Assembly: GCA_944390495.1 (NCBI GenBank)
Contig: CALXQE010000043.1
Coordinates: 1 to 64,000, forward strand
Direction: 5' to 3'
Source: an uncultured Clostridia bacterium
GTDB lineage: Bacteria > Bacillota > Clostridia > UBA1381
DNA: 64,000 bases
Part shown: positions 1 through 64,000 of the stretch, one piece after another
Numbering within the stretch: the first letter of the stretch is position 1
Layout: each line of letters begins with the position of its first letter
Position numbers and translations under genes: made by a program
The notes under the pieces: model-generated
What the model saw: only the letters and a program-made list of their open reading frames with translations
What the model was told of the DNA's origin: nothing
Database searches by the model: none

Positions 1-175
1 GGCATAATCGCCCGTCAACTGACTCATCAAACAATACCCTCTCATTACATCGTTCACAGACTATCGTTTCTCTATCAAGACAATCACTGCAATAATATTT
101 CCCCTGAAACTCTGTTAATGTTTCACCATCTTTGATTTCTGCTCCGCATATGGAACAAATTCTTATTTCTTTCAT
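1..175 (-). CDS. Zinc-ribbon/LIM-like protein, partial (C-terminus outside window)
   Basis: The first 58 residues read from an ATG at 175 with a GGAGG site just upstream; the reading frame runs off the left edge. Two CxxC pairs are visible early (CSIC near residue 7, CSDC near residue 29) and a third (CERC near residue 40), the spacing of a double zinc ribbon. Function is not recognised. Similar cysteine-rich heads occur on proteins carried by integrative elements (for example ahead of amidoligase-like domains), which would suit the neighbours, but the rest of the protein is missing so this is only a suggestion. Confidence 0.6.
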   Translation of the reverse strand, partial: MKEIRICSICGAEIKDGETLTEFQGKYYCSDCLDRETIVCERCNERVLFDESVDGRLC

Positions 176-205
176 TTTTGTTTCCTCCTTGATATTATAA
201 AAATA

Positions 206-230
206 GTCTATAGGCTATAAGCCTATAGAC
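206..230. promoter_or_regulatory. Perfect 11-bp inverted repeat (operator or weak terminator)
   Basis: GTCTATAGGCT, 3-nt spacer, then its exact reverse complement. It lies between the excisionase-like gene (stop at 268) and the zinc-ribbon gene (start 175). On the minus strand the hairpin is followed by TATTTTT, so it could terminate transcription; its closeness to the next start equally suits a repressor site. Confidence 0.5.
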
Positions 231-267
231 TTCAAGGATATATTATATATTTTTACTTATATTAATC

Positions 268-453
268 TCAAATATAGCCATCCGATTCGTTCAGCCATTT
301 ATGCAATGCTTCGATAGGAATTCTTATAGTTGAACCAATATATATTACAGGAAATCCATCTGTTTTCACAAGTTCATATGCTTTATTTCTGCCGATATTT
401 AAAGCTTTTGCCATTTCAGGAACAGTATATGTCAGCTTGTCATTATTCATCAT
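268..453 (-). CDS. Excisionase-like helix-turn-helix protein
   Basis: A 61-residue protein of the small MerR-like/excisionase (HTH_17) type: the helix-turn-helix is near residues 10-30 (VPEMAKALNIGRNKAYELVK), followed by the family's GFPVIYIGSTIRIP wing and a final KWL helix. Such proteins bind DNA and direct excision of integrative elements or plasmid control. Two adjacent ATGs (453 and 450) follow a GGAGG site. The gene overlaps the end of the upstream replication-type gene by 11 bp, so the two are probably co-transcribed. A second relative lies at 1966-2157. Confidence 0.7.
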   Translation of the reverse strand: MMNNDKLTYTVPEMAKALNIGRNKAYELVKTDGFPVIYIGSTIRIPIEALHKWLNESDGYI

Positions 454-1525
454 ACTCTATTTTCCTCCTTCGTATTAGGTATTGATTGCTACATTCAATC
501 TGATATAAAATTTTACTGTATAAATTTTTCATTATCCCAGATTCAATCGTAACAGGATTTATGCCGTTGGATTGGAGCTTATTAACAATTTCACTGAATT
601 TTTTCTCTGCTTTTCTTTTATTGTTACTGCTTGCAAGGAATTTTCTCTTAGCCTGATATATACTCCCTTCATCATGTGTTAGCTTAATCATAGAATACTG
701 TGTACTGCTTTTACATTTTGAAAGTTCATCACGGTAGCTATAGTAATTACCCTTTCCTATCAGCATATTATAATTCTTTATCACAAAATGCTTACACAAA
801 TCGTGGCTAAGAAAATTCCCTACGCAATTCTTATGTACTAATCCTGATTTTTTTAAACCTGTTATATCAATATCTCTGAGCTGTACTTCAAAACGGAATA
901 CTCCATACAAATTATCCACATTGAAAAATTTCTTATTTTTCTTAATTTGTTTCATTCTGACGGTACTATATCTATCATAAAAATTAATACGATAACTTGT
1001 CCCTGCAAGGTAGAGATTATTATCGGCATTCCAGTATTTTATTGTCTTCTCATTCTTAAGTAATATCTCAGGAATATTTCCTTTTTTAAATAGTTGTATA
1101 TATATCGCAATATCCTTTTGACTGACTACAATATCCACTGCATAATCAATTCTTTTAACTTTCCATATACTTAAATCCGACAAAGATGTAAGTCCTGTTT
1201 TATTCATCTGTTCACGGAATTTGATATATAAATCATATATATCATAACCCCTTAATACCTCATTATAATTCCCTATCTCTACCATTAGCTTAGGTCTGAA
1301 TTTAATATAGATTCTATATTTGATATTTTGTTTAAAGTATAATTCTTCAATTCCATTTGATGCAAATGCATACGTTATATACTTATTTCCATTCCAGTGA
1401 AGTGACTGATTTTTGTTAAATCCTTTTATATAATTATCAAGAGTATTCTTAGCTTCTGAATACTCCCCATAGTTTTTTAACTCACGATAGATTGTCATTG
1501 TATCTACAATTTCATTTTCCTCCAT
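443..1525 (-). CDS. Probable plasmid/ICE-type replication initiation protein
   Basis: A 360-residue basic protein read from an ATG at 1525. The context (excisionase-like genes on both sides, recombinase stub behind) and short motifs such as RIDYAVDI near residue 125 and RINFYDR near residue 180 resemble rolling-circle replication initiators of the Rep_trans/phage-X type used by small elements and ICEs. I cannot point to the catalytic tyrosine with certainty, so the function is an inference. There are no stop codons or frameshifts, unlike the genes at 1708 and 2324, so this may be the element's best preserved gene. It overlaps the downstream excisionase-like gene by 11 bp. Confidence 0.5.
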   Translation of the reverse strand: MEENEIVDTMTIYRELKNYGEYSEAKNTLDNYIKGFNKNQSLHWNGNKYITYAFASNGIEELYFKQNIKYRIYIKFRPKLMVEIGNYNEVLRGYDIYDLYIKFREQMNKTGLTSLSDLSIWKVKRIDYAVDIVVSQKDIAIYIQLFKKGNIPEILLKNEKTIKYWNADNNLYLAGTSYRINFYDRYSTVRMKQIKKNKKFFNVDNLYGVFRFEVQLRDIDITGLKKSGLVHKNCVGNFLSHDLCKHFVIKNYNMLIGKGNYYSYRDELSKCKSSTQYSMIKLTHDEGSIYQAKRKFLASSNNKRKAEKKFSEIVNKLQSNGINPVTIESGIMKNLYSKILYQIECSNQYLIRRRKIEYDE

Positions 1526-1707
1526 TTTGGATATGATTATTTTAATGTTGTTCGTTTACAAATTTATAAATTATACAACAGTATATTATAGAATGATTTA
1601 ATATAATATATTATTAAACATAATAATAAGTATATAATTACTATAGTTTAATAATATAAAATATAGACAGGGACGCTATATTATTTAAGGTATTCACGAG
1701 ACAGTTT
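1526..1707. other. Very AT-rich intergenic stretch with a hairpin
   Basis: About 180 bp upstream of the replication-type gene, made almost entirely of A and T between 1560 and 1670 with many short TAATAT runs. It must hold the promoter of the minus-strand gene and could hold an origin. At its right end a perfect 10-bp stem (ACGAGACAGT, 6-nt loop, complement; 1696-1721) overlaps the recombinase stop codon. No coding potential seen. Confidence 0.4.
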
Positions 1708-1917
1708 TTACACTGTCTCGTTATCTCGTACTATAGCATTGAGCTTTTTCATTTCCTCAATTTTTCTGTCTACCATAACGTGCATATAAGTATCTCCTGT
1801 CACTTTAATTGACGAATGTCCCATTAACTCCTGAATGGTTTTTAAATCCATCCCTACCTCTAAACTCCTTGTAGCAAATGTATGTCTGAGACAATGTGGA
1901 TTTACATGTTCTATACC
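1708..1917 (-). pseudogene. Tyrosine recombinase (integrase) C-terminal remnant
   Basis: Sixty-nine in-frame codons end at a TAA at 1708-1710. They match the end of phage/Tn916-type tyrosine recombinases: [12 protein letters not shown] (the catalytic Arg-His box), LMGHSS (the second His) and TYMHV (the nucleophilic Tyr), followed by a charged tail. The frame is closed by a stop at 1918-1920, and within 50 bp a different gene ends, so the whole N-terminal and core-binding part is gone. The stub has no start or ribosome site and cannot make an integrase. It shows that the element was once mobile and is now fixed. Confidence 0.85.
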
Positions 1918-1965
1918 TTAATATCAAAATAACTGAGTGAATTTTTTCACACAGTTATTCTGCGA

Positions 1966-2157
1966 CTACTGCATATTATTTTCTAAAAACGCAGTTTTCT
2001 GAAGCCACTCTTCCAAAGCTTTCTTTGGAATTATTATTCTTTTTCCTACTGTAATTTTGGGGAATCCTTCGGAATGTACTAGATTATACAAATTGTTTTT
2101 TCCTATAGGTATAACCTCCTGTAATGTTTTTATATTGTAACATAGTGCTTCATTCAT
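1966..2157 (-). CDS. Second excisionase-like helix-turn-helix protein
   Basis: A 63-residue relative of the 268-453 product with the same layout: helix-turn-helix near residues 12-30 (IPIGKNNLYNLVHSEGFP), a KITVGKRIIIPK wing, then a EEWL helix. A GGAGA-type ribosome site precedes the ATG at 2157. In intact elements an excisionase usually sits directly before the integrase and they act together. Here the gene is followed after about 50 bp by only an integrase stub, so excision is unlikely. It may still act as a DNA-binding repressor of the divergent promoter to its right. Confidence 0.7.
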   Translation of the reverse strand: MNEALCYNIKTLQEVIPIGKNNLYNLVHSEGFPKITVGKRIIIPKKALEEWLQKTAFLENNMQ

Positions 2158-2210
2158 TTCTCATTTCTCCTTTCAATATTAAATATTTCATAAAAATAAT
2201 ATATAATTAC

Positions 2211-2300
2211 AATAGGTGTCTTACCTATTATTATCCTGTTACGTTATATGCAAAATTTTATTATCCTATCATTGACAAACATAAAATTGTGTAGTATGGT
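2211..2300 (+). promoter_or_regulatory. Promoter with flanking repeats, driving the broken gene at 2324
   Basis: TTGACA (2272-2277), 17 bp, TATGGT (2295-2300) form a near-consensus sigma-A promoter on the plus strand. Upstream are an inverted repeat (AATAGGT...ACCTATT, 2211-2229) and two copies of TTATTATCCT (2228-2237, 2258-2267), the second ending 4 bp before the -35 box. This is the arrangement of an operator between divergent genes. Confidence 0.6.
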
Positions 2301-2323
2301 AAAATAAAAAGGAGAATTGTAAC

Positions 2324-4187
2324 ATGAAAACAAAAGATAATACCATTCCATAGAGATATACTATTGATTGTCTCAAACATTCTCTTCCATACTTGCCATT
2401 TATATCTATATGTAATATCGCATTTAAGCTCATATCCACAAACAAAACCATTTCCACTGAAAAAGTGCCTGGCAGCAGCAATTTAACTTCTGCTTTAAAA
2501 ACATTTACCAAGAGAAACCGCATTTTTATAATTTACGTATGAAAAAACACATATTAGAGTACGATTATAATAAAATCAGTGATTTCGTTATCTTTAAAAT
2601 TGCTGATATCATACATGAGGTTAATAATAATTGTTATACCTGCTACTATATAATGCTCATAGATAACGGTTCTGGAATAACAATCACTCTCTCAGGAGAT
2701 ATAGCAAAGCACAGAACCATTATTCAAAATTTCATACAAACAGATGAACGCTTCTCGCGATACAAGTTGTATGATACGAATTTAGATAAAATATTTCAGT
2801 TGTCAGAAATGTTCCAAGCATCTATACCTGATGATTCTGATTCAGAATATTACAATCTTAGAGTAAAAGAATACCATATTTCTGAATCAAAGGAATATAT
2901 AGATTATCTTGCAACACAAGCTGCTGAAAATGCAAAACAGAAAATATATGAAGAAAAATACGGAAAAAATGACACTTCAAAGACAGAAGAAAAGTCAACT
3001 GATAAAAAAACTTATAGCATACCAATACCACATTATAATTATAATACCGACATTTATCAAAAACTGACACAACTGCTATCTGCATCTGATGATAATACTA
3101 CAATGTTTCTTTTAGGCTACTTCATTTCCTACAATTTTAATGAATACTTACCAAAAGAATATCGGTTTTCTGTTAATCTGCAATCGAAGAACAATAAAAA
3201 TACAGAACGTCTGTACAATGTACTCTTCTCACTGATATTTGAAGAAGATGAGAGCAGACCAATCTATTTTGATAAATCAGATAAGTTTTCATCATATGTT
3301 CGTAAAGCTAATTATATGACACTGTTGCTAACCGCATCTGATTTTAACAAAGCTGACAAGCATTATCTTATGGATGTCATTGAAAACTATTATAACAAAA
3401 AACCAAAAAATGTCCTGCCAACTTTATTATAGCATCAAAAAAGGAAATTGTTTCAAAGTATATAGAAAATAAGTCTCTTGATTCAATTAACGATTCTGCC
3501 ATATCTAATTTGAAAACAGACATAACTATCTTTGAGAGCAATCATGAATTCTTTGAATACATGAATCACCTTATTGACTATAATGATGATATGATAGTGA
3601 ACGGTATAACTAAAAGGAAAGCTCAGTTAAAAAAGAAATCTGTGCTTTCCGGAAATGAAGTTTACAAATATGCTCCTGTTGTTTACTTCATTGAAAAATA
3701 TTTTCAATATCTTCTTGATTCTGAATATATTACATCAGAATAATACAGTGAACTTGAGCACAAATGTTCATCACTGTATTCGGCTAATGCCGGTAAGTCG
3801 AAAATACAGTCTGAAGAGAGTAATACACAAATGAATATCGCTGATAATTCTAAAATCATTTTGGAAGCATTACTTAAAGCATATCAAGATAGAAAAATCC
3901 CAGTAAAAAAGCTTTCAAACGAGCCTTGTATATATACAGGCTGTAAAGCATACAATGAGTTAATATGTTTCCCTCATATTGAGAATAATCCTTTACAGAA
4001 AGTTATTGAGTTTCTTGAATTACACGATATTTATCTCAGCAAAGACGCTCAGGAACAATTGAAACAATATTGGCTAGCAAATAAAATTTTATACAACAGC
4101 GATAAAAACGGTACAGTGTATAAAAGAAAAAAGGGTACGTATATTATTGCATTTATACCTGATGCCATATCCGAATTTTTAAAATGA
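2324..4187 (+). pseudogene. Long decayed mobile-element gene, four inactivating lesions
   Basis: One ancestral gene of about 620 codons can be followed across three frames. It starts at ATG 2324 (GGAG at 2311-2314, good promoter upstream), meets a TAG at 2351-2353, reads on in the same frame to 2539, shifts frame there (the longest piece is 2539-3432, 297 residues), shifts again just before 3423, and meets a TAA at 3741-3743 inside the last frame, which then stays open to 4187. Each boundary joins directly without a spacer, and the last two pieces share one frame, so these are lesions rather than separate genes. The protein is acidic and helical in the middle; I do not recognise the family. 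No P-loop was seen. Short pieces could still be translated, for example 3831-4187 from an internal ATG. Confidence 0.75.
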
Positions 4188-4521
4188 TTTTATTTGCTTT
4201 CAACAACTTCAACACTTCAACTACACACTCACAAGCCTGATTTTAAGCCATTTTAGGATGTTGATGTCATGTTGAAACACAATAGCAAAAAATAAGCCTG
4301 TTGACGCTAAATTCGGCACGTCAACAGGCTTGATACAAAATATCAAGAACTGTCTCAAAATATAATATAATTATAGGCGTAATATATTTATAGTTATTTT
4401 CACTTTTTAACCCAAAATAAAAACATCACTTTTTTATTTTACATAAAAAATAATATCTTGCCTTATGATTTCTATCTGTACAATAGCTGTAAATCACAAA
4501 TCACAAAATATTTTCATATAG
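4188..4521. other. Intergenic region with a 13-bp hairpin between element and tRNA operon
   Basis: No gene seen in about 330 bp. It contains a perfect 13-bp inverted repeat, AAGCCTGTTGACG with a 12-nt loop (4294-4331). On the minus strand it is followed by TTATTTTTT, so it looks like a second, back-up terminator for transcription leaving the tRNA operon. The rest is AT-rich and without recognisable structure. Confidence 0.55.
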
Positions 4522-4558
4522 AAAAAATCTCAAGAACCGCATGGATTCTTGAGATTTT
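4522..4558 (-). terminator. Intrinsic terminator of the tRNA operon
   Basis: A perfect 13-bp stem (4524-4536 with 4546-4558) with a 9-nt loop, followed on the minus strand by TTTTTT. It begins 2 bp after the encoded CCA of tRNA-Lys. Confidence 0.9.
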
Positions 4559-4559
4559 C

Positions 4560-4635
4560 TGGTGAGCCATCGGAGATTCGAACCCCGGACAACTTGATTA
4601 AAAGTCAAGTGCTCTGCCGACTGAGCTAATGGCCC
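4560..4635 (-). tRNA. tRNA-Lys (UUU)
   Basis: Full cloverleaf on the minus strand: acceptor GGGCCAT/ATGGCTC (one G-T pair), D-arm AGCTCAG, anticodon stem CTTGA/TCAAG around CTTTTAA (anticodon UUU), T-loop GGTTCGAATC, encoded CCA. Last gene of the operon. Confidence 0.95.
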
Positions 4636-4711
4636 TGGCAGGGATAGCAGGACTCGAACCTACGAATGCCAGAATCAAAATCTGGTGCCTTACCGACTTG
4701 GCGATATCCCT
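4636..4711 (-). tRNA. tRNA-Gln (UUG)
   Basis: Acceptor AGGGATA/TATCCCT, anticodon stem CCAGA/TCTGG with loop TTTTGAT (anticodon UUG), T-loop GGTTCGAGTC, encoded CCA. Its CCA touches the first base of tRNA-Lys, with no spacer, so the two must be released by processing. Confidence 0.95.
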
Positions 4712-4732
4712 GTATATAAAACTTAGTAAAAA

Positions 4733-4810
4733 TGGGGTGGGTAGTGGGATTCGAACCCACGACATTCAGTGCCACAAACTGACGCTCTAACCAGCTGAAC
4801 TATACCCACC
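4733..4810 (-). tRNA. tRNA-His (GUG)
   Basis: Eight-pair acceptor GGTGGGTA/TACCCACC including the encoded G(-1) that marks tRNA-His, anticodon stem TCAGT/ACTGA with loop TTGTGGC (anticodon GUG), T-loop GGTTCGAATC, encoded CCA. Confidence 0.95.
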
Positions 4811-4872
4811 ATTTATGGTGGCAGTCATTAACTTCCACTTTTAAACTCTTTTTTCATAAAAAAAAGATTGAA

Positions 4873-4949
4873 TGGCGTGTCTGGAGGGATTCGAACCCCC
4901 GGCCCATTGCTTAGAAGGCAATTGCTCTATCCAACTGAGCTACAGACAC
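4873..4949 (-). tRNA. tRNA-Arg (UCU)
   Basis: Acceptor GTGTCTG/CAGACAC, anticodon stem ATTGC/GCAAT with loop CTTCTAA (anticodon UCU), T-loop GGTTCGAATC, encoded CCA. Confidence 0.95.
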
Positions 4950-4955
4950 ATATAT

Positions 4956-5029
<74 letters not shown>

Positions 5030-5067
5030 ATATACTCTATTTACAATAACATCAACCGACTTGTAAT

Positions 5068-5096
5068 ATTATATCAGAGATATTTAGGTTTGTCAA
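5068..5096 (-). promoter_or_regulatory. Consensus sigma-A promoter of the tRNA operon
   Basis: On the minus strand TTGACA (5091-5096), exactly 17 bp, TATAAT (5068-5073): a full match to consensus, about 40 bp before tRNA-Gly. Suits a strongly and constantly expressed stable-RNA operon. Confidence 0.9.
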
Positions 5097-5144
5097 TAGT
5101 TTTTTTAATTTTTTTTAATGTTTTTATGTATGGGATAGAAGAAT

Positions 5145-6263
5145 CTATCCCTGCATATTTTTACTTATACTATATACGTAATCAATCATTTTCTTTGCAT
5201 CTCTACGAGTATTATACAATCCAAAAGATACTCTAACTGCACCTGTTTTTTCTGTACCAAGAGCCCTGTGAGCAAGAGGCGCACAATGATAACCTGCACG
5301 TGCAGCAACTTTGTTCTTTAGTTTTTCAAACACTTCTTCGCTGCTCATTCTATTTATGTTAAACGCTACTGTTGCAATATCGCTATACCCATAAACATTT
5401 ATATTGTCCATATTTAGCAAGCTATTTCTAAAAAATATCGCTAATTCTTTTTCTTGTTCATTTATAGTATCTACACCTTTTTTTAAAATATACTTTACAC
5501 CTTCACCTAAAGCTGCAATCGCAGGAGTATTCATAGTACCGCTATGGAATTTGTCCGGCATAAAATCCGGCTGAATAATGCTTTCAGATTCACTTCCAGT
5601 GCCTCCCGTAACAATAGGCATAATTCGATTCGGATTTTTTATATATAAACCTCCGGTTCCCAAAGGGCCCAAAAGTCCTTTATGTCCAGAAAAAGCAATC
5701 ATATCAGCATTTATTTTTTCCGCATCCACTTCATAACAACCCGCCGTCTGAGCAGCATCCACAAGAAACGGTATATTGAATTTTTTTGCAACTGCTCCGA
5801 TTTCACTCACCGGTTGCACCGTTCCACATACATTTGATGCGTGTGTGCATACAATAAGCTTTGTATCGTTTCTTATAGCTTTTATAATATTTTCCGTTTC
5901 TATTCTTCCTTTTTTATCCGCCTTAACTACCGTATAGTTACCAAGCAAGCTTACCGGTCTTAATACACTGTTATGCTCCATTTCTGTTACTATTATATGA
6001 CCACCGTCACGCACAGTGCCCAATATAGCAGTATTGAGAGCATAAGTTGCATTTTGTGTAAAAACAATATTTTGAGGTCTATCAATATTAAAAAGCTTTG
6101 CTATAAGATCCTGTGTGTCAACTATTTTTTTTACAGTCTCAAAACTTTTCTTATGTCCACCCCTACCGGCATTGCCACTCGCAAAAATAGTATTGCTCAT
6201 CAAAGAAGCATAAACTTGCCATGGTTTTTTTAAAGATGTTGCAGCATTATCAAGATACACCAT
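5145..6263 (-). CDS. Cysteine desulfurase-like aminotransferase class V (PLP enzyme)
   Basis: A fold-type I PLP enzyme of the NifS/Csd group that would mobilise sulfur or selenium from cysteine/selenocysteine. Visible are the YLDNAATS start, the aromatic-stacking/phosphate region, the PLP-binding VDAAQTAG (Asp in VDAA) near residue 175, and the Schiff-base lysine in FSGHKGLLGPLG near residue 200. It matches the EF2568-type cysteine-desulfurase family (TIGR01977) rather than IscS, in length (about 372) and in the ARAGYHCAPLAH segment, which places a Cys near residue 330. Start: the Met at 6263 (MVYLDNAAT) follows GGGGAG by 10 bp; an in-frame Met at 6281 is less likely. It overlaps the end of the DUF3343 gene, so the two are translated together. 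Confidence 0.85.
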   Translation of the reverse strand: MVYLDNAATSLKKPWQVYASLMSNTIFASGNAGRGGHKKSFETVKKIVDTQDLIAKLFNIDRPQNIVFTQNATYALNTAILGTVRDGGHIIVTEMEHNSVLRPVSLLGNYTVVKADKKGRIETENIIKAIRNDTKLIVCTHASNVCGTVQPVSEIGAVAKKFNIPFLVDAAQTAGCYEVDAEKINADMIAFSGHKGLLGPLGTGGLYIKNPNRIMPIVTGGTGSESESIIQPDFMPDKFHSGTMNTPAIAALGEGVKYILKKGVDTINEQEKELAIFFRNSLLNMDNINVYGYSDIATVAFNINRMSSEEVFEKLKNKVAARAGYHCAPLAHRALGTEKTGAVRVSFGLYNTRRDAKKMIDYVYSISKNMQG

Positions 6264-6504
6264 GGTAAACACGCTCCCCATTTACAGTTTCTTCAACATA
6301 CACTCCCTTTATTTTTATACCTATATCCTTTGCTATTTTAACAGATTCATTTAGTGCTCTGTCATCTATCTTAACCGAATAAGAACATCCGCCTTTATTT
6401 AATGATGATGGTGTATGAACCACATAAGCGGGATAACCTATTATTTTTTCAACAGCCTTTTTTAATCTGACAGCTGTTGTTGACGAACCCGTTATTATAT
6501 ACAT
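6250..6504 (-). CDS. DUF3343 small Se/S-carrier-like protein
   Basis: An 84-residue protein of the DUF3343 family (putative Se/S carrier protein-like). It is typical in length, with the N-terminal ITGSSTTAVRLKKAVE and a central GGCSYSVK segment whose cysteine near residue 41 could carry the sulfur or selenium atom. The gene overlaps the cysteine-desulfurase-like gene by 14 bp. Overlap with a desulfurase suggests that the small protein receives a persulfide or selenide from it; known families support this idea but the final acceptor is not shown here. No other selenium gene is in the window. Confidence 0.75.
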   Translation of the reverse strand: MYIITGSSTTAVRLKKAVEKIIGYPAYVVHTPSSLNKGGCSYSVKIDDRALNESVKIAKDIGIKIKGVYVEETVNGERVYHGVS

Positions 6505-6583
6505 ATATTCACTCCCTTTCTACATAAACAGAAACTAAAAGTTTCCTCTTTATATAATATTCAAAGGAAAATAATATGTGTAA

Positions 6584-6611
6584 ACAAAAAGCAGAACTTA
6601 ACGTTCTGCTT
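6584..6611 (-). terminator. Terminator after rodA
   Basis: Stem AAGCAGAAC/GTTCTGCTT with a 5-nt loop (6589-6611), then TTTTTGTTT on the minus strand, 8 bp after the rodA stop. Confidence 0.8.
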
Positions 6612-6618
6612 CTAAATT

Positions 6619-7752
6619 TTAATATACATCAAAAACACTTCTTGGTTTATTATGATACGCAACACTAAGTACAAGACCAATAGCAATCATATTTACCACA
6701 AGTGATGAGCCTCCGTAACTTATAAACGGTAAGGGGATACCGGTAACCGGCATAAGCCCAATGCACATTCCAACGTTTTCAAACACGTGAAATAATAGCA
6801 TTGATCCGACTCCCACACAAATATATCTACCAAATACATTATCAGCCTTCTGTGCTGTTTTAAAGCATTTATAAATAATAAAAAATAAAAGTGCAACAAC
6901 TATAATAGCTCCTACGAACCCTAATTCTTCACTAATAACGCTAAAAATAAAATCAGTATATTTAGTAGGCAAATAGCCCATTTGATTTTGCGTACCTTCT
7001 AAATATCCCTTCCCCCATAATTGTCCTGATCCAACAGCAATTTTTGATTGAATTACATTATAGCCACTTCCTCTCGGATCAAGTTCAGGATTAAAAAATA
7101 CATTTATACGATCTTGCTGGTAAGGTGAGAGAATATACTTATATATAAAAGGCAGTGATGCAACACCTACAACACCAATAGGTATTATATACTTGTATGA
7201 AATTTTTGCCACAAACATAAAACAGCAAAACATAAATACAAATACAAGAGCACTACCAAAATCAGGCTGCAAAGCTATAAGCCCAAGAAGTACGCCAATA
7301 TGCAGCAAAAGACCTAATATTACAAGGGGCTTATTTATATCATCATGTACTTTAGATAAGTGGAATGAAAATGTCACAATAAAACAGATTTTTGCAATTT
7401 CTGACGGCTGAATACCTACTGCACCAATTCTAATCCAACTTTTTGCACCCCAGCTCTCATGTCCGATACCCACCAAAAGTACCAGTATAAGTATTGCAAC
7501 AGCAAAAATATAAATAGGTTTTACCAAATTTTTTAGCTGTTCATAGTCAAAAAAACATGTAAAAAGCATAAGTGCACATCCAATAACCATTGTTGCCGAC
7601 TGCACTATAACATTTGTATTAGTATTAAGTGTTCTTGTTGCAGAATAAATCATCACTATTCCAAATATAGCCAGTAATATTGTAATAATAAACAGAGCCC
7701 AGTCAAATTCCATTAATATTACCGACTTTTTTGATACACTTTTCATTTTCAA
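6619..7752 (-). CDS. rodA: SEDS-family peptidoglycan glycosyltransferase RodA
   Basis: A 377-residue, roughly ten-span membrane protein of the SEDS family (RodA/FtsW/SpoVE), which polymerises lipid II into glycan strands. Family marks: an early IYSATRT after the first span, GIQPSEIAKI near residue 115, QPDFGSALVF near 160 (the Asp is essential in RodA), and the C-terminal TGIPLPFISYGGSS. RodA is preferred over FtsW because no division genes are nearby and because of the QPDFGSA/PTKYTDFIF details; this is a judgement by eye. Translation probably starts at a TTG (7750-7752) placed 8 bp after GGGAG. It stands alone with its own terminator. Confidence 0.85.
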   Translation of the reverse strand: MKMKSVSKKSVILMEFDWALFIITILLAIFGIVMIYSATRTLNTNTNVIVQSATMVIGCALMLFTCFFDYEQLKNLVKPIYIFAVAILILVLLVGIGHESWGAKSWIRIGAVGIQPSEIAKICFIVTFSFHLSKVHDDINKPLVILGLLLHIGVLLGLIALQPDFGSALVFVFMFCCFMFVAKISYKYIIPIGVVGVASLPFIYKYILSPYQQDRINVFFNPELDPRGSGYNVIQSKIAVGSGQLWGKGYLEGTQNQMGYLPTKYTDFIFSVISEELGFVGAIIVVALLFFIIYKCFKTAQKADNVFGRYICVGVGSMLLFHVFENVGMCIGLMPVTGIPLPFISYGGSSLVVNMIAIGLVLSVAYHNKPRSVFDVY

Positions 7753-7911
7753 ATATAATCACTCCCAAAATTGCAACTATTTATATTATATACTATTATT
7801 CGATTTTAAGCAATAATTTTAGAAACAATTCGAGAATATTTTATTAAATTTTACAAAATATTACATAAGCTGCAATGATTATATCATAACACAAATAAAA
7901 GATACCTACAC

Positions 7912-8104
7912 TTGATATTTTATCAATATTGTGGTAAGATATTTAACATAAATTTGAAAGGATTTAATCAAATCAATATACGACTTAAAATTTTTTGAAT
8001 GTAGTGCGTTGAATCATGACGAAACTGCTGAAAATATATGCTGAAAAATCAGCCTCATTATGTCAGGTACACCGGTTCTGAGAGGGTAATACAAGGAGGT
8101 TAAT
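7912..8104 (+). promoter_or_regulatory. Promoter and ~158-nt untranslated leader of the DUF3267 gene
   Basis: TTGATA (7912-7917), 17 bp, TAAGAT (7935-7940) is a good plus-strand promoter. Transcription from about 7947 would give a leader of roughly 158 nt before the ATG at 8105 (AAGGAGGT at 8094-8101). The leader has a small GCTGA/TCAGC hairpin near 8042-8055 and GC-richer stretches near 8065-8090. I could not match it to a riboswitch class. The remaining bases from 7753 to 7911 are AT-rich and empty. Confidence 0.5.
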
Positions 8105-8641
8105 ATGCTGTACTTTATGAAACCACTGCCAAACCATAATATTGATACAAAAGAGTGGAAACCTTTTATAAAAAATCAATGGTTCAGAATGCACTTTATG
8201 TATTTCGTCTATGGCTTACAAATAGCATTGCTTATATGTTCAATAGTGTTTGGCGTATGGAAGCCCTTACCTGGATTTCTCGAAATTTTGTTGTTTATTT
8301 GTGTATTTGTCATTCACGAGTTGATACATATTGCAGTTATATATAAAGCTGGTGATATAAGTATTACACGTTCAAATATATTTTTCTGGATTGCAAGCGG
8401 TGCAGTTCTTACCAAATTACGTTTTCTTATTTTTATGTCTCTACCTTTTATTGTATTAACAGCTATTCCGATAGTATTAAGCATCTTTTTTGCGGGAGCA
8501 TTAAAAAATATTATAATTTATATTATGTGTATAAATTCAATCATATCAGGTTCGGACATTATAAATACTGTACTGATAGCAATAAAACCAACCGGATCTT
8601 TATTTTACAGAGGCTATTATAAACCACCTATAAACAACTGA
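8105..8641 (+). CDS. DUF3267 membrane zincin-like protein
   Basis: A 178-residue membrane protein with four predicted spans and the zinc-protease motif HELIH (VIHELIHIAV) near residue 73, inside the second span as in site-2-protease-like families. A second polar site, GSDIINTVL near residue 148, could hold the third zinc ligand (Asp), as in DUF3267 (putative zincin peptidase). Function unknown; intramembrane proteolysis or a non-proteolytic role are both possible. It is monocistronic, with a long leader and a perfect ribosome site. Confidence 0.75.
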   Translation: MLYFMKPLPNHNIDTKEWKPFIKNQWFRMHFMYFVYGLQIALLICSIVFGVWKPLPGFLEILLFICVFVIHELIHIAVIYKAGDISITRSNIFFWIASGAVLTKLRFLIFMSLPFIVLTAIPIVLSIFFAGALKNIIIYIMCINSIISGSDIINTVLIAIKPTGSLFYRGYYKPPINN

Positions 8642-8981
8642 AAAAGTATTCTAACAAACAATATTCACCCCCAACAAACAACCACTCCAAAAGAATTATC
8701 AATCAAAATGAGTTCGCCTATATATGTCTTGTTTCACAATAACCGCTTAAACATTACGTATAAACGGTTTTAGGATGTTTACAGATGGTTTCGGCTTCCA
8801 TATTATTTCTATCTATTTTCATTTACATAATTGCCTTAATTTCCATTTCATCTCAAATAAACTGCCCCACGTTGTGCGAACGGTACAAAGTGAGGCAGTC
8901 CACTATCTATGGATTTTCTTTTACAAGAAAAACAGCGTTCGCATAATGCGAACGCTGCATAAATTTTAAATCAATAACAAA
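8642..8981. other. Convergent intergenic region with two hairpins
   Basis: No convincing gene in 340 bp between convergent genes. It holds a near-perfect inverted repeat ACTGCCCCAC/GTGAGGCAGT (about 8861-8900, one mismatch, 19-nt loop) and the strong terminator listed next. An open frame across 8775-8969 has no ribosome site and contains both hairpins, so it was not called. Confidence 0.5.
8929..8957 (-). terminator. Terminator of the oligosaccharide ABC operon
   Basis: Perfect 11-bp stem CAGCGTTCGCA/TGCGAACGCTG with a TAA loop (8933-8957), followed on the minus strand by TTTTTCTTG. Confidence 0.85.
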
Positions 8982-10499
8982 TTACTTCTGAACTGATGTA
9001 TCAGCTTCATAAGCTTCATTCAATTCATCAATAACTTGCTGACCGCCCTGTTGTAACCATCTATCTCTCTGAGCAAGCCATTCTTCTTCTGTAATCTGAC
9101 CAACAATAAACTTTGTATCTGCTTCTTTCATGATAGCATCAAGCTGAGGACCTCTTGTTGAGTATGTATCTGATACATAAGGTTCAGCAGGATTAGCTAC
9201 TACATGTTCTCTGTTATCAGCATAAACTTTGTCAATCTTTTCAGCAACTTCTGTTGTATATCTAATCTTTAAATCTGTTGCTATGATACCTGTTGCAAAC
9301 TGGTTAAGGTCAGCATATTCTTTTGTTAGACTGGCATCATCTTTCTTTACAACATAACCATCTGCATCCAGCTCATAGTTTCTGCCTTCAATACCATAGT
9401 TCATAAGGTTAAGAGCTTCCTGTTCATTAGCCTTATCCATTACTCCCAACACAAATGCAAGGTCTTCTTCTGTTGCAACAGATGCTTTCGGGAATACGTA
9501 GTATCCATCATAACCTGTTGTAGGAAGTGTTCTTACTTCAGTATTCTCATCCTTTGTTACATAACCAAATACATCAACAACAGCATCAGGGTTAATTGAT
9601 TGAATGTTCTGTGCAAGTCTTCTTGCTCTGTCAGCAACGTCTATAATAATACCTGCATTACCTGATAGGAACTGTTCATCCCATTTATCTGATGAATATG
9701 TAGCCATATCTTTGTTAATAAGTCCCTCACTGTAGCACTTATTCATAAACTTTAAAGCTTCCATGTATTCATCAAACATAAAATCAGGAGCAATTTTACC
9801 ATTTTCATCAATACCGTACTTATTAGGTGCACCCATCCAAATAGCAATATTGTCAAGAGGACCATCAATATAGTCTGTTACAATCATACCATATGTATCA
9901 GCCTGTCCGTTACCATCAGGATCCTGTTCCTTAAATGCCTTTAGAACATTATAGAAATCATCTATTGTCTTAGGCATCTCAAGACCTAACTTATCAAGCC
10001 AGTCTTTTCTGATTGAAACACCAGCTCTACCAAGTTCTCTTGCACGATATACACCATAAACCTTACCATCTATTGAAGTATTGTGGTTAACAGTTTCATT
10101 AGCCTGTGAAAGATTTGGATACTTTGCAGAATCACTGAATATATCTGTTATATCCCAGAAAGTACCTGCTCTTGAGTTCTGGATTACACTTGAACTTCTT
10201 GAGCCAACAAGCATAGCATGCGGATATTCACCGGCACCCATAGCTGCTGTAACCTTTTCATCATAGTTTGATGATGGTACCCATGTTATGTTTAACTTTG
10301 TTCCAAGAAACTCCTCAAGCTTTTGAACTACCGGGCTGTCTGCTGATGCTGACTCTGTGTTAAAAGCCTTTGTCATAACATTGATTGATGGATTAGCAGG
10401 GTCAATTGAAGCTGTTTTTGATCCACAGCCTGCAAGAGCACCTGTAAGCATTACTGCCGCTATTGAAACAGTAGCAATTTTCTTCCAAGTTTGATTCAT
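8982..10499 (-). CDS. Oligosaccharide ABC transporter substrate-binding lipoprotein
   Basis: A 505-residue extracellular binding protein of the family that includes B. subtilis YtcQ and LplA. It has a signal sequence with lipobox LAGC (Cys about residue 25), so it is anchored outside the membrane by a lipid. The body shows the family's EEFLGTKLNITWVPSS and GRAGVSIRKDWLDKLG segments. It binds the sugar and hands it to the two permeases upstream. In this transporter group the ligands are uronic-acid or rhamnose-containing oligosaccharides. It is last in a three-gene operon, 96 bp after the second permease, and is followed by a terminator. No ATPase gene is present. Confidence 0.85.
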   Translation of the reverse strand: MNQTWKKIATVSIAAVMLTGALAGCGSKTASIDPANPSINVMTKAFNTESASADSPVVQKLEEFLGTKLNITWVPSSNYDEKVTAAMGAGEYPHAMLVGSRSSSVIQNSRAGTFWDITDIFSDSAKYPNLSQANETVNHNTSIDGKVYGVYRARELGRAGVSIRKDWLDKLGLEMPKTIDDFYNVLKAFKEQDPDGNGQADTYGMIVTDYIDGPLDNIAIWMGAPNKYGIDENGKIAPDFMFDEYMEALKFMNKCYSEGLINKDMATYSSDKWDEQFLSGNAGIIIDVADRARRLAQNIQSINPDAVVDVFGYVTKDENTEVRTLPTTGYDGYYVFPKASVATEEDLAFVLGVMDKANEQEALNLMNYGIEGRNYELDADGYVVKKDDASLTKEYADLNQFATGIIATDLKIRYTTEVAEKIDKVYADNREHVVANPAEPYVSDTYSTRGPQLDAIMKEADTKFIVGQITEEEWLAQRDRWLQQGGQQVIDELNEAYEADTSVQK

Positions 10500-10595
10500 T
10501 ATTCATTTCCTCCTTTAAAAACTGTTTAAAATTTTTATAAATTAACTTAAATATTTTACCTAATTCAAGCGGTAAACAAATTTTATTAAATAAGA

Positions 10596-11477
10596 TTAAC
10601 CCTTTACTGCACCAACCATAACACCTGCTGCGAAGTGCTTTTGTAGGAACGGATAAACAATAAGAATAGGAACTGTACCAACAACGATAACAGCCATCTT
10701 AAGTGTATCCTCCGGTAGCAATACGTTAGGGTCTGTCTGAGTTTCCGGTGTCTGCATAACTATATTTCTAAGTACAAGCTGGAATGGGAATTTCTTTGAA
10801 TCCTCAAGGTACAATAATGCACCAAAATAGTTATTCCAGTGACCAACCGCATAGAACAAACCAAATGTTGCTATACAAGGAAGTGATAACGGTAAAGCTA
10901 TTTTTATAAAAATACCTATATCACTACATCCGTCAATAGATGCTGCTTCTTCAAGTTCATTTGGAAGTTCAATAAAGAAGTTTCTTACAATAAGCATATT
11001 ATAAGCACTGATTGCACCCGGCAAAATAAGTGCTGCATATGTATCATAAAGACCTAATCCTTTAACAACCAAGAACAACGGAATCATACCGCCGCCAAAT
11101 ACCATTGTAAACAGTACCATGTTAAGTAGTGGTTTCTTACCAATTAGATTACTTCTTGATAAACCATAGGCCATAGTAGTTGTGAAGAACAGGTTGATTA
11201 ATGTACCTATTGCTGTTACACAAACTGAAACGATAAGTGACTGGAATACTCTTGTACCCATATCGTCCATGTCAAAGATTCTTGCATAAGCGTCAAGCGT
11301 TGGATTTTCCGGAATGAAGAAAATAGGTCTTGTCTTGATTTCACTTTCCGGAGCAAATGATGCCGCGATAACGTATATGAACGGAATTACCATGACAACG
11401 GCGATAAGAGTAAGCATAGCATAGATAATTACATCGGCGATAACATCACCGATACTTCTTCTTTTTATACTAATCAT
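10596..11477 (-). CDS. Carbohydrate ABC transporter permease, YtcP/LplC type
   Basis: A 293-residue inner-membrane permease with six predicted spans. The EAA loop that docks the ATPase is visible as ELEEAASIDGCSDIGIFIKI near residue 195, followed by ALPLSLP. The N-terminal RSIGDVIADVIIY and the C-terminal LQKHFAAGVMVGAVKG are hallmarks of the LplC/YtcP group. It pairs with the permease directly upstream (18-bp gap). The partner ATPase must be encoded elsewhere, as is normal for this family, where one shared MsmX-like ATPase serves several importers. Confidence 0.85.
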   Translation of the reverse strand: MISIKRRSIGDVIADVIIYAMLTLIAVVMVIPFIYVIAASFAPESEIKTRPIFFIPENPTLDAYARIFDMDDMGTRVFQSLIVSVCVTAIGTLINLFFTTTMAYGLSRSNLIGKKPLLNMVLFTMVFGGGMIPLFLVVKGLGLYDTYAALILPGAISAYNMLIVRNFFIELPNELEEAASIDGCSDIGIFIKIALPLSLPCIATFGLFYAVGHWNNYFGALLYLEDSKKFPFQLVLRNIVMQTPETQTDPNVLLPEDTLKMAVIVVGTVPILIVYPFLQKHFAAGVMVGAVKG

Positions 11478-11495
11478 ATCTTATTTCCTCCCTAA

Positions 11496-12482
11496 TTAGA
11501 ACAAACCTTCCTGACCGGCCTTCTTAGCCAGACGGTTAGCAGTCTGAATACATATAATACTGATTATTGACTTAAACAGACCAACGGCCGTTGAATAACC
11601 ATAGTTACCCTGAATTCTACCAATCTGATATACATATGTATCGAATGTTTCGGAAGTAATTCTGTTAAGGTCGTTTTGCATAAGGATAATCTGCTCAAAA
11701 CCTGTATCAAGTACGCTACCCATACGAAGAATAAACATTGTAACAACCGTGCCCAAGATTGCCGGCAATGTAATATAGATAAGCTGCTGGAAACGATTAG
11801 CACCGTCCACAATAGCTGCCTCGTACTGTTCAACGTCAACACCTGCAAGTGCTGCAAGGAATATAATTGTTCCCCAACCTGTTTCCTTCCAAATATTTTG
11901 GATAAGAAGTACCCAATAAATTGCTATCGGGTCACCTAAAGCATTAAGCTCTTTACCTGTAACTGCTTTTACAATTTCATAAAGAGCACCACCGCTCATA
12001 CCTTCCATAGAAGGAGTCTTTACAAGCATGAATGTGATTGACGCAATGACAACCATTGATACAAAGTGAGGTACATAAACAAGTGTTTGAAGTACTTTCT
12101 TGTACCATTGTACTTTGATTTCGTTAAGTAAAAGTGCCAGAATAATCGGCAATGGGAAGAAGAAAATAATATTCATTCCCGAAATAATCAATGTGTTTCT
12201 TAATAGTTGTAAGAAACTTGAATCTGAGAAGAAATTGATAAAGTTATCAAATCCTATCCAACCGTTAAAAAAGTTTGAACCAAAAAACGGGATTCCTGCG
12301 TAGTAGTCTTTAAATGAAATAAGAACTCCCCACATTGGTACAATTTTAAAGATAATAAAGTATAGAAATCCTGGAAGCAGCAATAAGTACATCCACTTAT
12401 CTCTTCTGATCTGCGACCATCTTTTCTTTTTTGCCAGTGCTTTTTCCTCAGGTGAAAGCACGACTTTTTCAGCTTTAGCCAT
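11496..12482 (-). CDS. Carbohydrate ABC transporter permease, LplB/YteP type
   Basis: A 328-residue permease with a cytoplasmic basic N-terminus (residues 1-30), six predicted spans, and the EAA loop DVEQYEAAIVDGANRFQQL near residue 235. The opening RRDKWMYLLLLPGFLYF and the ending ANRLAKKAGQEGLF are typical of LplB/YteP proteins. It is first in the operon and has a GGGAGGG ribosome site. With the YtcP-like permease and the lipoprotein it forms an importer for complex oligosaccharides. The family and the GH105 gene upstream point to unsaturated rhamnogalacturonan fragments. Confidence 0.85.
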   Translation of the reverse strand: MAKAEKVVLSPEEKALAKKKRWSQIRRDKWMYLLLLPGFLYFIIFKIVPMWGVLISFKDYYAGIPFFGSNFFNGWIGFDNFINFFSDSSFLQLLRNTLIISGMNIIFFFPLPIILALLLNEIKVQWYKKVLQTLVYVPHFVSMVVIASITFMLVKTPSMEGMSGGALYEIVKAVTGKELNALGDPIAIYWVLLIQNIWKETGWGTIIFLAALAGVDVEQYEAAIVDGANRFQQLIYITLPAILGTVVTMFILRMGSVLDTGFEQIILMQNDLNRITSETFDTYVYQIGRIQGNYGYSTAVGLFKSIISIICIQTANRLAKKAGQEGLF

Positions 12483-12846
12483 AGTTGACCCTCCCTAAAG
12501 TTTACTGTCGTTGTTTTCAGTCTTTGAAATAAGCGAAAACAGGGCAAATATCCGCAAATTGCACAAAGACTAAAACTTATAAATATATTATAGCGTATTT
12601 TATGAATTTTTGCAATAGATTTTGTGAATAAATTGCAAAAATTATTAATTTTTTTTATGGTTTTGTATAAAATAACCATTTAATGTTCATACTTACTATA
12701 ATATATTTAAAATGGTATTATTTATAATACCATCTATACACATAAATAGTCCATAAAAAAATCAGTGTTTTTTTGTTTAATTTAACGATAAAAAAACGGC
12801 GCAGCCTCCGCTGCGCCATTAGTTTGTTAATTATGACTAAACAAAA
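12483..12846. other. Intergenic region upstream of the ABC operon, with palindromes
   Basis: 364 bp without a gene. It holds the GH105 terminator (12791-12817) and must hold the importer promoter on the minus strand. Two inverted repeats with ATGGT...ACCAT ends are seen: ATGGTATTA/TAATACCAT (12712-12733, perfect) and a looser ATGGTT...AACCAT pair (about 12658-12680). Shared half-sites suggest a regulator-binding region, possibly for sugar control; no regulator is adjacent. Confidence 0.45.
12791..12817 (-). terminator. Terminator of the GH105 gene
   Basis: Perfect 8-bp GC-rich stem GGCGCAGC/GCTGCGCC with a 4-nt loop (12798-12817), followed on the minus strand by GTTTTTTT. Confidence 0.9.
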
Positions 12847-14997
12847 TTATTCTGCAAGAAACTTACCAAGTCTTATAACTTCAATACCTGCAAGCATAAC
12901 AATACCTGTACCGTGTGTATCGTTAAGATTCCAGCCAAGTTCATACTTGTAGTAATCTGCAATAAATGAGAACTCACTGCCGCGGCATACACCGTACACA
13001 TTCCCCTTTGCGTCTACACTTGTCTTTGAGATACCTTCCCATGCTTTGTATATAGCTTTTACATACTTTTCAGGATTTTTAAGCCAACCAAAGCGAATAC
13101 CTCTTGAGAATGCGTATATAAACATCGATGTACAAGATGTTTCAGGATATGATTCATGGTCGTTAAGAACCTGATGCCACATACCTTCATCATCCTGAAG
13201 TGCAAGATAACCTTCACACAAAGTATTTAAAAATTCAATAAGGTCATTTCTCTTTGGGTGATCCTCAGGAAGCTCTTCTAAAAGCTCTGTCATTGAGAAT
13301 ACTACCCAACCATTACCACGTCCCCAAGGAACGTTTGTTTTACTGTCATACTTAAAATCGTAAACATGTGACATAATATTCTCTTCCGGCATAAACAAAC
13401 GTTTCTTAAAGCCAAAGAATTGATTTGCAGCATCATCTATATACTTTTGATCACCTGTAAACTTGTAATATCTTACAAGGAACGGTACACTCATATACAA
13501 ATCATCAGCCCACATTGTTTGGTTATGGAAATGGTGCATCATTTCCTTTCTGAAGAAAGAACCATCTTCAAGCCTTGACTGATGGTTAAAGATATAATCG
13601 CCAACGTAATCAGCAACTTTCTTTACATCTGTAAGTCCAAGATAACGATGTACTTCAAGCATCATCGAAGCAAACGAACCACAGTCATCAAGACTGTCAA
13701 TACTTGTAAGCAGATTATGAATACTTGTTGCTCCTCCGTACTGTTCCTTATCCCAAAGTGCATAATCAAGAGTATCAACGCATAGCTGTACGTGATCTCT
13801 TATATAATCTTGAATATCCTGCGAACCTATTAATAATGCTGTATGCAATAAGCCATACATTGTAACACCAAGAGGATAATTCCAACGACCGAATAATGTA
13901 TTTTCGTTATAAGGTCTTACAAAAGTATCAGGTGCGTCTAATCTCCAATAAGTTAACGGCTCACCTACAACATGAAGCATATCTGAAGCTGTATCAAATG
14001 GGAACTCAAAATCTGCATCAAATGTTCCTATGTACATCCACACATCATCTGTACCCTTTACTCTTGCGGCACTCTCAAATTTTGCATCATCACATTCAAG
14101 AGTATAACCCCAGTCATTACCTCTGCAAAGACACTTTACATATATGTTATATGTACCAAACGGCAGTTCAACCTCAAACGTTTCTTTACCGCCCTTTGCT
14201 ACAAATACCTCTTTTTTATCAATATATACAACTGTTTCACCCTTTGTATCAAGCGTAAAGGTATGTTTTGTATCCTTTATATCATCAAAGAATGCCTTTG
14301 TATAACCGACAGCATAACGTCCGTCAGGCGTTCCGTACATACGAGTAAGCTGCCCCTTTTTCATTTCTTCTTCCGACCAATCTTTTACAGGGTAAAGCTT
14401 CTTGTCAAAGTCTTTTTCACTCATTCCAAGCTCAAATTCCGGTATATAGTCATCACCTACAAGTTCTGTAAATACAAAACCCTCCTGTCCGTCACGTTCG
14501 GCAGTGGGCATAAGTGTGTACATATCCCACTTACCAATCCAAGTACCGAAATGTCCTCCGAAACCTGCCTTTGTTTTCTTGAACTGAATTCTAATATCAT
14601 TCCAGCCCTTTTTTACATTAATAAATACTCTTGTTGACGTTTCAGAATATCTTTCTTTAAAAATATCTGATTTATAAACAACCTCTCCGTTTACGTACAT
14701 AACCATAGGTCCAAAACAGTTAATATCCCAGCCAAACGAAGAATCACCTTCAAAATAGCATTTTGTAAATGCCCATACGCAATCCTTATCCTTTGCCTCA
14801 GGGAAAATCTTGTTAAAGTCTACAAGGTATCTGTAATCAGTTGTTCTTACGATACCATTGTTTGTGTAGGCTCTGTAATAAAGTCCATGCTTAAGGTTTT
14901 GTCCCATATATCTGTATGCAAGCGACGATATTATAGCCTTAGGGTCAGTACCTTCGTAGGCATTTATGCTTACGCTGTCATCAAAATAATATCCCAT
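12847..14997 (-). CDS. GH105/GH88-type unsaturated rhamnogalacturonyl hydrolase with N-terminal accessory domain
   Basis: A 716-residue protein. The C-terminal half (about 345-716) is an (alpha/alpha)6 barrel of glycoside hydrolase family 105 (YteR/YesR). It shows MWADDLYMSVPFLVRYYKFT near residue 495, WGRGNGWVVFSMTELL near 560 and the ending AGIEVIRLG. Such enzymes hydrolyse the unsaturated uronic acid that pectate or rhamnogalacturonan lyases leave on oligosaccharides. The N-terminal 330 residues look beta-rich and may be a binding domain. No signal peptide is seen, so it should act in the cytoplasm on imported fragments, in line with the neighbouring importer. It has its own promoter and terminator. 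Confidence 0.8.
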   Translation of the reverse strand: MGYYFDDSVSINAYEGTDPKAIISSLAYRYMGQNLKHGLYYRAYTNNGIVRTTDYRYLVDFNKIFPEAKDKDCVWAFTKCYFEGDSSFGWDINCFGPMVMYVNGEVVYKSDIFKERYSETSTRVFINVKKGWNDIRIQFKKTKAGFGGHFGTWIGKWDMYTLMPTAERDGQEGFVFTELVGDDYIPEFELGMSEKDFDKKLYPVKDWSEEEMKKGQLTRMYGTPDGRYAVGYTKAFFDDIKDTKHTFTLDTKGETVVYIDKKEVFVAKGGKETFEVELPFGTYNIYVKCLCRGNDWGYTLECDDAKFESAARVKGTDDVWMYIGTFDADFEFPFDTASDMLHVVGEPLTYWRLDAPDTFVRPYNENTLFGRWNYPLGVTMYGLLHTALLIGSQDIQDYIRDHVQLCVDTLDYALWDKEQYGGATSIHNLLTSIDSLDDCGSFASMMLEVHRYLGLTDVKKVADYVGDYIFNHQSRLEDGSFFRKEMMHHFHNQTMWADDLYMSVPFLVRYYKFTGDQKYIDDAANQFFGFKKRLFMPEENIMSHVYDFKYDSKTNVPWGRGNGWVVFSMTELLEELPEDHPKRNDLIEFLNTLCEGYLALQDDEGMWHQVLNDHESYPETSCTSMFIYAFSRGIRFGWLKNPEKYVKAIYKAWEGISKTSVDAKGNVYGVCRGSEFSFIADYYKYELGWNLNDTHGTGIVMLAGIEVIRLGKFLAE

Positions 14998-15033
14998 TTT
15001 TCTTCTCTCCTTAAAAATGTATTGATTATTTAA

Positions 15034-15063
15034 ATTATATCATTATGATTCGTTTCTTGTCAA
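15034..15063 (-). promoter_or_regulatory. Promoter of the GH105 gene
   Basis: TTGACA (15058-15063), 18 bp, TATAAT (15034-15039) on the minus strand, about 37 bp before the start codon. Confidence 0.8.
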
Positions 15064-15081
15064 TGCAATTAACAGATTTTC

Positions 15082-15543
15082 TTACTTTAATGATATAAGC
15101 ATCAAAATCAATGCGAAAGAAGATACAACAGTAATAAATAACGAGAATATAAACAGGAATTTAAAAATCATAAAAGCAGTACCATGGTCATCCCCTGCCT
15201 TTATTCTGTTTCCGTAAATATCACAAAATTCTTTCCCCTGGGAATCATCAATCAACCCTGCAATGTTTATACCTCCTACACTTCCGTATTTTTCCTTATT
15301 TTCATTTTTCCATAACTTTTCAGCTTTTCTCTCTTCTCGTCCTATAAACATTGAAGTCATACCTAAACAAACAGTAACCCCAAACACAACGCACATAAAC
15401 AGCCTTGCATCGGATGCAGCACTTCTTTTTGCAACATCGAGAGTATTTATGTAAATGGTACAAAGCATAAATATAACAGCACTTGATAAACACCCTGATA
15501 AAATTCCTTTTAAAATTGTTTTTACAAATAACTTACCTTTCAT
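15082..15543 (-). CDS. Three-span membrane protein of unknown function
   Basis: A 153-residue protein with hydrophobic segments near residues 12-34, 47-66 and 126-151, and a hydrophilic loop (about 68-124) rich in Glu/Lys and Gly. I do not recognise the family. It is the last gene of the PadR-led cluster, 10 bp after the second HAAS-domain protein, so it is probably part of the same envelope system. The start at 15543 has GAAAG-type spacing; no terminator was found after it. Confidence 0.6.
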   Translation of the reverse strand: MKGKLFVKTILKGILSGCLSSAVIFMLCTIYINTLDVAKRSAASDARLFMCVVFGVTVCLGMTSMFIGREERKAEKLWKNENKEKYGSVGGINIAGLIDDSQGKEFCDIYGNRIKAGDDHGTAFMIFKFLFIFSLFITVVSSFALILMLISLK

Positions 15544-15552
15544 TTCTTTCTC

Positions 15553-16215
15553 CTACCAAACCAATTTAATTCCCTTTTTTCCGTCTTTTTTCCTATACAG
15601 TGCCGATACAATATAAATCATTACACACCCCCACCAAGCAAAAAACTCTAAACCAAATAAAACTTGATTTTTGGGGAGCAGTGGTATATACGGAAAAACA
15701 ATAGGTAATTTAACGTCATTCATATAAGGATAATATCCACTCTTAAAGAATGGTAAAAATATAACCGCCGCCACAGCATATCCTGCAAAAAATCCTATTG
15801 TAACGTGAAGTATATCACGCAACGACCATTTAAGCATACTGCGTCTTAAATACTTCACATTAAGTACCATTGCTCCGGCAATAAATGAAATAACAATAAT
15901 CGTATTAAATCCCGTATTTATTGTATTATTAAACAATTTTACAAATATAGGATAGATTAAATATATAAACACCGTAATCATAGCAGACCATAGACACAAT
16001 CCATATCTGCTGTTAAACGGCATACGGAAATTCTCATTAAAGTATTTCCCAATTTCCTTTGGATCCCCCATACTTGTCACAGCTTCTTCTTCGGACATTT
16101 TCCATTCATGAATATTTTCATATATATGTTCCCTAAGTTCGCTTCTTATTTCCATATGAACCGACTTATATTTTACACATTTGCATACTTCATCAAGGAA
16201 TTCATCTGTATTCAT
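15553..16215 (-). CDS. HAAS-domain (permease-prefix-like) membrane protein, copy 2
   Basis: About 220 residues. The cytoplasmic N-terminal 65 residues (EFLDEVCKCVKYKSVHMEIR, then EEEAVTSMGDP) form the HAAS/permease-prefix alpha-helical domain. Five or so membrane spans follow. Such proteins are regularly encoded beside PadR regulators; their biochemical role is poorly known. I start at the Met at 16215, 5-6 bp after AGGAGGGG; an upstream Met at 16233 would place the ribosome site inside the gene. It is a tandem paralogue of the next gene, nearly identical in the first 60 residues and more divergent in the spans. Confidence 0.75.
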   Translation of the reverse strand: MNTDEFLDEVCKCVKYKSVHMEIRSELREHIYENIHEWKMSEEEAVTSMGDPKEIGKYFNENFRMPFNSRYGLCLWSAMITVFIYLIYPIFVKLFNNTINTGFNTIIVISFIAGAMVLNVKYLRRSMLKWSLRDILHVTIGFFAGYAVAAVIFLPFFKSGYYPYMNDVKLPIVFPYIPLLPKNQVLFGLEFFAWWGCVMIYIVSALYRKKDGKKGIKLVW

Positions 16216-16235
16216 TAAAACCCCTCCTGACATTT

Positions 16236-16952
16236 TTACTTTTTCTCTTTTTCCACTGGTAAAAATCCTGTATTATTATATTGTACAAGCACATAGAAAA
16301 CCTCAGCGGTTTTTTCCTTTGTTTTTTCTTTTCCCCTTGCAGATATAATATATATAACAATGCAGCTCCACCAAGAAAAAAACTCTAAACCAAAAACAAT
16401 TTTATTTATCGGCAATAATGGTATATACGGAAATTCTATCGGAATTTTAACATCACTAAAATACAGATAATATCCTGATTTTGAAAATACCATAAGCACT
16501 ATTACCGAGATTACATAACCCAGCAGAAATCCCATCGTTACATTAATCGTGTCATAAAAAGACAATTTTAACATTCCTCGTTTAAGGAATAACACATTTA
16601 TAAACATTATAAAACTAATTGCTGACAGTATAACAACATTATTATGTCCTGTATTTATTGTATTGTTAAACAACTTTGCAAAAACAGGATAGATTAAATA
16701 TATAAATACAGTAACCATAGCAGCCCATATACACAAACCATATCTGCAATTAAACGGCAGATGAAAATTTTTATTAAAAGCTTTTCCTATTTCTTCAGGC
16801 TCACCCATACTTGTCACAGCTTCTTCTTCTGACATTTTCCACTCATGAATATTTTCGTATATATGTTCTCTAAGTTCGCTTCTTATTTCCATATGAACCG
16901 ACTTATATTTTACATATTTGCATACTTCATCTAAAAACTCATCAATGTTCAT
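16236..16952 (-). CDS. HAAS-domain (permease-prefix-like) membrane protein, copy 1
   Basis: A 238-residue paralogue of the 15553-16215 product: the same N-terminal HAAS domain (residues 1-65), a matching set of spans, and a longer charged tail ending in PVEKEKK. It overlaps the PadR gene by 11 bp, so the regulator and this protein are translated together. Like other PadR-partner membrane proteins it is probably part of an envelope-stress or transporter-control system, but no ABC genes accompany it here. Confidence 0.75.
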   Translation of the reverse strand: MNIDEFLDEVCKYVKYKSVHMEIRSELREHIYENIHEWKMSEEEAVTSMGEPEEIGKAFNKNFHLPFNCRYGLCIWAAMVTVFIYLIYPVFAKLFNNTINTGHNNVVILSAISFIMFINVLFLKRGMLKLSFYDTINVTMGFLLGYVISVIVLMVFSKSGYYLYFSDVKIPIEFPYIPLLPINKIVFGLEFFSWWSCIVIYIISARGKEKTKEKTAEVFYVLVQYNNTGFLPVEKEKK

Positions 16953-17283
16953 TTAAACCATCTCCCAAAATGCTATCCATAGCCTTAGAAAAAATATTCC
17001 ATTCTTCTTGTTTTCTTTTAAGCATTTCTTTTCCTTTGCTGTTCATTTTATAATACTTTCTTCTTCTCCCCTCATCAGAATCACACCAATAAGACTCAAT
17101 AACACCTGCTTTTTCAAGATTATGAAGCATAGGGTATAACGTCCCCTCTTTCATATCGAATATTTCATCTGAACATACTCTAAGCTTTTGAACAATCATG
17201 TATCCATACATATCCTCTCTCTCAAGGAGTTTTAATATTAAAACCGCTGTACTTCCTTTCATCAGTTCTTTATCTATTTTCAT
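16942..17283 (-). CDS. PadR-family transcriptional regulator
   Basis: A 113-residue winged-helix protein of the PadR family: MKGSTAVLILKLLEREDMYGYMI at the N-terminus, DMKEGTLYPMLHNLEKAGVI for the recognition helix and wing, EGRRRKYYKMNSKGKEML for the wing end, then a dimer helix. PadR proteins usually repress their own operon until an inducer binds. It leads a four-gene operon with two HAAS-domain proteins and a small membrane protein. The likely operator is the pair of CTATGTATA repeats in the promoter. Confidence 0.9.
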   Translation of the reverse strand: MKIDKELMKGSTAVLILKLLEREDMYGYMIVQKLRVCSDEIFDMKEGTLYPMLHNLEKAGVIESYWCDSDEGRRRKYYKMNSKGKEMLKRKQEEWNIFSKAMDSILGDGLNEH

Positions 17284-17318
17284 TCTTTACACCTCGAAAT
17301 TCTATATACCTAATAATT

Positions 17319-17355
17319 CTATGTATATTGTATCACTATGTATACTTTTTGTCAA
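17319..17355 (-). promoter_or_regulatory. Promoter and probable operator of the padR operon
   Basis: TTGACA (17350-17355), 17 bp, TACAAT (17327-17332) on the minus strand. CTATGTATA occurs twice (17319-17327 and 17337-17345), 18 bp apart, one copy over the -10 edge and one in the spacer. This fits autorepression by a PadR dimer. Confidence 0.65.
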
Positions 17356-17360
17356 TAAAA

Positions 17361-17381
17361 AAGAACTGCAAAACAGTTCTT
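17361..17381 (-). terminator. Terminator of spoIIE
   Basis: AAGAACTG/CAGTTCTT stem with a 5-nt loop, adjoining the spoIIE stop codon, followed on the minus strand by TTTTATTG. It lies next to the -35 box of the padR operon. Confidence 0.85.
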
Positions 17382-19667
17382 TTAATTTTCCAAAAGCCTT
17401 ATCGTCGCAACAGTCATATCATCATTTACTACATTTTCGCTTTTTTTAACAGCCGTTTCAATAATCGTTTGTGCCATTTCCTCCATTGTGTCAAATGGCT
17501 TTTTTATCTCATTTTTAATCCAGTCAGTTCTTACTGTTCCATAACCTGCTTCGCTGACTCCGTCAGACATCATTACAATCACATCTCCGTCCATCAGTTT
17601 TTTAGCCTGGGACTGTACTTTTATTTCTGAAAGCATACCAACAGGCATCGACACAGAAAAAACAGTTTCAACATTTCCTCCGTGACGCAAAATACTTTGA
17701 GCTCCTCCGATTTTGTAAAATTCACATACACCATTCATCAGATCTATACACAATAAATCAACTGTTGAAAAACACTCATAATCAAGACGCAGACATAATG
17801 CTGAATTTATCATCTCAACAGATGTTTTTATGCCGAAACCTGACTGTAAAAACTCCCTTAAAAGCTTTAATGTTATATGGCTTTCATGCATAGCTTTTTT
17901 GCCACTGCCCATACCATCGGAAAGTATTACATACTGTTTATAATCTTCAGTCATAAACTCATCAATACTGTCACCTGATATTTCACTTAAATCTCTCCCT
18001 ATCTGACGTATTGCAATTTCTGCCGTATATTTTGCTCTCGAAACAAATTTAATAAGGCCGCAATCTTCCCCATCATATGTCATAGGTGTTCCCAAAAGTT
18101 CACCAAGTATATGTTCTGTCTTATCCTTGTCCATCCTTCCGCCTATATAAACCTCCATTTTTCCATGTTCATTCTCAATAACACTTACCTCCGAAACACT
18201 TATCCCCGTTTTGTCAAGTTCAGTGACTACTTCTTCCTCTAAATCTTCACGAAACGCAAAACCGCTGCAAATTTCCTCTGACATATTTTTCATTAAATCA
18301 GACATTTCTTTGTATTGCCTTGCAACAAGATCTCTTCCCCTTATAGCTTCACCTGTTCGTATCAGATTTTTCTTGTAAAGTTCATATACATGATTAAATT
18401 CTACCGTAAATAATTCTGCCCTTAAACATTTCTCCCTAAAAGCCATTGGTATTTGATCTATTGTAAGTATTCCTTTTGACTCTATTGTGGACAAAAGAAG
18501 CATAACACTTTTATAAGTACGTGTAAAATCCGACTGCCAGCATTTAACAGCATTGGGACAATCTTCACAAACTCTGCATGCAACTTCATCAAATACCGAT
18601 GCAGCATCTTTTTTGTATGCTTTAAGTCTTTTTTCAGAAGCATCTTCAAAGGTTTTTTCAAGACTGCTAAATACATCTGCTGTCTTTTCAAGACGCATAG
18701 CAAGATAATCCTTTGCACGCACCTCTGTGCTTAGCTTTTCAATATTTAGTGACTGCGAAAAGAACACACCTATATATTCACGAAATTTCTTAGGTGTTAT
18801 AACAAACAAAAAAGCACCTATTGCTGCCTCAATAATAGTTACAGGCAGAGAAAATGCACTTCCCGCATACAAAAGTGCCACTGCACTTCCACCTAAAAAA
18901 CCAAGTGCCACACCTATTCTCCCAAAGGATTTTAGAAGATTTGCAAACAAAGCACTCATCCCAAAAAGCCCCATCATAACAACAGCCGACGGGCTTGCCA
19001 TAGAAGCAAGAAATCCTATACACAATCCTCCACTGCCTGCCGCCGCAATTGAGCCATTTAGTGCTATACTCATAACAGCGTACACTGATACTATATCAGC
19101 AAGACTTATATTATAAGGAAATACTATCCCTGTAAGACCTGTTATCATAACCCCAATACTAACAGCTGTACTTATCAATTCTTCCTGTGATGTTTGGTAT
19201 CGTTTTTTTCTATTTGCCATCAATGATGAAAACTTACCAAAAATTATGTACATTACAGCTGCCGCTATCGACTCTGCAAATAACAAAAATATGTCATAAA
19301 ATCCGGCAAAATTGTACATAAGATAGACCAGCCCGCCTAAGAACACCGCACCGCCACAGCATGACGCATCTGCTATTGTATGTTCTCTTATTTTGAAACG
19401 TGTATATATCCAAAACACCAATGCCGCAACAAGATACTTCATTAAAGCCATATTACCGGCTGACGTTATAAGTCCTACTGCAACAGCAGTTATTCCCATA
19501 TATGCAATACTTTTATCAAAGCACGCAGCAAAAAAAGCCACACCAAAAGGGAACATACCAAGCACAGATGCCCTTGATACAAGTAAAAGTAATAAACTCA
19601 TTCCTATGTCACGTATATTAGGTGTACGAAGTGTTTCTCTCTGTTTTCTTAATTCAGGCTGAACCAT
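17382..19667 (-). CDS. spoIIE: Stage II sporulation protein E (PP2C-type phosphatase)
   Basis: A 761-residue protein with the SpoIIE layout: about ten membrane spans in residues 20-300, a central regulatory region (about 320-540), and a C-terminal PP2C phosphatase (about 550-761) with the metal-binding aspartates in ILSDGMGSGKKA and MMSDGVSEAG. In sporulating Firmicutes it sits at the polar septum and dephosphorylates the anti-anti-sigma factor SpoIIAA, freeing sigma-F in the forespore. A CxxC-rich patch near residue 355-372 (CRVCEDCPNAVKC) is also seen in clostridial members. The ATG at 19667 follows TAGGAGG. Spo0A-box-like sites lie upstream. Confidence 0.93.
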   Translation of the reverse strand: MVQPELRKQRETLRTPNIRDIGMSLLLLLVSRASVLGMFPFGVAFFAACFDKSIAYMGITAVAVGLITSAGNMALMKYLVAALVFWIYTRFKIREHTIADASCCGGAVFLGGLVYLMYNFAGFYDIFLLFAESIAAAVMYIIFGKFSSLMANRKKRYQTSQEELISTAVSIGVMITGLTGIVFPYNISLADIVSVYAVMSIALNGSIAAAGSGGLCIGFLASMASPSAVVMMGLFGMSALFANLLKSFGRIGVALGFLGGSAVALLYAGSAFSLPVTIIEAAIGAFLFVITPKKFREYIGVFFSQSLNIEKLSTEVRAKDYLAMRLEKTADVFSSLEKTFEDASEKRLKAYKKDAASVFDEVACRVCEDCPNAVKCWQSDFTRTYKSVMLLLSTIESKGILTIDQIPMAFREKCLRAELFTVEFNHVYELYKKNLIRTGEAIRGRDLVARQYKEMSDLMKNMSEEICSGFAFREDLEEEVVTELDKTGISVSEVSVIENEHGKMEVYIGGRMDKDKTEHILGELLGTPMTYDGEDCGLIKFVSRAKYTAEIAIRQIGRDLSEISGDSIDEFMTEDYKQYVILSDGMGSGKKAMHESHITLKLLREFLQSGFGIKTSVEMINSALCLRLDYECFSTVDLLCIDLMNGVCEFYKIGGAQSILRHGGNVETVFSVSMPVGMLSEIKVQSQAKKLMDGDVIVMMSDGVSEAGYGTVRTDWIKNEIKKPFDTMEEMAQTIIETAVKKSENVVNDDMTVATIRLLEN

Positions 19668-19697
19668 TATTTTATCCTCCTATGTTTTAACAGAAAT

Positions 19698-19780
19698 ATT
19701 ATATCACTGCCTTTTAGAAAAAACTGTCGATTTACGAACTGCCGCAACAAAAATCTATCGACAAATTCCGCTTTGACAAA
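19698..19780 (-). promoter_or_regulatory. spoIIE promoter region with three Spo0A-box-like sites
   Basis: A TATAAT (19698-19703, minus strand) has no matching -35 box. Instead there are three sequences close to the 0A box: TGTCGAT (19725-19731, plus strand), TTTGTCGAT (19757-19765, minus) and TTTGTCAAA (19772-19780, minus). A poor -35 with upstream 0A boxes is how Spo0A-activated spoIIE promoters are built in Bacillus. The last box overlaps the -35 of the divergent promoter. Confidence 0.6.
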
Positions 19781-19801
19781 TTCACATGTTTGTGATATAT
19801 T
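19773..19801 (+). promoter_or_regulatory. Promoter of the phosphodiesterase gene
   Basis: TTGACA (19773-19778), 17 bp, TATATT (19796-19801), followed by the GAGAGG ribosome site at 19815-19820. The -35 coincides with a Spo0A-box-like sequence. Confidence 0.7.
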
Positions 19802-19827
19802 ATTACCACAACAAGAGAGGTGTTTTT

Positions 19828-20298
19828 ATGAAGAAAATTTTAATTTTTTCCGACACACACGGTTATACAGATGAATGTATTCGTATAATTGAGAAAGCCG
19901 GTAAAGTAGATGCAATAATACACGCCGGCGACTGCACAAGAGATGCAGAAGATTTAAGCTATATATATCCTGATATTCCACTGTACTATGTCTCTGGAAA
20001 CAATGACTTTTTTACCAAAGCCCCGGAGCACATAACAGTAATAATAGATGGAATCAAAATATACATTACACACGGTCATAAACAGCGTGTAAAGTACGAG
20101 TCCTCATACACCACGCTAAGAAATGAAGCAAAAAAGGCAGGAGCAGATCTTGCAGTTTTTGGACACACGCACATACCATATACATCATACGATAATGGTA
20201 TAGTTCTTGTTAATCCCGGCAGCACAAGATTTTCTCATACCTATGCTGAAGCAAAAATTGAAAACGGTAAAATCTACGTTGCTATAAATGAACTTTAA
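19828..20298 (+). CDS. YfcE/MJ0936-type metallophosphoesterase
   Basis: About 156 residues, the usual length of the small YfcE/MJ0936 phosphodiesterases. Metal-binding motifs are in order: SDTHG (residues 7-11), HAGDC near 40, SGNND near 63, THGH near 88, and GHTH near 113. Such enzymes cleave phosphodiester bonds using two metal ions; the natural substrate is generally unknown. I start at the ATG at 19828 after GAGAGG, not at 19786, whose extra residues lack a ribosome site. Divergent from spoIIE with an interlocked promoter region, it may be affected by Spo0A. Confidence 0.85.
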   Translation: MKKILIFSDTHGYTDECIRIIEKAGKVDAIIHAGDCTRDAEDLSYIYPDIPLYYVSGNNDFFTKAPEHITVIIDGIKIYITHGHKQRVKYESSYTTLRNEAKKAGADLAVFGHTHIPYTSYDNGIVLVNPGSTRFSHTYAEAKIENGKIYVAINEL

Positions 20299-20325
20299 AA
20301 AAGTACCGCCGAAGCGGTACTTTTT
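20298..20325. terminator. Bidirectional terminator between the phosphodiesterase and galU
   Basis: AGTACCGC/GCGGTACT stem with a 4-nt loop flanked by A and T runs (AAAAA...TTTTT), so it can act on both strands. Confidence 0.85.
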
Positions 20326-20335
20326 ATCTTAATGT

Positions 20336-21205
20336 TTAAATCTTATTTAATATTCCTTTTAAATATTTTGCAAAATCATCTTTCAAGTCTGGTCTTGAAA
20401 GTGCAAAGTCAACGGTCGCCTGTAAAAATCCTTGTTTGTTACCTATGTCATATCGTTTACCCTCAAAATCATAGGCATAAATATCTTCTTTCTCTGATAA
20501 CAAAACAAGTGCGTCGGTAAGCTGTATTTCTCCCCCTGCACCCTTAGGAGTTCTTTCTAAACACTCAAAAATACCGGGAGTAATAACATATCTGCCAAGT
20601 ACAGCAACATCTGACGGTGCATCTTCCATTTTAGGTTTTTCTACCATTCCTTTTAATTTATACATTCTGCCTTCAACATGTTCACAATCAACTATTCCGT
20701 ACTTTGAAACATGTTCCATACCTACCTTCTGCACACCCAAAACAGACGCACCATATTTATCATGCTGTTCCATCAGCTGACCAATACAAGGTTTTTCCGA
20801 CACCACAACATCGTCACCAAGCATTACTGCAAAAGGTTCATTTTCAACAAACGTTTTAGCACAAAGTACAGCATGACCAAGTCCTTTCTGTTCTTGCTGA
20901 CGCACAAAACATACATTGAGTTTATCTGAAACTTCCCTTACTGCATTAAGCATTTCTTCTTTTCCATCACGTTCAAGTATAGTTTCAATTTCAAAAGCTT
21001 TATCGAAATGATTTATAATAGCATCCTTACCCCTTGAAACAATTATCAAAAGTTCTTCTATACCTGCATTCACAGCTTCTTCAGCAATGTATTGTATTGT
21101 AGGTTTGTCAATAATTGGTAACATTTCTTTCGGCACTGCCTTTGTTGCAGGTAAAAATCTTGTTCCAAATCCCGCTGCAGGTATAACTGCTTTTTTGACT
21201 TTCAT
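20336..21205 (-). CDS. galU: UTP-glucose-1-phosphate uridylyltransferase
   Basis: A 289-residue nucleotidyltransferase matching GalU/GtaB in length and sequence: the nucleotide-binding PAAGFGTRFLPATKAVPKEM at residues 8-27, IDKPTIQYI near 35, VMLGDDVV near 130, VEKPKMEDAPSD near 195. It makes UDP-glucose from UTP and glucose 1-phosphate for cell-wall and surface polysaccharides. Single gene with a bidirectional terminator after it and an ACGGAG ribosome site. Confidence 0.93.
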   Translation of the reverse strand: MKVKKAVIPAAGFGTRFLPATKAVPKEMLPIIDKPTIQYIAEEAVNAGIEELLIIVSRGKDAIINHFDKAFEIETILERDGKEEMLNAVREVSDKLNVCFVRQQEQKGLGHAVLCAKTFVENEPFAVMLGDDVVVSEKPCIGQLMEQHDKYGASVLGVQKVGMEHVSKYGIVDCEHVEGRMYKLKGMVEKPKMEDAPSDVAVLGRYVITPGIFECLERTPKGAGGEIQLTDALVLLSEKEDIYAYDFEGKRYDIGNKQGFLQATVDFALSRPDLKDDFAKYLKGILNKI

Positions 21206-21290
21206 TATATCACTCCGTTCCTTTTTAATACTATAATAATTATATCATATATATATTTAAAATGCGACATTTATTTAAATTTTATTAAAC

Positions 21291-21320
21291 AAAAAAACAG
21301 CGGACACAATGTGTCCGCTG
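21291..21320 (-). terminator. Terminator of the large SLH gene
   Basis: Perfect CAGCGGACAC/GTGTCCGCTG stem with a 3-nt loop (21298-21320), followed on the minus strand by TTTTTTTG. Confidence 0.9.
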
Positions 21321-21331
21321 AAAATTTTTGT

Positions 21332-24300
21332 TTATTCAAATCTGAATACTATAATGTCTGCGATACTTCCTTTGTTTGCTGTTGAAACATAAATGAAGTC
21401 ACCAGTCTTTGTTTCAGGATCGTAAGTAACTAAGTCAGAGATTGTTGCACCGTCTGTATCAATATCAACATTACCCTTTGAACTAATAGTTACAACATCC
21501 ATAAGCTTAGATGGATCAAAATAAATTGCATCAGAATATCCATTTATTTTTATCCAAGCAGTATCACCAAGATCCCACTCAGTTAAGTAATTGAAGTAAT
21601 AGCCAACACGTGATGAAGATTTATTCGGGAAATTACCTAAAGGCATTGAATATGCAGTACCATTTAGTATATAATCACCAAGTGCATTTGCGTCAGCAAA
21701 TTTAGCAAGCAATCTACCATCTGATGTATAAAGTATAAGGTCACCCTTATGTAAAAGATCGGTTAGAGTTTTGCCATTGTTTTTATCATCATCATAAGCT
21801 GCACTCCATAAAATCGGAGCATCGTAGTTTCTACCATTATTTGTACCTGTCCACAATCCAGATGTTAGGTTACCCATACTTGTATTTTTGTTTGTTGTTA
21901 CAGAAACTTCTGTACCGCCAACATAACCTTCAATTGTATAGATAGGATTATCATCTGCATCTATTCCTACGCTTATTTCATCTATAACCATGGCTAAAGG
22001 ACCGCTACCTGCACTATCCATATCGGTAAATACAGCTGCTGCATTAGCACTTGCTGCAAGGTTTACAAGAATTGTAGCACTTGTTGAATTTTCAAATTCA
22101 CCTATTACATAATTTCTTGTTGATCCTGTTTCTCTTACAACGTATGCAGAAGATGTTACTTCACCAACACCATAGTTTGAAGGATCGTCCATATCTTCAA
22201 GATTCATAGGAGCTGTAAATTCTATAATACCGTCAGCAATCTTGTAACCCTTTACTGCATCTCCCATAGATGCTCTACCATTTAAGTTTGTTGGATCTAT
22301 TCTTAATGCACTTTCATCTGATACAAGTGTTGAATTAACAGCACAGTATAATCTTGAAATAGCATTGCTTGAATTAGCCTTATACTTAACAAGTCTTATA
22401 GGTGTGCCAGTATCAGCTTCAGTACCATCACTTTTTAATAATTTAAGGAAATCATTTGTTGAAATTAATGTATCAACTGCTGCTGCTGCTTCTTCCTTTG
22501 AGCTGTAGCTTGTCTGACCATCTACTGTCCACAAATCAAGATTTGAAGCAAGCTTCATTTCAACAGCTGTACCATCTTGAGTCATCATGTAAACTATGTA
22601 GTCATTACCGTCTTCAGATTCGTAACCAGACATAATCCAACCATATTTTTCACCTGATTGAAGCATTCCTGTTCCTGACGCTTCTACATAAGCTATACGA
22701 CCAAACTTATCGAAATAGTATGTGCCCTCTACTCCTGTGCTTATATCACCTGTAGCAATGTTTGCAACATCATACTTTTCACCATCGATTGTTGCATAGC
22801 TGTTATCAAATTTAACAGAAAGACCTGACACCTTACCTGTTATATTTTCACCTGTTACAACTATGTCAACTACTGAATTATCATAACTTCTCTTAATTGT
22901 AGCTACATCATTCTTCTTTAGGTTTCTAAGCTTAACTTCGCTACCTTCCTTTGTAACTGTTACAACTCTGTCTATTGAGTCATCAAGATTAAGTGTTACA
23001 GCAGTTGTAGCATCAACTGTATCATTATCTGTTGCGGCTGATACTTTACCTGTAAGTCTGTCTTCACCTGCACTTGATACAACCATTACTTCATAAGAAT
23101 CTACGAATACAACATCATACACGTCATCCTTATCACTGTCAACAATTTTAACAGTGCCAACTTCAGGAAGAAGCATATCGTTAATATCTGCACCTATAGC
23201 TGTCTTATCAGTATCTGAAAGAACTTTACCATTATAAACGATTGTAGCACCTGTACAATTCTTTGCCTTAGATACACCATCTACCTTAATAGAACCTGCA
23301 TCGCCGTCAAAACCTTCAACTGTTTCAATATCTTCAGCATCAAATGTATCTGTTGTTGTCTTTGAAGAATCATAAGTTACAGCAAGAACTTCCGGTGTAA
23401 GACCAGCATTTTCCTTATAGTAGAATGTTATCTTTTGAGCAAGATATTCTTCAAGACCTGTAAGACTGCAATCAAAAACTTTTGCTTCTTTTTCATCGCT
23501 GTCTTCTACTTCGTACTCTATCTCAACTTGATTCTCATCAAGCTCAGTTGAAGAAATGCTTGTCTTTGTTGTACCAAGAAGAACACCCTTTTCTTCAATC
23601 AAATTGAACTTTGCTTCTGCTAAAGTTCTATTTGCTGTGTATATTGGAGAATTATTTTCATAACCTGTAATTTCCTTATACATACCAAGAAGTGCATTGT
23701 AAACCATCTTGATTACAACTCCACGATCTGATGCTACATCATTTGAACCAGGAGCATTTTTAAATAGGTTAAGATCTGCTGTGTTAGCAACCTTCATATA
23801 ACCATTTGGCCATCCGCCGTTATATTCAGCATCCATTGTATAGTTCATTGCTCTTACAAGCATTGTAGCGATTTGAGCGTATGTAACATTACCGTCAGGA
23901 GCAAATGTTCCATCACCCATACCATTAATTATACCTGTTTCCTGAGCTGTCTGAATAATGTCAGCTGCCCAGTGTGACTCACTAACGTCTGTAAAATTAT
24001 TCTGATACTTTGACATTGATGTAATGTTAAGCATTGTAAGAATAATCTTAGACATCTCAGCTCTTGTTACATTTGATTCCGGTCTTACACTGCCGTCCTC
24101 ATAACCTGATATAATACCTAATGCAGTACATAGTGAAAGAGCTTTCTGATAGTAAGCGTCTTCTGAATATGCACCTTCATCCGTTACCGGAGCTTCTGTT
24201 GCTTCAACCGGAGCTTCTGTTGCTTCTGCCGGAGCCTCTGTCGCATCAGCCGGAGCCTCTGTTGCTTCTGTCGGAGCCTCTGTCGCATCAGCCGGAGCCT

Positions 24301-24454
24301 CTGTTGCCTCAGCCGGAGCTTCTGTTGCTTCTGTTGCTTCTGTAGTTATATCATTTGTCGTTTCTTCATCAGCAAAAGCGACCATGCCAACTGAGCTTAC
24401 AACCATTGCTGAAGCCAATAGCGCACAGATTAATCTTCTCATCTTTTTACCCAT
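21332..24454 (-). CDS. Large secreted SLH-domain surface protein with TEAP-repeat linker
   Basis: A 1040-residue secreted protein. A signal peptide ends near VAFA at residue 28. Residues 38-90 are a Thr-Glu-Ala-Pro-rich repeat. Three S-layer-homology domains follow (about 95-145, 155-205, 210-265) with the GIISGYEDGSVRPESNVTRA and GIINGMGDGTFAPDGNVTYA signatures. About 750 mostly beta-rich residues of unknown function make up the rest. SLH domains bind pyruvylated secondary wall polymers, so it should sit on the cell surface. It shares the whole architecture with the 51224-54214 protein; candidate roles are S-layer subunit or wall-bound scaffold. Start: ATG with GGAGG 7 bp upstream. Confidence 0.88.
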   Translation of the reverse strand: MGKKMRRLICALLASAMVVSSVGMVAFADEETTNDITTEATEATEAPAEATEAPADATEAPTEATEAPADATEAPAEATEAPVEATEAPVTDEGAYSEDAYYQKALSLCTALGIISGYEDGSVRPESNVTRAEMSKIILTMLNITSMSKYQNNFTDVSESHWAADIIQTAQETGIINGMGDGTFAPDGNVTYAQIATMLVRAMNYTMDAEYNGGWPNGYMKVANTADLNLFKNAPGSNDVASDRGVVIKMVYNALLGMYKEITGYENNSPIYTANRTLAEAKFNLIEEKGVLLGTTKTSISSTELDENQVEIEYEVEDSDEKEAKVFDCSLTGLEEYLAQKITFYYKENAGLTPEVLAVTYDSSKTTTDTFDAEDIETVEGFDGDAGSIKVDGVSKAKNCTGATIVYNGKVLSDTDKTAIGADINDMLLPEVGTVKIVDSDKDDVYDVVFVDSYEVMVVSSAGEDRLTGKVSAATDNDTVDATTAVTLNLDDSIDRVVTVTKEGSEVKLRNLKKNDVATIKRSYDNSVVDIVVTGENITGKVSGLSVKFDNSYATIDGEKYDVANIATGDISTGVEGTYYFDKFGRIAYVEASGTGMLQSGEKYGWIMSGYESEDGNDYIVYMMTQDGTAVEMKLASNLDLWTVDGQTSYSSKEEAAAAVDTLISTNDFLKLLKSDGTEADTGTPIRLVKYKANSSNAISRLYCAVNSTLVSDESALRIDPTNLNGRASMGDAVKGYKIADGIIEFTAPMNLEDMDDPSNYGVGEVTSSAYVVRETGSTRNYVIGEFENSTSATILVNLAASANAAAVFTDMDSAGSGPLAMVIDEISVGIDADDNPIYTIEGYVGGTEVSVTTNKNTSMGNLTSGLWTGTNNGRNYDAPILWSAAYDDDKNNGKTLTDLLHKGDLILYTSDGRLLAKFADANALGDYILNGTAYSMPLGNFPNKSSSRVGYYFNYLTEWDLGDTAWIKINGYSDAIYFDPSKLMDVVTISSKGNVDIDTDGATISDLVTYDPETKTGDFIYVSTANKGSIADIIVFRFE
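24185..24343 (-). repeat. TEAP/TEAT codon repeat inside the SLH protein
   Basis: About 53 codons encode near-regular units of seven or so residues such as TEAPAEA, TEAPADA, TEAPTEA and TEAPVEA. At DNA level units like GGAGCCTCTGT and GCATCAGCC recur. It is a flexible, negatively charged linker between signal peptide and SLH domains, and prone to length change by slippage. Confidence 0.85.
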
Positions 24455-24571
24455 GTGAATACCTCCATAAAGTTTTTTATAATATATCGGAGCTTGTCCG
24501 ATTATTAACTAAATTATTATACAATATCAACTCATTCAATTACATTTAAAAAACAGCTTATTTTGTTTAAT

Positions 24572-25807
24572 TTAAGGAGTTGTTTTTTCTTCTCGTGAAA
24601 GTCTTGCAAATTCCTTGTATTCCAGTGGAGAAACACCGGTATACTTTTTAAAAACCTGACTAAAATATTGTGAATTAGAGCCATAACCAACTTTTTCTGC
24701 CACTTCATAAATCCTGTCTTTTTTACCCTCCAGGATCAAACTCTTTGCCATTTCCATACGTTTTTCCATAACATAGTGAGAAAAGTTTTTGCCCGTTTCT
24801 TTCTTAAACAGCTTTCCAAGATAGTCTACATTTGTATATAAAATCGTACCGGCAAGCCATCTAAGAGAAAGATTTTCATTTTCAATATTTTCATCGATTA
24901 TTTTGATAGTATCTCTTATAAGTGAACTGTATATTTTGCCAGACTCAGGAGCATTTGACAAAGCTATCTCCATACCTATATCACTAATATATTTTTTTAT
25001 CTTAGCAATATTTTTTGCTTCTTGTACAGATGCAATGCCCTTCATATATTTTTCAATTTTATCAACACTACAGCTTCTTATAATACAAACATAAAGTTCA
25101 AGACAATATGTTTTTGCCACTGCCGGAGTAGGCATAACTTTCTCAAGGTTTTTAAAAAAATCTCCCAAAAGTTTTTTTAGTATTTCACTGTCTCCGGTTC
25201 TGACAGCATGTTCAATAGCTCCATATTCCGGCTGCATTTCTGTATTATTTCCACCGACTATAACATCGTTTTCATATAAAGTCTCATCACCGTCAGAATA
25301 AAAAGCATATCCCATGCATTTTTTCAGACGTTCATACACAGACGGTACCTCAGATATTTGTGATACGTTACTATATACAACCATTAAGTTATATCCATAA
25401 CATTTTTTTACCGTCTTTCTCACTTTATCAAGAATTTCTATTATAACTGTCCTATCAAGACAATCTGTAATAACGAGTAAATAATTATGTATAGTCGTGC
25501 TAAGCAGTATATTTTCATTACCAATATACTGTTCTGCAGTATTTTTCAGAAAAAACAAGTCGTCATAATCAAATTCTTCAGACGGCTTAAATATAATCAT
25601 CCTTGTTTCAGTGGATTCATCTACACCAAAAGTTTTACAGTAAATATTAAACAGTTCATAAGTATCTCCACAACCAAGGATATACTCTCTCAAAAACTGT
25701 TCTTTGATTATAGGTTTAACTCTATCAGCTTCCGAGATAACCATTTTTTCAAAGTTCTCCTGCATACCTTCTTGATCACAGTTATGTACACAATTAGATT
25801 TATACAT
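24572..25807 (-). CDS. AraC-family transcriptional regulator
   Basis: A 411-residue regulator. The C-terminal 100 residues are a double helix-turn-helix of the AraC/XylS type: LSLRWLAGTILYTNVDYLGK for the first and IYEVAEKVGYGSNSQYFSQV with FKKYTGVSPLEY for the second. The N-terminal 300 residues have no cupin or receiver signature and are not recognised; long N-terminal regions like this occur in clostridial sugar-operon regulators. Good AAAGGAGAG ribosome site. It lies between the SLH gene and a secreted-protein gene, all on the minus strand, but a terminator (25985-26016) separates it from the upstream gene. Confidence 0.88.
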   Translation of the reverse strand: MYKSNCVHNCDQEGMQENFEKMVISEADRVKPIIKEQFLREYILGCGDTYELFNIYCKTFGVDESTETRMIIFKPSEEFDYDDLFFLKNTAEQYIGNENILLSTTIHNYLLVITDCLDRTVIIEILDKVRKTVKKCYGYNLMVVYSNVSQISEVPSVYERLKKCMGYAFYSDGDETLYENDVIVGGNNTEMQPEYGAIEHAVRTGDSEILKKLLGDFFKNLEKVMPTPAVAKTYCLELYVCIIRSCSVDKIEKYMKGIASVQEAKNIAKIKKYISDIGMEIALSNAPESGKIYSSLIRDTIKIIDENIENENLSLRWLAGTILYTNVDYLGKLFKKETGKNFSHYVMEKRMEMAKSLILEGKKDRIYEVAEKVGYGSNSQYFSQVFKKYTGVSPLEYKEFARLSREEKTTP

Positions 25808-25984
25808 AAGATATTCTCTCCTTTATAGGTACTCTCGTACACTATATCATATATTATATACGCTTTTATTCATAATTTCAAGTAAAAATTTTTGTTAATT
25901 TACAATTACATTATGAAAATACTGTATATTCCTATACAAAATCTATTATAGTACAATATATTGTATTTATCAAAAAAATTTTAT

Positions 25985-26016
25985 AAAAAAAGCCGAAGCC
26001 ACAATATGACTTCGGC
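25985..26016 (-). terminator. Terminator of the 269-residue secreted-protein gene
   Basis: GCCGAAG/CTTCGGC stem (25992-26016) with an 11-nt loop, then TTTTTTTAT on the minus strand. Confidence 0.85.
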
Positions 26017-26028
26017 AAATTATTCTAT

Positions 26029-26838
26029 TTATTGAGCTGAATACTTAGTATCAGATTTAGCTATTGTAACATTAGTCATATCAAAGTTATATGTGTTACC
26101 TCTGATATATCCCCAGCAAGTTGTCTTTATACCAAAAATACCTTCAGGAATTGATGCCTGATAAGCAGCTTCTGAAAGTGTACCAACAACTTTACCTGTT
26201 TCAATATCTGTCATTACAACACTATATTCTTCAAGTTTGTTATCAATAGTAACTCTTACTTTATACCACTTATCTGTGCTAAGTGTAGCAACATTTTCTG
26301 TTCTTGCACCGTTATTTGCAGTTACGCCGTTAGGACCGAATGTAATATTAAGAGCAACATCTGATGCCGCATTAAAACCACCGCTTGTAGGATCTTCAAA
26401 CCAACCCATCATAAAATTGAAGTTTTGTGAATCAGCCTTAATACGAACATCAAACTCAACAAGACCATAAGGACCCATTTGATTAGCATTTGTCAAGTTT
26501 CTGTTATAGAAATACATTGAACCTGCACCGTCACCGCTACCTGTCTTGTCACTGTTAGTCCAGAAATTACAATAATTTACCTTTCTTGTTTCATCATAAC
26601 TGAAAGTCTGATAGTGAACACTTGCGCTTCCCTTTGAAAGCCATGGTGAACCATCTATAATAATTCCAAGACCGTGATAACCTGTACCTTTAGCACCACC
26701 TATTGAAACATCATTGAAATCTGAATTGTTTACATAGCTTACGCTTTCTTCAGCATTTGCCATCATCGGAACTGCCAATGCCTGAACGCCAAGAATACCT
26801 GCTGCTATAAGTGAAATAATTTTCTTTTTCATAGTCAT
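26029..26838 (-). CDS. Secreted protein of unknown function, probable beta-sandwich
   Basis: A 269-residue protein with a clear signal peptide (KKKIISLIAAGILGVQAL, cleavage near MANA at residue 29). The mature part is rich in Tyr, Asn, Gly and Ser with alternating hydrophobics (for example GPYGLVEFDVRIKADSQNFN and WYKVRVTIDNKLEEYSVVMT), the pattern of laminin-G/concanavalin-like carbohydrate-binding sandwiches. No catalytic signature, no SLH domain and no cell-wall anchor are seen. It may be a secreted glycan-binding protein; this is an inference from composition. Monocistronic, with its own terminator. Confidence 0.65.
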   Translation of the reverse strand: MTMKKKIISLIAAGILGVQALAVPMMANAEESVSYVNNSDFNDVSIGGAKGTGYHGLGIIIDGSPWLSKGSASVHYQTFSYDETRKVNYCNFWTNSDKTGSGDGAGSMYFYNRNLTNANQMGPYGLVEFDVRIKADSQNFNFMMGWFEDPTSGGFNAASDVALNITFGPNGVTANNGARTENVATLSTDKWYKVRVTIDNKLEEYSVVMTDIETGKVVGTLSEAAYQASIPEGIFGIKTTCWGYIRGNTYNFDMTNVTIAKSDTKYSAQ

Positions 26839-26956
26839 TCTCTCTCCCTTTCGCTAATTATAAAGCTAATATATCATATTACTTGTATTTTATCGTGTTT
26901 TGCACAAAAAAGGAATACAAAAAGCAGATAAAAATGTTCAAAAAAACGTAATGGTA

Positions 26957-27703
26957 CTATTTTATACCCTTTTCCGAAATAGAAAGGCGTTTTTCAACTT
27001 TGTTAAACACAAATGTTAATACCAAAGTTATTATAAGATAAAATATTGCCGCTACAATAAGCGGTGAAATACGCATATCTCTATTTACAGCTCTCTGTGC
27101 CGCTTTAAGTAAATCTATTAATGCGATAGATGAGGCAAGTGCAGTATCTTTAACCAAAACAATAGTCTCGTTAGCAATAGGCGGGATGACCGTACGTATC
27201 ATCTGCGGCACAATTACATAACGCATTGTCTGAATTCCCGTAAGACCAAGTGCCTTAGAAGCCTCATACTGACCTTTGTTTACACCTATTATTCCGCCTC
27301 TGAATATTTCAGCAAAATATGCCGCATAATTCAGTACAAAAGCTATAACAGATGCCGCAAAAGGTGTCAAAGCAAAATTCTCGCCGTTTGACATTTTTAT
27401 CATGGCAGCACCAAAATAAAAGAAAAACAGCTGCAGCAAAAGCGGAGTTCCTCTAAACACCCACAGATATACATTTATTATAAATCTTATAGGGCATTTA
27501 ATAAACCATTTTACAGCAAAATTATCCCTTGGTTTCACTGTCACTGCTTCCTTAAACAGAGAAATTAAAAGTCCCAAAGGCAGCGATAGTACCAATGTTA
27601 CTACAAATAACTTTAATGTAATTTCAAGTCCCTCAACTAACTGAGGAAGTATACCCATTATGTATTCAACAATATCTTTCATAAAATTCTCCGTAAAATA
27701 CAT
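26957..27703 (-). CDS. Polar amino-acid ABC transporter permease
   Basis: A 248-residue permease of the HisM/GlnP family with three to five spans. The HEQ/EAA loop that docks the ATPase is GQYEASKALGLTGIQTMRYVIVPQ near residue 150. FRGTPLLLQLFFFYF near residue 88 is characteristic of polar amino-acid permeases. It follows the binding-protein gene after 48 bp containing a strong hairpin. No ATPase gene follows, although one (GlnQ/HisP-like) usually does. Confidence 0.9.
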   Translation of the reverse strand: MYFTENFMKDIVEYIMGILPQLVEGLEITLKLFVVTLVLSLPLGLLISLFKEAVTVKPRDNFAVKWFIKCPIRFIINVYLWVFRGTPLLLQLFFFYFGAAMIKMSNGENFALTPFAASVIAFVLNYAAYFAEIFRGGIIGVNKGQYEASKALGLTGIQTMRYVIVPQMIRTVIPPIANETIVLVKDTALASSIALIDLLKAAQRAVNRDMRISPLIVAAIFYLIITLVLTFVFNKVEKRLSISEKGIK

Positions 27704-27707
27704 ACAA

Positions 27708-27735
27708 ACCGCTGAAATTGTATTATTTCAGCGGT
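27708..27735 (-). terminator. Intercistronic hairpin between binding protein and permease
   Basis: Perfect 11-bp stem ACCGCTGAAAT/ATTTCAGCGGT with a 6-nt loop. No strong T run follows on the minus strand (TTTGTATG), so it is more likely a partial terminator or RNA-stabilising structure that keeps the binding protein in excess over the permease. Confidence 0.65.
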
Positions 27736-27751
27736 CTGCTGTCTTGTTTCA

Positions 27752-28585
27752 TTATTTAATAAGATCTTCTCCAAACCACTTAACCGAAATTTCAGAAGTA
27801 GTTCCTTCCGCTTTACACTCATCAAGAGCCTTGTTAATGGCTTCCATAAGAGCATGATCGCCCTGACGTCCGCCTACACCGTAATCCTCCTCGTCAAAAC
27901 CTTCATCAAGGACTACAAATTTATCAAGCATATTTTCCTTTTGAAGATAGTAACGCACAAATACCTCATCTATAACTGCCGCATCAGCTCTGCCTGCATC
28001 CACTTCCATAAGCACCTGTGAATTTTCGGCAAATCGTGAAATATTATCATCCCCGATTGATTCGTATGCAGCTGTATCAGCCTTTAGTGCATCCTCTGAT
28101 GTAGAACCATCTTGAAGGGCAATTTTCTTTCCTGCAAGATCAGCCTTTGTCTTTATATCTGAATCAGCCTTTACTACAATAGATTGCTTTGTTGAAAGAT
28201 ATGGATTTGAGAAAAGTACCTCTTGACGTCTTTCATCGGTAATTGAAAATCCGTTCCAGATAACATCAATTTTACCTGTTGAAAGTTCCATACTCTTTGC
28301 ATTCCAGTCAATAGGCTTAATCTCTACTTCAACACCCATCTTTTCAGCAACAGCTTTTGCAAGGTCAATATCGAAACCTACAATTTCACCGTCCTCCTGC
28401 GTAAATCCCATAGGAGCGAAATCTGCATCAAGACCTAAAGTAAAATATCCTTTTTCCTGAACATCTGTAAGAGATGTATCTTCTGCTGTCTGATTTGTTT
28501 CTGTTGTTTCACCGCCGCAGCCTGCAACCATTGAAACAGTAAGTGCTCCTGCCACTGCAAGAACCATTAATTTTTTCAAATTCAT
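27752..28585 (-). CDS. Amino-acid ABC transporter substrate-binding lipoprotein
   Basis: About 277 residues. The lipobox is VAGC within a signal sequence (MNLKKLMVLAVAGALTVSMV). The body has the SBP-family-3 signature GFDIDLAKAVAEKMGVEVE near residue 70, and NPYLSTKQSIVVK, as in HisJ/GlnH-type receptors for polar amino acids. I start at the Met at 28585, placed after AAAGGGG; the longer frame to 28636 adds a non-signal-like head. First gene of a two-gene operon with the permease. Confidence 0.9.
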   Translation of the reverse strand: MNLKKLMVLAVAGALTVSMVAGCGGETTETNQTAEDTSLTDVQEKGYFTLGLDADFAPMGFTQEDGEIVGFDIDLAKAVAEKMGVEVEIKPIDWNAKSMELSTGKIDVIWNGFSITDERRQEVLFSNPYLSTKQSIVVKADSDIKTKADLAGKKIALQDGSTSEDALKADTAAYESIGDDNISRFAENSQVLMEVDAGRADAAVIDEVFVRYYLQKENMLDKFVVLDEGFDEEDYGVGGRQGDHALMEAINKALDECKAEGTTSEISVKWFGEDLIK

Positions 28586-28621
28586 AATCCATTCCCCTTT
28601 ACATTTTCGTATTACTTTACT

Positions 28622-28650
28622 ATTATACTGTATCAAACTAAATTAGTAAA
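28622..28650 (-). promoter_or_regulatory. Promoter of the amino-acid transporter operon
   Basis: TTTACT (28645-28650), 17 bp, TATAAT (28622-28627) on the minus strand. Confidence 0.6.
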
Positions 28651-28722
28651 GTATTTTTTTCATTTTTTTAAAATATTTTCATATATTCCTTTTTACCGCT
28701 TGAAAAAAACATACAAATCCTA

Positions 28723-28728
28723 TATACT
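28723..28728 (+). promoter_or_regulatory. -10 box of the aldo-keto reductase promoter
   Basis: TATACT preceded by TTGAAA (28700-28705) at 17-bp spacing. Likely drives the four-gene plus-strand run from 28767. Confidence 0.6.
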
Positions 28729-28766
28729 TATAAATAAGAGAATAAATATAAGAAAGGTTTGATTTT

Positions 28767-29873
28767 ATGAAATACAGAACTCTTGCAGGCGAAAAAGTTT
28801 CAGTATTGGGATTTGGCTGTATGCGTTTCCCTATAACTTCCGACAATGCAGCTGATATTGATGAAGAAAAAACAACAAATATGCTTCATTACGCCGTCGA
28901 AAACGGTGTAAATTACTTTGATACAGCTTATGTATATCATAACAGAAAAAGCGAAGATTTTATAGGCAAAGCACTAAAACCTTTCCGCAATGAAATACAT
29001 ATAGCAACAAAATGTCCTATATGGGAAGTAAAGTGTGAAGATGATTTCGACCGTATTTTAGATGATCAATTAAAAAAACTTGACACTGATTATATCGATT
29101 TTTATTTAATGCATGCTCTTGATAAAGACAGATTTGATAATATAGTCTTAAAATTTAATCTTATAGATAAATTAAATAAAGCCAAAGCTGAAGGCAAAAT
29201 ACACCATATCGGTTTTTCATTCCACGACGACCTTGATACATTCAAGAGAATAATTGACTCCAATCCTGCATGGGAATTTTGTCAAATACAGCTAAATTAC
29301 ATAAACACAGAGTATCAGGCAGGGCTTGAAGGTCTTGAATATGCACATAAAAAAGGTCTTGATGTAATTATTATGGAACCTCTTTTAGGCGGCAAACTGG
29401 CAAACCCTTCACCACAGGTAGCCGATGTTCTTTCAGATGAAAAATCACCTGTTGAATGGGCAATGGACTTTTTATGGAATAGAGAAGAAGTTTCTCTGCT
29501 TTTAAGCGGTATGGGTGCAATGGAGCAGGTAAAATCAAATATCGAATATGCAGACAAAGCAGAAGTAGGTATGCTTACACCCCACAATCTTGATATGTTA
29601 AAACGCACAAAGGAAGTATTTGATAAAATGGCACTTGTACCATGTACAAAGTGTGCTTATTGTATGCCATGCCCCTTTGGTCTTGACATACCAAAAACAT
29701 TTGAAGCTTATAACGCTACCGCTTCCTTGGGCATGGACAGAGCTAAAAGTATTTATTCAGAAATTTCTAAGGGTGCTGATCAATGTAAAAAATGCAAAAA
29801 ATGCGAAAAAGTCTGTCCGCAAAATATTAAAATCAGCTCAATAATGACTAAAATAGCCGAAATATTTAAGTAA
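28767..29873 (+). CDS. Aldo-keto reductase with C-terminal ferredoxin-like domain
   Basis: A 368-residue protein. Residues 1-280 form an aldo-keto-reductase barrel with the VNYFDTAYVYHNRKSEDFIG catalytic Asp/Tyr region, IATKCP for the lysine, and DYIDFYLMHALD for the histidine. The tail carries CTKCAYCMPCPFGLDIP near residue 300 and CKKCKKCEKVCPQNI near 345, for two 4Fe-4S clusters. This fusion is common in anaerobes; the substrate is unknown. A 29-bp gap separates it from the acyltransferase gene. Confidence 0.9.
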   Translation: MKYRTLAGEKVSVLGFGCMRFPITSDNAADIDEEKTTNMLHYAVENGVNYFDTAYVYHNRKSEDFIGKALKPFRNEIHIATKCPIWEVKCEDDFDRILDDQLKKLDTDYIDFYLMHALDKDRFDNIVLKFNLIDKLNKAKAEGKIHHIGFSFHDDLDTFKRIIDSNPAWEFCQIQLNYINTEYQAGLEGLEYAHKKGLDVIIMEPLLGGKLANPSPQVADVLSDEKSPVEWAMDFLWNREEVSLLLSGMGAMEQVKSNIEYADKAEVGMLTPHNLDMLKRTKEVFDKMALVPCTKCAYCMPCPFGLDIPKTFEAYNATASLGMDRAKSIYSEISKGADQCKKCKKCEKVCPQNIKISSIMTKIAEIFK

Positions 29874-29902
29874 TTTCATAAAAATATAAGGAGGATATAT
29901 TT

Positions 29903-31294
29903 TTGGTTTTTTCAAGCCTCATGTTTATGTGCATATTTCTGCCCATTGTGCTGATTGCATATAATCTTTCAAAAAGCTTAACATACAAAAACTTAATACT
30001 CGTTATAGTGTCACTGTTTTTCTACGCATGGGGTGAACCTGTTTGGGTAATCCTCCTTATATTCAGTGCATTTGTTGACTATATAAACGGTATTATTATA
30101 GATAAATGCTATGCGCGCCCCGGAGCAACCATAGCACTTGTATCATCGCTGGTAATAAATCTCGGTCTTTTGGGACTTTTTAAATATTCAGAATTTTTTA
30201 TAGAAAACATAAACTCAATTCTTCACACAGCAATCCCCAATCCCGGATTTTCACTGCCAATAGGAATATCCTTCTACACCTTTCAAACGCTGTCATATAC
30301 AATAGATATGTACAGAGGAAAAGCACGTGTACAAAAATCATTTCTTGGATTTTTAGCATACGTTTCAATGTTTCCTCAGCTGGTCGCAGGACCTATTGTA
30401 AGATACACAGACGTTGCAAGGGAATTAACAGACAGACATATTACCGTCGAAGGATTTTCCTACGGTGTAAAACGATTTACTGCCGGCATGTGTAAAAAGG
30501 TAATTCTCGCAAACAGCACAGGTGCAGCCGCTTCTATGATACTCGACAGTACACGTCTTACTGTTGCATCTTCGTGGCTGGGAATACTTTTGTACACATT
30601 CCAGATTTATTTTGACTTTTCTGGATACAGTGATATGGCAATCGGCTTAGGACGAATGCTCGGTTTTAAATTTGTAGAAAACTTCAACTACCCGTATGTT
30701 TCAAGAAGTATAACAGAATTTTGGCGAAGATGGCATATATCACTGTCAACATTTTTCCGGGACTACGTTTATATACCACTTGGCGGAAACCGTTACAAAC
30801 CTATACGAAATATTTTTATTGTATGGATTCTTACAGGTTTCTGGCATGGTGCAAGTTGGAATTTTGTGTTATGGGGATTATTTTACGGCATACTGCTGTT
30901 CTTTGAAAAAACTTTATTTAAACAAAGACTGCAAAAAATACCGCCGCCATTTTGCCACATATATACTATGTTTTTTGTAATGGTAGGCTGGGGACTGTTT
31001 TACTTCACCGACACAAATTCACTTATTACATTTTTCAAAAGTGCTTTTGGTATTAACGAAACACCACTTTATGACCTTACTTTCGTATCGTCATTTTTCA
31101 CTAATATATGGCTGATTATCCTGTGTATAATCGCCTCTACGCCGATACCTTCAAATATTTATAATTTCTTATGCAGAAAATCAAACATATTTGAAGCAAT
31201 TACAATGCCACTGCTTGTAATTTTTGGACTTGGTGTATGCTTTATATTACTTGTTGGACAAACCTATAATCCATTCTTGTATTTTAGGTTCTAA
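29903..31294 (+). CDS. MBOAT O-acyltransferase, AlgI/PatA/DltB-like
   Basis: A 463-residue membrane protein with about ten spans of the membrane-bound O-acyltransferase family, closest to AlgI. Markers: LFKYSEFFIENIN, GISFYTFQTLSYTID, FWRRWHISLSTFFRDYVYIP near residue 275 and the catalytic histidine in TGFWHGASWNFVLWG near residue 315. With its DHHW partner it moves acyl groups (usually acetyl) across the membrane onto a surface polysaccharide. TTG start with AAGGAGG 7-8 bp upstream. It overlaps the spacer of the next gene, so the pair is translationally linked. Confidence 0.9.
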   Translation: MVFSSLMFMCIFLPIVLIAYNLSKSLTYKNLILVIVSLFFYAWGEPVWVILLIFSAFVDYINGIIIDKCYARPGATIALVSSLVINLGLLGLFKYSEFFIENINSILHTAIPNPGFSLPIGISFYTFQTLSYTIDMYRGKARVQKSFLGFLAYVSMFPQLVAGPIVRYTDVARELTDRHITVEGFSYGVKRFTAGMCKKVILANSTGAAASMILDSTRLTVASSWLGILLYTFQIYFDFSGYSDMAIGLGRMLGFKFVENFNYPYVSRSITEFWRRWHISLSTFFRDYVYIPLGGNRYKPIRNIFIVWILTGFWHGASWNFVLWGLFYGILLFFEKTLFKQRLQKIPPPFCHIYTMFFVMVGWGLFYFTDTNSLITFFKSAFGINETPLYDLTFVSSFFTNIWLIILCIIASTPIPSNIYNFLCRKSNIFEAITMPLLVIFGLGVCFILLVGQTYNPFLYFRF

Positions 31295-31308
31295 GGAGGA
31301 GATATGAA

Positions 31309-32493
31309 TTGAAAAACAAACTTACAGTAGGTGCATTTTTATTAATGCTGCTTACATTTTCAGTAATATTACTTCTCCCTGCCGATAAGGAAAGTATAGA
31401 GGCTGAAAACAGGGCAATGGCAACAATTCCACCGGTTACTGAAGAAACAATTTTTTCAGGCAGTTTTGCGTCGGGATTTGAAAGCTTTGTTGGCGATAAT
31501 ATAAGCAACCGCTCATTTTTTACACAGCTTTCAAAAAAAATTGAATCTCTAAAAGGTATAATTCCCGATACAGGAAAAGTAATTTCCGCAAACAAAGATA
31601 TAGGAACAGGCACTACGCAAAAACAAACACTTCTTGTTGTTGACAATACGATTATGGAAATGTTTATCAGAAACGAAGTGCAGGAAGCAAATTATGCAAA
31701 GGCCGTAAATACATTTGCCCAAAATCTTCCGGAAAACATTAAAATATTTAGCATGATTATACCGACACAGCTTGAATTTAGAGAACCTATGTATAAAAAT
31801 CTACAAGACAGTCAGGAATCTGCTATAAAATCAATAGACGAAAAACTCGACACAAGAATAACACCGATAGATGCTTATGGTATTCTTGCGGATCACAGTG
31901 ATGAATATATATATTTTAGAACAGACCACCACTGGACACAGCTTGGTGCGTATTACGGTTATTTACAATTTATGATAACTGAAGGCGGAAATGCTGTAAA
32001 TAAAGAAGATTTTGAAAAGAATAAAATAAATGGAGTTCTTGGTTATCTCTATGACCAATCAGACGTACCCGAAATCGCAAGCAATCCCGATACAATAGAA
32101 TGGTACGATATTGACCCTCAATCACATATTACTACAACAATGTATAACACAGATGCAAACGGTGAGTTCTATCAATATAACGGCACAATGTACGACCGTA
32201 CAAAAGCAAATTACCAGTTCTTTTTCAGCAGTGACCATCCTGTGGTAGAAATGGTAAACAATGATATGCCTGAGGGCAAAACGATTGTTGTAATAAAGGA
32301 TTCATATACAAACGTATTTGCACCGTGGCTTATAAAAAGCTATGGAAAAGTCATACTTGTTGACCCAAGAATTTACACTGAAAAATTCAGCAAGATAACA
32401 GAACGATATAACGTCGATGATGTGCTTGTTGCCAACTATATTTTTACAACTAATTTTAATGACTATTGTGTTCTTTTAGAAAATTTATTTTAA
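31309..32493 (+). CDS. DHHW-family protein (AlgJ/AlgX-like acyltransferase partner)
   Basis: A 394-residue protein with an N-terminal signal anchor (residues 2-22) and an extracellular SGNH-like domain. The DHHW signature (RTDHHWTQLGAYYGY) lies near residue 205, supplying the Asp and His. The matching serine is probably in IKDSYTNVF near residue 328, as in AlgX/AlgJ, where Asp-His-Ser completes acetyl transfer. Directly downstream of the MBOAT gene (14-bp gap, TTG start after AAGGAGG), it should receive acyl groups from the MBOAT protein and place them on a wall glycan. The glycan is not known; secondary wall polymers recognised by the SLH proteins are one candidate. Confidence 0.85.
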   Translation: MKNKLTVGAFLLMLLTFSVILLLPADKESIEAENRAMATIPPVTEETIFSGSFASGFESFVGDNISNRSFFTQLSKKIESLKGIIPDTGKVISANKDIGTGTTQKQTLLVVDNTIMEMFIRNEVQEANYAKAVNTFAQNLPENIKIFSMIIPTQLEFREPMYKNLQDSQESAIKSIDEKLDTRITPIDAYGILADHSDEYIYFRTDHHWTQLGAYYGYLQFMITEGGNAVNKEDFEKNKINGVLGYLYDQSDVPEIASNPDTIEWYDIDPQSHITTTMYNTDANGEFYQYNGTMYDRTKANYQFFFSSDHPVVEMVNNDMPEGKTIVVIKDSYTNVFAPWLIKSYGKVILVDPRIYTEKFSKITERYNVDDVLVANYIFTTNFNDYCVLLENLF

Positions 32494-32512
32494 AATAAAG
32501 GAGGAATAAATT

Positions 32513-33196
32513 ATGAAATATGAAATTTTCGGAGATAATCTTCCGGCTGTAACTATTAACCTTGAAACGGGTGAAAGTATTTACACTCAGTCCGGGGGTA
32601 TGTCATGGATGACAGATTCTATTTCTATGGAAACAAATACAAAGGGCGGACTTTTAAAAGGTTTAGGTCGTATGCTGGCAGGTGATTCGCTGTTTATGGT
32701 GACATACACCGCCAAAGCACCAAATCAGTCTATCACATTAGCATCGTCATTTCCTGGCGAAATTGCCGCTTTAAATGTAAGTGAAAAAAGTTATATCTGC
32801 CAAAAGAGTGCGTTTCTTTGTGCCGAGCCTTCTGTTAATTTATCTATTGAATTTAGTAAAAAGATTTCAGCCGGTCTTTTTGGCGGCGAAGGATTTATAC
32901 TTCAAAAGATTTCAGGAAACGGCATGGCATTTCTCGAGCTTGACGGAAGTCTTAAAGAGATTTATCTTTCTCCCGGAGAAAAGATTATAGTTGATACAGG
33001 AAGTATAGCGTATTTTGAAAGCAGTGTAACGTATGCAGTTGAAACTGTTAAGGGCTTTAAAAATATACTTTTCGGCGGCGAAGGACTGTTTTTAACAACA
33101 CTTACAGGCCCAGGCAAAGTTTGTCTGCAAACTCTAAGCGTACCGAGTCTTGCACAAAGACTTATACCTTACATACCTGTTCAAAGAAGTAATTAA
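32513..33196 (+). CDS. AIM24/TIGR00266-family protein
   Basis: A 227-residue cytoplasmic protein of the AIM24 family, composed of beta-barrel-like repeats: LETGESIYTQSGGMSWMT near residue 19, GGLLKGLGRMLAGDSLFMV near 45, and the repeated GLFGGEGFIL/LFGGEGLFLT motifs near 120 and 190. The function of bacterial members is unknown. It follows the acyltransferase pair by 20 bp and is probably in the same operon. Confidence 0.85.
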   Translation: MKYEIFGDNLPAVTINLETGESIYTQSGGMSWMTDSISMETNTKGGLLKGLGRMLAGDSLFMVTYTAKAPNQSITLASSFPGEIAALNVSEKSYICQKSAFLCAEPSVNLSIEFSKKISAGLFGGEGFILQKISGNGMAFLELDGSLKEIYLSPGEKIIVDTGSIAYFESSVTYAVETVKGFKNILFGGEGLFLTTLTGPGKVCLQTLSVPSLAQRLIPYIPVQRSN

Positions 33197-33206
33197 CAAC
33201 AAAATA

Positions 33207-33240
33207 GGACGGTGTACCTTTTCTGTACACCGTCCCTTTT
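33207..33240. terminator. Bidirectional terminator after AIM24
   Basis: GGACGGTGTAC/GTACACCGTCC stem with a 7-nt loop (33207-33235), T run CTTTTATTTT on the plus strand. It separates the convergent radical SAM gene. Confidence 0.85.
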
Positions 33241-34180
33241 ATTTTCCAAACTTTACGCCTTGATAAGTATCACGTTTTACCATAAGTTTATCTATTTCGT
33301 TTAAAACCACAAACTTTTTAAGACTCCACATAGGTCCTACCAAACTTTCTCTTCCTCCGTCACCTGTAAGTCTTTGTATAACCGTATCTTCGTGAAAATA
33401 TTCAAGCTGATTAACAATAGTTTCAACATAATCCTCCATTGTCATAAGCTCAAATTCGCCTTTTAGGTACATCTCCTCAAGCTTTGTACCTTTAAGCACA
33501 TGAAGTAAGTGCAGTTTTACACATTCAGGTCTAAGTTTTGACACTTCCTTTGCACTTTCAATCATCATATCTTTGTTTTCTCCGGGAAGTCCGTCAATTA
33601 AATGAACACACACATTTATTCCTCGTTCCTTGAGTTTATAATAGCCGTTTAGAAAATCATTATAAGTGTGGCATCTGTTTATAAGCTCACCTGTTTTATC
33701 AAAAATACTCTGAAGTCCGAGTTCCACCATCAGATATGTTCTTTCATTAAGCTCTGACAAATACTCCAAAACATCTTCTTCAAGGCAGTCAGCCCTTGTG
33801 GCAATGCTAAGTCCCACAACGTTTTCCTGTCTTAAAACAGGCTCAAACCGTTCTTTTAACACCCCAGCCGGTGCATAGGTATTTGTATGTGCCTGAAAAT
33901 ATGGAATATATTTTGCTTCTTTCCATTTTTTATGCATACGCATCTTTACTTCTTCAAACTGCGTAATAATACTGTGTGTCGGATCACCTGCAAAATCACC
34001 GCTGCCGCTGCCACTGCAATATATACAGCCGCCCTTGCCTTTACTTCCATCTATATTAGGACACGTAAACCCTGCGTTTAACGCAACCTTAAACACTTTA
34101 CAACCGAATTTATGATGTAAATGGTAGTTCCACGTGTGGTATCTTTTATTGTCGTCAGAATATTTAAACCAGTTATCCAT
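33239..34180 (-). CDS. Radical SAM protein, TIGR01212/YtqA family
   Basis: A 313-residue radical SAM protein. The 4Fe-4S motif is extended: GFTCPNIDGSKGKGGCIYC (Cys near 40, 52 and 55), which is the TIGR01212 type, related to Elp3 in its SAM core. The body shows FQAHTNTYAP near residue 95, ELGLQSIFDKTGELINR near 155 and HLIDGLPGE near 185. The substrate is unknown; YtqA-like proteins have been linked to tRNA or other RNA modification. Single gene. Confidence 0.85.
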   Translation of the reverse strand: MDNWFKYSDDNKRYHTWNYHLHHKFGCKVFKVALNAGFTCPNIDGSKGKGGCIYCSGSGSGDFAGDPTHSIITQFEEVKMRMHKKWKEAKYIPYFQAHTNTYAPAGVLKERFEPVLRQENVVGLSIATRADCLEEDVLEYLSELNERTYLMVELGLQSIFDKTGELINRCHTYNDFLNGYYKLKERGINVCVHLIDGLPGENKDMMIESAKEVSKLRPECVKLHLLHVLKGTKLEEMYLKGEFELMTMEDYVETIVNQLEYFHEDTVIQRLTGDGGRESLVGPMWSLKKFVVLNEIDKLMVKRDTYQGVKFGK

Positions 34181-34210
34181 TACTTCACCTACAATATCTA
34201 TAACTAAAGA

Positions 34211-34239
34211 AAAAGCCCCGGTTTCAGACCGAGGCTTTT
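34211..34239 (-). terminator. Terminator of rhaA
   Basis: AAAAGCCCCGGT/ACCGAGGCTTTT stem (one G-T pair) with a 5-nt loop, then TTTCTTT on the minus strand. Confidence 0.8.
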
Positions 34240-34250
34240 AAATTCGTGTC

Positions 34251-35510
34251 TTATCTCTTTAAAAGAACATCCTTTTCATATTGACGAACTTCGTCAAGCC
34301 ATGAAAGACCTACGCCCTTATTTGTCTTGTCACAGTAGTAATCCCATACAAGTGAGAAAGGAGCAGCCTTAAATTCCTGAGTATATGCAAGTCTTGCACT
34401 TACATCACCTTCTGCCTCAAGCTTCTTCATTTCTTCATTTGGCTGAAGAAGAGCATAAAGCATAGCCTTTCTTGTGTTTCTCATACCGATTACCCATGCA
34501 GCAATTCTGTTGATTGACGCATCAAAGAAGTCTGTTGCAATATATGTATCCTCAAGTTTACCAAGACGAACAAGTTCTTCCATAATTGCTTTTGTTTCAT
34601 CATCAAATGCAACTACGTGGTCACTATCCCATCTAACCGGTCTTGAAACGTGAAGAAGAACGTGATCTGAGAATGTATAAACTGAAGCAAGCTTAGCACT
34701 TACAACTTCTGTCGGATGGTAATGACCTGTATCAAGAGTCATTATAATGTGATCGCTGTTAGCCTTCATTACATAACCCATGCAGAATTCATGCGAACCA
34801 GCTGTAAAGCTTTCAGCACCGATACCGAATACCTTTGACTCGATACCGTCCATAACACCTTCGACGTCCTTTGTAGCCTCAAAAATTTCATCATAAGATT
34901 TCTTTAGCTGTAGTCTCGGTGTAAGTGTATCAACAGGGAATTCCTTATCTCCGTCAGGAGTCCAGTGGTTTATAACACAAATCTTACCTGTCTTTTTATA
35001 GAAATATTCACCTATCTGACGACACTTAATACCATGCTCAACCCAGAACTTTCTTATATCTTCATCAGCTGAAGACAAAGTAGCCTTTTCACTCTTTGGA
35101 TGTGAGAAGTATGTAGGGTTAAAATCAAGACCTATACCCTTTTCAACTGCCCAGTTAGCCCAGTTTTCAAATTGTTCAGGACCGATTTCATTTCTATCAA
35201 CAAATGTATCAGCTTCCTGATAGTTTGCATGTACATTTACCTTAAGTTCACCTGGGATAAATGACATAGCCTTTTCTATATCACTTCTTAGTTCCTCTGC
35301 ATTTCTTGCAGCACCAGGATAGTTACCTGTTGTCTGGATACCGCCTGTAAGACCGCCCTCTTTCTTTTCAAAACCGGCAACGTCATCACCCTGCCAGCAG
35401 TGCATTGAAATAGGAGTCTTATCACAGATTTCAATCATTTTATCTACGTCAATTCCGTATTGAGCGTAGTATTCTTTTGCAAGTTCATAACCTTTTTTTA
35501 CATCGTACAT
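34251..35510 (-). CDS. rhaA: L-rhamnose isomerase
   Basis: A 419-residue enzyme matching RhaA in length: PISMHCWQGDDVAGFE near residue 32, DFNPTYFSHPK near 154, NHWTPDGDKEFP near 206, MDGIESKVFGIGAESFT near 239 (metal-binding Glu), LDTGHYHPTEV near 279. It converts L-rhamnose to L-rhamnulose using Mn2+ or another divalent metal. It stands alone, without rhaB or rhaD beside it, 20 kb from the importer and GH105 gene that would supply rhamnose-containing fragments. Promoter TTGCAA-N17-TATAAT lies upstream. Confidence 0.93.
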   Translation of the reverse strand: MYDVKKGYELAKEYYAQYGIDVDKMIEICDKTPISMHCWQGDDVAGFEKKEGGLTGGIQTTGNYPGAARNAEELRSDIEKAMSFIPGELKVNVHANYQEADTFVDRNEIGPEQFENWANWAVEKGIGLDFNPTYFSHPKSEKATLSSADEDIRKFWVEHGIKCRQIGEYFYKKTGKICVINHWTPDGDKEFPVDTLTPRLQLKKSYDEIFEATKDVEGVMDGIESKVFGIGAESFTAGSHEFCMGYVMKANSDHIIMTLDTGHYHPTEVVSAKLASVYTFSDHVLLHVSRPVRWDSDHVVAFDDETKAIMEELVRLGKLEDTYIATDFFDASINRIAAWVIGMRNTRKAMLYALLQPNEEMKKLEAEGDVSARLAYTQEFKAAPFSLVWDYYCDKTNKGVGLSWLDEVRQYEKDVLLKR

Positions 35511-35556
35511 TGGAATCTTCCGCCTTTCTTACTTTATATAAAGTATTTATAGTATT

Positions 35557-35585
35557 ATTATATAATATGTTAGTTCTTTTTGCAA
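35557..35585 (-). promoter_or_regulatory. Promoter of rhaA
   Basis: TTGCAA (35580-35585), 17 bp, TATAAT (35557-35562) on the minus strand. Confidence 0.7.
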
Positions 35586-35624
35586 GATATTTGTTAAAAT
35601 TTATAAGCAAAATATATTAACAAA

Positions 35625-35653
35625 CAAAAAAGCGAAGCCAAAAGACTTCGCTT
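35625..35653 (-). terminator. Terminator of the infC-rpmI-rplT operon
   Basis: AAGCGAAG/CTTCGCTT stem (35630-35653) with an 8-nt loop and TTTTTTG on the minus strand. Confidence 0.85.
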
Positions 35654-35667
35654 AAATAAACTCAAAA

Positions 35668-36021
35668 TTAAAGAGCAGCCTTAGCTGTTTCAACAAGCTT
35701 TGCGAAAGCTGTTGGATCAGCGATTGCAATTTCAGAAAGCATCTTTCTGTTCATTTCAATGCCTGACTTCTTAAGACCGTTCATGAATGTTGAATAGTTC
35801 ATGCCGTTCATCTTACAAGCAGCTGAAATTCTTGTAATCCAAAGACGACGGAAATCTCTCTTTCTTCTTTTTCTGCCTACGTATGCATTCTGCATTGAAC
35901 GCATAACAGCCTGATTAGCAATTCTGAACTGCTTGCTTTCAGCACCTCTGAAGCCCTTAGCAAGCTTTAGAATCTTCTTATGTCTTTTTCTTGTATTTAA
36001 TGCACCTTTTACTCTTGCCAT
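35668..36021 (-). CDS. rplT: Ribosomal protein bL20
   Basis: A 117-residue protein, standard length for L20, with the opening [20 protein letters not shown] and the [20 protein letters not shown] central region. It binds 23S rRNA early in large-subunit assembly and in Firmicutes also binds the operon leader to repress it. Last of infC-rpmI-rplT. Confidence 0.97.
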
Positions 36022-36043
36022 TAGTTTCTACCTCTCTTTCGAA

Positions 36044-36247
36044 TTATTTGTAAGGAATTAGCTTCTTGATTACTGCAGCGTTAGCCTTTGAGCAGTAAGC
36101 TTGTTTTCTAAGATGTCTTTTTCTCTTAGTTGTCTTCTTGTTCAAAATGTGTCTTCTAAATGCCTTGTTCATCTTAACCTTACCATTCTTAGTTACGTTG
36201 AATCTCTTGGCAGCGCCTCTGTGTGTCTTTATCTTAGTCTTAGACAT
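36044..36247 (-). CDS. rpmI: Ribosomal protein bL35
   Basis: About 67 residues: [20 protein letters not shown], then [16 protein letters not shown] start at the Met at 36247, after AAGGAGTG, rather than at a GTG at 36256 that would overlap this ribosome site. Middle gene of infC-rpmI-rplT, 22 bp from rplT. Confidence 0.96.
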
Positions 36248-36279
36248 AATGTACACTCCTTCCGAAATTAAAAATTATC

Positions 36280-36792
36280 TTATGATAGGGGAGCTAAAAA
36301 CATTGTCATGTTTCTTCCCTCAAGTTTTGCAGGTTTTTCAATACTTCCCGCTTCCTTTGCCTGCTCGGCAAATTTTTCAAGTAGAGTATAACCAATCTGT
36401 GAATGACTCACTTCACGGCCTCGGAAACGAACGATTACTTTTACTTTATCGCCCTTCTTTAGGAACTTTATTGCGTGGTTACACTTTGTATTGAAATCAT
36501 TTGTATCAATGGACGGAGATAATTGAACTTCTTTTATGTTTATAACCTTTTGGTTCTTTCTGTTCTCCTTCTCACGCTTGTTAAGCTCGAACTTATATTT
36601 TCCGTAGTCCATAATCTTGCATACCGGCGGTTTTGCCTGCGGTGCAATCTTGACCAAATCCATTCCCTTTTCATAAGCAAGGTCTTGAGCCTCTTTTCCG
36701 CTCATCATACCAAGCTGTTCACCGTCAGCAGATACTACTCGCACCTCATTGTCACGGATTTGTTCGTTGATCTGTAAATCATTCTTACTAAT
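36280..36792 (-). CDS. infC: Translation initiation factor IF-3, AUU start
   Basis: About 171 residues. ATG/GTG-based reading would start at 36744 and lose the conserved head. Extending 16 codons upstream gives LQINEQIRDNEVRVVSADG, the universal IF-3 opening, beginning at ATT (36790-36792). AAGGAGGG sits 7 bp before it. An AUU start is the known autoregulatory device of infC: IF-3 itself rejects non-AUG starts. C-terminal markers include VKVIVRFRGREVSH and GRNMTMFLAP. First gene of the L35/L20 operon. Confidence 0.93.
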   Translation of the reverse strand: MSKNDLQINEQIRDNEVRVVSADGEQLGMMSGKEAQDLAYEKGMDLVKIAPQAKPPVCKIMDYGKYKFELNKREKENRKNQKVINIKEVQLSPSIDTNDFNTKCNHAIKFLKKGDKVKVIVRFRGREVSHSQIGYTLLEKFAEQAKEAGSIEKPAKLEGRNMTMFLAPLS

Positions 36793-36950
36793 GGTTAATC
36801 CCTCCTTATAATCAAAAAAACGGATGCAAAACGCACCCGAACAAACACAAATATCATTTAGATATTATGTATTTACCGCAAAGCCCTTGCCGTACGGTGA
36901 GAACGGTTCGTTCTGCTTGTTTTCATTTTCTGATTTATTTTATCAGATAT
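36793..36950 (-). promoter_or_regulatory. infC leader with attenuator (L20-leader-like) and promoter
   Basis: Promoter TTGACA (36960-36965), 17 bp, TAAAAT (36937-36942) on the minus strand. About 130 nt of leader follow, ending in an intrinsic terminator: CGGGTGC/GCATCCG stem (36821-36839) and TTTTTTTG, placed just before the infC ribosome site. Low-GC Firmicutes use L20 binding to such a leader to stop the operon; sequence-level match to that Rfam family was not tested. Bases 36966-37115 beyond it are AT-rich spacer for the divergent gene. Confidence 0.7.
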
Positions 36951-37115
36951 TCTTTTCTTTGTCAAGTATTTTCTTGATTTTTATTTTTATAAAATAACTA
37001 AAACTTAAAACCAATTATTGCATTTTATATGCAATAATGATATAATAATTTTATCGGGGATGACACCCATAACAAAAAACAGCAATATTTTTTATTACGG
37101 AGGGGAGATGAACCC

Positions 37116-37643
37116 ATGACAAAAAACATTACCGTAACTGATGAAAACGGAAAAATAATAGGAAGCACCTATCCCAAACGTGCTTTAGGGCTTGTAAAAA
37201 AACACAGGGCACGATGGATAAATGCGGATAGTATTTGCCTTTGTGCCCTCGAAAAACAGGAGGATAATAAAATGGCAAATAATATTTATGAAATTCTTGA
37301 TAATCAGATTTCCAAAATGCTGGAGCAATTAAGAGAATCAGACGAAGAAGCAGCTATGCCTGTAAGAATACAAATACTAAAAACTTTAGAAAATTTCAGA
37401 GCTCAGGAACAAGGCACAAAAATTCTTGATATGATTGAAAAACAGCTAAACACAATGCAGGAATCGCTGAACTCTGAACCGGCAACAAACGAAAATTTCA
37501 ACATCCGAGAAATAACACGTCAGAAAATGCTTGATGTTATAGGTAAAATGCTTGACATCGGAAACACACCTGCCATAAGTGCAGATGTCAAGCCGGAAAA
37601 TACACCACAGGAAACTTCTTCCGCATTTATTAATATACTGTAA
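37116..37643 (+). CDS. Unrecognised protein with a conserved YPKRA-type N-terminus
   Basis: A 175-residue protein. The first 40 residues (ITVTDENGKIIG, then YPKRALGLVKKHRARWI) resemble a short basic module at the front of other clostridial hypothetical proteins. The rest is acidic and helical with Gln, Glu and Met (coiled-coil-like, about 50-150). A basic head and acidic helical body suggest nucleic-acid binding plus oligomerisation, but function is unknown. GGAGGGGAG upstream gives a strong start. Single gene with a good terminator. Confidence 0.65.
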   Translation: MTKNITVTDENGKIIGSTYPKRALGLVKKHRARWINADSICLCALEKQEDNKMANNIYEILDNQISKMLEQLRESDEEAAMPVRIQILKTLENFRAQEQGTKILDMIEKQLNTMQESLNSEPATNENFNIREITRQKMLDVIGKMLDIGNTPAISADVKPENTPQETSSAFINIL

Positions 37644-37649
37644 AAAATT

Positions 37650-37677
37650 ACGGACCGCATTTAGCGGTCCGTTTTTA
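37650..37677 (+). terminator. Terminator of the 175-residue protein gene
   Basis: Perfect ACGGACCGC/GCGGTCCGT stem (37650-37672) with a 5-nt loop and TTTTTATG; the A-rich left flank lets it also serve valS from the other side. Confidence 0.9.
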
Positions 37678-37683
37678 TGTTTA

Positions 37684-40326
37684 TTATAGATTCTCCATAG
37701 ACTCAATGCTCTTAATAACCTTTTCAAGCATTTCTTTATATTTTTCACCCTTAGCCTTTTCCTCGTCAACAACTTTCTGAGGTGCCTTGTTTACAAATCC
37801 TGGATTTGAAAGTTTACCTTCAACTCTCTTTATTTCACCCTCAAGCTTTTTCTTTTCACCGTTAAGTCTTTCAAGCTCTTTGCTCTTGTCAACAAGTTCA
37901 TCAAGAGGCAGATAAATTTCAGCTGATGGAACAACCACATTAACTGCATTTTCGCTTATGCCGCTCTTGTCTTTTTGAACAACTGCTTCACTTGCTGAAG
38001 CTAACTTTTCAAAGAATACAGTACCTTGACTGAATATATCAGTTTTATCTGTTACTATAATAGTCTTTGCCTTCTTTGACGGCGGTACGTTCATTTCAGC
38101 TCTGCGGTTTCTTACAGCACTTATAGCCTGCATTATAAGTTCCATACTGCTCTCATCCTCTGGGAAATCAAGTTTTTCATCATATACAGGCCACTGGCTT
38201 ATCATGATGCTTTCACCTTCGTGAGGAAGATGCTGCCATATTTCCTCTGTAATAAACGGCATAAACGGATGAAGAAGCTTCATTGTATTTGAAAGTACAT
38301 ACGTTAAAACGTACTGTGCAGTTTTAGCTGTCGGATTTTCTTTATCAAACAATCTCGGCTTAACAAGTTCAATATACCAGTCACAGAAATTTTCCCAAAT
38401 GAAGTCATACAAATTTGAAAGTGCAACACCAAGTTCAAATCTATCAAGATTTTCTGTAACTACCTTTACAACTCTGTTATACTTTGAAAGTATCCACTTA
38501 TCTTCAAGCTGTAAATCCTTTAAATCAGGAAGTTTATTTTCTTCAACATCAAGATTCATAAGTGTAAATCTTGACGCATTCCAAATCTTATTTGCAAAGT
38601 TACGGCTTGCTTCAACTCTTTCAATATAAAAACGCATATCGTTACCCGGTGCGTTACCTGTTGCAAGAGTGAATCTAAGTGCATCTGCACCGTACTTTTC
38701 AACAATTTCAAGAGGATCTATACCGTTACCCAGTGACTTACTCATCTTACGTCCCTGACTGTCACGTACAAGACCGTGTATAAATACATGTTTAAACGGT
38801 ACCTGTCCCGTATGCTCTAAAGCGGAGAACATCATTCTCATTACCCAGAACGGAATTATATCATATCCTGTTACAAGGACGCTTGTTGGATAGAAGTAAT
38901 CAAGTTCTTCAGTTTTATCAGGCCAGCCAAGTGTTGAAAACGGCCAAAGTGCCGATGAGAACCAAGTGTCAAGTGTATCAGGATCCTGACGCATTTCCTT
39001 TCCGCACTTAGGACAAATTGCCTTGTCTTCTTTCGTTACCACCATTTCACCGCAGTCATCACAGTAAAACGCCGGTATTCTGTGTCCCCACCACAGCTGA
39101 CGTGAAATACACCAGTCACGTATATTTTCAAGCCAGTGGAAATATACTTTTTCAAAATGCTCCGGTACAAACTCAGTTTCCTTATTCTTTACAGCATCTA
39201 TTGCCGGCTGTGCAAGAGGTTTCATTTTAACAAACCACTGTTTTGATACAATCGGTTCAACAGTTGTGCCACAGCGGTAACACTGACCTACATTATGACT
39301 GTGGTCCTCAACCTTGACTAAAAGTCCCTGTTCCTCAAGGTCTTTAACCATCGCTCTGCGGCACTCATATCTGTCCATACCTTCATATTTTCCTGCGTAT
39401 GAGTTCATTGTAGCGTCATCATTCATAACTTTTATCTGTTCAAGGTTATGACGCTGACCTACTTCAAAGTCGTTAGGATCGTGTGCCGGAGTAATCTTAA
39501 CGCAACCTGTACCAAATTCCTTATCAACATATTCATCTGCCACAACAGGAATTTCACGACCAACAAGCGGAAGTATAAGCATTTTTCCGATTAAATCCTT
39601 ATATCTTTCATCTTCCGGATTAACAGCAACTGCCGTATCACCAAACAACGTTTCAGGACGTGTAGTAGCAATAATAACAAAATCGTCACTATCCTTTATA
39701 GGATACTTAATATGCCAGAAATGACCTTCCTGCTCTGCATGTTCAACTTCTGCATCAGAAAGTGCTGTTATACAGTGCGGACACCAGTTTATAATTCTTG
39801 AACCTTGGTATATAAGTCCTTTATTATAAAGATTTACAAATACTTCTTTTACTGCCTTACTGCATCCTTCGTCCATAGTAAAGCGTTCTCTGTCCCAGTC
39901 ACATGATGAACCTATCTTTTTAAGCTGGTTTATAATTCTTCCGCCGTACTGCTTTTTCCAATCCCATACTCTTTCAAGGAATTTTTCACGTCCCAAATCA
40001 TAACGTGTAAGTCCTTCGTTTACTCTCAAATTTTCCTCAACTTTAATCTGAGTAGCAATACCTGCATGGTCAGTACCCGGTACCCAAAGTGCACTATAAC
40101 CTTGCATTCTCTTGTAACGAATCAAAATATCCTGCAAAGTTTCGTCAAGTGCATGTCCCATGTGCAGCTGACCTGTTACATTTGGAGGTGGGATAACTAT
40201 TGTAAAAGGTTTTTTATTTTTATCAACTTCCGCGTGGAAATATCCCTTTTCTACCCACTCATTATACAATTTATCCTCAAATTCAGCCGGATTATAATTT
40301 TTAGCTATATTCTTTGCATCTTCCAT
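37684..40326 (-). CDS. valS: Valyl-tRNA synthetase
   Basis: An 880-residue class I synthetase. The HIGH motif is [15 protein letters not shown] near residue 46, the KMSKS motif is [13 protein letters not shown] near residue 525. CP1 editing-domain segments ([32 protein letters not shown]) and the ValRS C-terminal coiled coil ([20 protein letters not shown]) are all present. It charges tRNA-Val and edits mis-acylated threonine. It is co-transcribed with a small membrane protein upstream (15-bp gap). No T-box leader was found. Confidence 0.96.
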
Positions 40327-40341
40327 TTATATTAACTCCTT

Positions 40342-40530
40342 TTATTTAACCAAAATAAATACTGATAAAAAAGCAATTACTGCAAGTGCCAATGCGGCAT
40401 ATTTGACTCGCAGAACCATTCTTTCATCAGCGTCTTTTTTCAGGACTTTTTCAATTACAAGCTTTGCTTTAAAAGTCATAAAAAGCGAAATCGCCCCTAC
40501 TAAAACGGCCGCAATTTTTATTGCTGTCAA
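40342..40530 (-). CDS. Small two-span membrane protein
   Basis: A 62-residue protein with hydrophobic segments at about 3-22 and 44-61 and a charged middle (KKDADERMVLRVK). Unrecognised. It is preceded by its own promoter (TTGACA-N17-GATAAT, 40568-40596) and leads a two-gene operon with valS, so it is likely expressed with it. Confidence 0.6.
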   Translation of the reverse strand: MTAIKIAAVLVGAISLFMTFKAKLVIEKVLKKDADERMVLRVKYAALALAVIAFLSVFILVK

Positions 40531-40567
40531 GATACCACACCCTCTCCGTATAATATACTATTATATT

Positions 40568-40596
40568 ATTATCGCATTTTAAGGTATTTTTGTCAA
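40568..40596 (-). promoter_or_regulatory. Promoter of the small-membrane-protein/valS operon
   Basis: TTGACA (40591-40596), 17 bp, GATAAT (40568-40573) on the minus strand. Confidence 0.75.
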
Positions 40597-40636
40597 GTTA
40601 AAACTTTTTCACAGCACCAAAGACATTAAATAAAAA

Positions 40637-40665
40637 AGAATAATCCCTTAATCAGGAACTATTCT
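40637..40665 (-). terminator. Terminator of the CAP-domain gene
   Basis: AGAATAGTTCC/GGGATTATTCT stem with two G-T pairs and a 7-nt loop, then TTTTTTATTT on the minus strand. Confidence 0.75.
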
Positions 40666-40683
40666 CTTTCATAAACCATATAA

Positions 40684-42300
40684 TCACTTTAATATCTGTT
40701 TTTCAAACAGCGGAACCATACCTTCCCACACAAACATATAAATTTTATCTGAATTATTATATTTATCTTGGGGTACAGAAATTAATGTGTCCGCGTTAGA
40801 TTTAGCCGGTATGCTTTCATTATTTACAATGACGTCCGTTAATATGTTTTGACTGTCATACAACGCAGTGTAAAATGTCACATCTTTTTTGTTTTCACTG
40901 TTATTTGAAATATTTATATTAAATACTTGTGATAGAGATGGATTGTTTATTTGTATATCCATGGTTTTCACCATATTGACATTTTCCGTGACATCACTTT
41001 CTTCAACCTTTATACTTCCGCTTTCAGTATTGTATCCATTTTTTGAAATAACATATTTGTATGTAGAATTGTTTTTCACACGAAATTTAGCTTCTCCCTG
41101 CATGTCTGTAACAACCTTTTCTCCGTTCAATTCAACCTCTGCTCCCTCTAAAGCCTCATCTTCACATACAGCTTTTATTGTTACCGTACTGTTATTTTTT
41201 TCTTTTTCCAAATCAAAGAAACGTATTTCATAATTAAGCTGTGCCGGTGTACCGTCTGTATATTCAATTCCCGAAAGATTAACCGTAAAAACGTCCCCGT
41301 CTTGAATAGATCCAAGGGATACAACATCAGGCCTAAAAATTATATTCTTGCCGTTCACAGCCAAATGTGTATATTCATCTGATAACCCATACTCCACGCC
41401 AAGGTTCGGTGTATTCTTATCCAATACCCAAACGTGATTGTCACGTTTTCTCGTCAAGGTAAGAGTTATTTTCTCTTTATCAGGGGTTTTATACGGTGCA
41501 CCCAAAGTCAGCGACCACGGATACGGTGCTTCATAGTTTTGATATGTAGAAGTTGTAAAATACTGTATCGGGAAATCACCTGCGTTCGGCCATGCAGTGT
41601 ATGAATCAGTTTCACTATATCCATAATTTGTGTGTACCGCAATCAAATCACTCCATTGTGCATCAGGATTATACGCATAACCTATACCGAATTGTGTACA
41701 TGCAGGATTAAATAATATCATTCTGTGTCCTGCACGTGCTATATTATTTACTCCCGGGTCTGCCACAAAACCCAAAATTGAATAAGAGATATTTGAAACA
41801 CCTGCATATATACATTCCGCACTGTAATCATTTGCCGTACTATAAAACTCATCATCCATATCATCCGGCTTTGCAGGGTGGTGTCCGTAGCCTGACACTG
41901 CCATAAGAACAGCTTTATGCTGTGCAGTATTTGTTTCATAATCATCAAGAACCACATTTTCATACGGAAGTCCGGCTAAATATCTAACCATCTTTAAAGC
42001 TCGCAGGGAATCCTCTTTATCCTCACTGTTTATAGTCCCTGCACTGTAAGGTGCTGTATAGCTCGGTTGTGTTTCAATTCGAGTATCACGCCCACGTTCA
42101 AAACCTGTATGTGAAAACTCTTTTTCCTTTTCCATTATTTCCGCTATTGTATTATCATGCTTTACCTGTACAACATCTCCATACCCAAGTTGCGACACAA
42201 TTTCATTATTTTCCGGTGGTATCAAACTCTCTGCCGCTGATACATTTAATATAGAAGAAGCAAACACAACACATAAAAGCAATAATAAGTATTTTTTCAT
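40684..42300 (-). CDS. Secreted CAP-domain (SCP/CRISP-like) protein
   Basis: About 538 residues. A signal peptide (KKYLLLLLCVVFASSILNVS) starts at the Met at 42300, after GGAGGG; the longer frame to 42351 is less likely. A CAP domain spans about residues 95-235: HKAVLMAVSGYGHHP, NDYSAECIYAG and the GHRMILFNPACTQFGIGYAY signature. A C-terminal carboxypeptidase-regulatory-like fold follows (about 365-435, EALEGAEVELNGEKVVTD), then a tail. CAP proteins are secreted; bacterial members are linked to wall maintenance and spores but the activity is unknown. No SLH domain. Confidence 0.8.
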   Translation of the reverse strand: MKKYLLLLLCVVFASSILNVSAAESLIPPENNEIVSQLGYGDVVQVKHDNTIAEIMEKEKEFSHTGFERGRDTRIETQPSYTAPYSAGTINSEDKEDSLRALKMVRYLAGLPYENVVLDDYETNTAQHKAVLMAVSGYGHHPAKPDDMDDEFYSTANDYSAECIYAGVSNISYSILGFVADPGVNNIARAGHRMILFNPACTQFGIGYAYNPDAQWSDLIAVHTNYGYSETDSYTAWPNAGDFPIQYFTTSTYQNYEAPYPWSLTLGAPYKTPDKEKITLTLTRKRDNHVWVLDKNTPNLGVEYGLSDEYTHLAVNGKNIIFRPDVVSLGSIQDGDVFTVNLSGIEYTDGTPAQLNYEIRFFDLEKEKNNSTVTIKAVCEDEALEGAEVELNGEKVVTDMQGEAKFRVKNNSTYKYVISKNGYNTESGSIKVEESDVTENVNMVKTMDIQINNPSLSQVFNINISNNSENKKDVTFYTALYDSQNILTDVIVNNESIPAKSNADTLISVPQDKYNNSDKIYMFVWEGMVPLFEKQILK

Positions 42301-42579
42301 AAATATCCCTCCATTCCGATTTATTCGTAATATTCCGTATTTATTAAACATATTATATCACATTTCCGATTTATTTTCCATTATTTTGATATAATCTTAG
42401 CATTCATACATTGTTTTTTATAGGATATTTATTTTTTCCTAACTATGAATACAAATCTTACGTTTTGTTTAAACTTTATCATATAAAATAATTATAAAGT
42501 AATCATAAAACTGCAATTTCTTGAATAAAAATAACTTGATGATAACAGTATCTAAACACAACAGAGGAGGTTTCTACAC

Positions 42580-43206
42580 ATGGATAACAATTTATCAAAC
42601 AATCAAGCATCTATCATCGGAACAATTAAGGACGAATTTACATTTAATCATTCTGTATTTTCGGAAAAATTTTATACCTGCACGCTGAGCGTGCCAAGGC
42701 TAAGTGGAATATCTGATGATATACAAATAATGGTATCGGAACGTTTAAAAATGGATGAAGATTTTGCAGTTGGTGATGTAGTTGAAGTAACGGGGCAATT
42801 TCGTTCTCATAACTGCACTGTTGATAGCGGCAACAAACTTCTTTTAACAGTATTTGCAAAGGATATTAAACACTGCATGGATTTAGGTAATAAAAACCCT
42901 AACACACTTTATTTAAACGGATTTATATGCAAAGAACCCGTTTACAGAACAACACCATTCGGCAGAGAAATAACAGATTTACTTCTTGCCGTAAACAGAA
43001 GCTATAACAAATCCGATTACATACCCATTATCGCATGGGGACGTAATGCACGTTTTGCAAAAAATCTAAATATAGGTGATAATGTAAAAATATGGGGACG
43101 AATACAATCAAGAACATATCAGAAAAAAATAAGTGAAGACGAAGTAATCACCAAAACAGCATACGAAGTATCTGTAAACAGAATGGAGCTTGTGGAAGAA
43201 GAATAA
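42580..43206 (+). CDS. Single-stranded-DNA-binding-like protein with two OB folds
   Basis: A 208-residue protein that appears to hold two OB domains. The first is residues about 8-100 (ASIIGTIKDEFTFNHSVF...VGDVVEVTGQFRS), the second about 105-205 (NTLYLNGFICKEPVYRTTPF...IPIIAWGRNARFAKNLNIG), each with the SSB-type start and IxxWG strand. A separate, standard ssb is at 47753-48274, so this is a second, divergent SSB-like protein. Clostridia carry such extra copies; the role is unknown. Single gene with a good GGAGG site and terminator. Confidence 0.75.
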   Translation: MDNNLSNNQASIIGTIKDEFTFNHSVFSEKFYTCTLSVPRLSGISDDIQIMVSERLKMDEDFAVGDVVEVTGQFRSHNCTVDSGNKLLLTVFAKDIKHCMDLGNKNPNTLYLNGFICKEPVYRTTPFGREITDLLLAVNRSYNKSDYIPIIAWGRNARFAKNLNIGDNVKIWGRIQSRTYQKKISEDEVITKTAYEVSVNRMELVEEE

Positions 43207-43237
43207 ATCCCATCGTAAAATTTTGCTATACAACATT

Positions 43238-43268
43238 AAAGCGGACAGCTTAATAAACTGTCCGCTTT
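43238..43268. terminator. Terminator between the OB-fold gene and the ferredoxin gene
   Basis: AAAGCGGACAG/CTGTCCGCTTT stem with a 9-nt loop; TTTT on the plus strand, TTTAATG on the minus, so mainly for the plus-strand gene. Confidence 0.75.
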
Positions 43269-43271
43269 TGT

Positions 43272-43958
43272 TTAGTCTAATATTTTTCCGTCTGTTGAAA
43301 TAGTCACTACCTGCCAAGGTATAAATTTACCGCTGTTTTGAAGTGCTGTTTTTACAGCATGTTCAATCCCTCCGCAGCAAGGCACTTCCATTCTTACAAC
43401 AGTAACACTTTTAATATCGTTATTTTTTATTATTTCAGTCAATTTTTCGCTGTAATCAACGCTGTCAAGTTTAGGACAGCCCACAAGTGTAATTTTACCC
43501 TTTATAAAATCTTCGTGAAATCTACCATAAGCATAGGCTGTACAATCTGCTGCAATAAGAAGTTTGGCTCCATTAAAATACGGTGCATTTATCGGTGCTA
43601 ATTTTATCTGTACCGGCCACTGTGAAAGACGGCTTACTGACTGCATCATATCCTGCTGGGTGTTTGAACTGTCATTATGCTCAATCTTTTTTGACTGACT
43701 TCCAGGGCAGCCGCACGGAAGTGTTTCCTTGCTTGCCAGAACAGCCGCCTCATCATATGGAAGTGCTTCTCTTTCCACAAAACTTATAGCACCTGTCGGG
43801 CATACCGGCAAACAATCACCAAGACCATCGCAGTAATCATCACGCATTAATTTTGCTTTGCCCTCAATCATCTTTATAGCACCTTCGTGACAGGCATCGG
43901 CACAAAGACCACAGCCATTACATTTCTCTTCATTAATCTCTATAATTCTTCTAATCAT
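43272..43958 (-). CDS. 4Fe-4S ferredoxin-type protein with C-terminal cysteine domain
   Basis: About 228 residues. The N-terminal 60 residues carry two clusters: CNGCGLCADACHEGAI and CDGLGDCLPVCPTGAI. The remaining 170 residues have CGCPGS, VGCPKLDS and EVPCCGG and are not an ordinary electron carrier. The same architecture occurs in anaerobes beside Crp/Fnr regulators, sometimes with hcp. The Met at 43958 follows GGAGG by 8 bp. Divergent from the Crp/Fnr gene, with a shared intergenic palindrome; likely a redox-responsive unit. Confidence 0.85.
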   Translation of the reverse strand: MIRRIIEINEEKCNGCGLCADACHEGAIKMIEGKAKLMRDDYCDGLGDCLPVCPTGAISFVEREALPYDEAAVLASKETLPCGCPGSQSKKIEHNDSSNTQQDMMQSVSRLSQWPVQIKLAPINAPYFNGAKLLIAADCTAYAYGRFHEDFIKGKITLVGCPKLDSVDYSEKLTEIIKNNDIKSVTVVRMEVPCCGGIEHAVKTALQNSGKFIPWQVVTISTDGKILD

Positions 43959-43983
43959 ATTATCATCCTCCATTTATCGTATA

Positions 43984-44042
43984 TTGACTTTATGGACACA
44001 GTATAATATAATAATCAAACAAAGTATGTTGCAAATGCAACA
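43984..44042 (+). promoter_or_regulatory. Promoter and palindromic operator of the Crp/Fnr gene
   Basis: TTGACT (43984-43989), 17 bp, TATAAT (44007-44012) on the plus strand, then a perfect palindrome TGTTGCA-AA-TGCAACA (44027-44042) near the expected start of transcription, 15 bp before the ATG. A Crp/Fnr protein bound there would repress its own gene. Confidence 0.65.
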
Positions 44043-44056
44043 AGAAGAGGTTTTTT

Positions 44057-44686
44057 ATGAAAAAATATATTAATACTATATGTAAATCACCATTATTTAG
44101 TAACATGCAGCAAGATGATATACTTTTGATGATAAAAAATATAAACGGACACATTAATTTATTTAAAAAAGGTGAATATATTATTCATACCGGAGATAAA
44201 ATCAAAGAAGCCGGGATAGTTTTAGATGGAAATGTGTGTATAGAAAAAAATGACTACTGGGGTAATACACAGATACTTACACAAATTTCACCCGGTAATA
44301 TTTTTGGTGAAACATACGCAATATTCCCCAAAATGCCTGCCGGTGTAAACGCATATTCCGTAACCGACAGCACCGTTTTATTTATAAGCGTAAACAAACT
44401 TTACGGTATTGCCGCCTCTAATCTAATAAAAGTTCTTGCAAATAAAAATTTAGTCCTAACAGAAAAACTTGAACACATCTCTGCAAGAACTATAAGGGAT
44501 AAAATTCTTTCGTTTTTGTCATCATATTCTGACAAATATCAAAATTCATCATTTAAAATTCCCTATAACAGACAGCAAATGGCAGATTATTTAGCAGTAG
44601 ACCGCAGTGCACTGTCAAGAGAACTTAGCAAACTCAAATCTGAAAAAATTATTGATTTTAACAAAAACAACTTTACTCTTTTATAA
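44057..44686 (+). CDS. Crp/Fnr-family transcriptional regulator
   Basis: A 209-residue regulator. The N-terminal cyclic-nucleotide-binding-like barrel runs about 15-135 (FKKGEYIIHTGDKIKEAGIV, GNIFGETYAIFPKMPAGVN). The C-terminal HTH_Crp domain has NRQQMADYLAVDRSALSREL. The barrel lacks the RxSxG cAMP site, so ligands may be other (redox, heme or none). It has no N-terminal cysteine cluster of the classical FNR type. Divergent from the ferredoxin gene. Terminator follows. Confidence 0.88.
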   Translation: MKKYINTICKSPLFSNMQQDDILLMIKNINGHINLFKKGEYIIHTGDKIKEAGIVLDGNVCIEKNDYWGNTQILTQISPGNIFGETYAIFPKMPAGVNAYSVTDSTVLFISVNKLYGIAASNLIKVLANKNLVLTEKLEHISARTIRDKILSFLSSYSDKYQNSSFKIPYNRQQMADYLAVDRSALSRELSKLKSEKIIDFNKNNFTLL

Positions 44687-44689
44687 ACA

Positions 44690-44714
44690 AAAAGCGAGGA
44701 AATCCTCGCTTTTT
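44690..44714. terminator. Bidirectional terminator after the Crp/Fnr gene
   Basis: GCGAGG/CCTCGC core with a 4-nt loop, flanked by AAAA and TTTTT runs; serves both the plus-strand regulator and the minus-strand stalk-domain gene. Confidence 0.8.
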
Positions 44715-44762
44715 CTATGCAATATAATATTCTAATCAGCCTTTTATGCTGTTACTGTATAT

Positions 44763-45233
44763 TTAACCTACTCCACACACTGTATATGATACTATATCAG
44801 GATTCTTTTCCACAATTACAGTTCTTGTTTCCTCGTCCCAGTCTACAATGCTGTTCATACCCTCTGCAACTGCTCTTACAGGAACAACTGTTCTGTCATT
44901 CACAATCTTCGCAGGTACATCAAGAGTAACCTCTTTCTCGCCTACAAACATAACATTTGAATCAGCCTGCATTGTAATACTTACATCACTTACAGGATCA
45001 TAAGATACAATAGTTTTTGTTTCCTCATCCCAGTCAACATAAGCACCAAGTGCCTCAAATATAGCACGCATTGGTACAAGAGTACGGTCATTTTCGATAA
45101 ACGGTGCCTGATCTTCAAACTCAACCGCTGTTCCGTTTACAAGTACAGTTATCTCATCATCCGCCAAAACTCCAGTTGTCACTGCCGCTGCTGACGATAA
45201 AGCTAATACAAATGAAATTATCTTTTTATTCAT
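44763..45233 (-). CDS. Secreted copper-amine-oxidase N-terminal-like (stalk domain) protein
   Basis: About 156 residues. A signal peptide (NKKIISFVLALSSAAAVTTG) begins at the Met at 45233, after GGAGGT; the longer frame to 45293 lacks a ribosome site. Residues about 35-150 form the stalk domain with two copies of the NDRTLVPMRAIFEALGAYVDWDEET motif (second: NDRTVVPVRAVAEGM...VDWDEET). This domain is common on the surface of Firmicutes and may bind wall glycans. Sixty-eight bp after the anti-sigma gene, so it may be co-transcribed and a target of that ECF system. Confidence 0.85.
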   Translation of the reverse strand: MNKKIISFVLALSSAAAVTTGVLADDEITVLVNGTAVEFEDQAPFIENDRTLVPMRAIFEALGAYVDWDEETKTIVSYDPVSDVSITMQADSNVMFVGEKEVTLDVPAKIVNDRTVVPVRAVAEGMNSIVDWDEETRTVIVEKNPDIVSYTVCGVG

Positions 45234-45300
45234 AAATACGTACCTCCAAAAACCTGTTTTCTTGATTATATCATAGTTTTTTGGGTATTTCAATAGTCCA

Positions 45301-46359
45301 CTACAGATTTGATACTACTTCCTCAACAATTTCAGTATCAGCACCATAAGCCGTTACACTGTATGATGTTCCATTTTTTGTCACCTGTGCTGATATACAA
45401 CCTTCATTCTCATAGTACGACGGTTCTGTATCATCTTCTCCGCTGTAATAATAATCAATATATATTTCACTGCCACTATCAGAACTAAAAGTAACTGCTC
45501 CTTCGGTATTTGAAGAAGTATAGTAACCGTCGGGAGGTGATATATCCACCGAGGATTCTGCACTTCCTCCTGCTGCAGAGTACATCTGTTCCTCACTCAT
45601 TTTTGAATCAGTGCTTGCATCACAACTTATATCAGCCTTTGCCATGTAGTCACTTTCTGATTTTACACTTTCCTCTGCTACTTTTGCTGTTAAAGCAGTA
45701 TTACTGTTTTCTGCATTGTTTTCCATGCTGCTTTCTGCTTTATTTTCACTGCTGCCAAGAACATTACTAAATTGTGCAAATGCTTTCATCGGCAATGGTG
45801 TTTGTTCTATAACCTCATTTTTATTATCAACCGCTTTTTCTTCATTTTCTTCCATAACGGATAAATTTTCATCTTCAGCTTTCACAGAGGAATTATTTTC
45901 ACTACTGCTATAATAATTATATGAATGTGTACTTGTATTTTCTTTTTTCTCCTCAGGAATAATTTTTTGTTGACTATTATTATAGTCTGTATTATCCTTT
46001 ATATCAGAAGTAGCCGTTTCATTGTCATTACTTTGAACGGCATTTGGCGTACTTTGAGGTACGCTTTGTGGTGTGGCAGTGTTAGCTATGATGTCCGGTG
46101 TACTCTCAGGTACACACGTTTCATTTACCGTTTCTATAATGCCGCTGTCAGGCTCATCATTATTTAAAAACGGTAAACATACTGCTGCTGCGGATACAAG
46201 TATCACCGCAGCTGCGGCATTAACAGCATAGCGTTTGTAAACAGGCTTTCTTTTTGGGGTTTTATAATTATGCACACTGTCTATGACTCTATTTTTAAAC
46301 TCTTCATCTGCTTTAATATCATCATTAGCTTTATGATAATAATTTCTAAACAAAGTCAT
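45301..46359 (-). CDS. Membrane anti-sigma-factor-like protein with disordered extracellular region
   Basis: A 352-residue protein. The cytoplasmic N-terminal 40 residues are charged (NYYHKANDDIKADEEFKNRV), one span lies near residues 46-66 (VNAAAAVILVSAAAVCLPFL), and a long Ser/Glu/Asn-rich extracellular tail (about 70-300) follows, then a small folded end near 300-352. Position and overlap (14 bp) with the ECF sigma gene indicate that it is the cognate anti-sigma factor. The tail may sense surface state. No ZAS cysteines seen, so it is a divergent type. Confidence 0.72.
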   Translation of the reverse strand: MTLFRNYYHKANDDIKADEEFKNRVIDSVHNYKTPKRKPVYKRYAVNAAAAVILVSAAAVCLPFLNNDEPDSGIIETVNETCVPESTPDIIANTATPQSVPQSTPNAVQSNDNETATSDIKDNTDYNNSQQKIIPEEKKENTSTHSYNYYSSSENNSSVKAEDENLSVMEENEEKAVDNKNEVIEQTPLPMKAFAQFSNVLGSSENKAESSMENNAENSNTALTAKVAEESVKSESDYMAKADISCDASTDSKMSEEQMYSAAGGSAESSVDISPPDGYYTSSNTEGAVTFSSDSGSEIYIDYYYSGEDDTEPSYYENEGCISAQVTKNGTSYSVTAYGADTEIVEEVVSNL

Positions 46360-46819
46360 AACCCCCTTTCAGCACTGTTTTAAGCATTTTGCGTCCTCTG
46401 TGAAGCTGTGATTTAACGGTGGACTCTTTTATATTAAGGCAAGCAGATATTTCTTTAATTCCCATATCTTCATAATAAAAAAGATGTACCACCGTTCTGT
46501 ATTTTAAGGGAAGCTCCTGTACAGCAAAATAAACATCACTTTTTTCTTCACTGTCAAAGGTGATTTCCTCACTTAAAGGTACTGTTTTCTTAAACCACGA
46601 TGACATAAATACACTTTTTGATTGGTTTATAGTTACTCGTATAAGCCATGCCTTTATATGTTCATCACTTTTAAGAGTATCTTTTTTTTGCCAGTACTTT
46701 AAAAAGACGTCCTGTGTTACGTCCTCTGCGTAAGAAACATTGCACGTCTGTGAAAGGGCAAGCCTGTACACCGTATTAAAATATTTATGTATTATTTCAT
46801 CAGGCGAAAGCTCCTCCAT
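46346..46819 (-). CDS. ECF RNA polymerase sigma factor
   Basis: A 157-residue sigma-70 of the extracytoplasmic-function group: region 2 (about 5-75) with YAEDVTQDVFLKYWQK, region 4 (about 95-155) with ELPLKYRTVVHLFYYEDMGIKEI and the recognition helix ESTVKSQLHRGRKMLK. It directs polymerase to a small regulon, and would be held inactive by the overlapping anti-sigma gene. First gene of the sigma/anti-sigma/stalk operon. Confidence 0.93.
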   Translation of the reverse strand: MEELSPDEIIHKYFNTVYRLALSQTCNVSYAEDVTQDVFLKYWQKKDTLKSDEHIKAWLIRVTINQSKSVFMSSWFKKTVPLSEEITFDSEEKSDVYFAVQELPLKYRTVVHLFYYEDMGIKEISACLNIKESTVKSQLHRGRKMLKTVLKGGYDFV

Positions 46820-46886
46820 AAAATCCCCTTCCCTTCATATATAATACTTTTAACATCGTCAAAAGGTTGCATTTTTCCAAAAAAAT

Positions 46887-47378
46887 TTATAAAACATAAT
46901 AATGAGGTATTATATCCTCATATTTTCCATCTTTCATTAAAAAGCCATTTGGTATAACACCTAATTGTACAAAACCCAATTTTTTATATAATTCTAATGC
47001 CGGGCGATTTGTAGCAACAACAGCATTAAACTGCAAAATACCGTAACCTGACTCACGAGCCTTGTCAATACAATGTTTAACAAGCATTTCTCCTATGTGA
47101 TTGCCTCGAAAATCCGATTTAACGGCATAGCTTGCGTTACATATATGACCGCATCTTCCCACGTTATTAGGATGAAGGATATAGATTCCAACTATTTCGT
47201 CTGTATCCTCATTTACAGCTACACCTGTATATGTTTGCGATGTAAAAAACTCCATACCTGTATTTTCATCAAGTATTTCTTTTTGCGGAAATGCAATACC
47301 ATCTAAAACTACTTCATTCCAAACTGAATTAGCACCTTCAATATCTGAAGCAGTAAATTTTCTTATTATGATATTCAT
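46887..47378 (-). CDS. GNAT-family N-acetyltransferase
   Basis: About 163 residues. The acetyl-CoA loop is VKSDFRGNHIGEMLVKHCID near residue 95 and the second half carries LQFNAVVATNRPALELYKKL and GFVQLGVIP. Substrate unknown. The Met at 47378 follows GAGG by 8 bp; the longer frame to 47420 is unlikely. Downstream of the ECF operon, upstream of the rpsR terminator. Confidence 0.85.
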   Translation of the reverse strand: MNIIIRKFTASDIEGANSVWNEVVLDGIAFPQKEILDENTGMEFFTSQTYTGVAVNEDTDEIVGIYILHPNNVGRCGHICNASYAVKSDFRGNHIGEMLVKHCIDKARESGYGILQFNAVVATNRPALELYKKLGFVQLGVIPNGFLMKDGKYEDIIPHYYVL

Positions 47379-47405
47379 TTTAAAAACCTCATCTTTGATA
47401 TAGTA

Positions 47406-47434
47406 AAAAACGGAATGCAAAGCATTCCGTTTTT
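47406..47434 (-). terminator. Terminator of the rpsF-ssb-rpsR operon
   Basis: ACGGAATGC/GCATTCCGT stem with a 3-nt loop and TTTTTAC on the minus strand. Confidence 0.85.
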
Positions 47435-47470
47435 ATATAACTACTGCACTAAAGCAGTTTCTGTTTTAAA

Positions 47471-47716
47471 TTACTCTGCAACGAAAGGCAATAGTGCTAT
47501 AATTCTTGCACGCTTGATAGCTGTTGTAAGCTGTCTTTGATGCTTTGCACAGTTACCGCTGATACGTCTGGGAACAATCTTTCCTCTTTCAGTTACATAT
47601 CTTCTAAGCTTTGCAGTATCTTTATAATCAATATGCTCAACCTTATCTACACAGAACATACAAACCTTTTTCTTAGGTCTTCTTGCTCTTTGAGGTCTTT
47701 CACTTCTCTCAGCCAT
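47471..47716 (-). CDS. rpsR: Ribosomal protein bS18
   Basis: About 81 residues: [39 protein letters not shown] and [14 protein letters not shown] are the S18 signatures. It starts at the Met at 47716, after AAAGGAGG. The CMFC and NCAKH cysteines suggest the zinc-ribbon version of S18. Last of rpsF-ssb-rpsR. Confidence 0.97.
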
Positions 47717-47752
47717 GTTTTCTTCCTCCTTTTCAATTTTTATCACTGCGGA

Positions 47753-48274
47753 TTAAAATGGTAAATCGTCTTCACTGCCATCAAGGTCTGCAAATCCATC
47801 CATATCAAAGTCATCAAAATTAGGTTCCTGACTTGCAGGAGCATTGAAACTGCCTCCCTGAGAACCGCCAAAGCCATTTTGCTGCGGCATAAAACCACCG
47901 TTTTGCTGCCCACCGAAATTCTGACCTTGATTTTGTCCGGAATGAGTACCGGTTTCAGCCTTTGATCCTGTAAAGTAAGCCTCATCAACAACAACTTCTG
48001 TTGCATACTGACGCTTTCCATCCTGACCTTCCCAGCTTCTTGACTGGATACTTCCCACAACTGCTATCATACTGCCTTTTCCGAAATATCTTGAGATAAA
48101 CTCACCTGTTTGACGCCATGCAACACAGTTAATAAAATCAGCTTGCTGCTGTGCATCTTTTCCGGCAAAACGTCTGTTAACTGCAATAGAAAATCTTGCA
48201 AGGGAAACACCCGTCGGTGTTTGACGCATTTCGACGTCATGTGTAAGACGTCCCATCAATATAACCTTATTCAT
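47753..48274 (-). CDS. ssb: Single-stranded DNA-binding protein
   Basis: A 173-residue SSB: OB domain at 1-105 (MNKVILMGRLTHDVEMRQTP, NCVAWRQTGEFISRYFGKGS), then a Gly/Gln/Asn-rich linker, ending in the acidic tip DDLPF that recruits repair partners. It lies between rpsF and rpsR as in most Firmicutes. Confidence 0.97.
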   Translation of the reverse strand: MNKVILMGRLTHDVEMRQTPTGVSLARFSIAVNRRFAGKDAQQQADFINCVAWRQTGEFISRYFGKGSMIAVVGSIQSRSWEGQDGKRQYATEVVVDEAYFTGSKAETGTHSGQNQGQNFGGQQNGGFMPQQNGFGGSQGGSFNAPASQEPNFDDFDMDGFADLDGSEDDLPF

Positions 48275-48299
48275 CTTCGCACCGCTTTCTCAAAAACGA

Positions 48300-48602
48300 T
48301 TATTCTTCGTCTTTTCTTATAACGATAGTTCTTAGGATACCGTCTGTAATCTTGTATTGTCTTTCAAGTTCCTTTGGAAAATCAGCATCAGCCTTGAAGT
48401 TTACAAGATAGTAGAAACCTTCTGTTCTATCATTAATTTCGTAAGCAAGTCTTCTCTTGCCCCACTCATCAACTGATTCAAGCTCACCGTTCTTTTCAAT
48501 AAGTGATGTAAACTTATCTTTAAGAGCCGTCACCTTTTCCTCATCAAGTGTTGCGTCAATGATAAAAATTGTTTCATAGCTGTTTAGCATTTTTTCAGCC
48601 AT
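48300..48602 (-). CDS. rpsF: Ribosomal protein bS6
   Basis: About 100 residues: NSYETIFIIDATLDEEKV, WGKRRLAYEINDRTEGFYYL and IVIRKDEE. The start at the Met at 48602 follows AAGGAGG. First gene of the S6-SSB-S18 operon; S6 and S18 bind 16S rRNA together. Confidence 0.96.
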   Translation of the reverse strand: MAEKMLNSYETIFIIDATLDEEKVTALKDKFTSLIEKNGELESVDEWGKRRLAYEINDRTEGFYYLVNFKADADFPKELERQYKITDGILRTIVIRKDEE

Positions 48603-48629
48603 TTTTCGCACCTCCTTATGGACTTTAGT

Positions 48630-48650
48630 CCCACGATACTCCATCATGGG
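48630..48650 (-). promoter_or_regulatory. Hairpin in the rpsF leader, possible S6/S18 control element
   Basis: A sigma-A promoter, TTGACT (48704-48709), 17 bp, TATAAT (48681-48686), gives about 70 nt of leader on the minus strand. In it CCCATGAT/ATCGTGGG (one G-T pair, 5-nt loop) forms a stable hairpin before the rpsF ribosome site. S6:S18 autoregulation uses a leader hairpin in many bacteria, but I could not match its conserved bulge. Confidence 0.5.
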
Positions 48651-48732
48651 CAAGGATTGCCTGTTTTCACAAGCTATATAATTATATAGTTTATCTCAAA
48701 AAAAGTCAAGCTTTTTTTGAATTTATTTTATA

Positions 48733-49062
48733 TTATTTTGCCTTATACTTGTCATTACCCGCTAAATAACGGTAATAATCGCATAACATAGCAATTCCGT
48801 CACCATTTAACTTTGTAAGATCTATATCAAGATCACGTACCATTTTAACTTTATATCTTCTGTCACTTATACCGTAAATATAGTCTACCGGCACTTTAAA
48901 CAGTTTTGACATACGCATAATTGAATTGCAATCAGGCGTTCTTGTACCGCTTTCCCAATTTGCAACACAACTCCTTGAAACCATAAGACGCTTTGCAAGT
49001 TCACTTTGTGTCATACCCAATTCTTTTCTAAGACCTTTTACTCTTATGGCAGAAACAGACAT
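48733..49062 (-). CDS. XRE-family helix-turn-helix regulator
   Basis: About 109 residues. The HTH_3 domain is KGLRKELGMTQSELAKRLMV with RSCVANWESGTRTPD near residue 25-45. The Met at 49062 is just past the ftsH stop region (4 bp), without a strong ribosome site; the longer frame to 49149 overlaps ftsH. It could be translationally coupled to ftsH. A short C-terminal tail (DLTKLNGDGIAMLCDYYRYL) may contact a ligand or dimerise. Target unknown. Confidence 0.8.
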   Translation of the reverse strand: MSVSAIRVKGLRKELGMTQSELAKRLMVSRSCVANWESGTRTPDCNSIMRMSKLFKVPVDYIYGISDRRYKVKMVRDLDIDLTKLNGDGIAMLCDYYRYLAGNDKYKAK

Positions 49063-49066
49063 GGTA

Positions 49067-51031
49067 TTATTCACTTTCCTCTGCATTGTCTTGTGCATCT
49101 TTATTTCTACCTTCCCTAACTCTGTTAAATATTTCCATAAACTGATCACCCGTAATAGTTTCTTTATCTATAAGAAATTCTGCTATCTCATCAAGGGCAT
49201 CACGATTATCCTTTAAAATTGCAAGTGCTGTATCATAACATTCTTTAAGAACTTTTACAACCTCGTTATCAACACTTGTTTTTGTTTCCTCTGAACAGTT
49301 TGAAACGCTTCTTCCGTCAAGATATTTATTTTGAATACTTTCAAGTCCAGCCATACCGAATTTATCAGACATACCGTATTGAGTTATCATACTTCTTGCA
49401 AGCGATGTTGCACGTTCTATATCATTTGATGCACCGGTTGTTTTGATATTAAATACCAATTCTTCCGCCGCACGACCTGCAAGAAATACTGTGATCTGAT
49501 CTAATATCTCGTCTTTTGACATAAGGTAACGTTCTTCTTCTTCAGGCATCTGCATTGTATAACCAAGTGAACCCATAGTCCTTGGTACAATAGTTATTTT
49601 ATGAACAGGCTGAGTATGTTTTTGCACGGCAGTAGCAAGAGCGTGACCAACTTCGTGGAAAGAAACTATTCTTTTTTCTTTAGGTGATAAAATCCTGTCT
49701 TTCTTCTCCTTACCGGCAATGATAACTTCAACCGCTTCCATTAAATCCTCTTGGCTAACAGTCTTACGGCCGCATCTTACTGCTCTAAGTGCCGCTTCAT
49801 TTACCATATTCGCAAGGTCTGCACCGGCAGCACCGCTTGTTGCAAGTGCCATTTCGTGAAGATTTATGTCAGGTTCAGTTCTTACATTTTTAATATGAAC
49901 CTTTAGTATATCCTCACGTCCCTTTAGATCCGGTTTTTCAACTATAATTCGTCTGTCAAATCTTCCTGGTCTTAAAAGTGCTTTATCAAGTATTTCAGGA
50001 CGGTTCGTTGCCGCTAAAATCACAAGTCCCTTTGATGAATCAAATCCATCCATTTCAGATAAAAGCTGATTTAGAGTCTGTTCACGTTCATCATTTGAAC
50101 TTATTTGGTTATCTCTTGATTTACCGATAGCGTCAATTTCGTCGATAAATATAATGCAAGGAGCCTTTGCAGATGCCTGTTTAAATAAATCACGAACACG
50201 TGACGCACCGACACCTACAAACATTTCCACAAATTCCGAACCGGAAAGTGAAAAGAACGGAACTTTCGCTTCTCCTGCAACAGCCTTTGCAAGAAGAGTT
50301 TTACACGTTCCCGGAGGTCCTACCAATAATGCACCCTTTGGCTGTTTTGCACCAATTGCCTGATACTTTGCAGGATTATGCAGATAATCGACTATTTCAT
50401 CAAGGGATTCCTTTGCCTCCTCCTGGCCTGCAACATCTGCAAATGTTATTCCCGTTGCATTTTCCACACTATACATTTTTGCATTGGACTGACCTATTCC
50501 CATTATTCCTCCGCCGCCCATTTTCTTTGACATAGAACGAGTTAGAATAAAGAACAAAAGATATATAACTACCAGCGGAAGAATCCATGTCAGAAAGAAA
50601 TCAAGAAGCGGATTACTATGCTGTATTGGAGTTGAATACTCTACTCCCTTTTCATCAAGTTTATCTAAAAGTTTTTCATTATATATATATCCTGTATAAT
50701 ATATTTTTCTGCTGTTCTCCTTTGCTTTTTCCACAAGTGCTTCGGTGTCAATCCCCATTGCCTGCATCAATGCCGTACTTGTGTTTATTTCAACAGGAAC
50801 AGATTCGTCGTATTTTTCGTATATTACAATCTGCTCCGTTTTAAATACAACTTCATCAACCTTATCTTCATCAAGCATTTTTAAAAAATCACTGTATGCT
50901 ATTTCCTGACTTGTCGGTGACTGAAATGACATCATTGCCATATTCAATATAAATGTCGCTATGACCGAAATCACGAGAAATATCACTAAAGGATTTTTTA
51001 AAGGGGAACGATTCTTTTTATCGTTATTCAT
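49067..51031 (-). CDS. ftsH: ATP-dependent zinc metalloprotease FtsH, Walker A variant
   Basis: A 654-residue membrane AAA+ protease that degrades membrane and regulatory proteins. Two N-terminal spans (about 13-33 and 145-163), the AAA module, then the M41 peptidase with the zinc motif FHEVGHALA. Walker B (CIIFIDEID), the second region of homology ([20 protein letters not shown]) and the zinc-ligand region are normal. The Walker A is GPPGTCKT (residues 238-245): the glycine before the catalytic lysine is cysteine (codon TGT at 50303-50305, one base from GGT). No stop or frameshift is seen. It may still bind ATP, but weakening is possible. Confidence 0.93.
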
Positions 51032-51153
51032 AAAATTTGTCCTCCTTAATCCCTTTAAAAATTAATTATCATTCATTTTACCACTTTATTATGATTATTT
51101 CAATATATTAATTTATTATTTATTAATTTGTTTACATTTTACCTTAATATTGT

Positions 51154-51182
51154 TTGACTTATAAATAAATAAGTGATAGAAT
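51154..51182 (+). promoter_or_regulatory. Promoter of the second large SLH gene
   Basis: TTGACT (51154-51159), 17 bp, TAGAAT (51177-51182), about 42 bp before the start codon. Confidence 0.7.
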
Positions 51183-51223
51183 GAATATATATTGCTATTT
51201 AAGAGAGGAAAGGTGAATTATTT

Positions 51224-54214
51224 ATGAAAAAATTAACAGCTGTTGTGACTACCATTGTAATCACAATATCAATGCTTTGTCAAACAGTTACATTTGCCGC
51301 TTTCAGCGATGTTACCGATGACAATTCTTACAAAAATGCGATAACAACGCTGTCAAAACTTTCGGTTATAGACGGCTATGAGGACGGCACATTTAAACCG
51401 GACAATCCCGTTACAAGAGCAGAATTTACAAAACTTATAGTTTCTTTGCTTGGCTATCAAGATATGACACATGAAACTATTGATTTTAGCGATGTAGATA
51501 CTTCTCACTGGGCTAAAAATTATATACAAACAGCATTCAACCTCGGTATTATAAACGGTATGGGAGACGGAACATTTGCTCCCGAATCACCGGTAACATA
51601 CGAACAAGCACTTAAAATGATAGTATGTACTCTTGGATATGATACATTCGCTATGCAAAACGGCGGATGGCCCTCAGGATATATATATCAAGCATCTTCA
51701 CTCGGTATTACAAAAAACATAGATGCATCATATAATCAAAATGCAACAAGAGGTGTAATTGCACAGTCACTTTACAATGCTCTTGAAATTGAAATGTACG
51801 AAAATACAGGTTTTGGCTGGAACAAAACTGATAAAACTTTGCTTAACGATTATCTTCAGGTAAAAGAATTAAAGGGTATTCTTACCGGTGTTGGAGATTA
51901 TGTAACGGAAGACTGTAAACGCGACTTGCTTGAAGGCGAAATGGCAATCATGTCAAACAGCGGTGAGGAAGTTATTATTAACTACCTATCTTATACACAA
52001 AACATATCTGATATAAGCAAGTATCTTGGCAATACAATTACAGTTTATTATAAACAGCCAACAGAAAATTCAGAAAAGACGCTTGTCATAATTGATGATG
52101 AAACATCAAAAAATACAGAATACGAAATTAACAGTTCTGATTTAAATAATTTTTCCGGAAATACTCTTAAGTATTACGAATCTGCTACCAAATCAAAGTC
52201 ACTTAAAATAAAAGATGACGTTACTATAAGATACAACGGAATGATAGTTACTTCCGAAGAACCTGTAACTCTTACTGACCCTGTAACAAATTCCGAAAAT
52301 TCATATTCACGTCAGGAAGCACTTGAATTATGGTTAAATCCTGACACGGGATACACAATTTACGGTACAGTTAAAGCTACTGATTCAGGCAATGACGGCA
52401 CAGTTGATATGCTTCAAATTTACGATTATGAAACAATGGTAGCATATTCAGCACCTACATCATCTGATTACCGAATAACAGACAAGCTTGTAACAGGTAA
52501 TTACTTGATTTTAGACCCACAAAGTGCAGAATATACTTACACAATAACAAAGAACGATAAAGAAATCCCTGTAACATCAATAGCTACAAACGATGTAATA
52601 CTTTACGCAAAAAGTCTTGACGGATCTCTTTATACACTTATTGTCACAAATCAAACAGTAAAAGGTACTATTTCATCAATAAATTCAGATGGTACTCGTA
52701 TTACTATAAGCGATAAACAATATGAACTCGGCGAAAAATGTGCATCATATATAAGTGAAAAAGATGGAAAGGAACTTAAAGCAGGACTTTCAGGTACATT
52801 CTATCTTGATGCCTTTAACACTGCGGTATTTGGTTCACTTGAGCAGACAGCTGTTCTACCATACGGCTATATTACAAACGCTTTCATAGATTATGACGAA
52901 GGCGGTAAAGTTTATATAACAGCTTATATGCAAAACGTATCAGGAGAAGCAGCTTCATACCCTCTAAAGGATAGAATAAAGCTAAACGGTTCTTCAATAA
53001 ATTCAGATCTTGCAATGGAAAGACTTGCTGATACAGCATCATATACAAACGGTGACACAGAGTTTTCAGACCAAATTTACGGAAACGGCAAAACACCGTC
53101 ACTTACAGGCTACTCACAGCCAGCAAGAATAAAAATCACAAACGGAGAAGTAACAGATATTATAACAGCTACATCTGATGAAGTCCAGAATGAAAACATA
53201 GATAAAGAACAGCTTGTTAAATGTAAAGATCTTGGTGCTTATACTTACACATCAAACAGTTTTTCACAAGACGGAAAAACATCATTTGCTGTAAATTCAT
53301 CAACCATTGTACTATGTATCCCTGGTGATAGAACAGATAACAAAAAATATGCTAAAAAGACACCTTCATCTGCATTTACAACAGGTGAAACATTCTATGT
53401 TGAAGCATACGATATAAATGCGTCTAAAGTTGCCGGGCTTATTATAATGTACGGCAGCGACGGTTCATTAAACAAGGTAAAGAAAGATTCTAACTATTCA
53501 GTAGTTGCCTCACTTCCTGAAAGTACATACAATGAATCAACAGATTCGACTTCACTTAAATTTGACGTATTTGCTGCAAGTAACACAACTAAATCATGGA
53601 CAACTTACGATGATACAGAGTTTAAAGATATAGCTGTGGGTGATGTTATACAATTTGCTTATGACAGTGATAACCTTGCTCAAGGCAGAATAAACTGTAT
53701 TAAATTCTCTGATATAGCAGCTGTTCTTGACGGTGAAGAATATAACGGTCAAAAATACAGCTGGGCAGAAGAACAAACACCGTCAGAAGAAAATAACTTC
53801 CAAGAATATAAATTTGATTATAGGTTCAAAAAAACGGGTACAGATGAAGACGAAATATACTCAAATTCTTCACTTGGAACTACCGAACCATATTCAAGAG
53901 CTTGTATGTATAATGTAAGTCAAGTACTGCTTGACGATAAGAAGCTATACGTTACAAAAGACGGTTTTACAGCCGGAGAAGATGGAACTCTTGTTCTTGA
54001 CGACAGTAATTACGAAGAAGTTACAATCACTTCTGCAACGAAAATTGTAAGAATGGAAGATACTCGTGATGAAATCAGCAGATACGCTTCAGGTACAACA
54101 ACTGATATGTCAATTAATGACCTGAAAGACGCAAAGAACTTCGGAGCAGGCTGCTCAAAGGTTCTTATATGTAAAACAAAAGGTGTAGCAAGATTAATCG
54201 TTGTATATAATTGA
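51224..54214 (+). CDS. Large secreted SLH-domain surface protein, paralogue of the 21332 gene
   Basis: A 996-residue secreted protein. Signal peptide (KKLTAVVTTIVITISMLCQT, cleavage near TFAA), then three SLH domains in residues about 25-185 with VIDGYEDGTFKPDNPVTRAE and GIINGMGDGTFAPESPVTYE, then about 800 residues of beta-rich repeats. It matches the 1040-residue protein along the whole length. Examples are VDMLQIYDYETMVAYS against VYDVVFVDSYEVMVVSS, and LSGTFYLDAFNTAVFGS against VEGTYYFDKFGRIAYVE. It lacks the TEAP linker. Probable surface-layer or wall-bound protein; divergent from ftsH. Confidence 0.88.
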   Translation: MKKLTAVVTTIVITISMLCQTVTFAAFSDVTDDNSYKNAITTLSKLSVIDGYEDGTFKPDNPVTRAEFTKLIVSLLGYQDMTHETIDFSDVDTSHWAKNYIQTAFNLGIINGMGDGTFAPESPVTYEQALKMIVCTLGYDTFAMQNGGWPSGYIYQASSLGITKNIDASYNQNATRGVIAQSLYNALEIEMYENTGFGWNKTDKTLLNDYLQVKELKGILTGVGDYVTEDCKRDLLEGEMAIMSNSGEEVIINYLSYTQNISDISKYLGNTITVYYKQPTENSEKTLVIIDDETSKNTEYEINSSDLNNFSGNTLKYYESATKSKSLKIKDDVTIRYNGMIVTSEEPVTLTDPVTNSENSYSRQEALELWLNPDTGYTIYGTVKATDSGNDGTVDMLQIYDYETMVAYSAPTSSDYRITDKLVTGNYLILDPQSAEYTYTITKNDKEIPVTSIATNDVILYAKSLDGSLYTLIVTNQTVKGTISSINSDGTRITISDKQYELGEKCASYISEKDGKELKAGLSGTFYLDAFNTAVFGSLEQTAVLPYGYITNAFIDYDEGGKVYITAYMQNVSGEAASYPLKDRIKLNGSSINSDLAMERLADTASYTNGDTEFSDQIYGNGKTPSLTGYSQPARIKITNGEVTDIITATSDEVQNENIDKEQLVKCKDLGAYTYTSNSFSQDGKTSFAVNSSTIVLCIPGDRTDNKKYAKKTPSSAFTTGETFYVEAYDINASKVAGLIIMYGSDGSLNKVKKDSNYSVVASLPESTYNESTDSTSLKFDVFAASNTTKSWTTYDDTEFKDIAVGDVIQFAYDSDNLAQGRINCIKFSDIAAVLDGEEYNGQKYSWAEEQTPSEENNFQEYKFDYRFKKTGTDEDEIYSNSSLGTTEPYSRACMYNVSQVLLDDKKLYVTKDGFTAGEDGTLVLDDSNYEEVTITSATKIVRMEDTRDEISRYASGTTTDMSINDLKDAKNFGAGCSKVLICKTKGVARLIVVYN

Positions 54215-54216
54215 TA

Positions 54217-54255
54217 GAAAAAAATACGTAAGGCAAAGCCTTACGTATTTTTTTA
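54217..54255 (+). terminator. Terminator of the second large SLH gene
   Basis: AAATACGTAAGGC/GCCTTACGTATTT stem with a 3-nt loop (about 54222-54250), then TTTTTTATTTT. Symmetric A/T flanks make it usable from both sides. Confidence 0.9.
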
Positions 54256-54314
54256 TTTTATCTAAAAGCAAAACAGACAAACCTATCATGGCTTGTCTGC
54301 AATTTAATTTTCAA

Positions 54315-54608
54315 TTATTCTTCATCTGCTGCCGGAGCCTCATCTTCAACAGCATCGTATGCTGCAAGCACCTTACTTTCAAGCATACCTCTCATTTCAC
54401 TGTTTATAGGATGTGCAATATCTCTATATTCGCCATCCGGAGTTCTTCTGCTCGGCATAGCAACAAAAAGCTTTTCCGGGCCTTCAATAACCTTTACGTC
54501 ATGTACTGCAAATGCATTATCAAATGTAACTGATGCAACTGCTTTCATCTTTCCGTCACCGGCTATCTTTTTAATTCTGATGTCTGTTATTTCCACAAGT
54601 TTCACCAC
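54315..54608 (-). CDS. spoVG: SpoVG septation regulator
   Basis: A 97-residue protein, standard length for SpoVG. It has [20 protein letters not shown] at the start, [20 protein letters not shown], and [22 protein letters not shown]. It is an RNA/DNA-binding regulator of sporulation-time septation and cell-wall genes. Its promoter here (TTGACA-N17-TATTAT) looks like ordinary sigma-A rather than the sigma-H promoter of B. subtilis. Confidence 0.96.
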
Positions 54609-54631
54609 CCTTCGACATTCTGTATAGTGTT

Positions 54632-54660
54632 ATAATATAGTAAATATTTGGATTTGTCAA
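54632..54660 (-). promoter_or_regulatory. Promoter of spoVG
   Basis: TTGACA (54655-54660), 17 bp, TATTAT (54632-54637) on the minus strand. Confidence 0.75.
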
Positions 54661-54803
54661 GTATTTTGCACAGATTTTATTGAAAAAATCACTTAAAAAT
54701 TGTAAAACTTTATTTCAAATCAGAAAAATTTGTAAAAAAGGGTTTTCAATTTATAAATTAAGGTATATAATAAATATACTAATTATTAAGAGGAGAATTG
54801 ATA

Positions 54804-56195
54804 ATGAACAGATTTCAAATATCTGACATAGAAAAAAATGCTTCTATACACTTTATAGGTATAGGCGGAATAAGTATGAGCGGACTTGCACAAATTGCAA
54901 TCAAAAACGGTTATACCGTTACAGGTTCAGATTGGAACGAAAGTAATATAACTAAAAAGCTTGAAGAATTAGGTGCAGATATAGTTTACGGCCATGACGC
55001 TGTAAATACAAAAGGGATAGAAAATGCTTCTCTTGTTGTATACACAGCTGCGGCAAAAGATGATAATCCCGAAATGATTCTTGCTAAAGAGAAAGGCATA
55101 CGTACTATTGGCAGAGCAGAATTTTTAGGTGCTATAATGAAAAGATATAAGCACGCAGTAGGAGTAAGCGGTACTCACGGCAAAACAACCACAACCTCCA
55201 TGCTCGCTCATGCACTTATAGGTGCTAACCTTGACCCTACAATAAGCGTAGGCGGCGAACTTGACCTTATAGGCGGAAATATAAAAACAGGAAGCCACGA
55301 ATATTTCGTAACAGAGGCGTGCGAATATACTAACAGCTTTTTAAAATTCTATCCGACAATCGCACTTATAACAAATATTGAAGAGGACCACCTTGATTTC
55401 TTTTCAGGAATAGATGAGATTATAGAAAGCTTCAGGCAGTTTGCATATTTAACAAAAGATATAGGTTATGTCGTAGCAATGGGTGATGATTTAAACATAA
55501 AAAAAGCCCTTGAAGGTGCTGATGACTTAAATATTATAACTTATGGTATGGATACAAAAAACAATTACTACCCTGCAAATATAGAATACCATGCAGGTTT
55601 TCCGTCATTTGATGTGATGAAAAAGGGAGAAAAAATATGTTCCGTAAAATTAAATGTTCCGGGTGACCATAATATTTTAAACTCACTTGCAACAGTTGCA
55701 GTATGCCAGCTTTGCGGAGTTAATGCTGATGTTGCCGCAAAAGGTATTGAAACTTTTAAAGGTACACACAGACGTTTTGAAAAAAAAGGATTTTTAAACG
55801 GCGCTGTCGTCATAGATGATTATGCACATCACCCAACGGAAATAAAAGCGACATTAAGTGCCGCAAAGAAATTCCCTCACAACAAAGTATGGTGTGTATT
55901 TCAGCCCCATACCTATTCAAGAACAAGAACATTATGGACAGAATTTACCGAAGCATTCGACGACGCTGACGAGCTTATTATGACTCATATATATGCTGCA
56001 AGAGAAAAATATGACGGTGTTACAAATCCTGAAAACCTTGCAAACGATATATGCAAAAGAGGAGTAAAAGCACAGTATATTGATAAATTTGACGACATAG
56101 CTGAATTTCTGAAAAAACACGTATCAAAGGGAGATATTGTATTTACAATGGGTGCCGGAGATGTTGTTAACATAGGAGATTTAATAGCCGAATAA
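54804..56195 (+). CDS. murC: UDP-N-acetylmuramate-L-alanine ligase
   Basis: About 463 residues, the usual MurC length. N-terminal HFIGIGGISMSGLAQIA for the UDP-binding loop, ATP site GVSGTHGKTTTTSML near residue 118, central EACEYTNSFL and TNIEEDHLDF, and the C-terminal VIDDYAHHPTEIKATL and FQPHTYSRTRTL. It adds L-alanine to UDP-MurNAc in wall precursor synthesis. I start at the ATG at 54804 (AGGAG 8 bp upstream), not at a TTG six bases earlier. Confidence 0.95.
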   Translation: MNRFQISDIEKNASIHFIGIGGISMSGLAQIAIKNGYTVTGSDWNESNITKKLEELGADIVYGHDAVNTKGIENASLVVYTAAAKDDNPEMILAKEKGIRTIGRAEFLGAIMKRYKHAVGVSGTHGKTTTTSMLAHALIGANLDPTISVGGELDLIGGNIKTGSHEYFVTEACEYTNSFLKFYPTIALITNIEEDHLDFFSGIDEIIESFRQFAYLTKDIGYVVAMGDDLNIKKALEGADDLNIITYGMDTKNNYYPANIEYHAGFPSFDVMKKGEKICSVKLNVPGDHNILNSLATVAVCQLCGVNADVAAKGIETFKGTHRRFEKKGFLNGAVVIDDYAHHPTEIKATLSAAKKFPHNKVWCVFQPHTYSRTRTLWTEFTEAFDDADELIMTHIYAAREKYDGVTNPENLANDICKRGVKAQYIDKFDDIAEFLKKHVSKGDIVFTMGAGDVVNIGDLIAE

Positions 56196-56196
56196 A

Positions 56197-56265
56197 AAAA
56201 ACAGCCGTGATGATTAACAATGTAATTACTATTACATTTGTCATATCAAAAACGGCTGTTTTTTT
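56197..56265. terminator. Double-hairpin bidirectional terminator after murC
   Basis: Outer stem AAAAACAGCCGT/ACGGCTGTTTTT encloses an inner stem AATGTAAT/ATTACATT (56219-56238). T run TTTTTTT on the plus strand and TTTTTTT on the minus. Confidence 0.75.
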
Positions 56266-57322
56266 ATGCCATTATGAAATTATATAATCTTACTATTGTT
56301 GCTATCGCCTGTTCCACAGTATATGAGCCCTGCGGTACAAATTCAGTAGCTGTCATGCCTGTCATGATTTTATTTTCGTTTGCCCATGTAACGTAAAACA
56401 CAGCCCAAGGTGATACACTGCCTGAATCACTGTAAGTAAGACTGGTATTAGTTCCTACCCATTTATACATTTCTGCGGTCTTACACAAAAGTGCAGCCGC
56501 TTCCTCACGTGTTATAATTCCGTATGGATCAAAATGCTCTTCATCTTTACCATTTACTATTCCCAGTGCATAAAGAATGTTAACTGCATCATTAACACCC
56601 TCACAATCAACAAAATAGTTCTTTAAGTACGGTTCACCTCTATCAATCATATACGTATCCAAGTCTTTATAATTTTCTTTAACAGCAATCATATTACCTA
56701 AAAGTACACAGAATTCCTCTCGTGTAATATTATCGCTGTATTTACCAGTAAATTGATATGGCAACAGACTTTTTTGAGCTGCTTCCTGTGCAAAAGACTG
56801 TGCCCAAGGTGCAGCAGGTAATTTTAGAAAATCGTTAGCAGTAGCTCTGTGAAGTTCTTCACCTGTTTGTCTTTCCTTATCGTCTTTATACTTACTGTCA
56901 AGATACAATAATTCTTCCGTATCTTCATCGCTTAATTTATAGCATATATAGTTACTATCTCCGTAAAGACCTATTTGTATGCCGGAAGTAAAGAAATAGC
57001 TTTTCACATCATTTTGAGTATATACGTTTATAGAAAGTCCTCTAAATGGAGTAGGATTTACTTTTCTATACACAGTCATATCTTGAGCAGTATAGTAAAA
57101 ATCAAGTATTTCCTCTCGTGTAAGCTCCGTATAACTACCGTCCGCAACGTTTGAAACAGTAACTCTCGTTATTTCATCACCGTTAAATATTCCCATTGCG
57201 TCAGAAAGAGTCATATTTTCAGGTAAGTCCACAACATTATACGCATGTACTGCCACCGTATGTATCAACATAAGAAACATAAGCGGCATAAATAATTTTA
57301 TAAATTTCTTAATGGTAATCAC
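56264..57322 (-). CDS. Secreted SLH-domain protein, short type
   Basis: About 350 residues. Signal peptide (KKFIKLFMPLMFLMLIHTVA, cleavage near VHA), then a 130-residue unrecognised domain (VYRKVNPTPFRGLSINVYTQ), then two or three SLH repeats from about residue 170 to the end (KYSDNITREEFCVLLGNM, GIVNGKDEEHFDPYGIITRE, KIMTGMTATEFVPQGSYTVE). Domain order is reversed against the two large SLH proteins. The start is unclear: GTG at 57322 lies directly against GGAG, while an ATT at 57311-57313 (giving KKFIKLF) is 8 bp from GGAGG. Confidence 0.8.
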   Translation of the reverse strand: MITIKKFIKLFMPLMFLMLIHTVAVHAYNVVDLPENMTLSDAMGIFNGDEITRVTVSNVADGSYTELTREEILDFYYTAQDMTVYRKVNPTPFRGLSINVYTQNDVKSYFFTSGIQIGLYGDSNYICYKLSDEDTEELLYLDSKYKDDKERQTGEELHRATANDFLKLPAAPWAQSFAQEAAQKSLLPYQFTGKYSDNITREEFCVLLGNMIAVKENYKDLDTYMIDRGEPYLKNYFVDCEGVNDAVNILYALGIVNGKDEEHFDPYGIITREEAAALLCKTAEMYKWVGTNTSLTYSDSGSVSPWAVFYVTWANENKIMTGMTATEFVPQGSYTVEQAIATIVRLYNFIMA

Positions 57323-57328
57323 CTCCGA

Positions 57329-57991
57329 TTAAAAAACGCAGTATGTGTCCATATACTTTTTCATATTTGTTAAAATTTCACCGTATGAACCATCCTGCTC
57401 AAGGTATTCATAAATATCCTTAACAGTTATTATTGAATGTACGTTTATACCAAAATCCTCCATTACCTCCATAATAGTTGTTTTGTTTGGATTCTGACCA
57501 ACTTCACATCTGTTTACTGAAATAAACATATCCTTAACTTCAACATTAGCCGCACCTTTTAAGATAGGCATAGTTTCTCTTACAGCAGTACCTGCTGTAA
57601 TAACATCTTCGATAATAATAACTCTGTCACCGTCCTGAGGCTTATAACCTACAAGTGAACCGCCCTCACCGTGATCCTTCTCTTCTTTTCTGTTAAAGAA
57701 ATAAGGCTTGTCTATTTCATATTCGTTATAAAGTGCCGCTGCCGCAGCCGTTGCAAGAGGTATTCCTTTATATGCCGGGCCGAACATACAGTCAAACTCA
57801 CTGCCGCATGCTTTCTTAATAAGTGCAGCATAGAATTTACCAAGTGTTGCAATCTGCTTTCCTGTTTTGAAATTACCGGTATTTACAAAATACGGTGTAT
57901 TTCTTCCGCTCTTTGTAACGAAATCTCCGAAACGAAGCACATCGGATTCCATCATAAATTCAATAAATTCCTTTTTCTTTTCTGTAAGCAT
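57329..57991 (-). CDS. pyrE: Orotate phosphoribosyltransferase
   Basis: A 220-residue enzyme. The PRPP motif is VIIIEDVITAGTAVRE near residue 125; MFGPAYKGIPLATA near 68 and the YFFNRKEEKDHGEGG loop near 98 are typical. It makes orotidine monophosphate in pyrimidine synthesis. Unusually it sits away from other pyr genes, between the short SLH gene (6-bp gap) and the sigma-factor gene. Confidence 0.93.
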   Translation of the reverse strand: MLTEKKKEFIEFMMESDVLRFGDFVTKSGRNTPYFVNTGNFKTGKQIATLGKFYAALIKKACGSEFDCMFGPAYKGIPLATAAAAALYNEYEIDKPYFFNRKEEKDHGEGGSLVGYKPQDGDRVIIIEDVITAGTAVRETMPILKGAANVEVKDMFISVNRCEVGQNPNKTTIMEVMEDFGINVHSIITVKDIYEYLEQDGSYGEILTNMKKYMDTYCVF

Positions 57992-58006
57992 ATCAAATCT
58001 CCTTTC

Positions 58007-58744
58007 CTAATCCCTGAAATATAAGTTTCTCATTTTTTTAAGCACTCGTTTTTCCATTCGTGATACCTGCATTTGGGAAACGCCCATTAGATTTGCAATT
58101 TCCTTTTGACTTTTTTCCTCATAGTAGCGATATTCGACAAACTGTTTTTCATCATTTGTAAGCTTGTCCAAACAAAACTTTATAAAGTCTTTATCCTCAA
58201 TCATAAGGTAATTTCTGTCTTCCACACCTACAAGGTTTGAAAAACTCATTTCACCATCGGCATAGGCCTCATATTCAAGGGACTTCATAAAAGATAAATC
58301 ACTCATCTCGGATACACTTTCCAAAAGTTCCTCCGGAATATTCAAAATTCTTGCCATTTCCGATTGCGACATACCACCGGAAACTCTTTTTATCCTTTCC
58401 GCCTTGTAGAATATCTCATAAATACGGCGTGGTATTTTTATAAAATTACCCTTATCTCTAAAATACTTACGTATCTCCCCAAGTACAGTAGGTGTTGCAA
58501 AAGTTGCAAACTTTACGCCTCTGTCAGGATCAAATCTTTCAACGGCATATAATATACCCATGCACGCAACCTGAAATATATCATCATATTCAACGCCTCT
58601 ATTGACGAACTTGCGTGAAAGAATTTCCGCAATATATATGTAGGAGGATACTATTTCATCACGAAGCTGTATATCCCTTGTTTCTTTATAACGGGAAAAC
58701 ATTTCATATTCACTTGTTGCTATTTCGGGTTTGAGTACAGCCAT
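58007..58744 (-). CDS. Sigma factor of the SigB/SigF/SigG group
   Basis: A 245-residue sigma-70 of group 3. Region 2 shows RGVEYDDIFQVACMGILYAV and FDPDRGVKFATFATPTVLGE with IRKYFRDKGN, closest by eye to SigB-type; region 3 has SQSEMARILNIPEELLESV; region 4 ends with KSQKEIANLMGVSQMQVSRM. No spoIIA or spoIIG genes flank it and no RsbW/RsbV partners are in the window, so I do not name it sigF or sigG. It lies between lysS operon genes and pyrE. Confidence 0.85.
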   Translation of the reverse strand: MAVLKPEIATSEYEMFSRYKETRDIQLRDEIVSSYIYIAEILSRKFVNRGVEYDDIFQVACMGILYAVERFDPDRGVKFATFATPTVLGEIRKYFRDKGNFIKIPRRIYEIFYKAERIKRVSGGMSQSEMARILNIPEELLESVSEMSDLSFMKSLEYEAYADGEMSFSNLVGVEDRNYLMIEDKDFIKFCLDKLTNDEKQFVEYRYYEEKSQKEIANLMGVSQMQVSRMEKRVLKKMRNLYFRD

Positions 58745-58769
58745 AATAACCCTCCTTTATCTGCTCGAT

Positions 58770-59429
58770 TTACTTAATCAGCATAGCTGCTGCATTTAAT
58801 GAATCCTCATGAGCCTTTACATTTGCCTCATCGTCCTTGTAATTACGGCTGACCATTATATATAAATCATCGCAGTAAATATTTTTTTCTTTAAATAAAG
58901 CACTATCCGCCAAGCTTACAGCATAACCTGTGCCATTTTCAGCTTTTAAAACTTCAGCGGAAGTTTCACCTGCCCATTTTGAAACATCTTCAAATGAATC
59001 TTGTATTGAATCACGTTGCAGGTATATCTGTGCCTGTTCCTTATCCATTAAGTATATAAACGAACAGTCATCTAAAAAAGTCATATCAAGTTTAGTCTGT
59101 ACGGCATAGTCGTATTCTGCACTGCCATTACTATCCATAAATACCAATGGCTGGAATAATACGGAATTTTCGCCATTTCCGTCAATATCAGTTATATACT
59201 GAGCCACAAGATTTTCTATATCCTCCGCCTCACGTTCAGTATAATTTTTATGACCGGCATACACAACGTTCATATCGTATTTCGGTCTTGTTGCACACTG
59301 AACAATCGTAACCGACGCCACAAGTAATGCAACTACTGTTATAATAATGTGCCATTTATAATAGTCCCAAATATACTGCCACCACTTGGCTGTATATTTC
59401 GGCGGAACAGTTCCATACTTTTCTGCCAT
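58770..59429 (-). CDS. Single-span membrane protein of unknown function
   Basis: A 219-residue protein with one N-terminal span (about 25-45, WHIIITVVALLVASVTIVQC) and a soluble extracellular domain of 170 residues rich in Asp, Asn and Tyr. Family unrecognised. It starts 17 bp after lysS and ends 25 bp before the sigma-factor gene, so it may be part of their operon. No lipobox. Confidence 0.6.
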   Translation of the reverse strand: MAEKYGTVPPKYTAKWWQYIWDYYKWHIIITVVALLVASVTIVQCATRPKYDMNVVYAGHKNYTEREAEDIENLVAQYITDIDGNGENSVLFQPLVFMDSNGSAEYDYAVQTKLDMTFLDDCSFIYLMDKEQAQIYLQRDSIQDSFEDVSKWAGETSAEVLKAENGTGYAVSLADSALFKEKNIYCDDLYIMVSRNYKDDEANVKAHEDSLNAAAMLIK

Positions 59430-59446
59430 ATTTTTTGACCTCCTGA

Positions 59447-61000
59447 TTAATCTTTAAGCGGCTTCATTGTCGGGAACAGAAGCACATCTCTAATTGCAGG
59501 TGAATCTGTTAAAAGCATACACATACGGTCAATACCGAAACCTATACCGCCTGTCGGAGGCATACCTATTTCAAGGGCACGCATAAAGTCCTCATCTGTT
59601 GTATTAGCCTCTTCATCACCTTGTGCCAAAAGTTCCTCCTGAGCCTTAAAACGTTCTCTTTGGTCAATCGGGTCATTAAGCTCTGAATATGCGTTTGCCA
59701 TTTCCCAGCCGTTCATAAAGAACTCAAAACGTTCAACATATTCAGGATTTTCCGGCTTTTTCTTTGTAAGCGGTGATATTTCAACCGGATGGTCCATTAC
59801 AAATGTAGGCTGAACTAAATGTTCTTCTGCAAATTCCTCAAAGAATAGGTTTAGTATATCACCTTTCTTATGTCTTTCCTCATATTCAACATGATGTTCG
59901 TCAGCAGCCCTGCGTGCTTCCTCAAGAGTATGAATTTCATTAAAGTCAACACCTGAATACTTCTTTACCGCATCTACCATTGTAATACGTTCAAACGGCT
60001 TACCTAAATCCATCTCTATTCCATTATAAACAATCTTTGTAGTACCAAGTACCTCTTGTGCAACATGACGATACATATTTTCTGTAAGGTCCATCATACC
60101 GTGGTAATCTGTATATGCCTGATACAGTTCCATAAGAGTAAATTCAGGATTGTGACGTGTATCAAGACCTTCATTTCTAAATACTCTTCCTATTTCATAA
60201 ACCTTATCAAATCCGCCGACAATAAGACGCTTTAAATAAAGCTCAAGTGAAATTCTAAGTTTGAAATCTTCATCAAGAGCATTAAAATGTGTTTCAAATG
60301 GACGTGCAGCTGCACCGCCTGCATTTGACACAAGCATCGGTGTTTCAACTTCCAAAAATCCCTGACCGTTAAGATAGCTTCTTATCGACGCAATAATCTT
60401 TGAACGTTTAATAAAGGTATCTTTAACATCAGCGTTCATAATAAGGTCAATATATCTTTGACGATATCTAAGGTCAGTATCTGTCATACCATGGAACTTT
60501 TCAGGAAGCGGTAAAAGTGACTTTGAAAGAAGTGTTATTTTATCAACTCTTACAGAAATTTCACCTGTCTGAGTAGTAAACACTTCACCCTCTGCACCGA
60601 TTATATCGCCAATATCAAGCTTTTTAAAGCGAGCGTATTCCTCTTCACCTAAAACATCTTTCTTTACGAAAAGCTGTATTTGTCCTTCTATATCCTGTAC
60701 ATGAATGAAACCTACTTTACCCATACCTCTCTTTGACATGATTCTACCGGCTACCGAAACTATCTGTCCGTCAAGTTCTGAGATATGTGCCTTTATAATC
60801 TGAACTTCATCACTGCCACGTTTTTTAAGTTCACGTTCTTCTTCTGTGTAATTATCCTTTATCTGAGATGATGTATGTGTACGATTAAACTTTGTAATCT
60901 TAAAAGGATCTCTGCCTTCATTTTGTAATTCTGAAAGTTTATCTCTTCGAACCTGCAGCAATGCAGAAAGCTGCTGTTCATTCTGTTCTGTATTTTCCAT
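59447..61000 (-). CDS. lysS: Lysyl-tRNA synthetase, class II
   Basis: A 517-residue class II synthetase. An anticodon-binding OB domain lies at about 75-165 ([21 protein letters not shown]). Motif 2 is in [20 protein letters not shown] near residue 265 and motif 3 is [16 protein letters not shown] near the end. It charges tRNA-Lys (a UUU tRNA is at 4560). Promoter TTGTAA-N17-TATAAT lies upstream (61044-61072). First gene of a probable operon with the membrane protein and sigma factor. Confidence 0.95.
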
Positions 61001-61043
61001 ATATAAAAATCCTCCTTAAAAAATCTATCGCATATTCCATATA

Positions 61044-61072
61044 ATTATATACCATAAACGTTAATTTTACAA
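61044..61072 (-). promoter_or_regulatory. Promoter of the lysS operon
   Basis: TTGTAA (61067-61072), 17 bp, TATAAT (61044-61049) on the minus strand. Confidence 0.7.
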
Positions 61073-61141
61073 TGTTTTTTAAGAAAAAAGTCGTATTTTC
61101 ATTACATTGTTACATAGTAAATACCAATTTTTTTAGCAGCC

Positions 61142-61170
61142 TTGACATTATTACAATAATTTTATAAAAT
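61142..61170 (+). promoter_or_regulatory. Promoter of the glucosaminidase gene
   Basis: TTGACA (61142-61147), 17 bp, TAAAAT (61165-61170); 35 bp before the start codon. Confidence 0.8.
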
Positions 61171-61204
61171 GAGATAACAATAAATTATTTCGGTGGTGTT
61201 AGAA

Positions 61205-62608
61205 TTGAAAAAACTAACAGCGGTAATTTCCGCTTTAATACTTGTTATAACAAATCTGTCTGTATATGGTGCATACAAACTTAATGATTCAGGAGACGAA
61301 CACGTAGAGCAGCAGCCATATTTTACGCCAACATCTACCTTTGACGATGTTGAAGCTAAAACAATTTCCTTTAAAGACAGCAGCAGTGTAACTTTTTATT
61401 CAGGAAGAGAAAACGAACCGTATTTAATTGAGGCAGATGTTTATCCGGTTAATGCAACAGATAAATCCCTTTCTTTTAAGTCTGAGGATATATCTATTGC
61501 AGAGGTTGACAGCAGAGGTGTTGTCACTCCCGGTTCAAAAACAGGCGTAACGTATATTGAAGTCACAAGCGGCAGTGCAAAGTCACGTTTTAAAGTAAAT
61601 CATGTAATAGGTGTTGAGGGCGTTGCCATGTCACAAAGTGAAATGACACTTTACGCTGATAAACCTATTACAGCACAGCTTAATGCCCTTGTTGCACCTA
61701 CAAATGCAACTATTCAGGAGGTCACATGGTACAGTGACGACGAATCCATTGCCACAGTTGACAGTGACGGACTTGTATATCCATGCGGTGTAGGTTCAAC
61801 TGATATTTACGCAAGAACAGTTGACGGCGGATACACTGCAAAATGTACCGTTACTGTTACTACATGGGAAAAGCGTACCGAAGAAATTCCTGTTGTATAC
61901 ACCGATTACGACATTACAGTTGAAGAAATGGCACAATTACAAATGGAAGCATCTCCAACTGTATTTACAACAGGTGTATTCCCGGCAGCTATTGAGCAGG
62001 TGGAGCAGTATGTAAACCCAGAAAATCTTGTAACAGGATATGACAAATACCAATTTATGGACTTAAGCTCTTCAAATAATATTGATGCGTCAGTTCTTGA
62101 CACCTATTTAAACGGCAAAGGAAGTCTTAGCGGGCTTGGAGAAACATTTAAGAACGCTGCTGACACAAACGGAATAAGCGAAGTTTACCTTGTAATCCAC
62201 GCATGCCTTGAAACAGGAAACGGTTCGTCTGAGCTTGCAAACGGAGTTGAAATTAACGGAACTACTGTTTACAATATGTTTGGAATCGGAGCAGTTGATA
62301 TAGACCCGATTAATGCCGGTGCAGAGTATGCCTATGAACAGGGTTGGACGACACCTGAAAAAGCAGTCGAAGGCGGAGCAGAATGGATAAGTGAAAATTA
62401 TATAAATAATCCAAGCTATTCCCAAAACACACTTTACAAAATGCGTTGGAATCCTGAGGAACCTGCCCAGCATCAATATGCCACAGACGTTGCATGGGCA
62501 TCAAAACAAGCTAAAAGTATGAGCAGTATGTTTGAAGCGTTTCCAACTGCCGAGTACCATTTTGAAATACCAACATATGCAGGTCAAGAAAGATTTGAAG
62601 TAAAATAA
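61205..62608 (+). CDS. Secreted N-acetylglucosaminidase with two Ig-like (BIG2) domains
   Basis: About 467 residues. Signal peptide (KKLTAVISALILVITNLSVY) from a TTG at 61205, after GGTGGT; GTG codons at 61193 and 61196 lie in the ribosome site. Two BIG2 repeats follow at about 50-120 and 125-215 (KSLSFKSEDISIAEVDSRGV; EVTWYSDDESIATVDSDGL). The C-terminal half is a glucosaminidase of the LytG/family 73 type: VYLVIHACLETGNGSSELA near residue 325 supplies the catalytic Glu (HACLETG), and YNMFGIGAVDIDPI follows. It should cleave peptidoglycan glycan strands. Confidence 0.85.
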   Translation: MKKLTAVISALILVITNLSVYGAYKLNDSGDEHVEQQPYFTPTSTFDDVEAKTISFKDSSSVTFYSGRENEPYLIEADVYPVNATDKSLSFKSEDISIAEVDSRGVVTPGSKTGVTYIEVTSGSAKSRFKVNHVIGVEGVAMSQSEMTLYADKPITAQLNALVAPTNATIQEVTWYSDDESIATVDSDGLVYPCGVGSTDIYARTVDGGYTAKCTVTVTTWEKRTEEIPVVYTDYDITVEEMAQLQMEASPTVFTTGVFPAAIEQVEQYVNPENLVTGYDKYQFMDLSSSNNIDASVLDTYLNGKGSLSGLGETFKNAADTNGISEVYLVIHACLETGNGSSELANGVEINGTTVYNMFGIGAVDIDPINAGAEYAYEQGWTTPEKAVEGGAEWISENYINNPSYSQNTLYKMRWNPEEPAQHQYATDVAWASKQAKSMSSMFEAFPTAEYHFEIPTYAGQERFEVK

Positions 62609-62712
62609 TTATTATGGGACTGTTATTTTAACAGTCCCTTTCCGTTAAAATGATAGACTAAAAATATAAATTATTGTATATTATATATATAAACGGGAAC
62701 GGAGATTATATC

Positions 62713-63546
62713 ATGGAAAAATTGAAAAATATATATGAAAAAGTTCAGACAATAATTTCTAAAATAGCCGGCGATGAAATAGGAATATACGCTGCACAGG
62801 CATCTTTTTTCCTTATGATTTCGTCAATTCCATTTTTACTGCTTTGCTTTACTGTTATTAAATCTTTTATAAACATTGACCTGCAAACTTTTATTCACAC
62901 TATAAATTCCTATGCACCGCCGCAGGTAAGTATGTTTTTAACAACAATTATAAATGAACTGTTTAGTAAAGCTTCCAATGCTCCTGTAATATCAATCTCA
63001 GCCGTTACAACGTTGTGGCTTGCTTCAAAGGGCGTTATGGCACTTTTTACAGGTCTTAACAGAATATACAACGCACCCGAAAAAAATTATTTTTACAGAC
63101 GTTCTATGTCCTTAATATATACTCTTATATTTATAGCCGCACTTATATTAACAATCCTATTCTTTGGTTTCGGAAACAGAATAGAAGAAATCTTAAGCAG
63201 AAAATATTATATAATTTCTGTTATTTTCAGTCTTTTCCTTGAACTGAAAACAGTTATATTTGTTATTTATCTTACATTAATTTTCGCACTGTTTTACAGA
63301 TTCTTGCCGAAATACCAAAACAAATTTTCTCATCAGCTCCCCGGTGCTCTTTTTTCAGCTATCGGCTGGATGGTTTTTTCACACATTTATTCGATATATA
63401 TAGAGAATTATTCTAACTATTCATACGTTTACGGCTCTGTTGCCGCTATCGTGTTTTTAATGCTATGGCTGTATTTTTGCATGAATATTTTTCTATATGG
63501 TGCAAGGTTTAATAAATTTTTGGAAAAACGATTTTTTAAAAAATAA
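62713..63546 (+). CDS. YihY/BrkB-family inner-membrane protein
   Basis: About 277 residues with six spans. The opening AAQASFFLMISSIPFLLLCF and the later ALFYRFLPKYQNKFSHQLPG and IVFLMLWLYFCMNIFLYGAR are hallmarks of the YihY (formerly ribonuclease BN-like) family. Its role is unclear. The Met at 62713 follows CGGAG; the frame to 62674 adds residues without a ribosome site. Single gene. Confidence 0.88.
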   Translation: MEKLKNIYEKVQTIISKIAGDEIGIYAAQASFFLMISSIPFLLLCFTVIKSFINIDLQTFIHTINSYAPPQVSMFLTTIINELFSKASNAPVISISAVTTLWLASKGVMALFTGLNRIYNAPEKNYFYRRSMSLIYTLIFIAALILTILFFGFGNRIEEILSRKYYIISVIFSLFLELKTVIFVIYLTLIFALFYRFLPKYQNKFSHQLPGALFSAIGWMVFSHIYSIYIENYSNYSYVYGSVAAIVFLMLWLYFCMNIFLYGARFNKFLEKRFFKK

Positions 63547-63621
63547 AGCTGTTATTTTGATTTGTTTTATGGTATAATATTCTTATGTTATGAAACAAAA
63601 TTTCAGTTTGGGGGTGTGCTT

Positions 63622-64000
63622 ATGACATTTGATATTTTTGTATTTAACCAGCAGGAGCTGGAAAATGCACTAAATGCCGGGCACACTTCAATCGGTCTTT
63701 GTGATAATGAATTTTTTCTCCCTTCATTAAAGGGCATTACATATATTGCAATAGGTAATGTACAAGCATTTACTGACTTATGTGCAGAAGAATTTGAAGA
63801 TATTAGTTGTATTGGTTTTACACCGATATATAAAGAAAAACCTTCTGCATGTATAAATGTATGTACACCATCTTCTTCAAGTTTTATATCTTCTTATCTT
63901 GTATCAAGTTATACATTGATGTACGAATATGAATACGAGTATGAAAATGGTTCTTTTAGCACATCGTATATAACCTCTTACACAACATCCTTTTTAACAT
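63622..64000 (+). CDS. Unrecognised protein with Ser/Tyr repeats, cut by the right edge
   Basis: The first 126 residues are visible, from an ATG at 63622 with GGGGGTG upstream. Residues 1-80 look like a small folded domain (TFDIFVFNQQELENALNAG, LPSLKGITYIAIGNVQAF). From about residue 84 the composition changes to Ser/Tyr/Thr repeats: SSSFISSYLVSSY, then EYEYEYE, then TSYITSYTTSF, with a period of about four. Codons vary between repeats, so it is protein-level and not recent slippage. Function unknown; surface or self-assembling segment possible. Confidence 0.65.
   Translation, partial: MTFDIFVFNQQELENALNAGHTSIGLCDNEFFLPSLKGITYIAIGNVQAFTDLCAEEFEDISCIGFTPIYKEKPSACINVCTPSSSSFISSYLVSSYTLMYEYEYEYENGSFSTSYITSYTTSFLT

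Follow-up and report, generated by a model that had tools for sequence, protein, structure and literature searches.

At the 3' end of the window (the whole stretch of DNA analyzed, that is, the first 64,000 bases of a contig that runs to position 77871), an open reading frame starts with an ATG at 63622 on the forward strand and continues to a stop codon at contig position 64104, encoding a protein of 160 residues. The original prediction described it as a truncated repeat protein. It has this appearance because the window edge cuts the reading frame while the contig carries on: the frame stays open past position 64000, and the protein is whole in the genome. The locus comprises the following features:

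62713..63546, forward strand: YihY/BrkB family membrane protein (PF03631, 3.6e-52), the upstream neighbor in most of the ladder family
63611..63617, forward strand: GGGGGTG, resembling a ribosome-binding site, 5' of the ATG (read from the sequence)
63622..64000, forward strand: putative acceptor-like partner protein of 160 residues, with its stop codon outside the window (sequence and homologues)
63622..63846, forward strand: N-terminal domain "B", residues 1-75, with a small beta-rich fold (predicted model and domain matches)
63871..63912, forward strand: first ladder, SSSSFISSYLVSSY, residues 84-97 (sequence)
63922..63945, forward strand: YEYEYEYE insert, residues 101-108 (sequence)
63952..64000, forward strand, on to contig position 64029: second ladder, SFSTSYITSYTTSF..., residues 111-136 (sequence)
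Contig 64115-64951, just past the window: DUF6734 gene of 278 residues, 10 bases 3' of the ladder gene

The N-terminal domain of the protein is followed by SSSSFISSYLVSSY, YEYEYEYE, SFSTSYITSYTTSFLTSYTTSYSTSF and the C-terminus VNGYGINLI. The segments SSYLVSSY, YEYEYEYE and TSYITSYTTSF are present as initially described and, beyond the last of these, the ladder, which is of the Ser/Thr-Ser-Tyr/Phe type, goes on as LTSYTTSYSTSF. Chance does not account for it, as two measures taken over residues 83-140 exceed all 5000 shuffles: pairs of Tyr/Phe at a spacing of four (11, with 3.4 expected) and S[YF] (10, with 4.4 expected). Selection on the protein had been read from varied codons. All six serine codons are indeed used in the gene; threonine, however, is mostly encoded by ACA (8/10) and tyrosine mostly by TAT (8/11), which makes the variety of codons only partial. 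Better evidence comes from seven pairs of close homologues, in which the dN/dS of the ladder plus C-terminus is 0.07-0.18, similar to the values for the N-terminal domain and for the neighboring gene. Values this low are firm sequence support for purifying selection on the ladder.

In the structure model, the N-terminal domain is predicted to be folded, as had been proposed (pLDDT about 88-95 for residues 1-70), and the ladder to be disordered (pLDDT 35-46). The ladder protein has no match in Pfam or NCBIfam, nothing convincing in the PDB by sequence and, by fold, no PDB match below E 0.9, the weak matches that did appear being to beta-helix lyases. Domain B likewise matches no known enzyme in Pfam, NCBIfam or the PDB (by fold), an outcome that leaves the original prediction unrefuted on this point. 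The fibrous or self-assembling structure suggested by the original prediction fared worse. The regular serine-aromatic tetrapeptides and their strict spacing would suit an unmodified structural ladder; however, the ladder is predicted to be disordered, it is replaced elsewhere by (SG)n or by almost nothing while the predicted glycosyltransferase encoded downstream stays, a simple hydropathy check revealed neither a signal peptide nor a membrane segment, and no secretion gene was found nearby, all of which makes a structural role highly improbable. The absence of a signal peptide and of a membrane segment suggests that the ladder protein resides in the cytoplasm.

Homologues of the ladder protein were found in 20/60 relatives with a single-sequence query and in slightly more with an alignment query. 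Across the family, the N-terminal domain is conserved, the Ser/Tyr/Gly region is variable and the C-terminus is nearly invariant; YEYEYE inserts of a similar kind recur in many members. The named public records of these relatives are Clostridia, Oscillospiraceae and one Lachnospiraceae isolate, mostly metagenome assemblies, and the family is absent from the viral contigs searched. A second match in the same genome (L002) was discarded, as it covers 36 bases and has nothing to do with the ladder. Larger proteins of Clostridia and relatives also contain domain B, there preceded by a second domain, "A", and followed by Sel1 repeats or other domains. Such an A-then-B N-terminus is carried by varied proteins at L068:1225-2040, L069:70-2076, L148:445-2058 and L150:1165-2739. 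No Pfam or NCBIfam model exists for either domain; the two together may be a targeting module.

Here, the ladder and DUF6734 genes are flanked by the YihY gene and an ilvE-like gene, and these flanks vary between lineages. The YihY gene was rejected as part of the unit, since it is absent from distant cassettes. Just downstream, a probable bacterial microcompartment operon (L003:3991-8572, contig 66590-71171) contains PduL-like and RnfC-like genes and several small genes that resemble, by eye, those of BMC-domain shell proteins.

The gene that follows the ladder gene belongs to DUF6734 (PF20508; 50.6 bits, 2.3e-13, above the gathering cutoff of 27 bits). The Pfam entry gives no function for this family, and nothing on its function was found in the literature searched. 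Its structure model has a mean pLDDT of 93.4, and the best PDB fold matches (Foldseek) are GT-A glycosyltransferases: YeGT (1.2e-5), glycogenin-2 (1.3e-5), XXYLT1, UGGT and PaToxG. The TM-scores against known glycosyltransferases are only 0.35-0.49 and, therefore, a fold class rather than a named family is assigned; by sequence, no convincing match was found in the PDB, so that the likeness is one of fold. Two motifs, D102xD104 and H231xxG234, are invariant in the diverse DUF6734 members with available sequence, including a very distant canonical one outside the branch. The GT-A fold (in the predicted model), the DxD motif and the metal-binding histidine region are thus all present, and the DUF6734 neighbor is probably a GT-A glycosyltransferase, which would transfer a sugar from a nucleotide sugar. 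The original prediction had advised looking for modification enzymes or secretion genes downstream: a predicted enzyme of the former kind lies 10 bases on, and no secretion gene was found.

No DUF6734 gene was found in plasmid and phage collections, and the search of viral contigs yielded one phage contig (IMGVR_UViG_3300042922_001482), in which a tail-fiber gene is followed by two tandem DUF6734 genes (L195:3189-6766), possibly dedicated to tail-fiber glycosylation. In genome G345, a canonical DUF6734 gene lies within a contractile-injection-like cluster with Tail_P2_I and baseplate-like genes (L076:3014-11973), where one further product looks, by eye, like a DUF4157 protein. These other members of the family lie beside phage tail-fiber or injection-system baseplate genes and not in glycan loci, as might be expected of an enzyme that acts on proteins.

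The class and phylum were searched by the enzyme, not by the ladder, and the upstream gene was then read; most of the divergent partners were hence found without selection for the tag described below. All 36 tabulated partner proteins nevertheless carry the C-terminal tag GYG[ILV][NHDE][LI]I. Every genome found with this DUF6734 branch (36/36) encodes a GYG-tag protein, 31 immediately upstream (the two genes overlap by 4 bases at one extreme and lie about 55 bases apart at the other) and 5 unlinked. The five unlinked pairs belong to genus g15 (L097-L101), where DUF6734 follows an O-methyltransferase-like gene (and an MltG-like gene) and the tag partner lies elsewhere in the genome. One cultured relative with the cassette is the isolate MD329 (VIQV01000029, L054).

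Independently, 61 relatives were scanned with a DNA pattern that encodes the tag and a stop codon directly after it; this gave exactly one match in 21 of the 22 enzyme-positive genomes. In the 22nd, G027, the tag reads GYGLNLI and uses a leucine codon left out of the pattern. Among the 39 enzyme-negative relatives, the pattern matched in two, G002, with a true tag, and G041, with GYGLKFI, which is not the tag; reversed-pattern controls over the relatives gave zero matches. The true tag is therefore present in 22/22 relatives with the enzyme and in 1/39 without it (Fisher's exact 1e-15, a value inflated by relatedness and uncorrected for kinship). In a class sample of 191 genomes, the strict tag was found in 10/10 enzyme-positive genomes and in no enzyme-negative one; the near-matches GYGLKII, GYGFKLI and GYGLNVI fall outside the tag pattern. 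The tag and its pairing with DUF6734 are solidly established, and, within DUF6734, only this branch has the GYG-tag partner. In G002, whose assembly is 87% complete, a ladder protein with the tag is encoded (L030:2412-2966) while DUF6734 is undetected, either because the enzyme was lost or because sequence is missing.

Lineages keep the glycosyltransferase and the tag while exchanging the N-terminal domain and the repeat. The repeat takes the form of (S/T)S(Y/F), of (SG)n or of a few serines only. The partner in G349 has (TSYL)n...GYGLELI; that in G024 has a ladder of about 80 residues ending in GYGINLI. In family f188, a new N-terminal domain precedes (SG)n and GYGLELI or GYGLDLI, and G697 combines an "A"-like N-terminal domain (by eye) with an SSF ladder and GYGIHLI. 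The G405 partner, with domains A+B (by eye), ends in SGSGFGGYGLELIDAR, which places the tag three residues from the end; in the same genome, the DUF6734 gene is interrupted by an IS30-type transposase gene (L160:3462-5175). The shortest versions, in G731 and G021, count about 60 residues, end in GGYGLNII and GGYGIHLI and are very poor in serine; a multi-site ladder is therefore not essential. The tyrosine of GYG is invariant across all partners, and it is the sole tyrosine kept in the short, ladder-free versions.

A modified peptide was the better of the two ideas in the original prediction, since the constant partner of the ladder is a predicted glycosyltransferase, although peptide chemistry of the RiPP type finds no support here. 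If the N-terminal domain were a leader and the ladder a core peptide destined for modification, excision and export, one would understand a short gene adjoining a modifying enzyme and a variable core after a conserved N-terminal domain. However, the invariant part is the C-terminus, and leaders are swapped or missing across cassettes; neither a protease, a transporter or exporter nor another RiPP enzyme was found beside the cassette, whose neighbors differ between lineages. We regard a RiPP-like product as very unlikely.

A two-gene unit for protein O-glycosylation is the probable explanation of the cassette: DUF6734 would recognize the GYG tail and glycosylate hydroxyl residues of its partner, most likely serines. 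The enzyme and the tag are constant, and the serine-rich stretch is constant in composition, not in sequence, which suggests that the tag serves for docking and that the tail is glycosylated. The ladder protein would thus be the dedicated substrate of the glycosyltransferase, bound through GYG[ILV][NHDE][LI]I, and the sugar would pass from a nucleotide sugar to hydroxyl residues of the disordered ladder. Serine is favored as acceptor, since no other residue type is common to all tails, whether SSY/TSY, SSF, SGSGSG or the short S-G forms. Tyrosine is a possible alternative, given the invariant tyrosine of GYG and closest folds that include tyrosine glycosyltransferases. The N-terminal domain appears interchangeable and probably sets the place of the glycoprotein in the cell.

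Several observations weigh against O-glycosylation of the partner. The likeness of DUF6734 to known glycosyltransferases is by fold only (TM about 0.35-0.49), the pair is unlinked in five genomes, the ladder of G002 comes without a detected enzyme, few serines are present in the G731 and G021 partners and the co-occurrence statistics are inflated by relatedness. It might also be that the glycosyltransferase acts on a different acceptor and that the GYG protein activates or scaffolds it. In a further reading, the GYG protein would be a regulator or localization adaptor of an enzyme that modifies another target, as its constant 1:1 pairing, the two serine-poor partners and the membership of the N-terminal domain in a broader protein set could indicate. 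Such a role leaves unexplained both the purifying selection on the serine-rich repeats and their repeated appearance in different sequence forms, and we judge it distinctly unlikely.

A glycogenin-like primer, whose GYG tyrosine (or ladder tyrosines) DUF6734 would glycosylate so as to start a polysaccharide, also seems unlikely, though less so. Glycogenin is among the best fold matches, the top match, YeGT, is a tyrosine O-GlcNAc transferase (PMC11152714), and the GYG tyrosine is retained even in partners devoid of a ladder. On the other hand, with its Ile/Leu-rich composition and fixed C-terminal position, the tag resembles a docking motif, and the serine repeats, which are under selection, would be left without an explanation. 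A specific link with glycogen is not apparent either: almost every relative has glgA, whether or not it carries the cassette, and co-occurrence with so near-universal a gene is uninformative.

Known systems resemble the proposed O-glycosylation pair in part. YeGT, a tyrosine glycosyltransferase that transfers O-GlcNAc (PMC11152714), and PaToxG, whose folds the DUF6734 model matches best, are tyrosine-glycosylating DxD GT-A enzymes acting on proteins; they are, however, host-directed effectors, whereas DUF6734 is paired here with a self-encoded partner, and no sequence similarity to them was detected. Glycogenin (GT8) shares the GT-A fold (1.3e-5) and a protein acceptor. It glycosylates itself, while the enzyme and putative acceptor of the cassette are encoded by separate genes; no sequence match was found.

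In the serine-rich repeat protein (SRRP) systems of gut bacteria, cytoplasmic glycosyltransferases, GtfA/GtfB, are paired with a serine-rich protein, and a long signal peptide and accessory Sec genes are also present (PMC6973325). As in the SRRPs with GtfA/GtfB of streptococci, staphylococci and lactobacilli, a serine-rich, low-complexity protein is encoded together with its own cytoplasmic glycosyltransferase (PMC6973325). The cassette differs from these in lacking a wall anchor, an accessory Sec system and a long signal peptide, in having a single glycosyltransferase of another family (DUF6734) and a much smaller protein, and in its C-terminal GYG tag, a feature not described for SRRPs. Neither an N-terminal hydrophobic segment nor a SecA2/Y2 export locus nor a GtfA/GtfB pair was found. 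The cassette would work like a protein O-glycosylation pair, outside the SRRP family.

No description of the ladder/DUF6734 cassette was found in the literature searched. More tentatively, with chances that we place slightly below even, it may represent a previously undescribed class of intracellular bacterial glycosylation, in which DUF6734 docks on a C-terminal GYG[IL]x[LI]I and modifies a freely evolving serine-rich tail. Addition of the tag would make a protein a substrate, N-terminal domains would be exchanged, and the same enzyme family would serve phage tail fibers and contractile injection systems. For the uncharacterized DUF6734, the cassette, which ranges over gut Clostridia and one more distant relative, provides a likely function as a protein glycosyltransferase, together with a likely substrate and recognition tag. 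To our knowledge, bacteria offer no described precedent for O-glycosylation directed by a short, portable tag at the C-terminus of the substrate; if real, such a tag would be potentially useful for glycoengineering.
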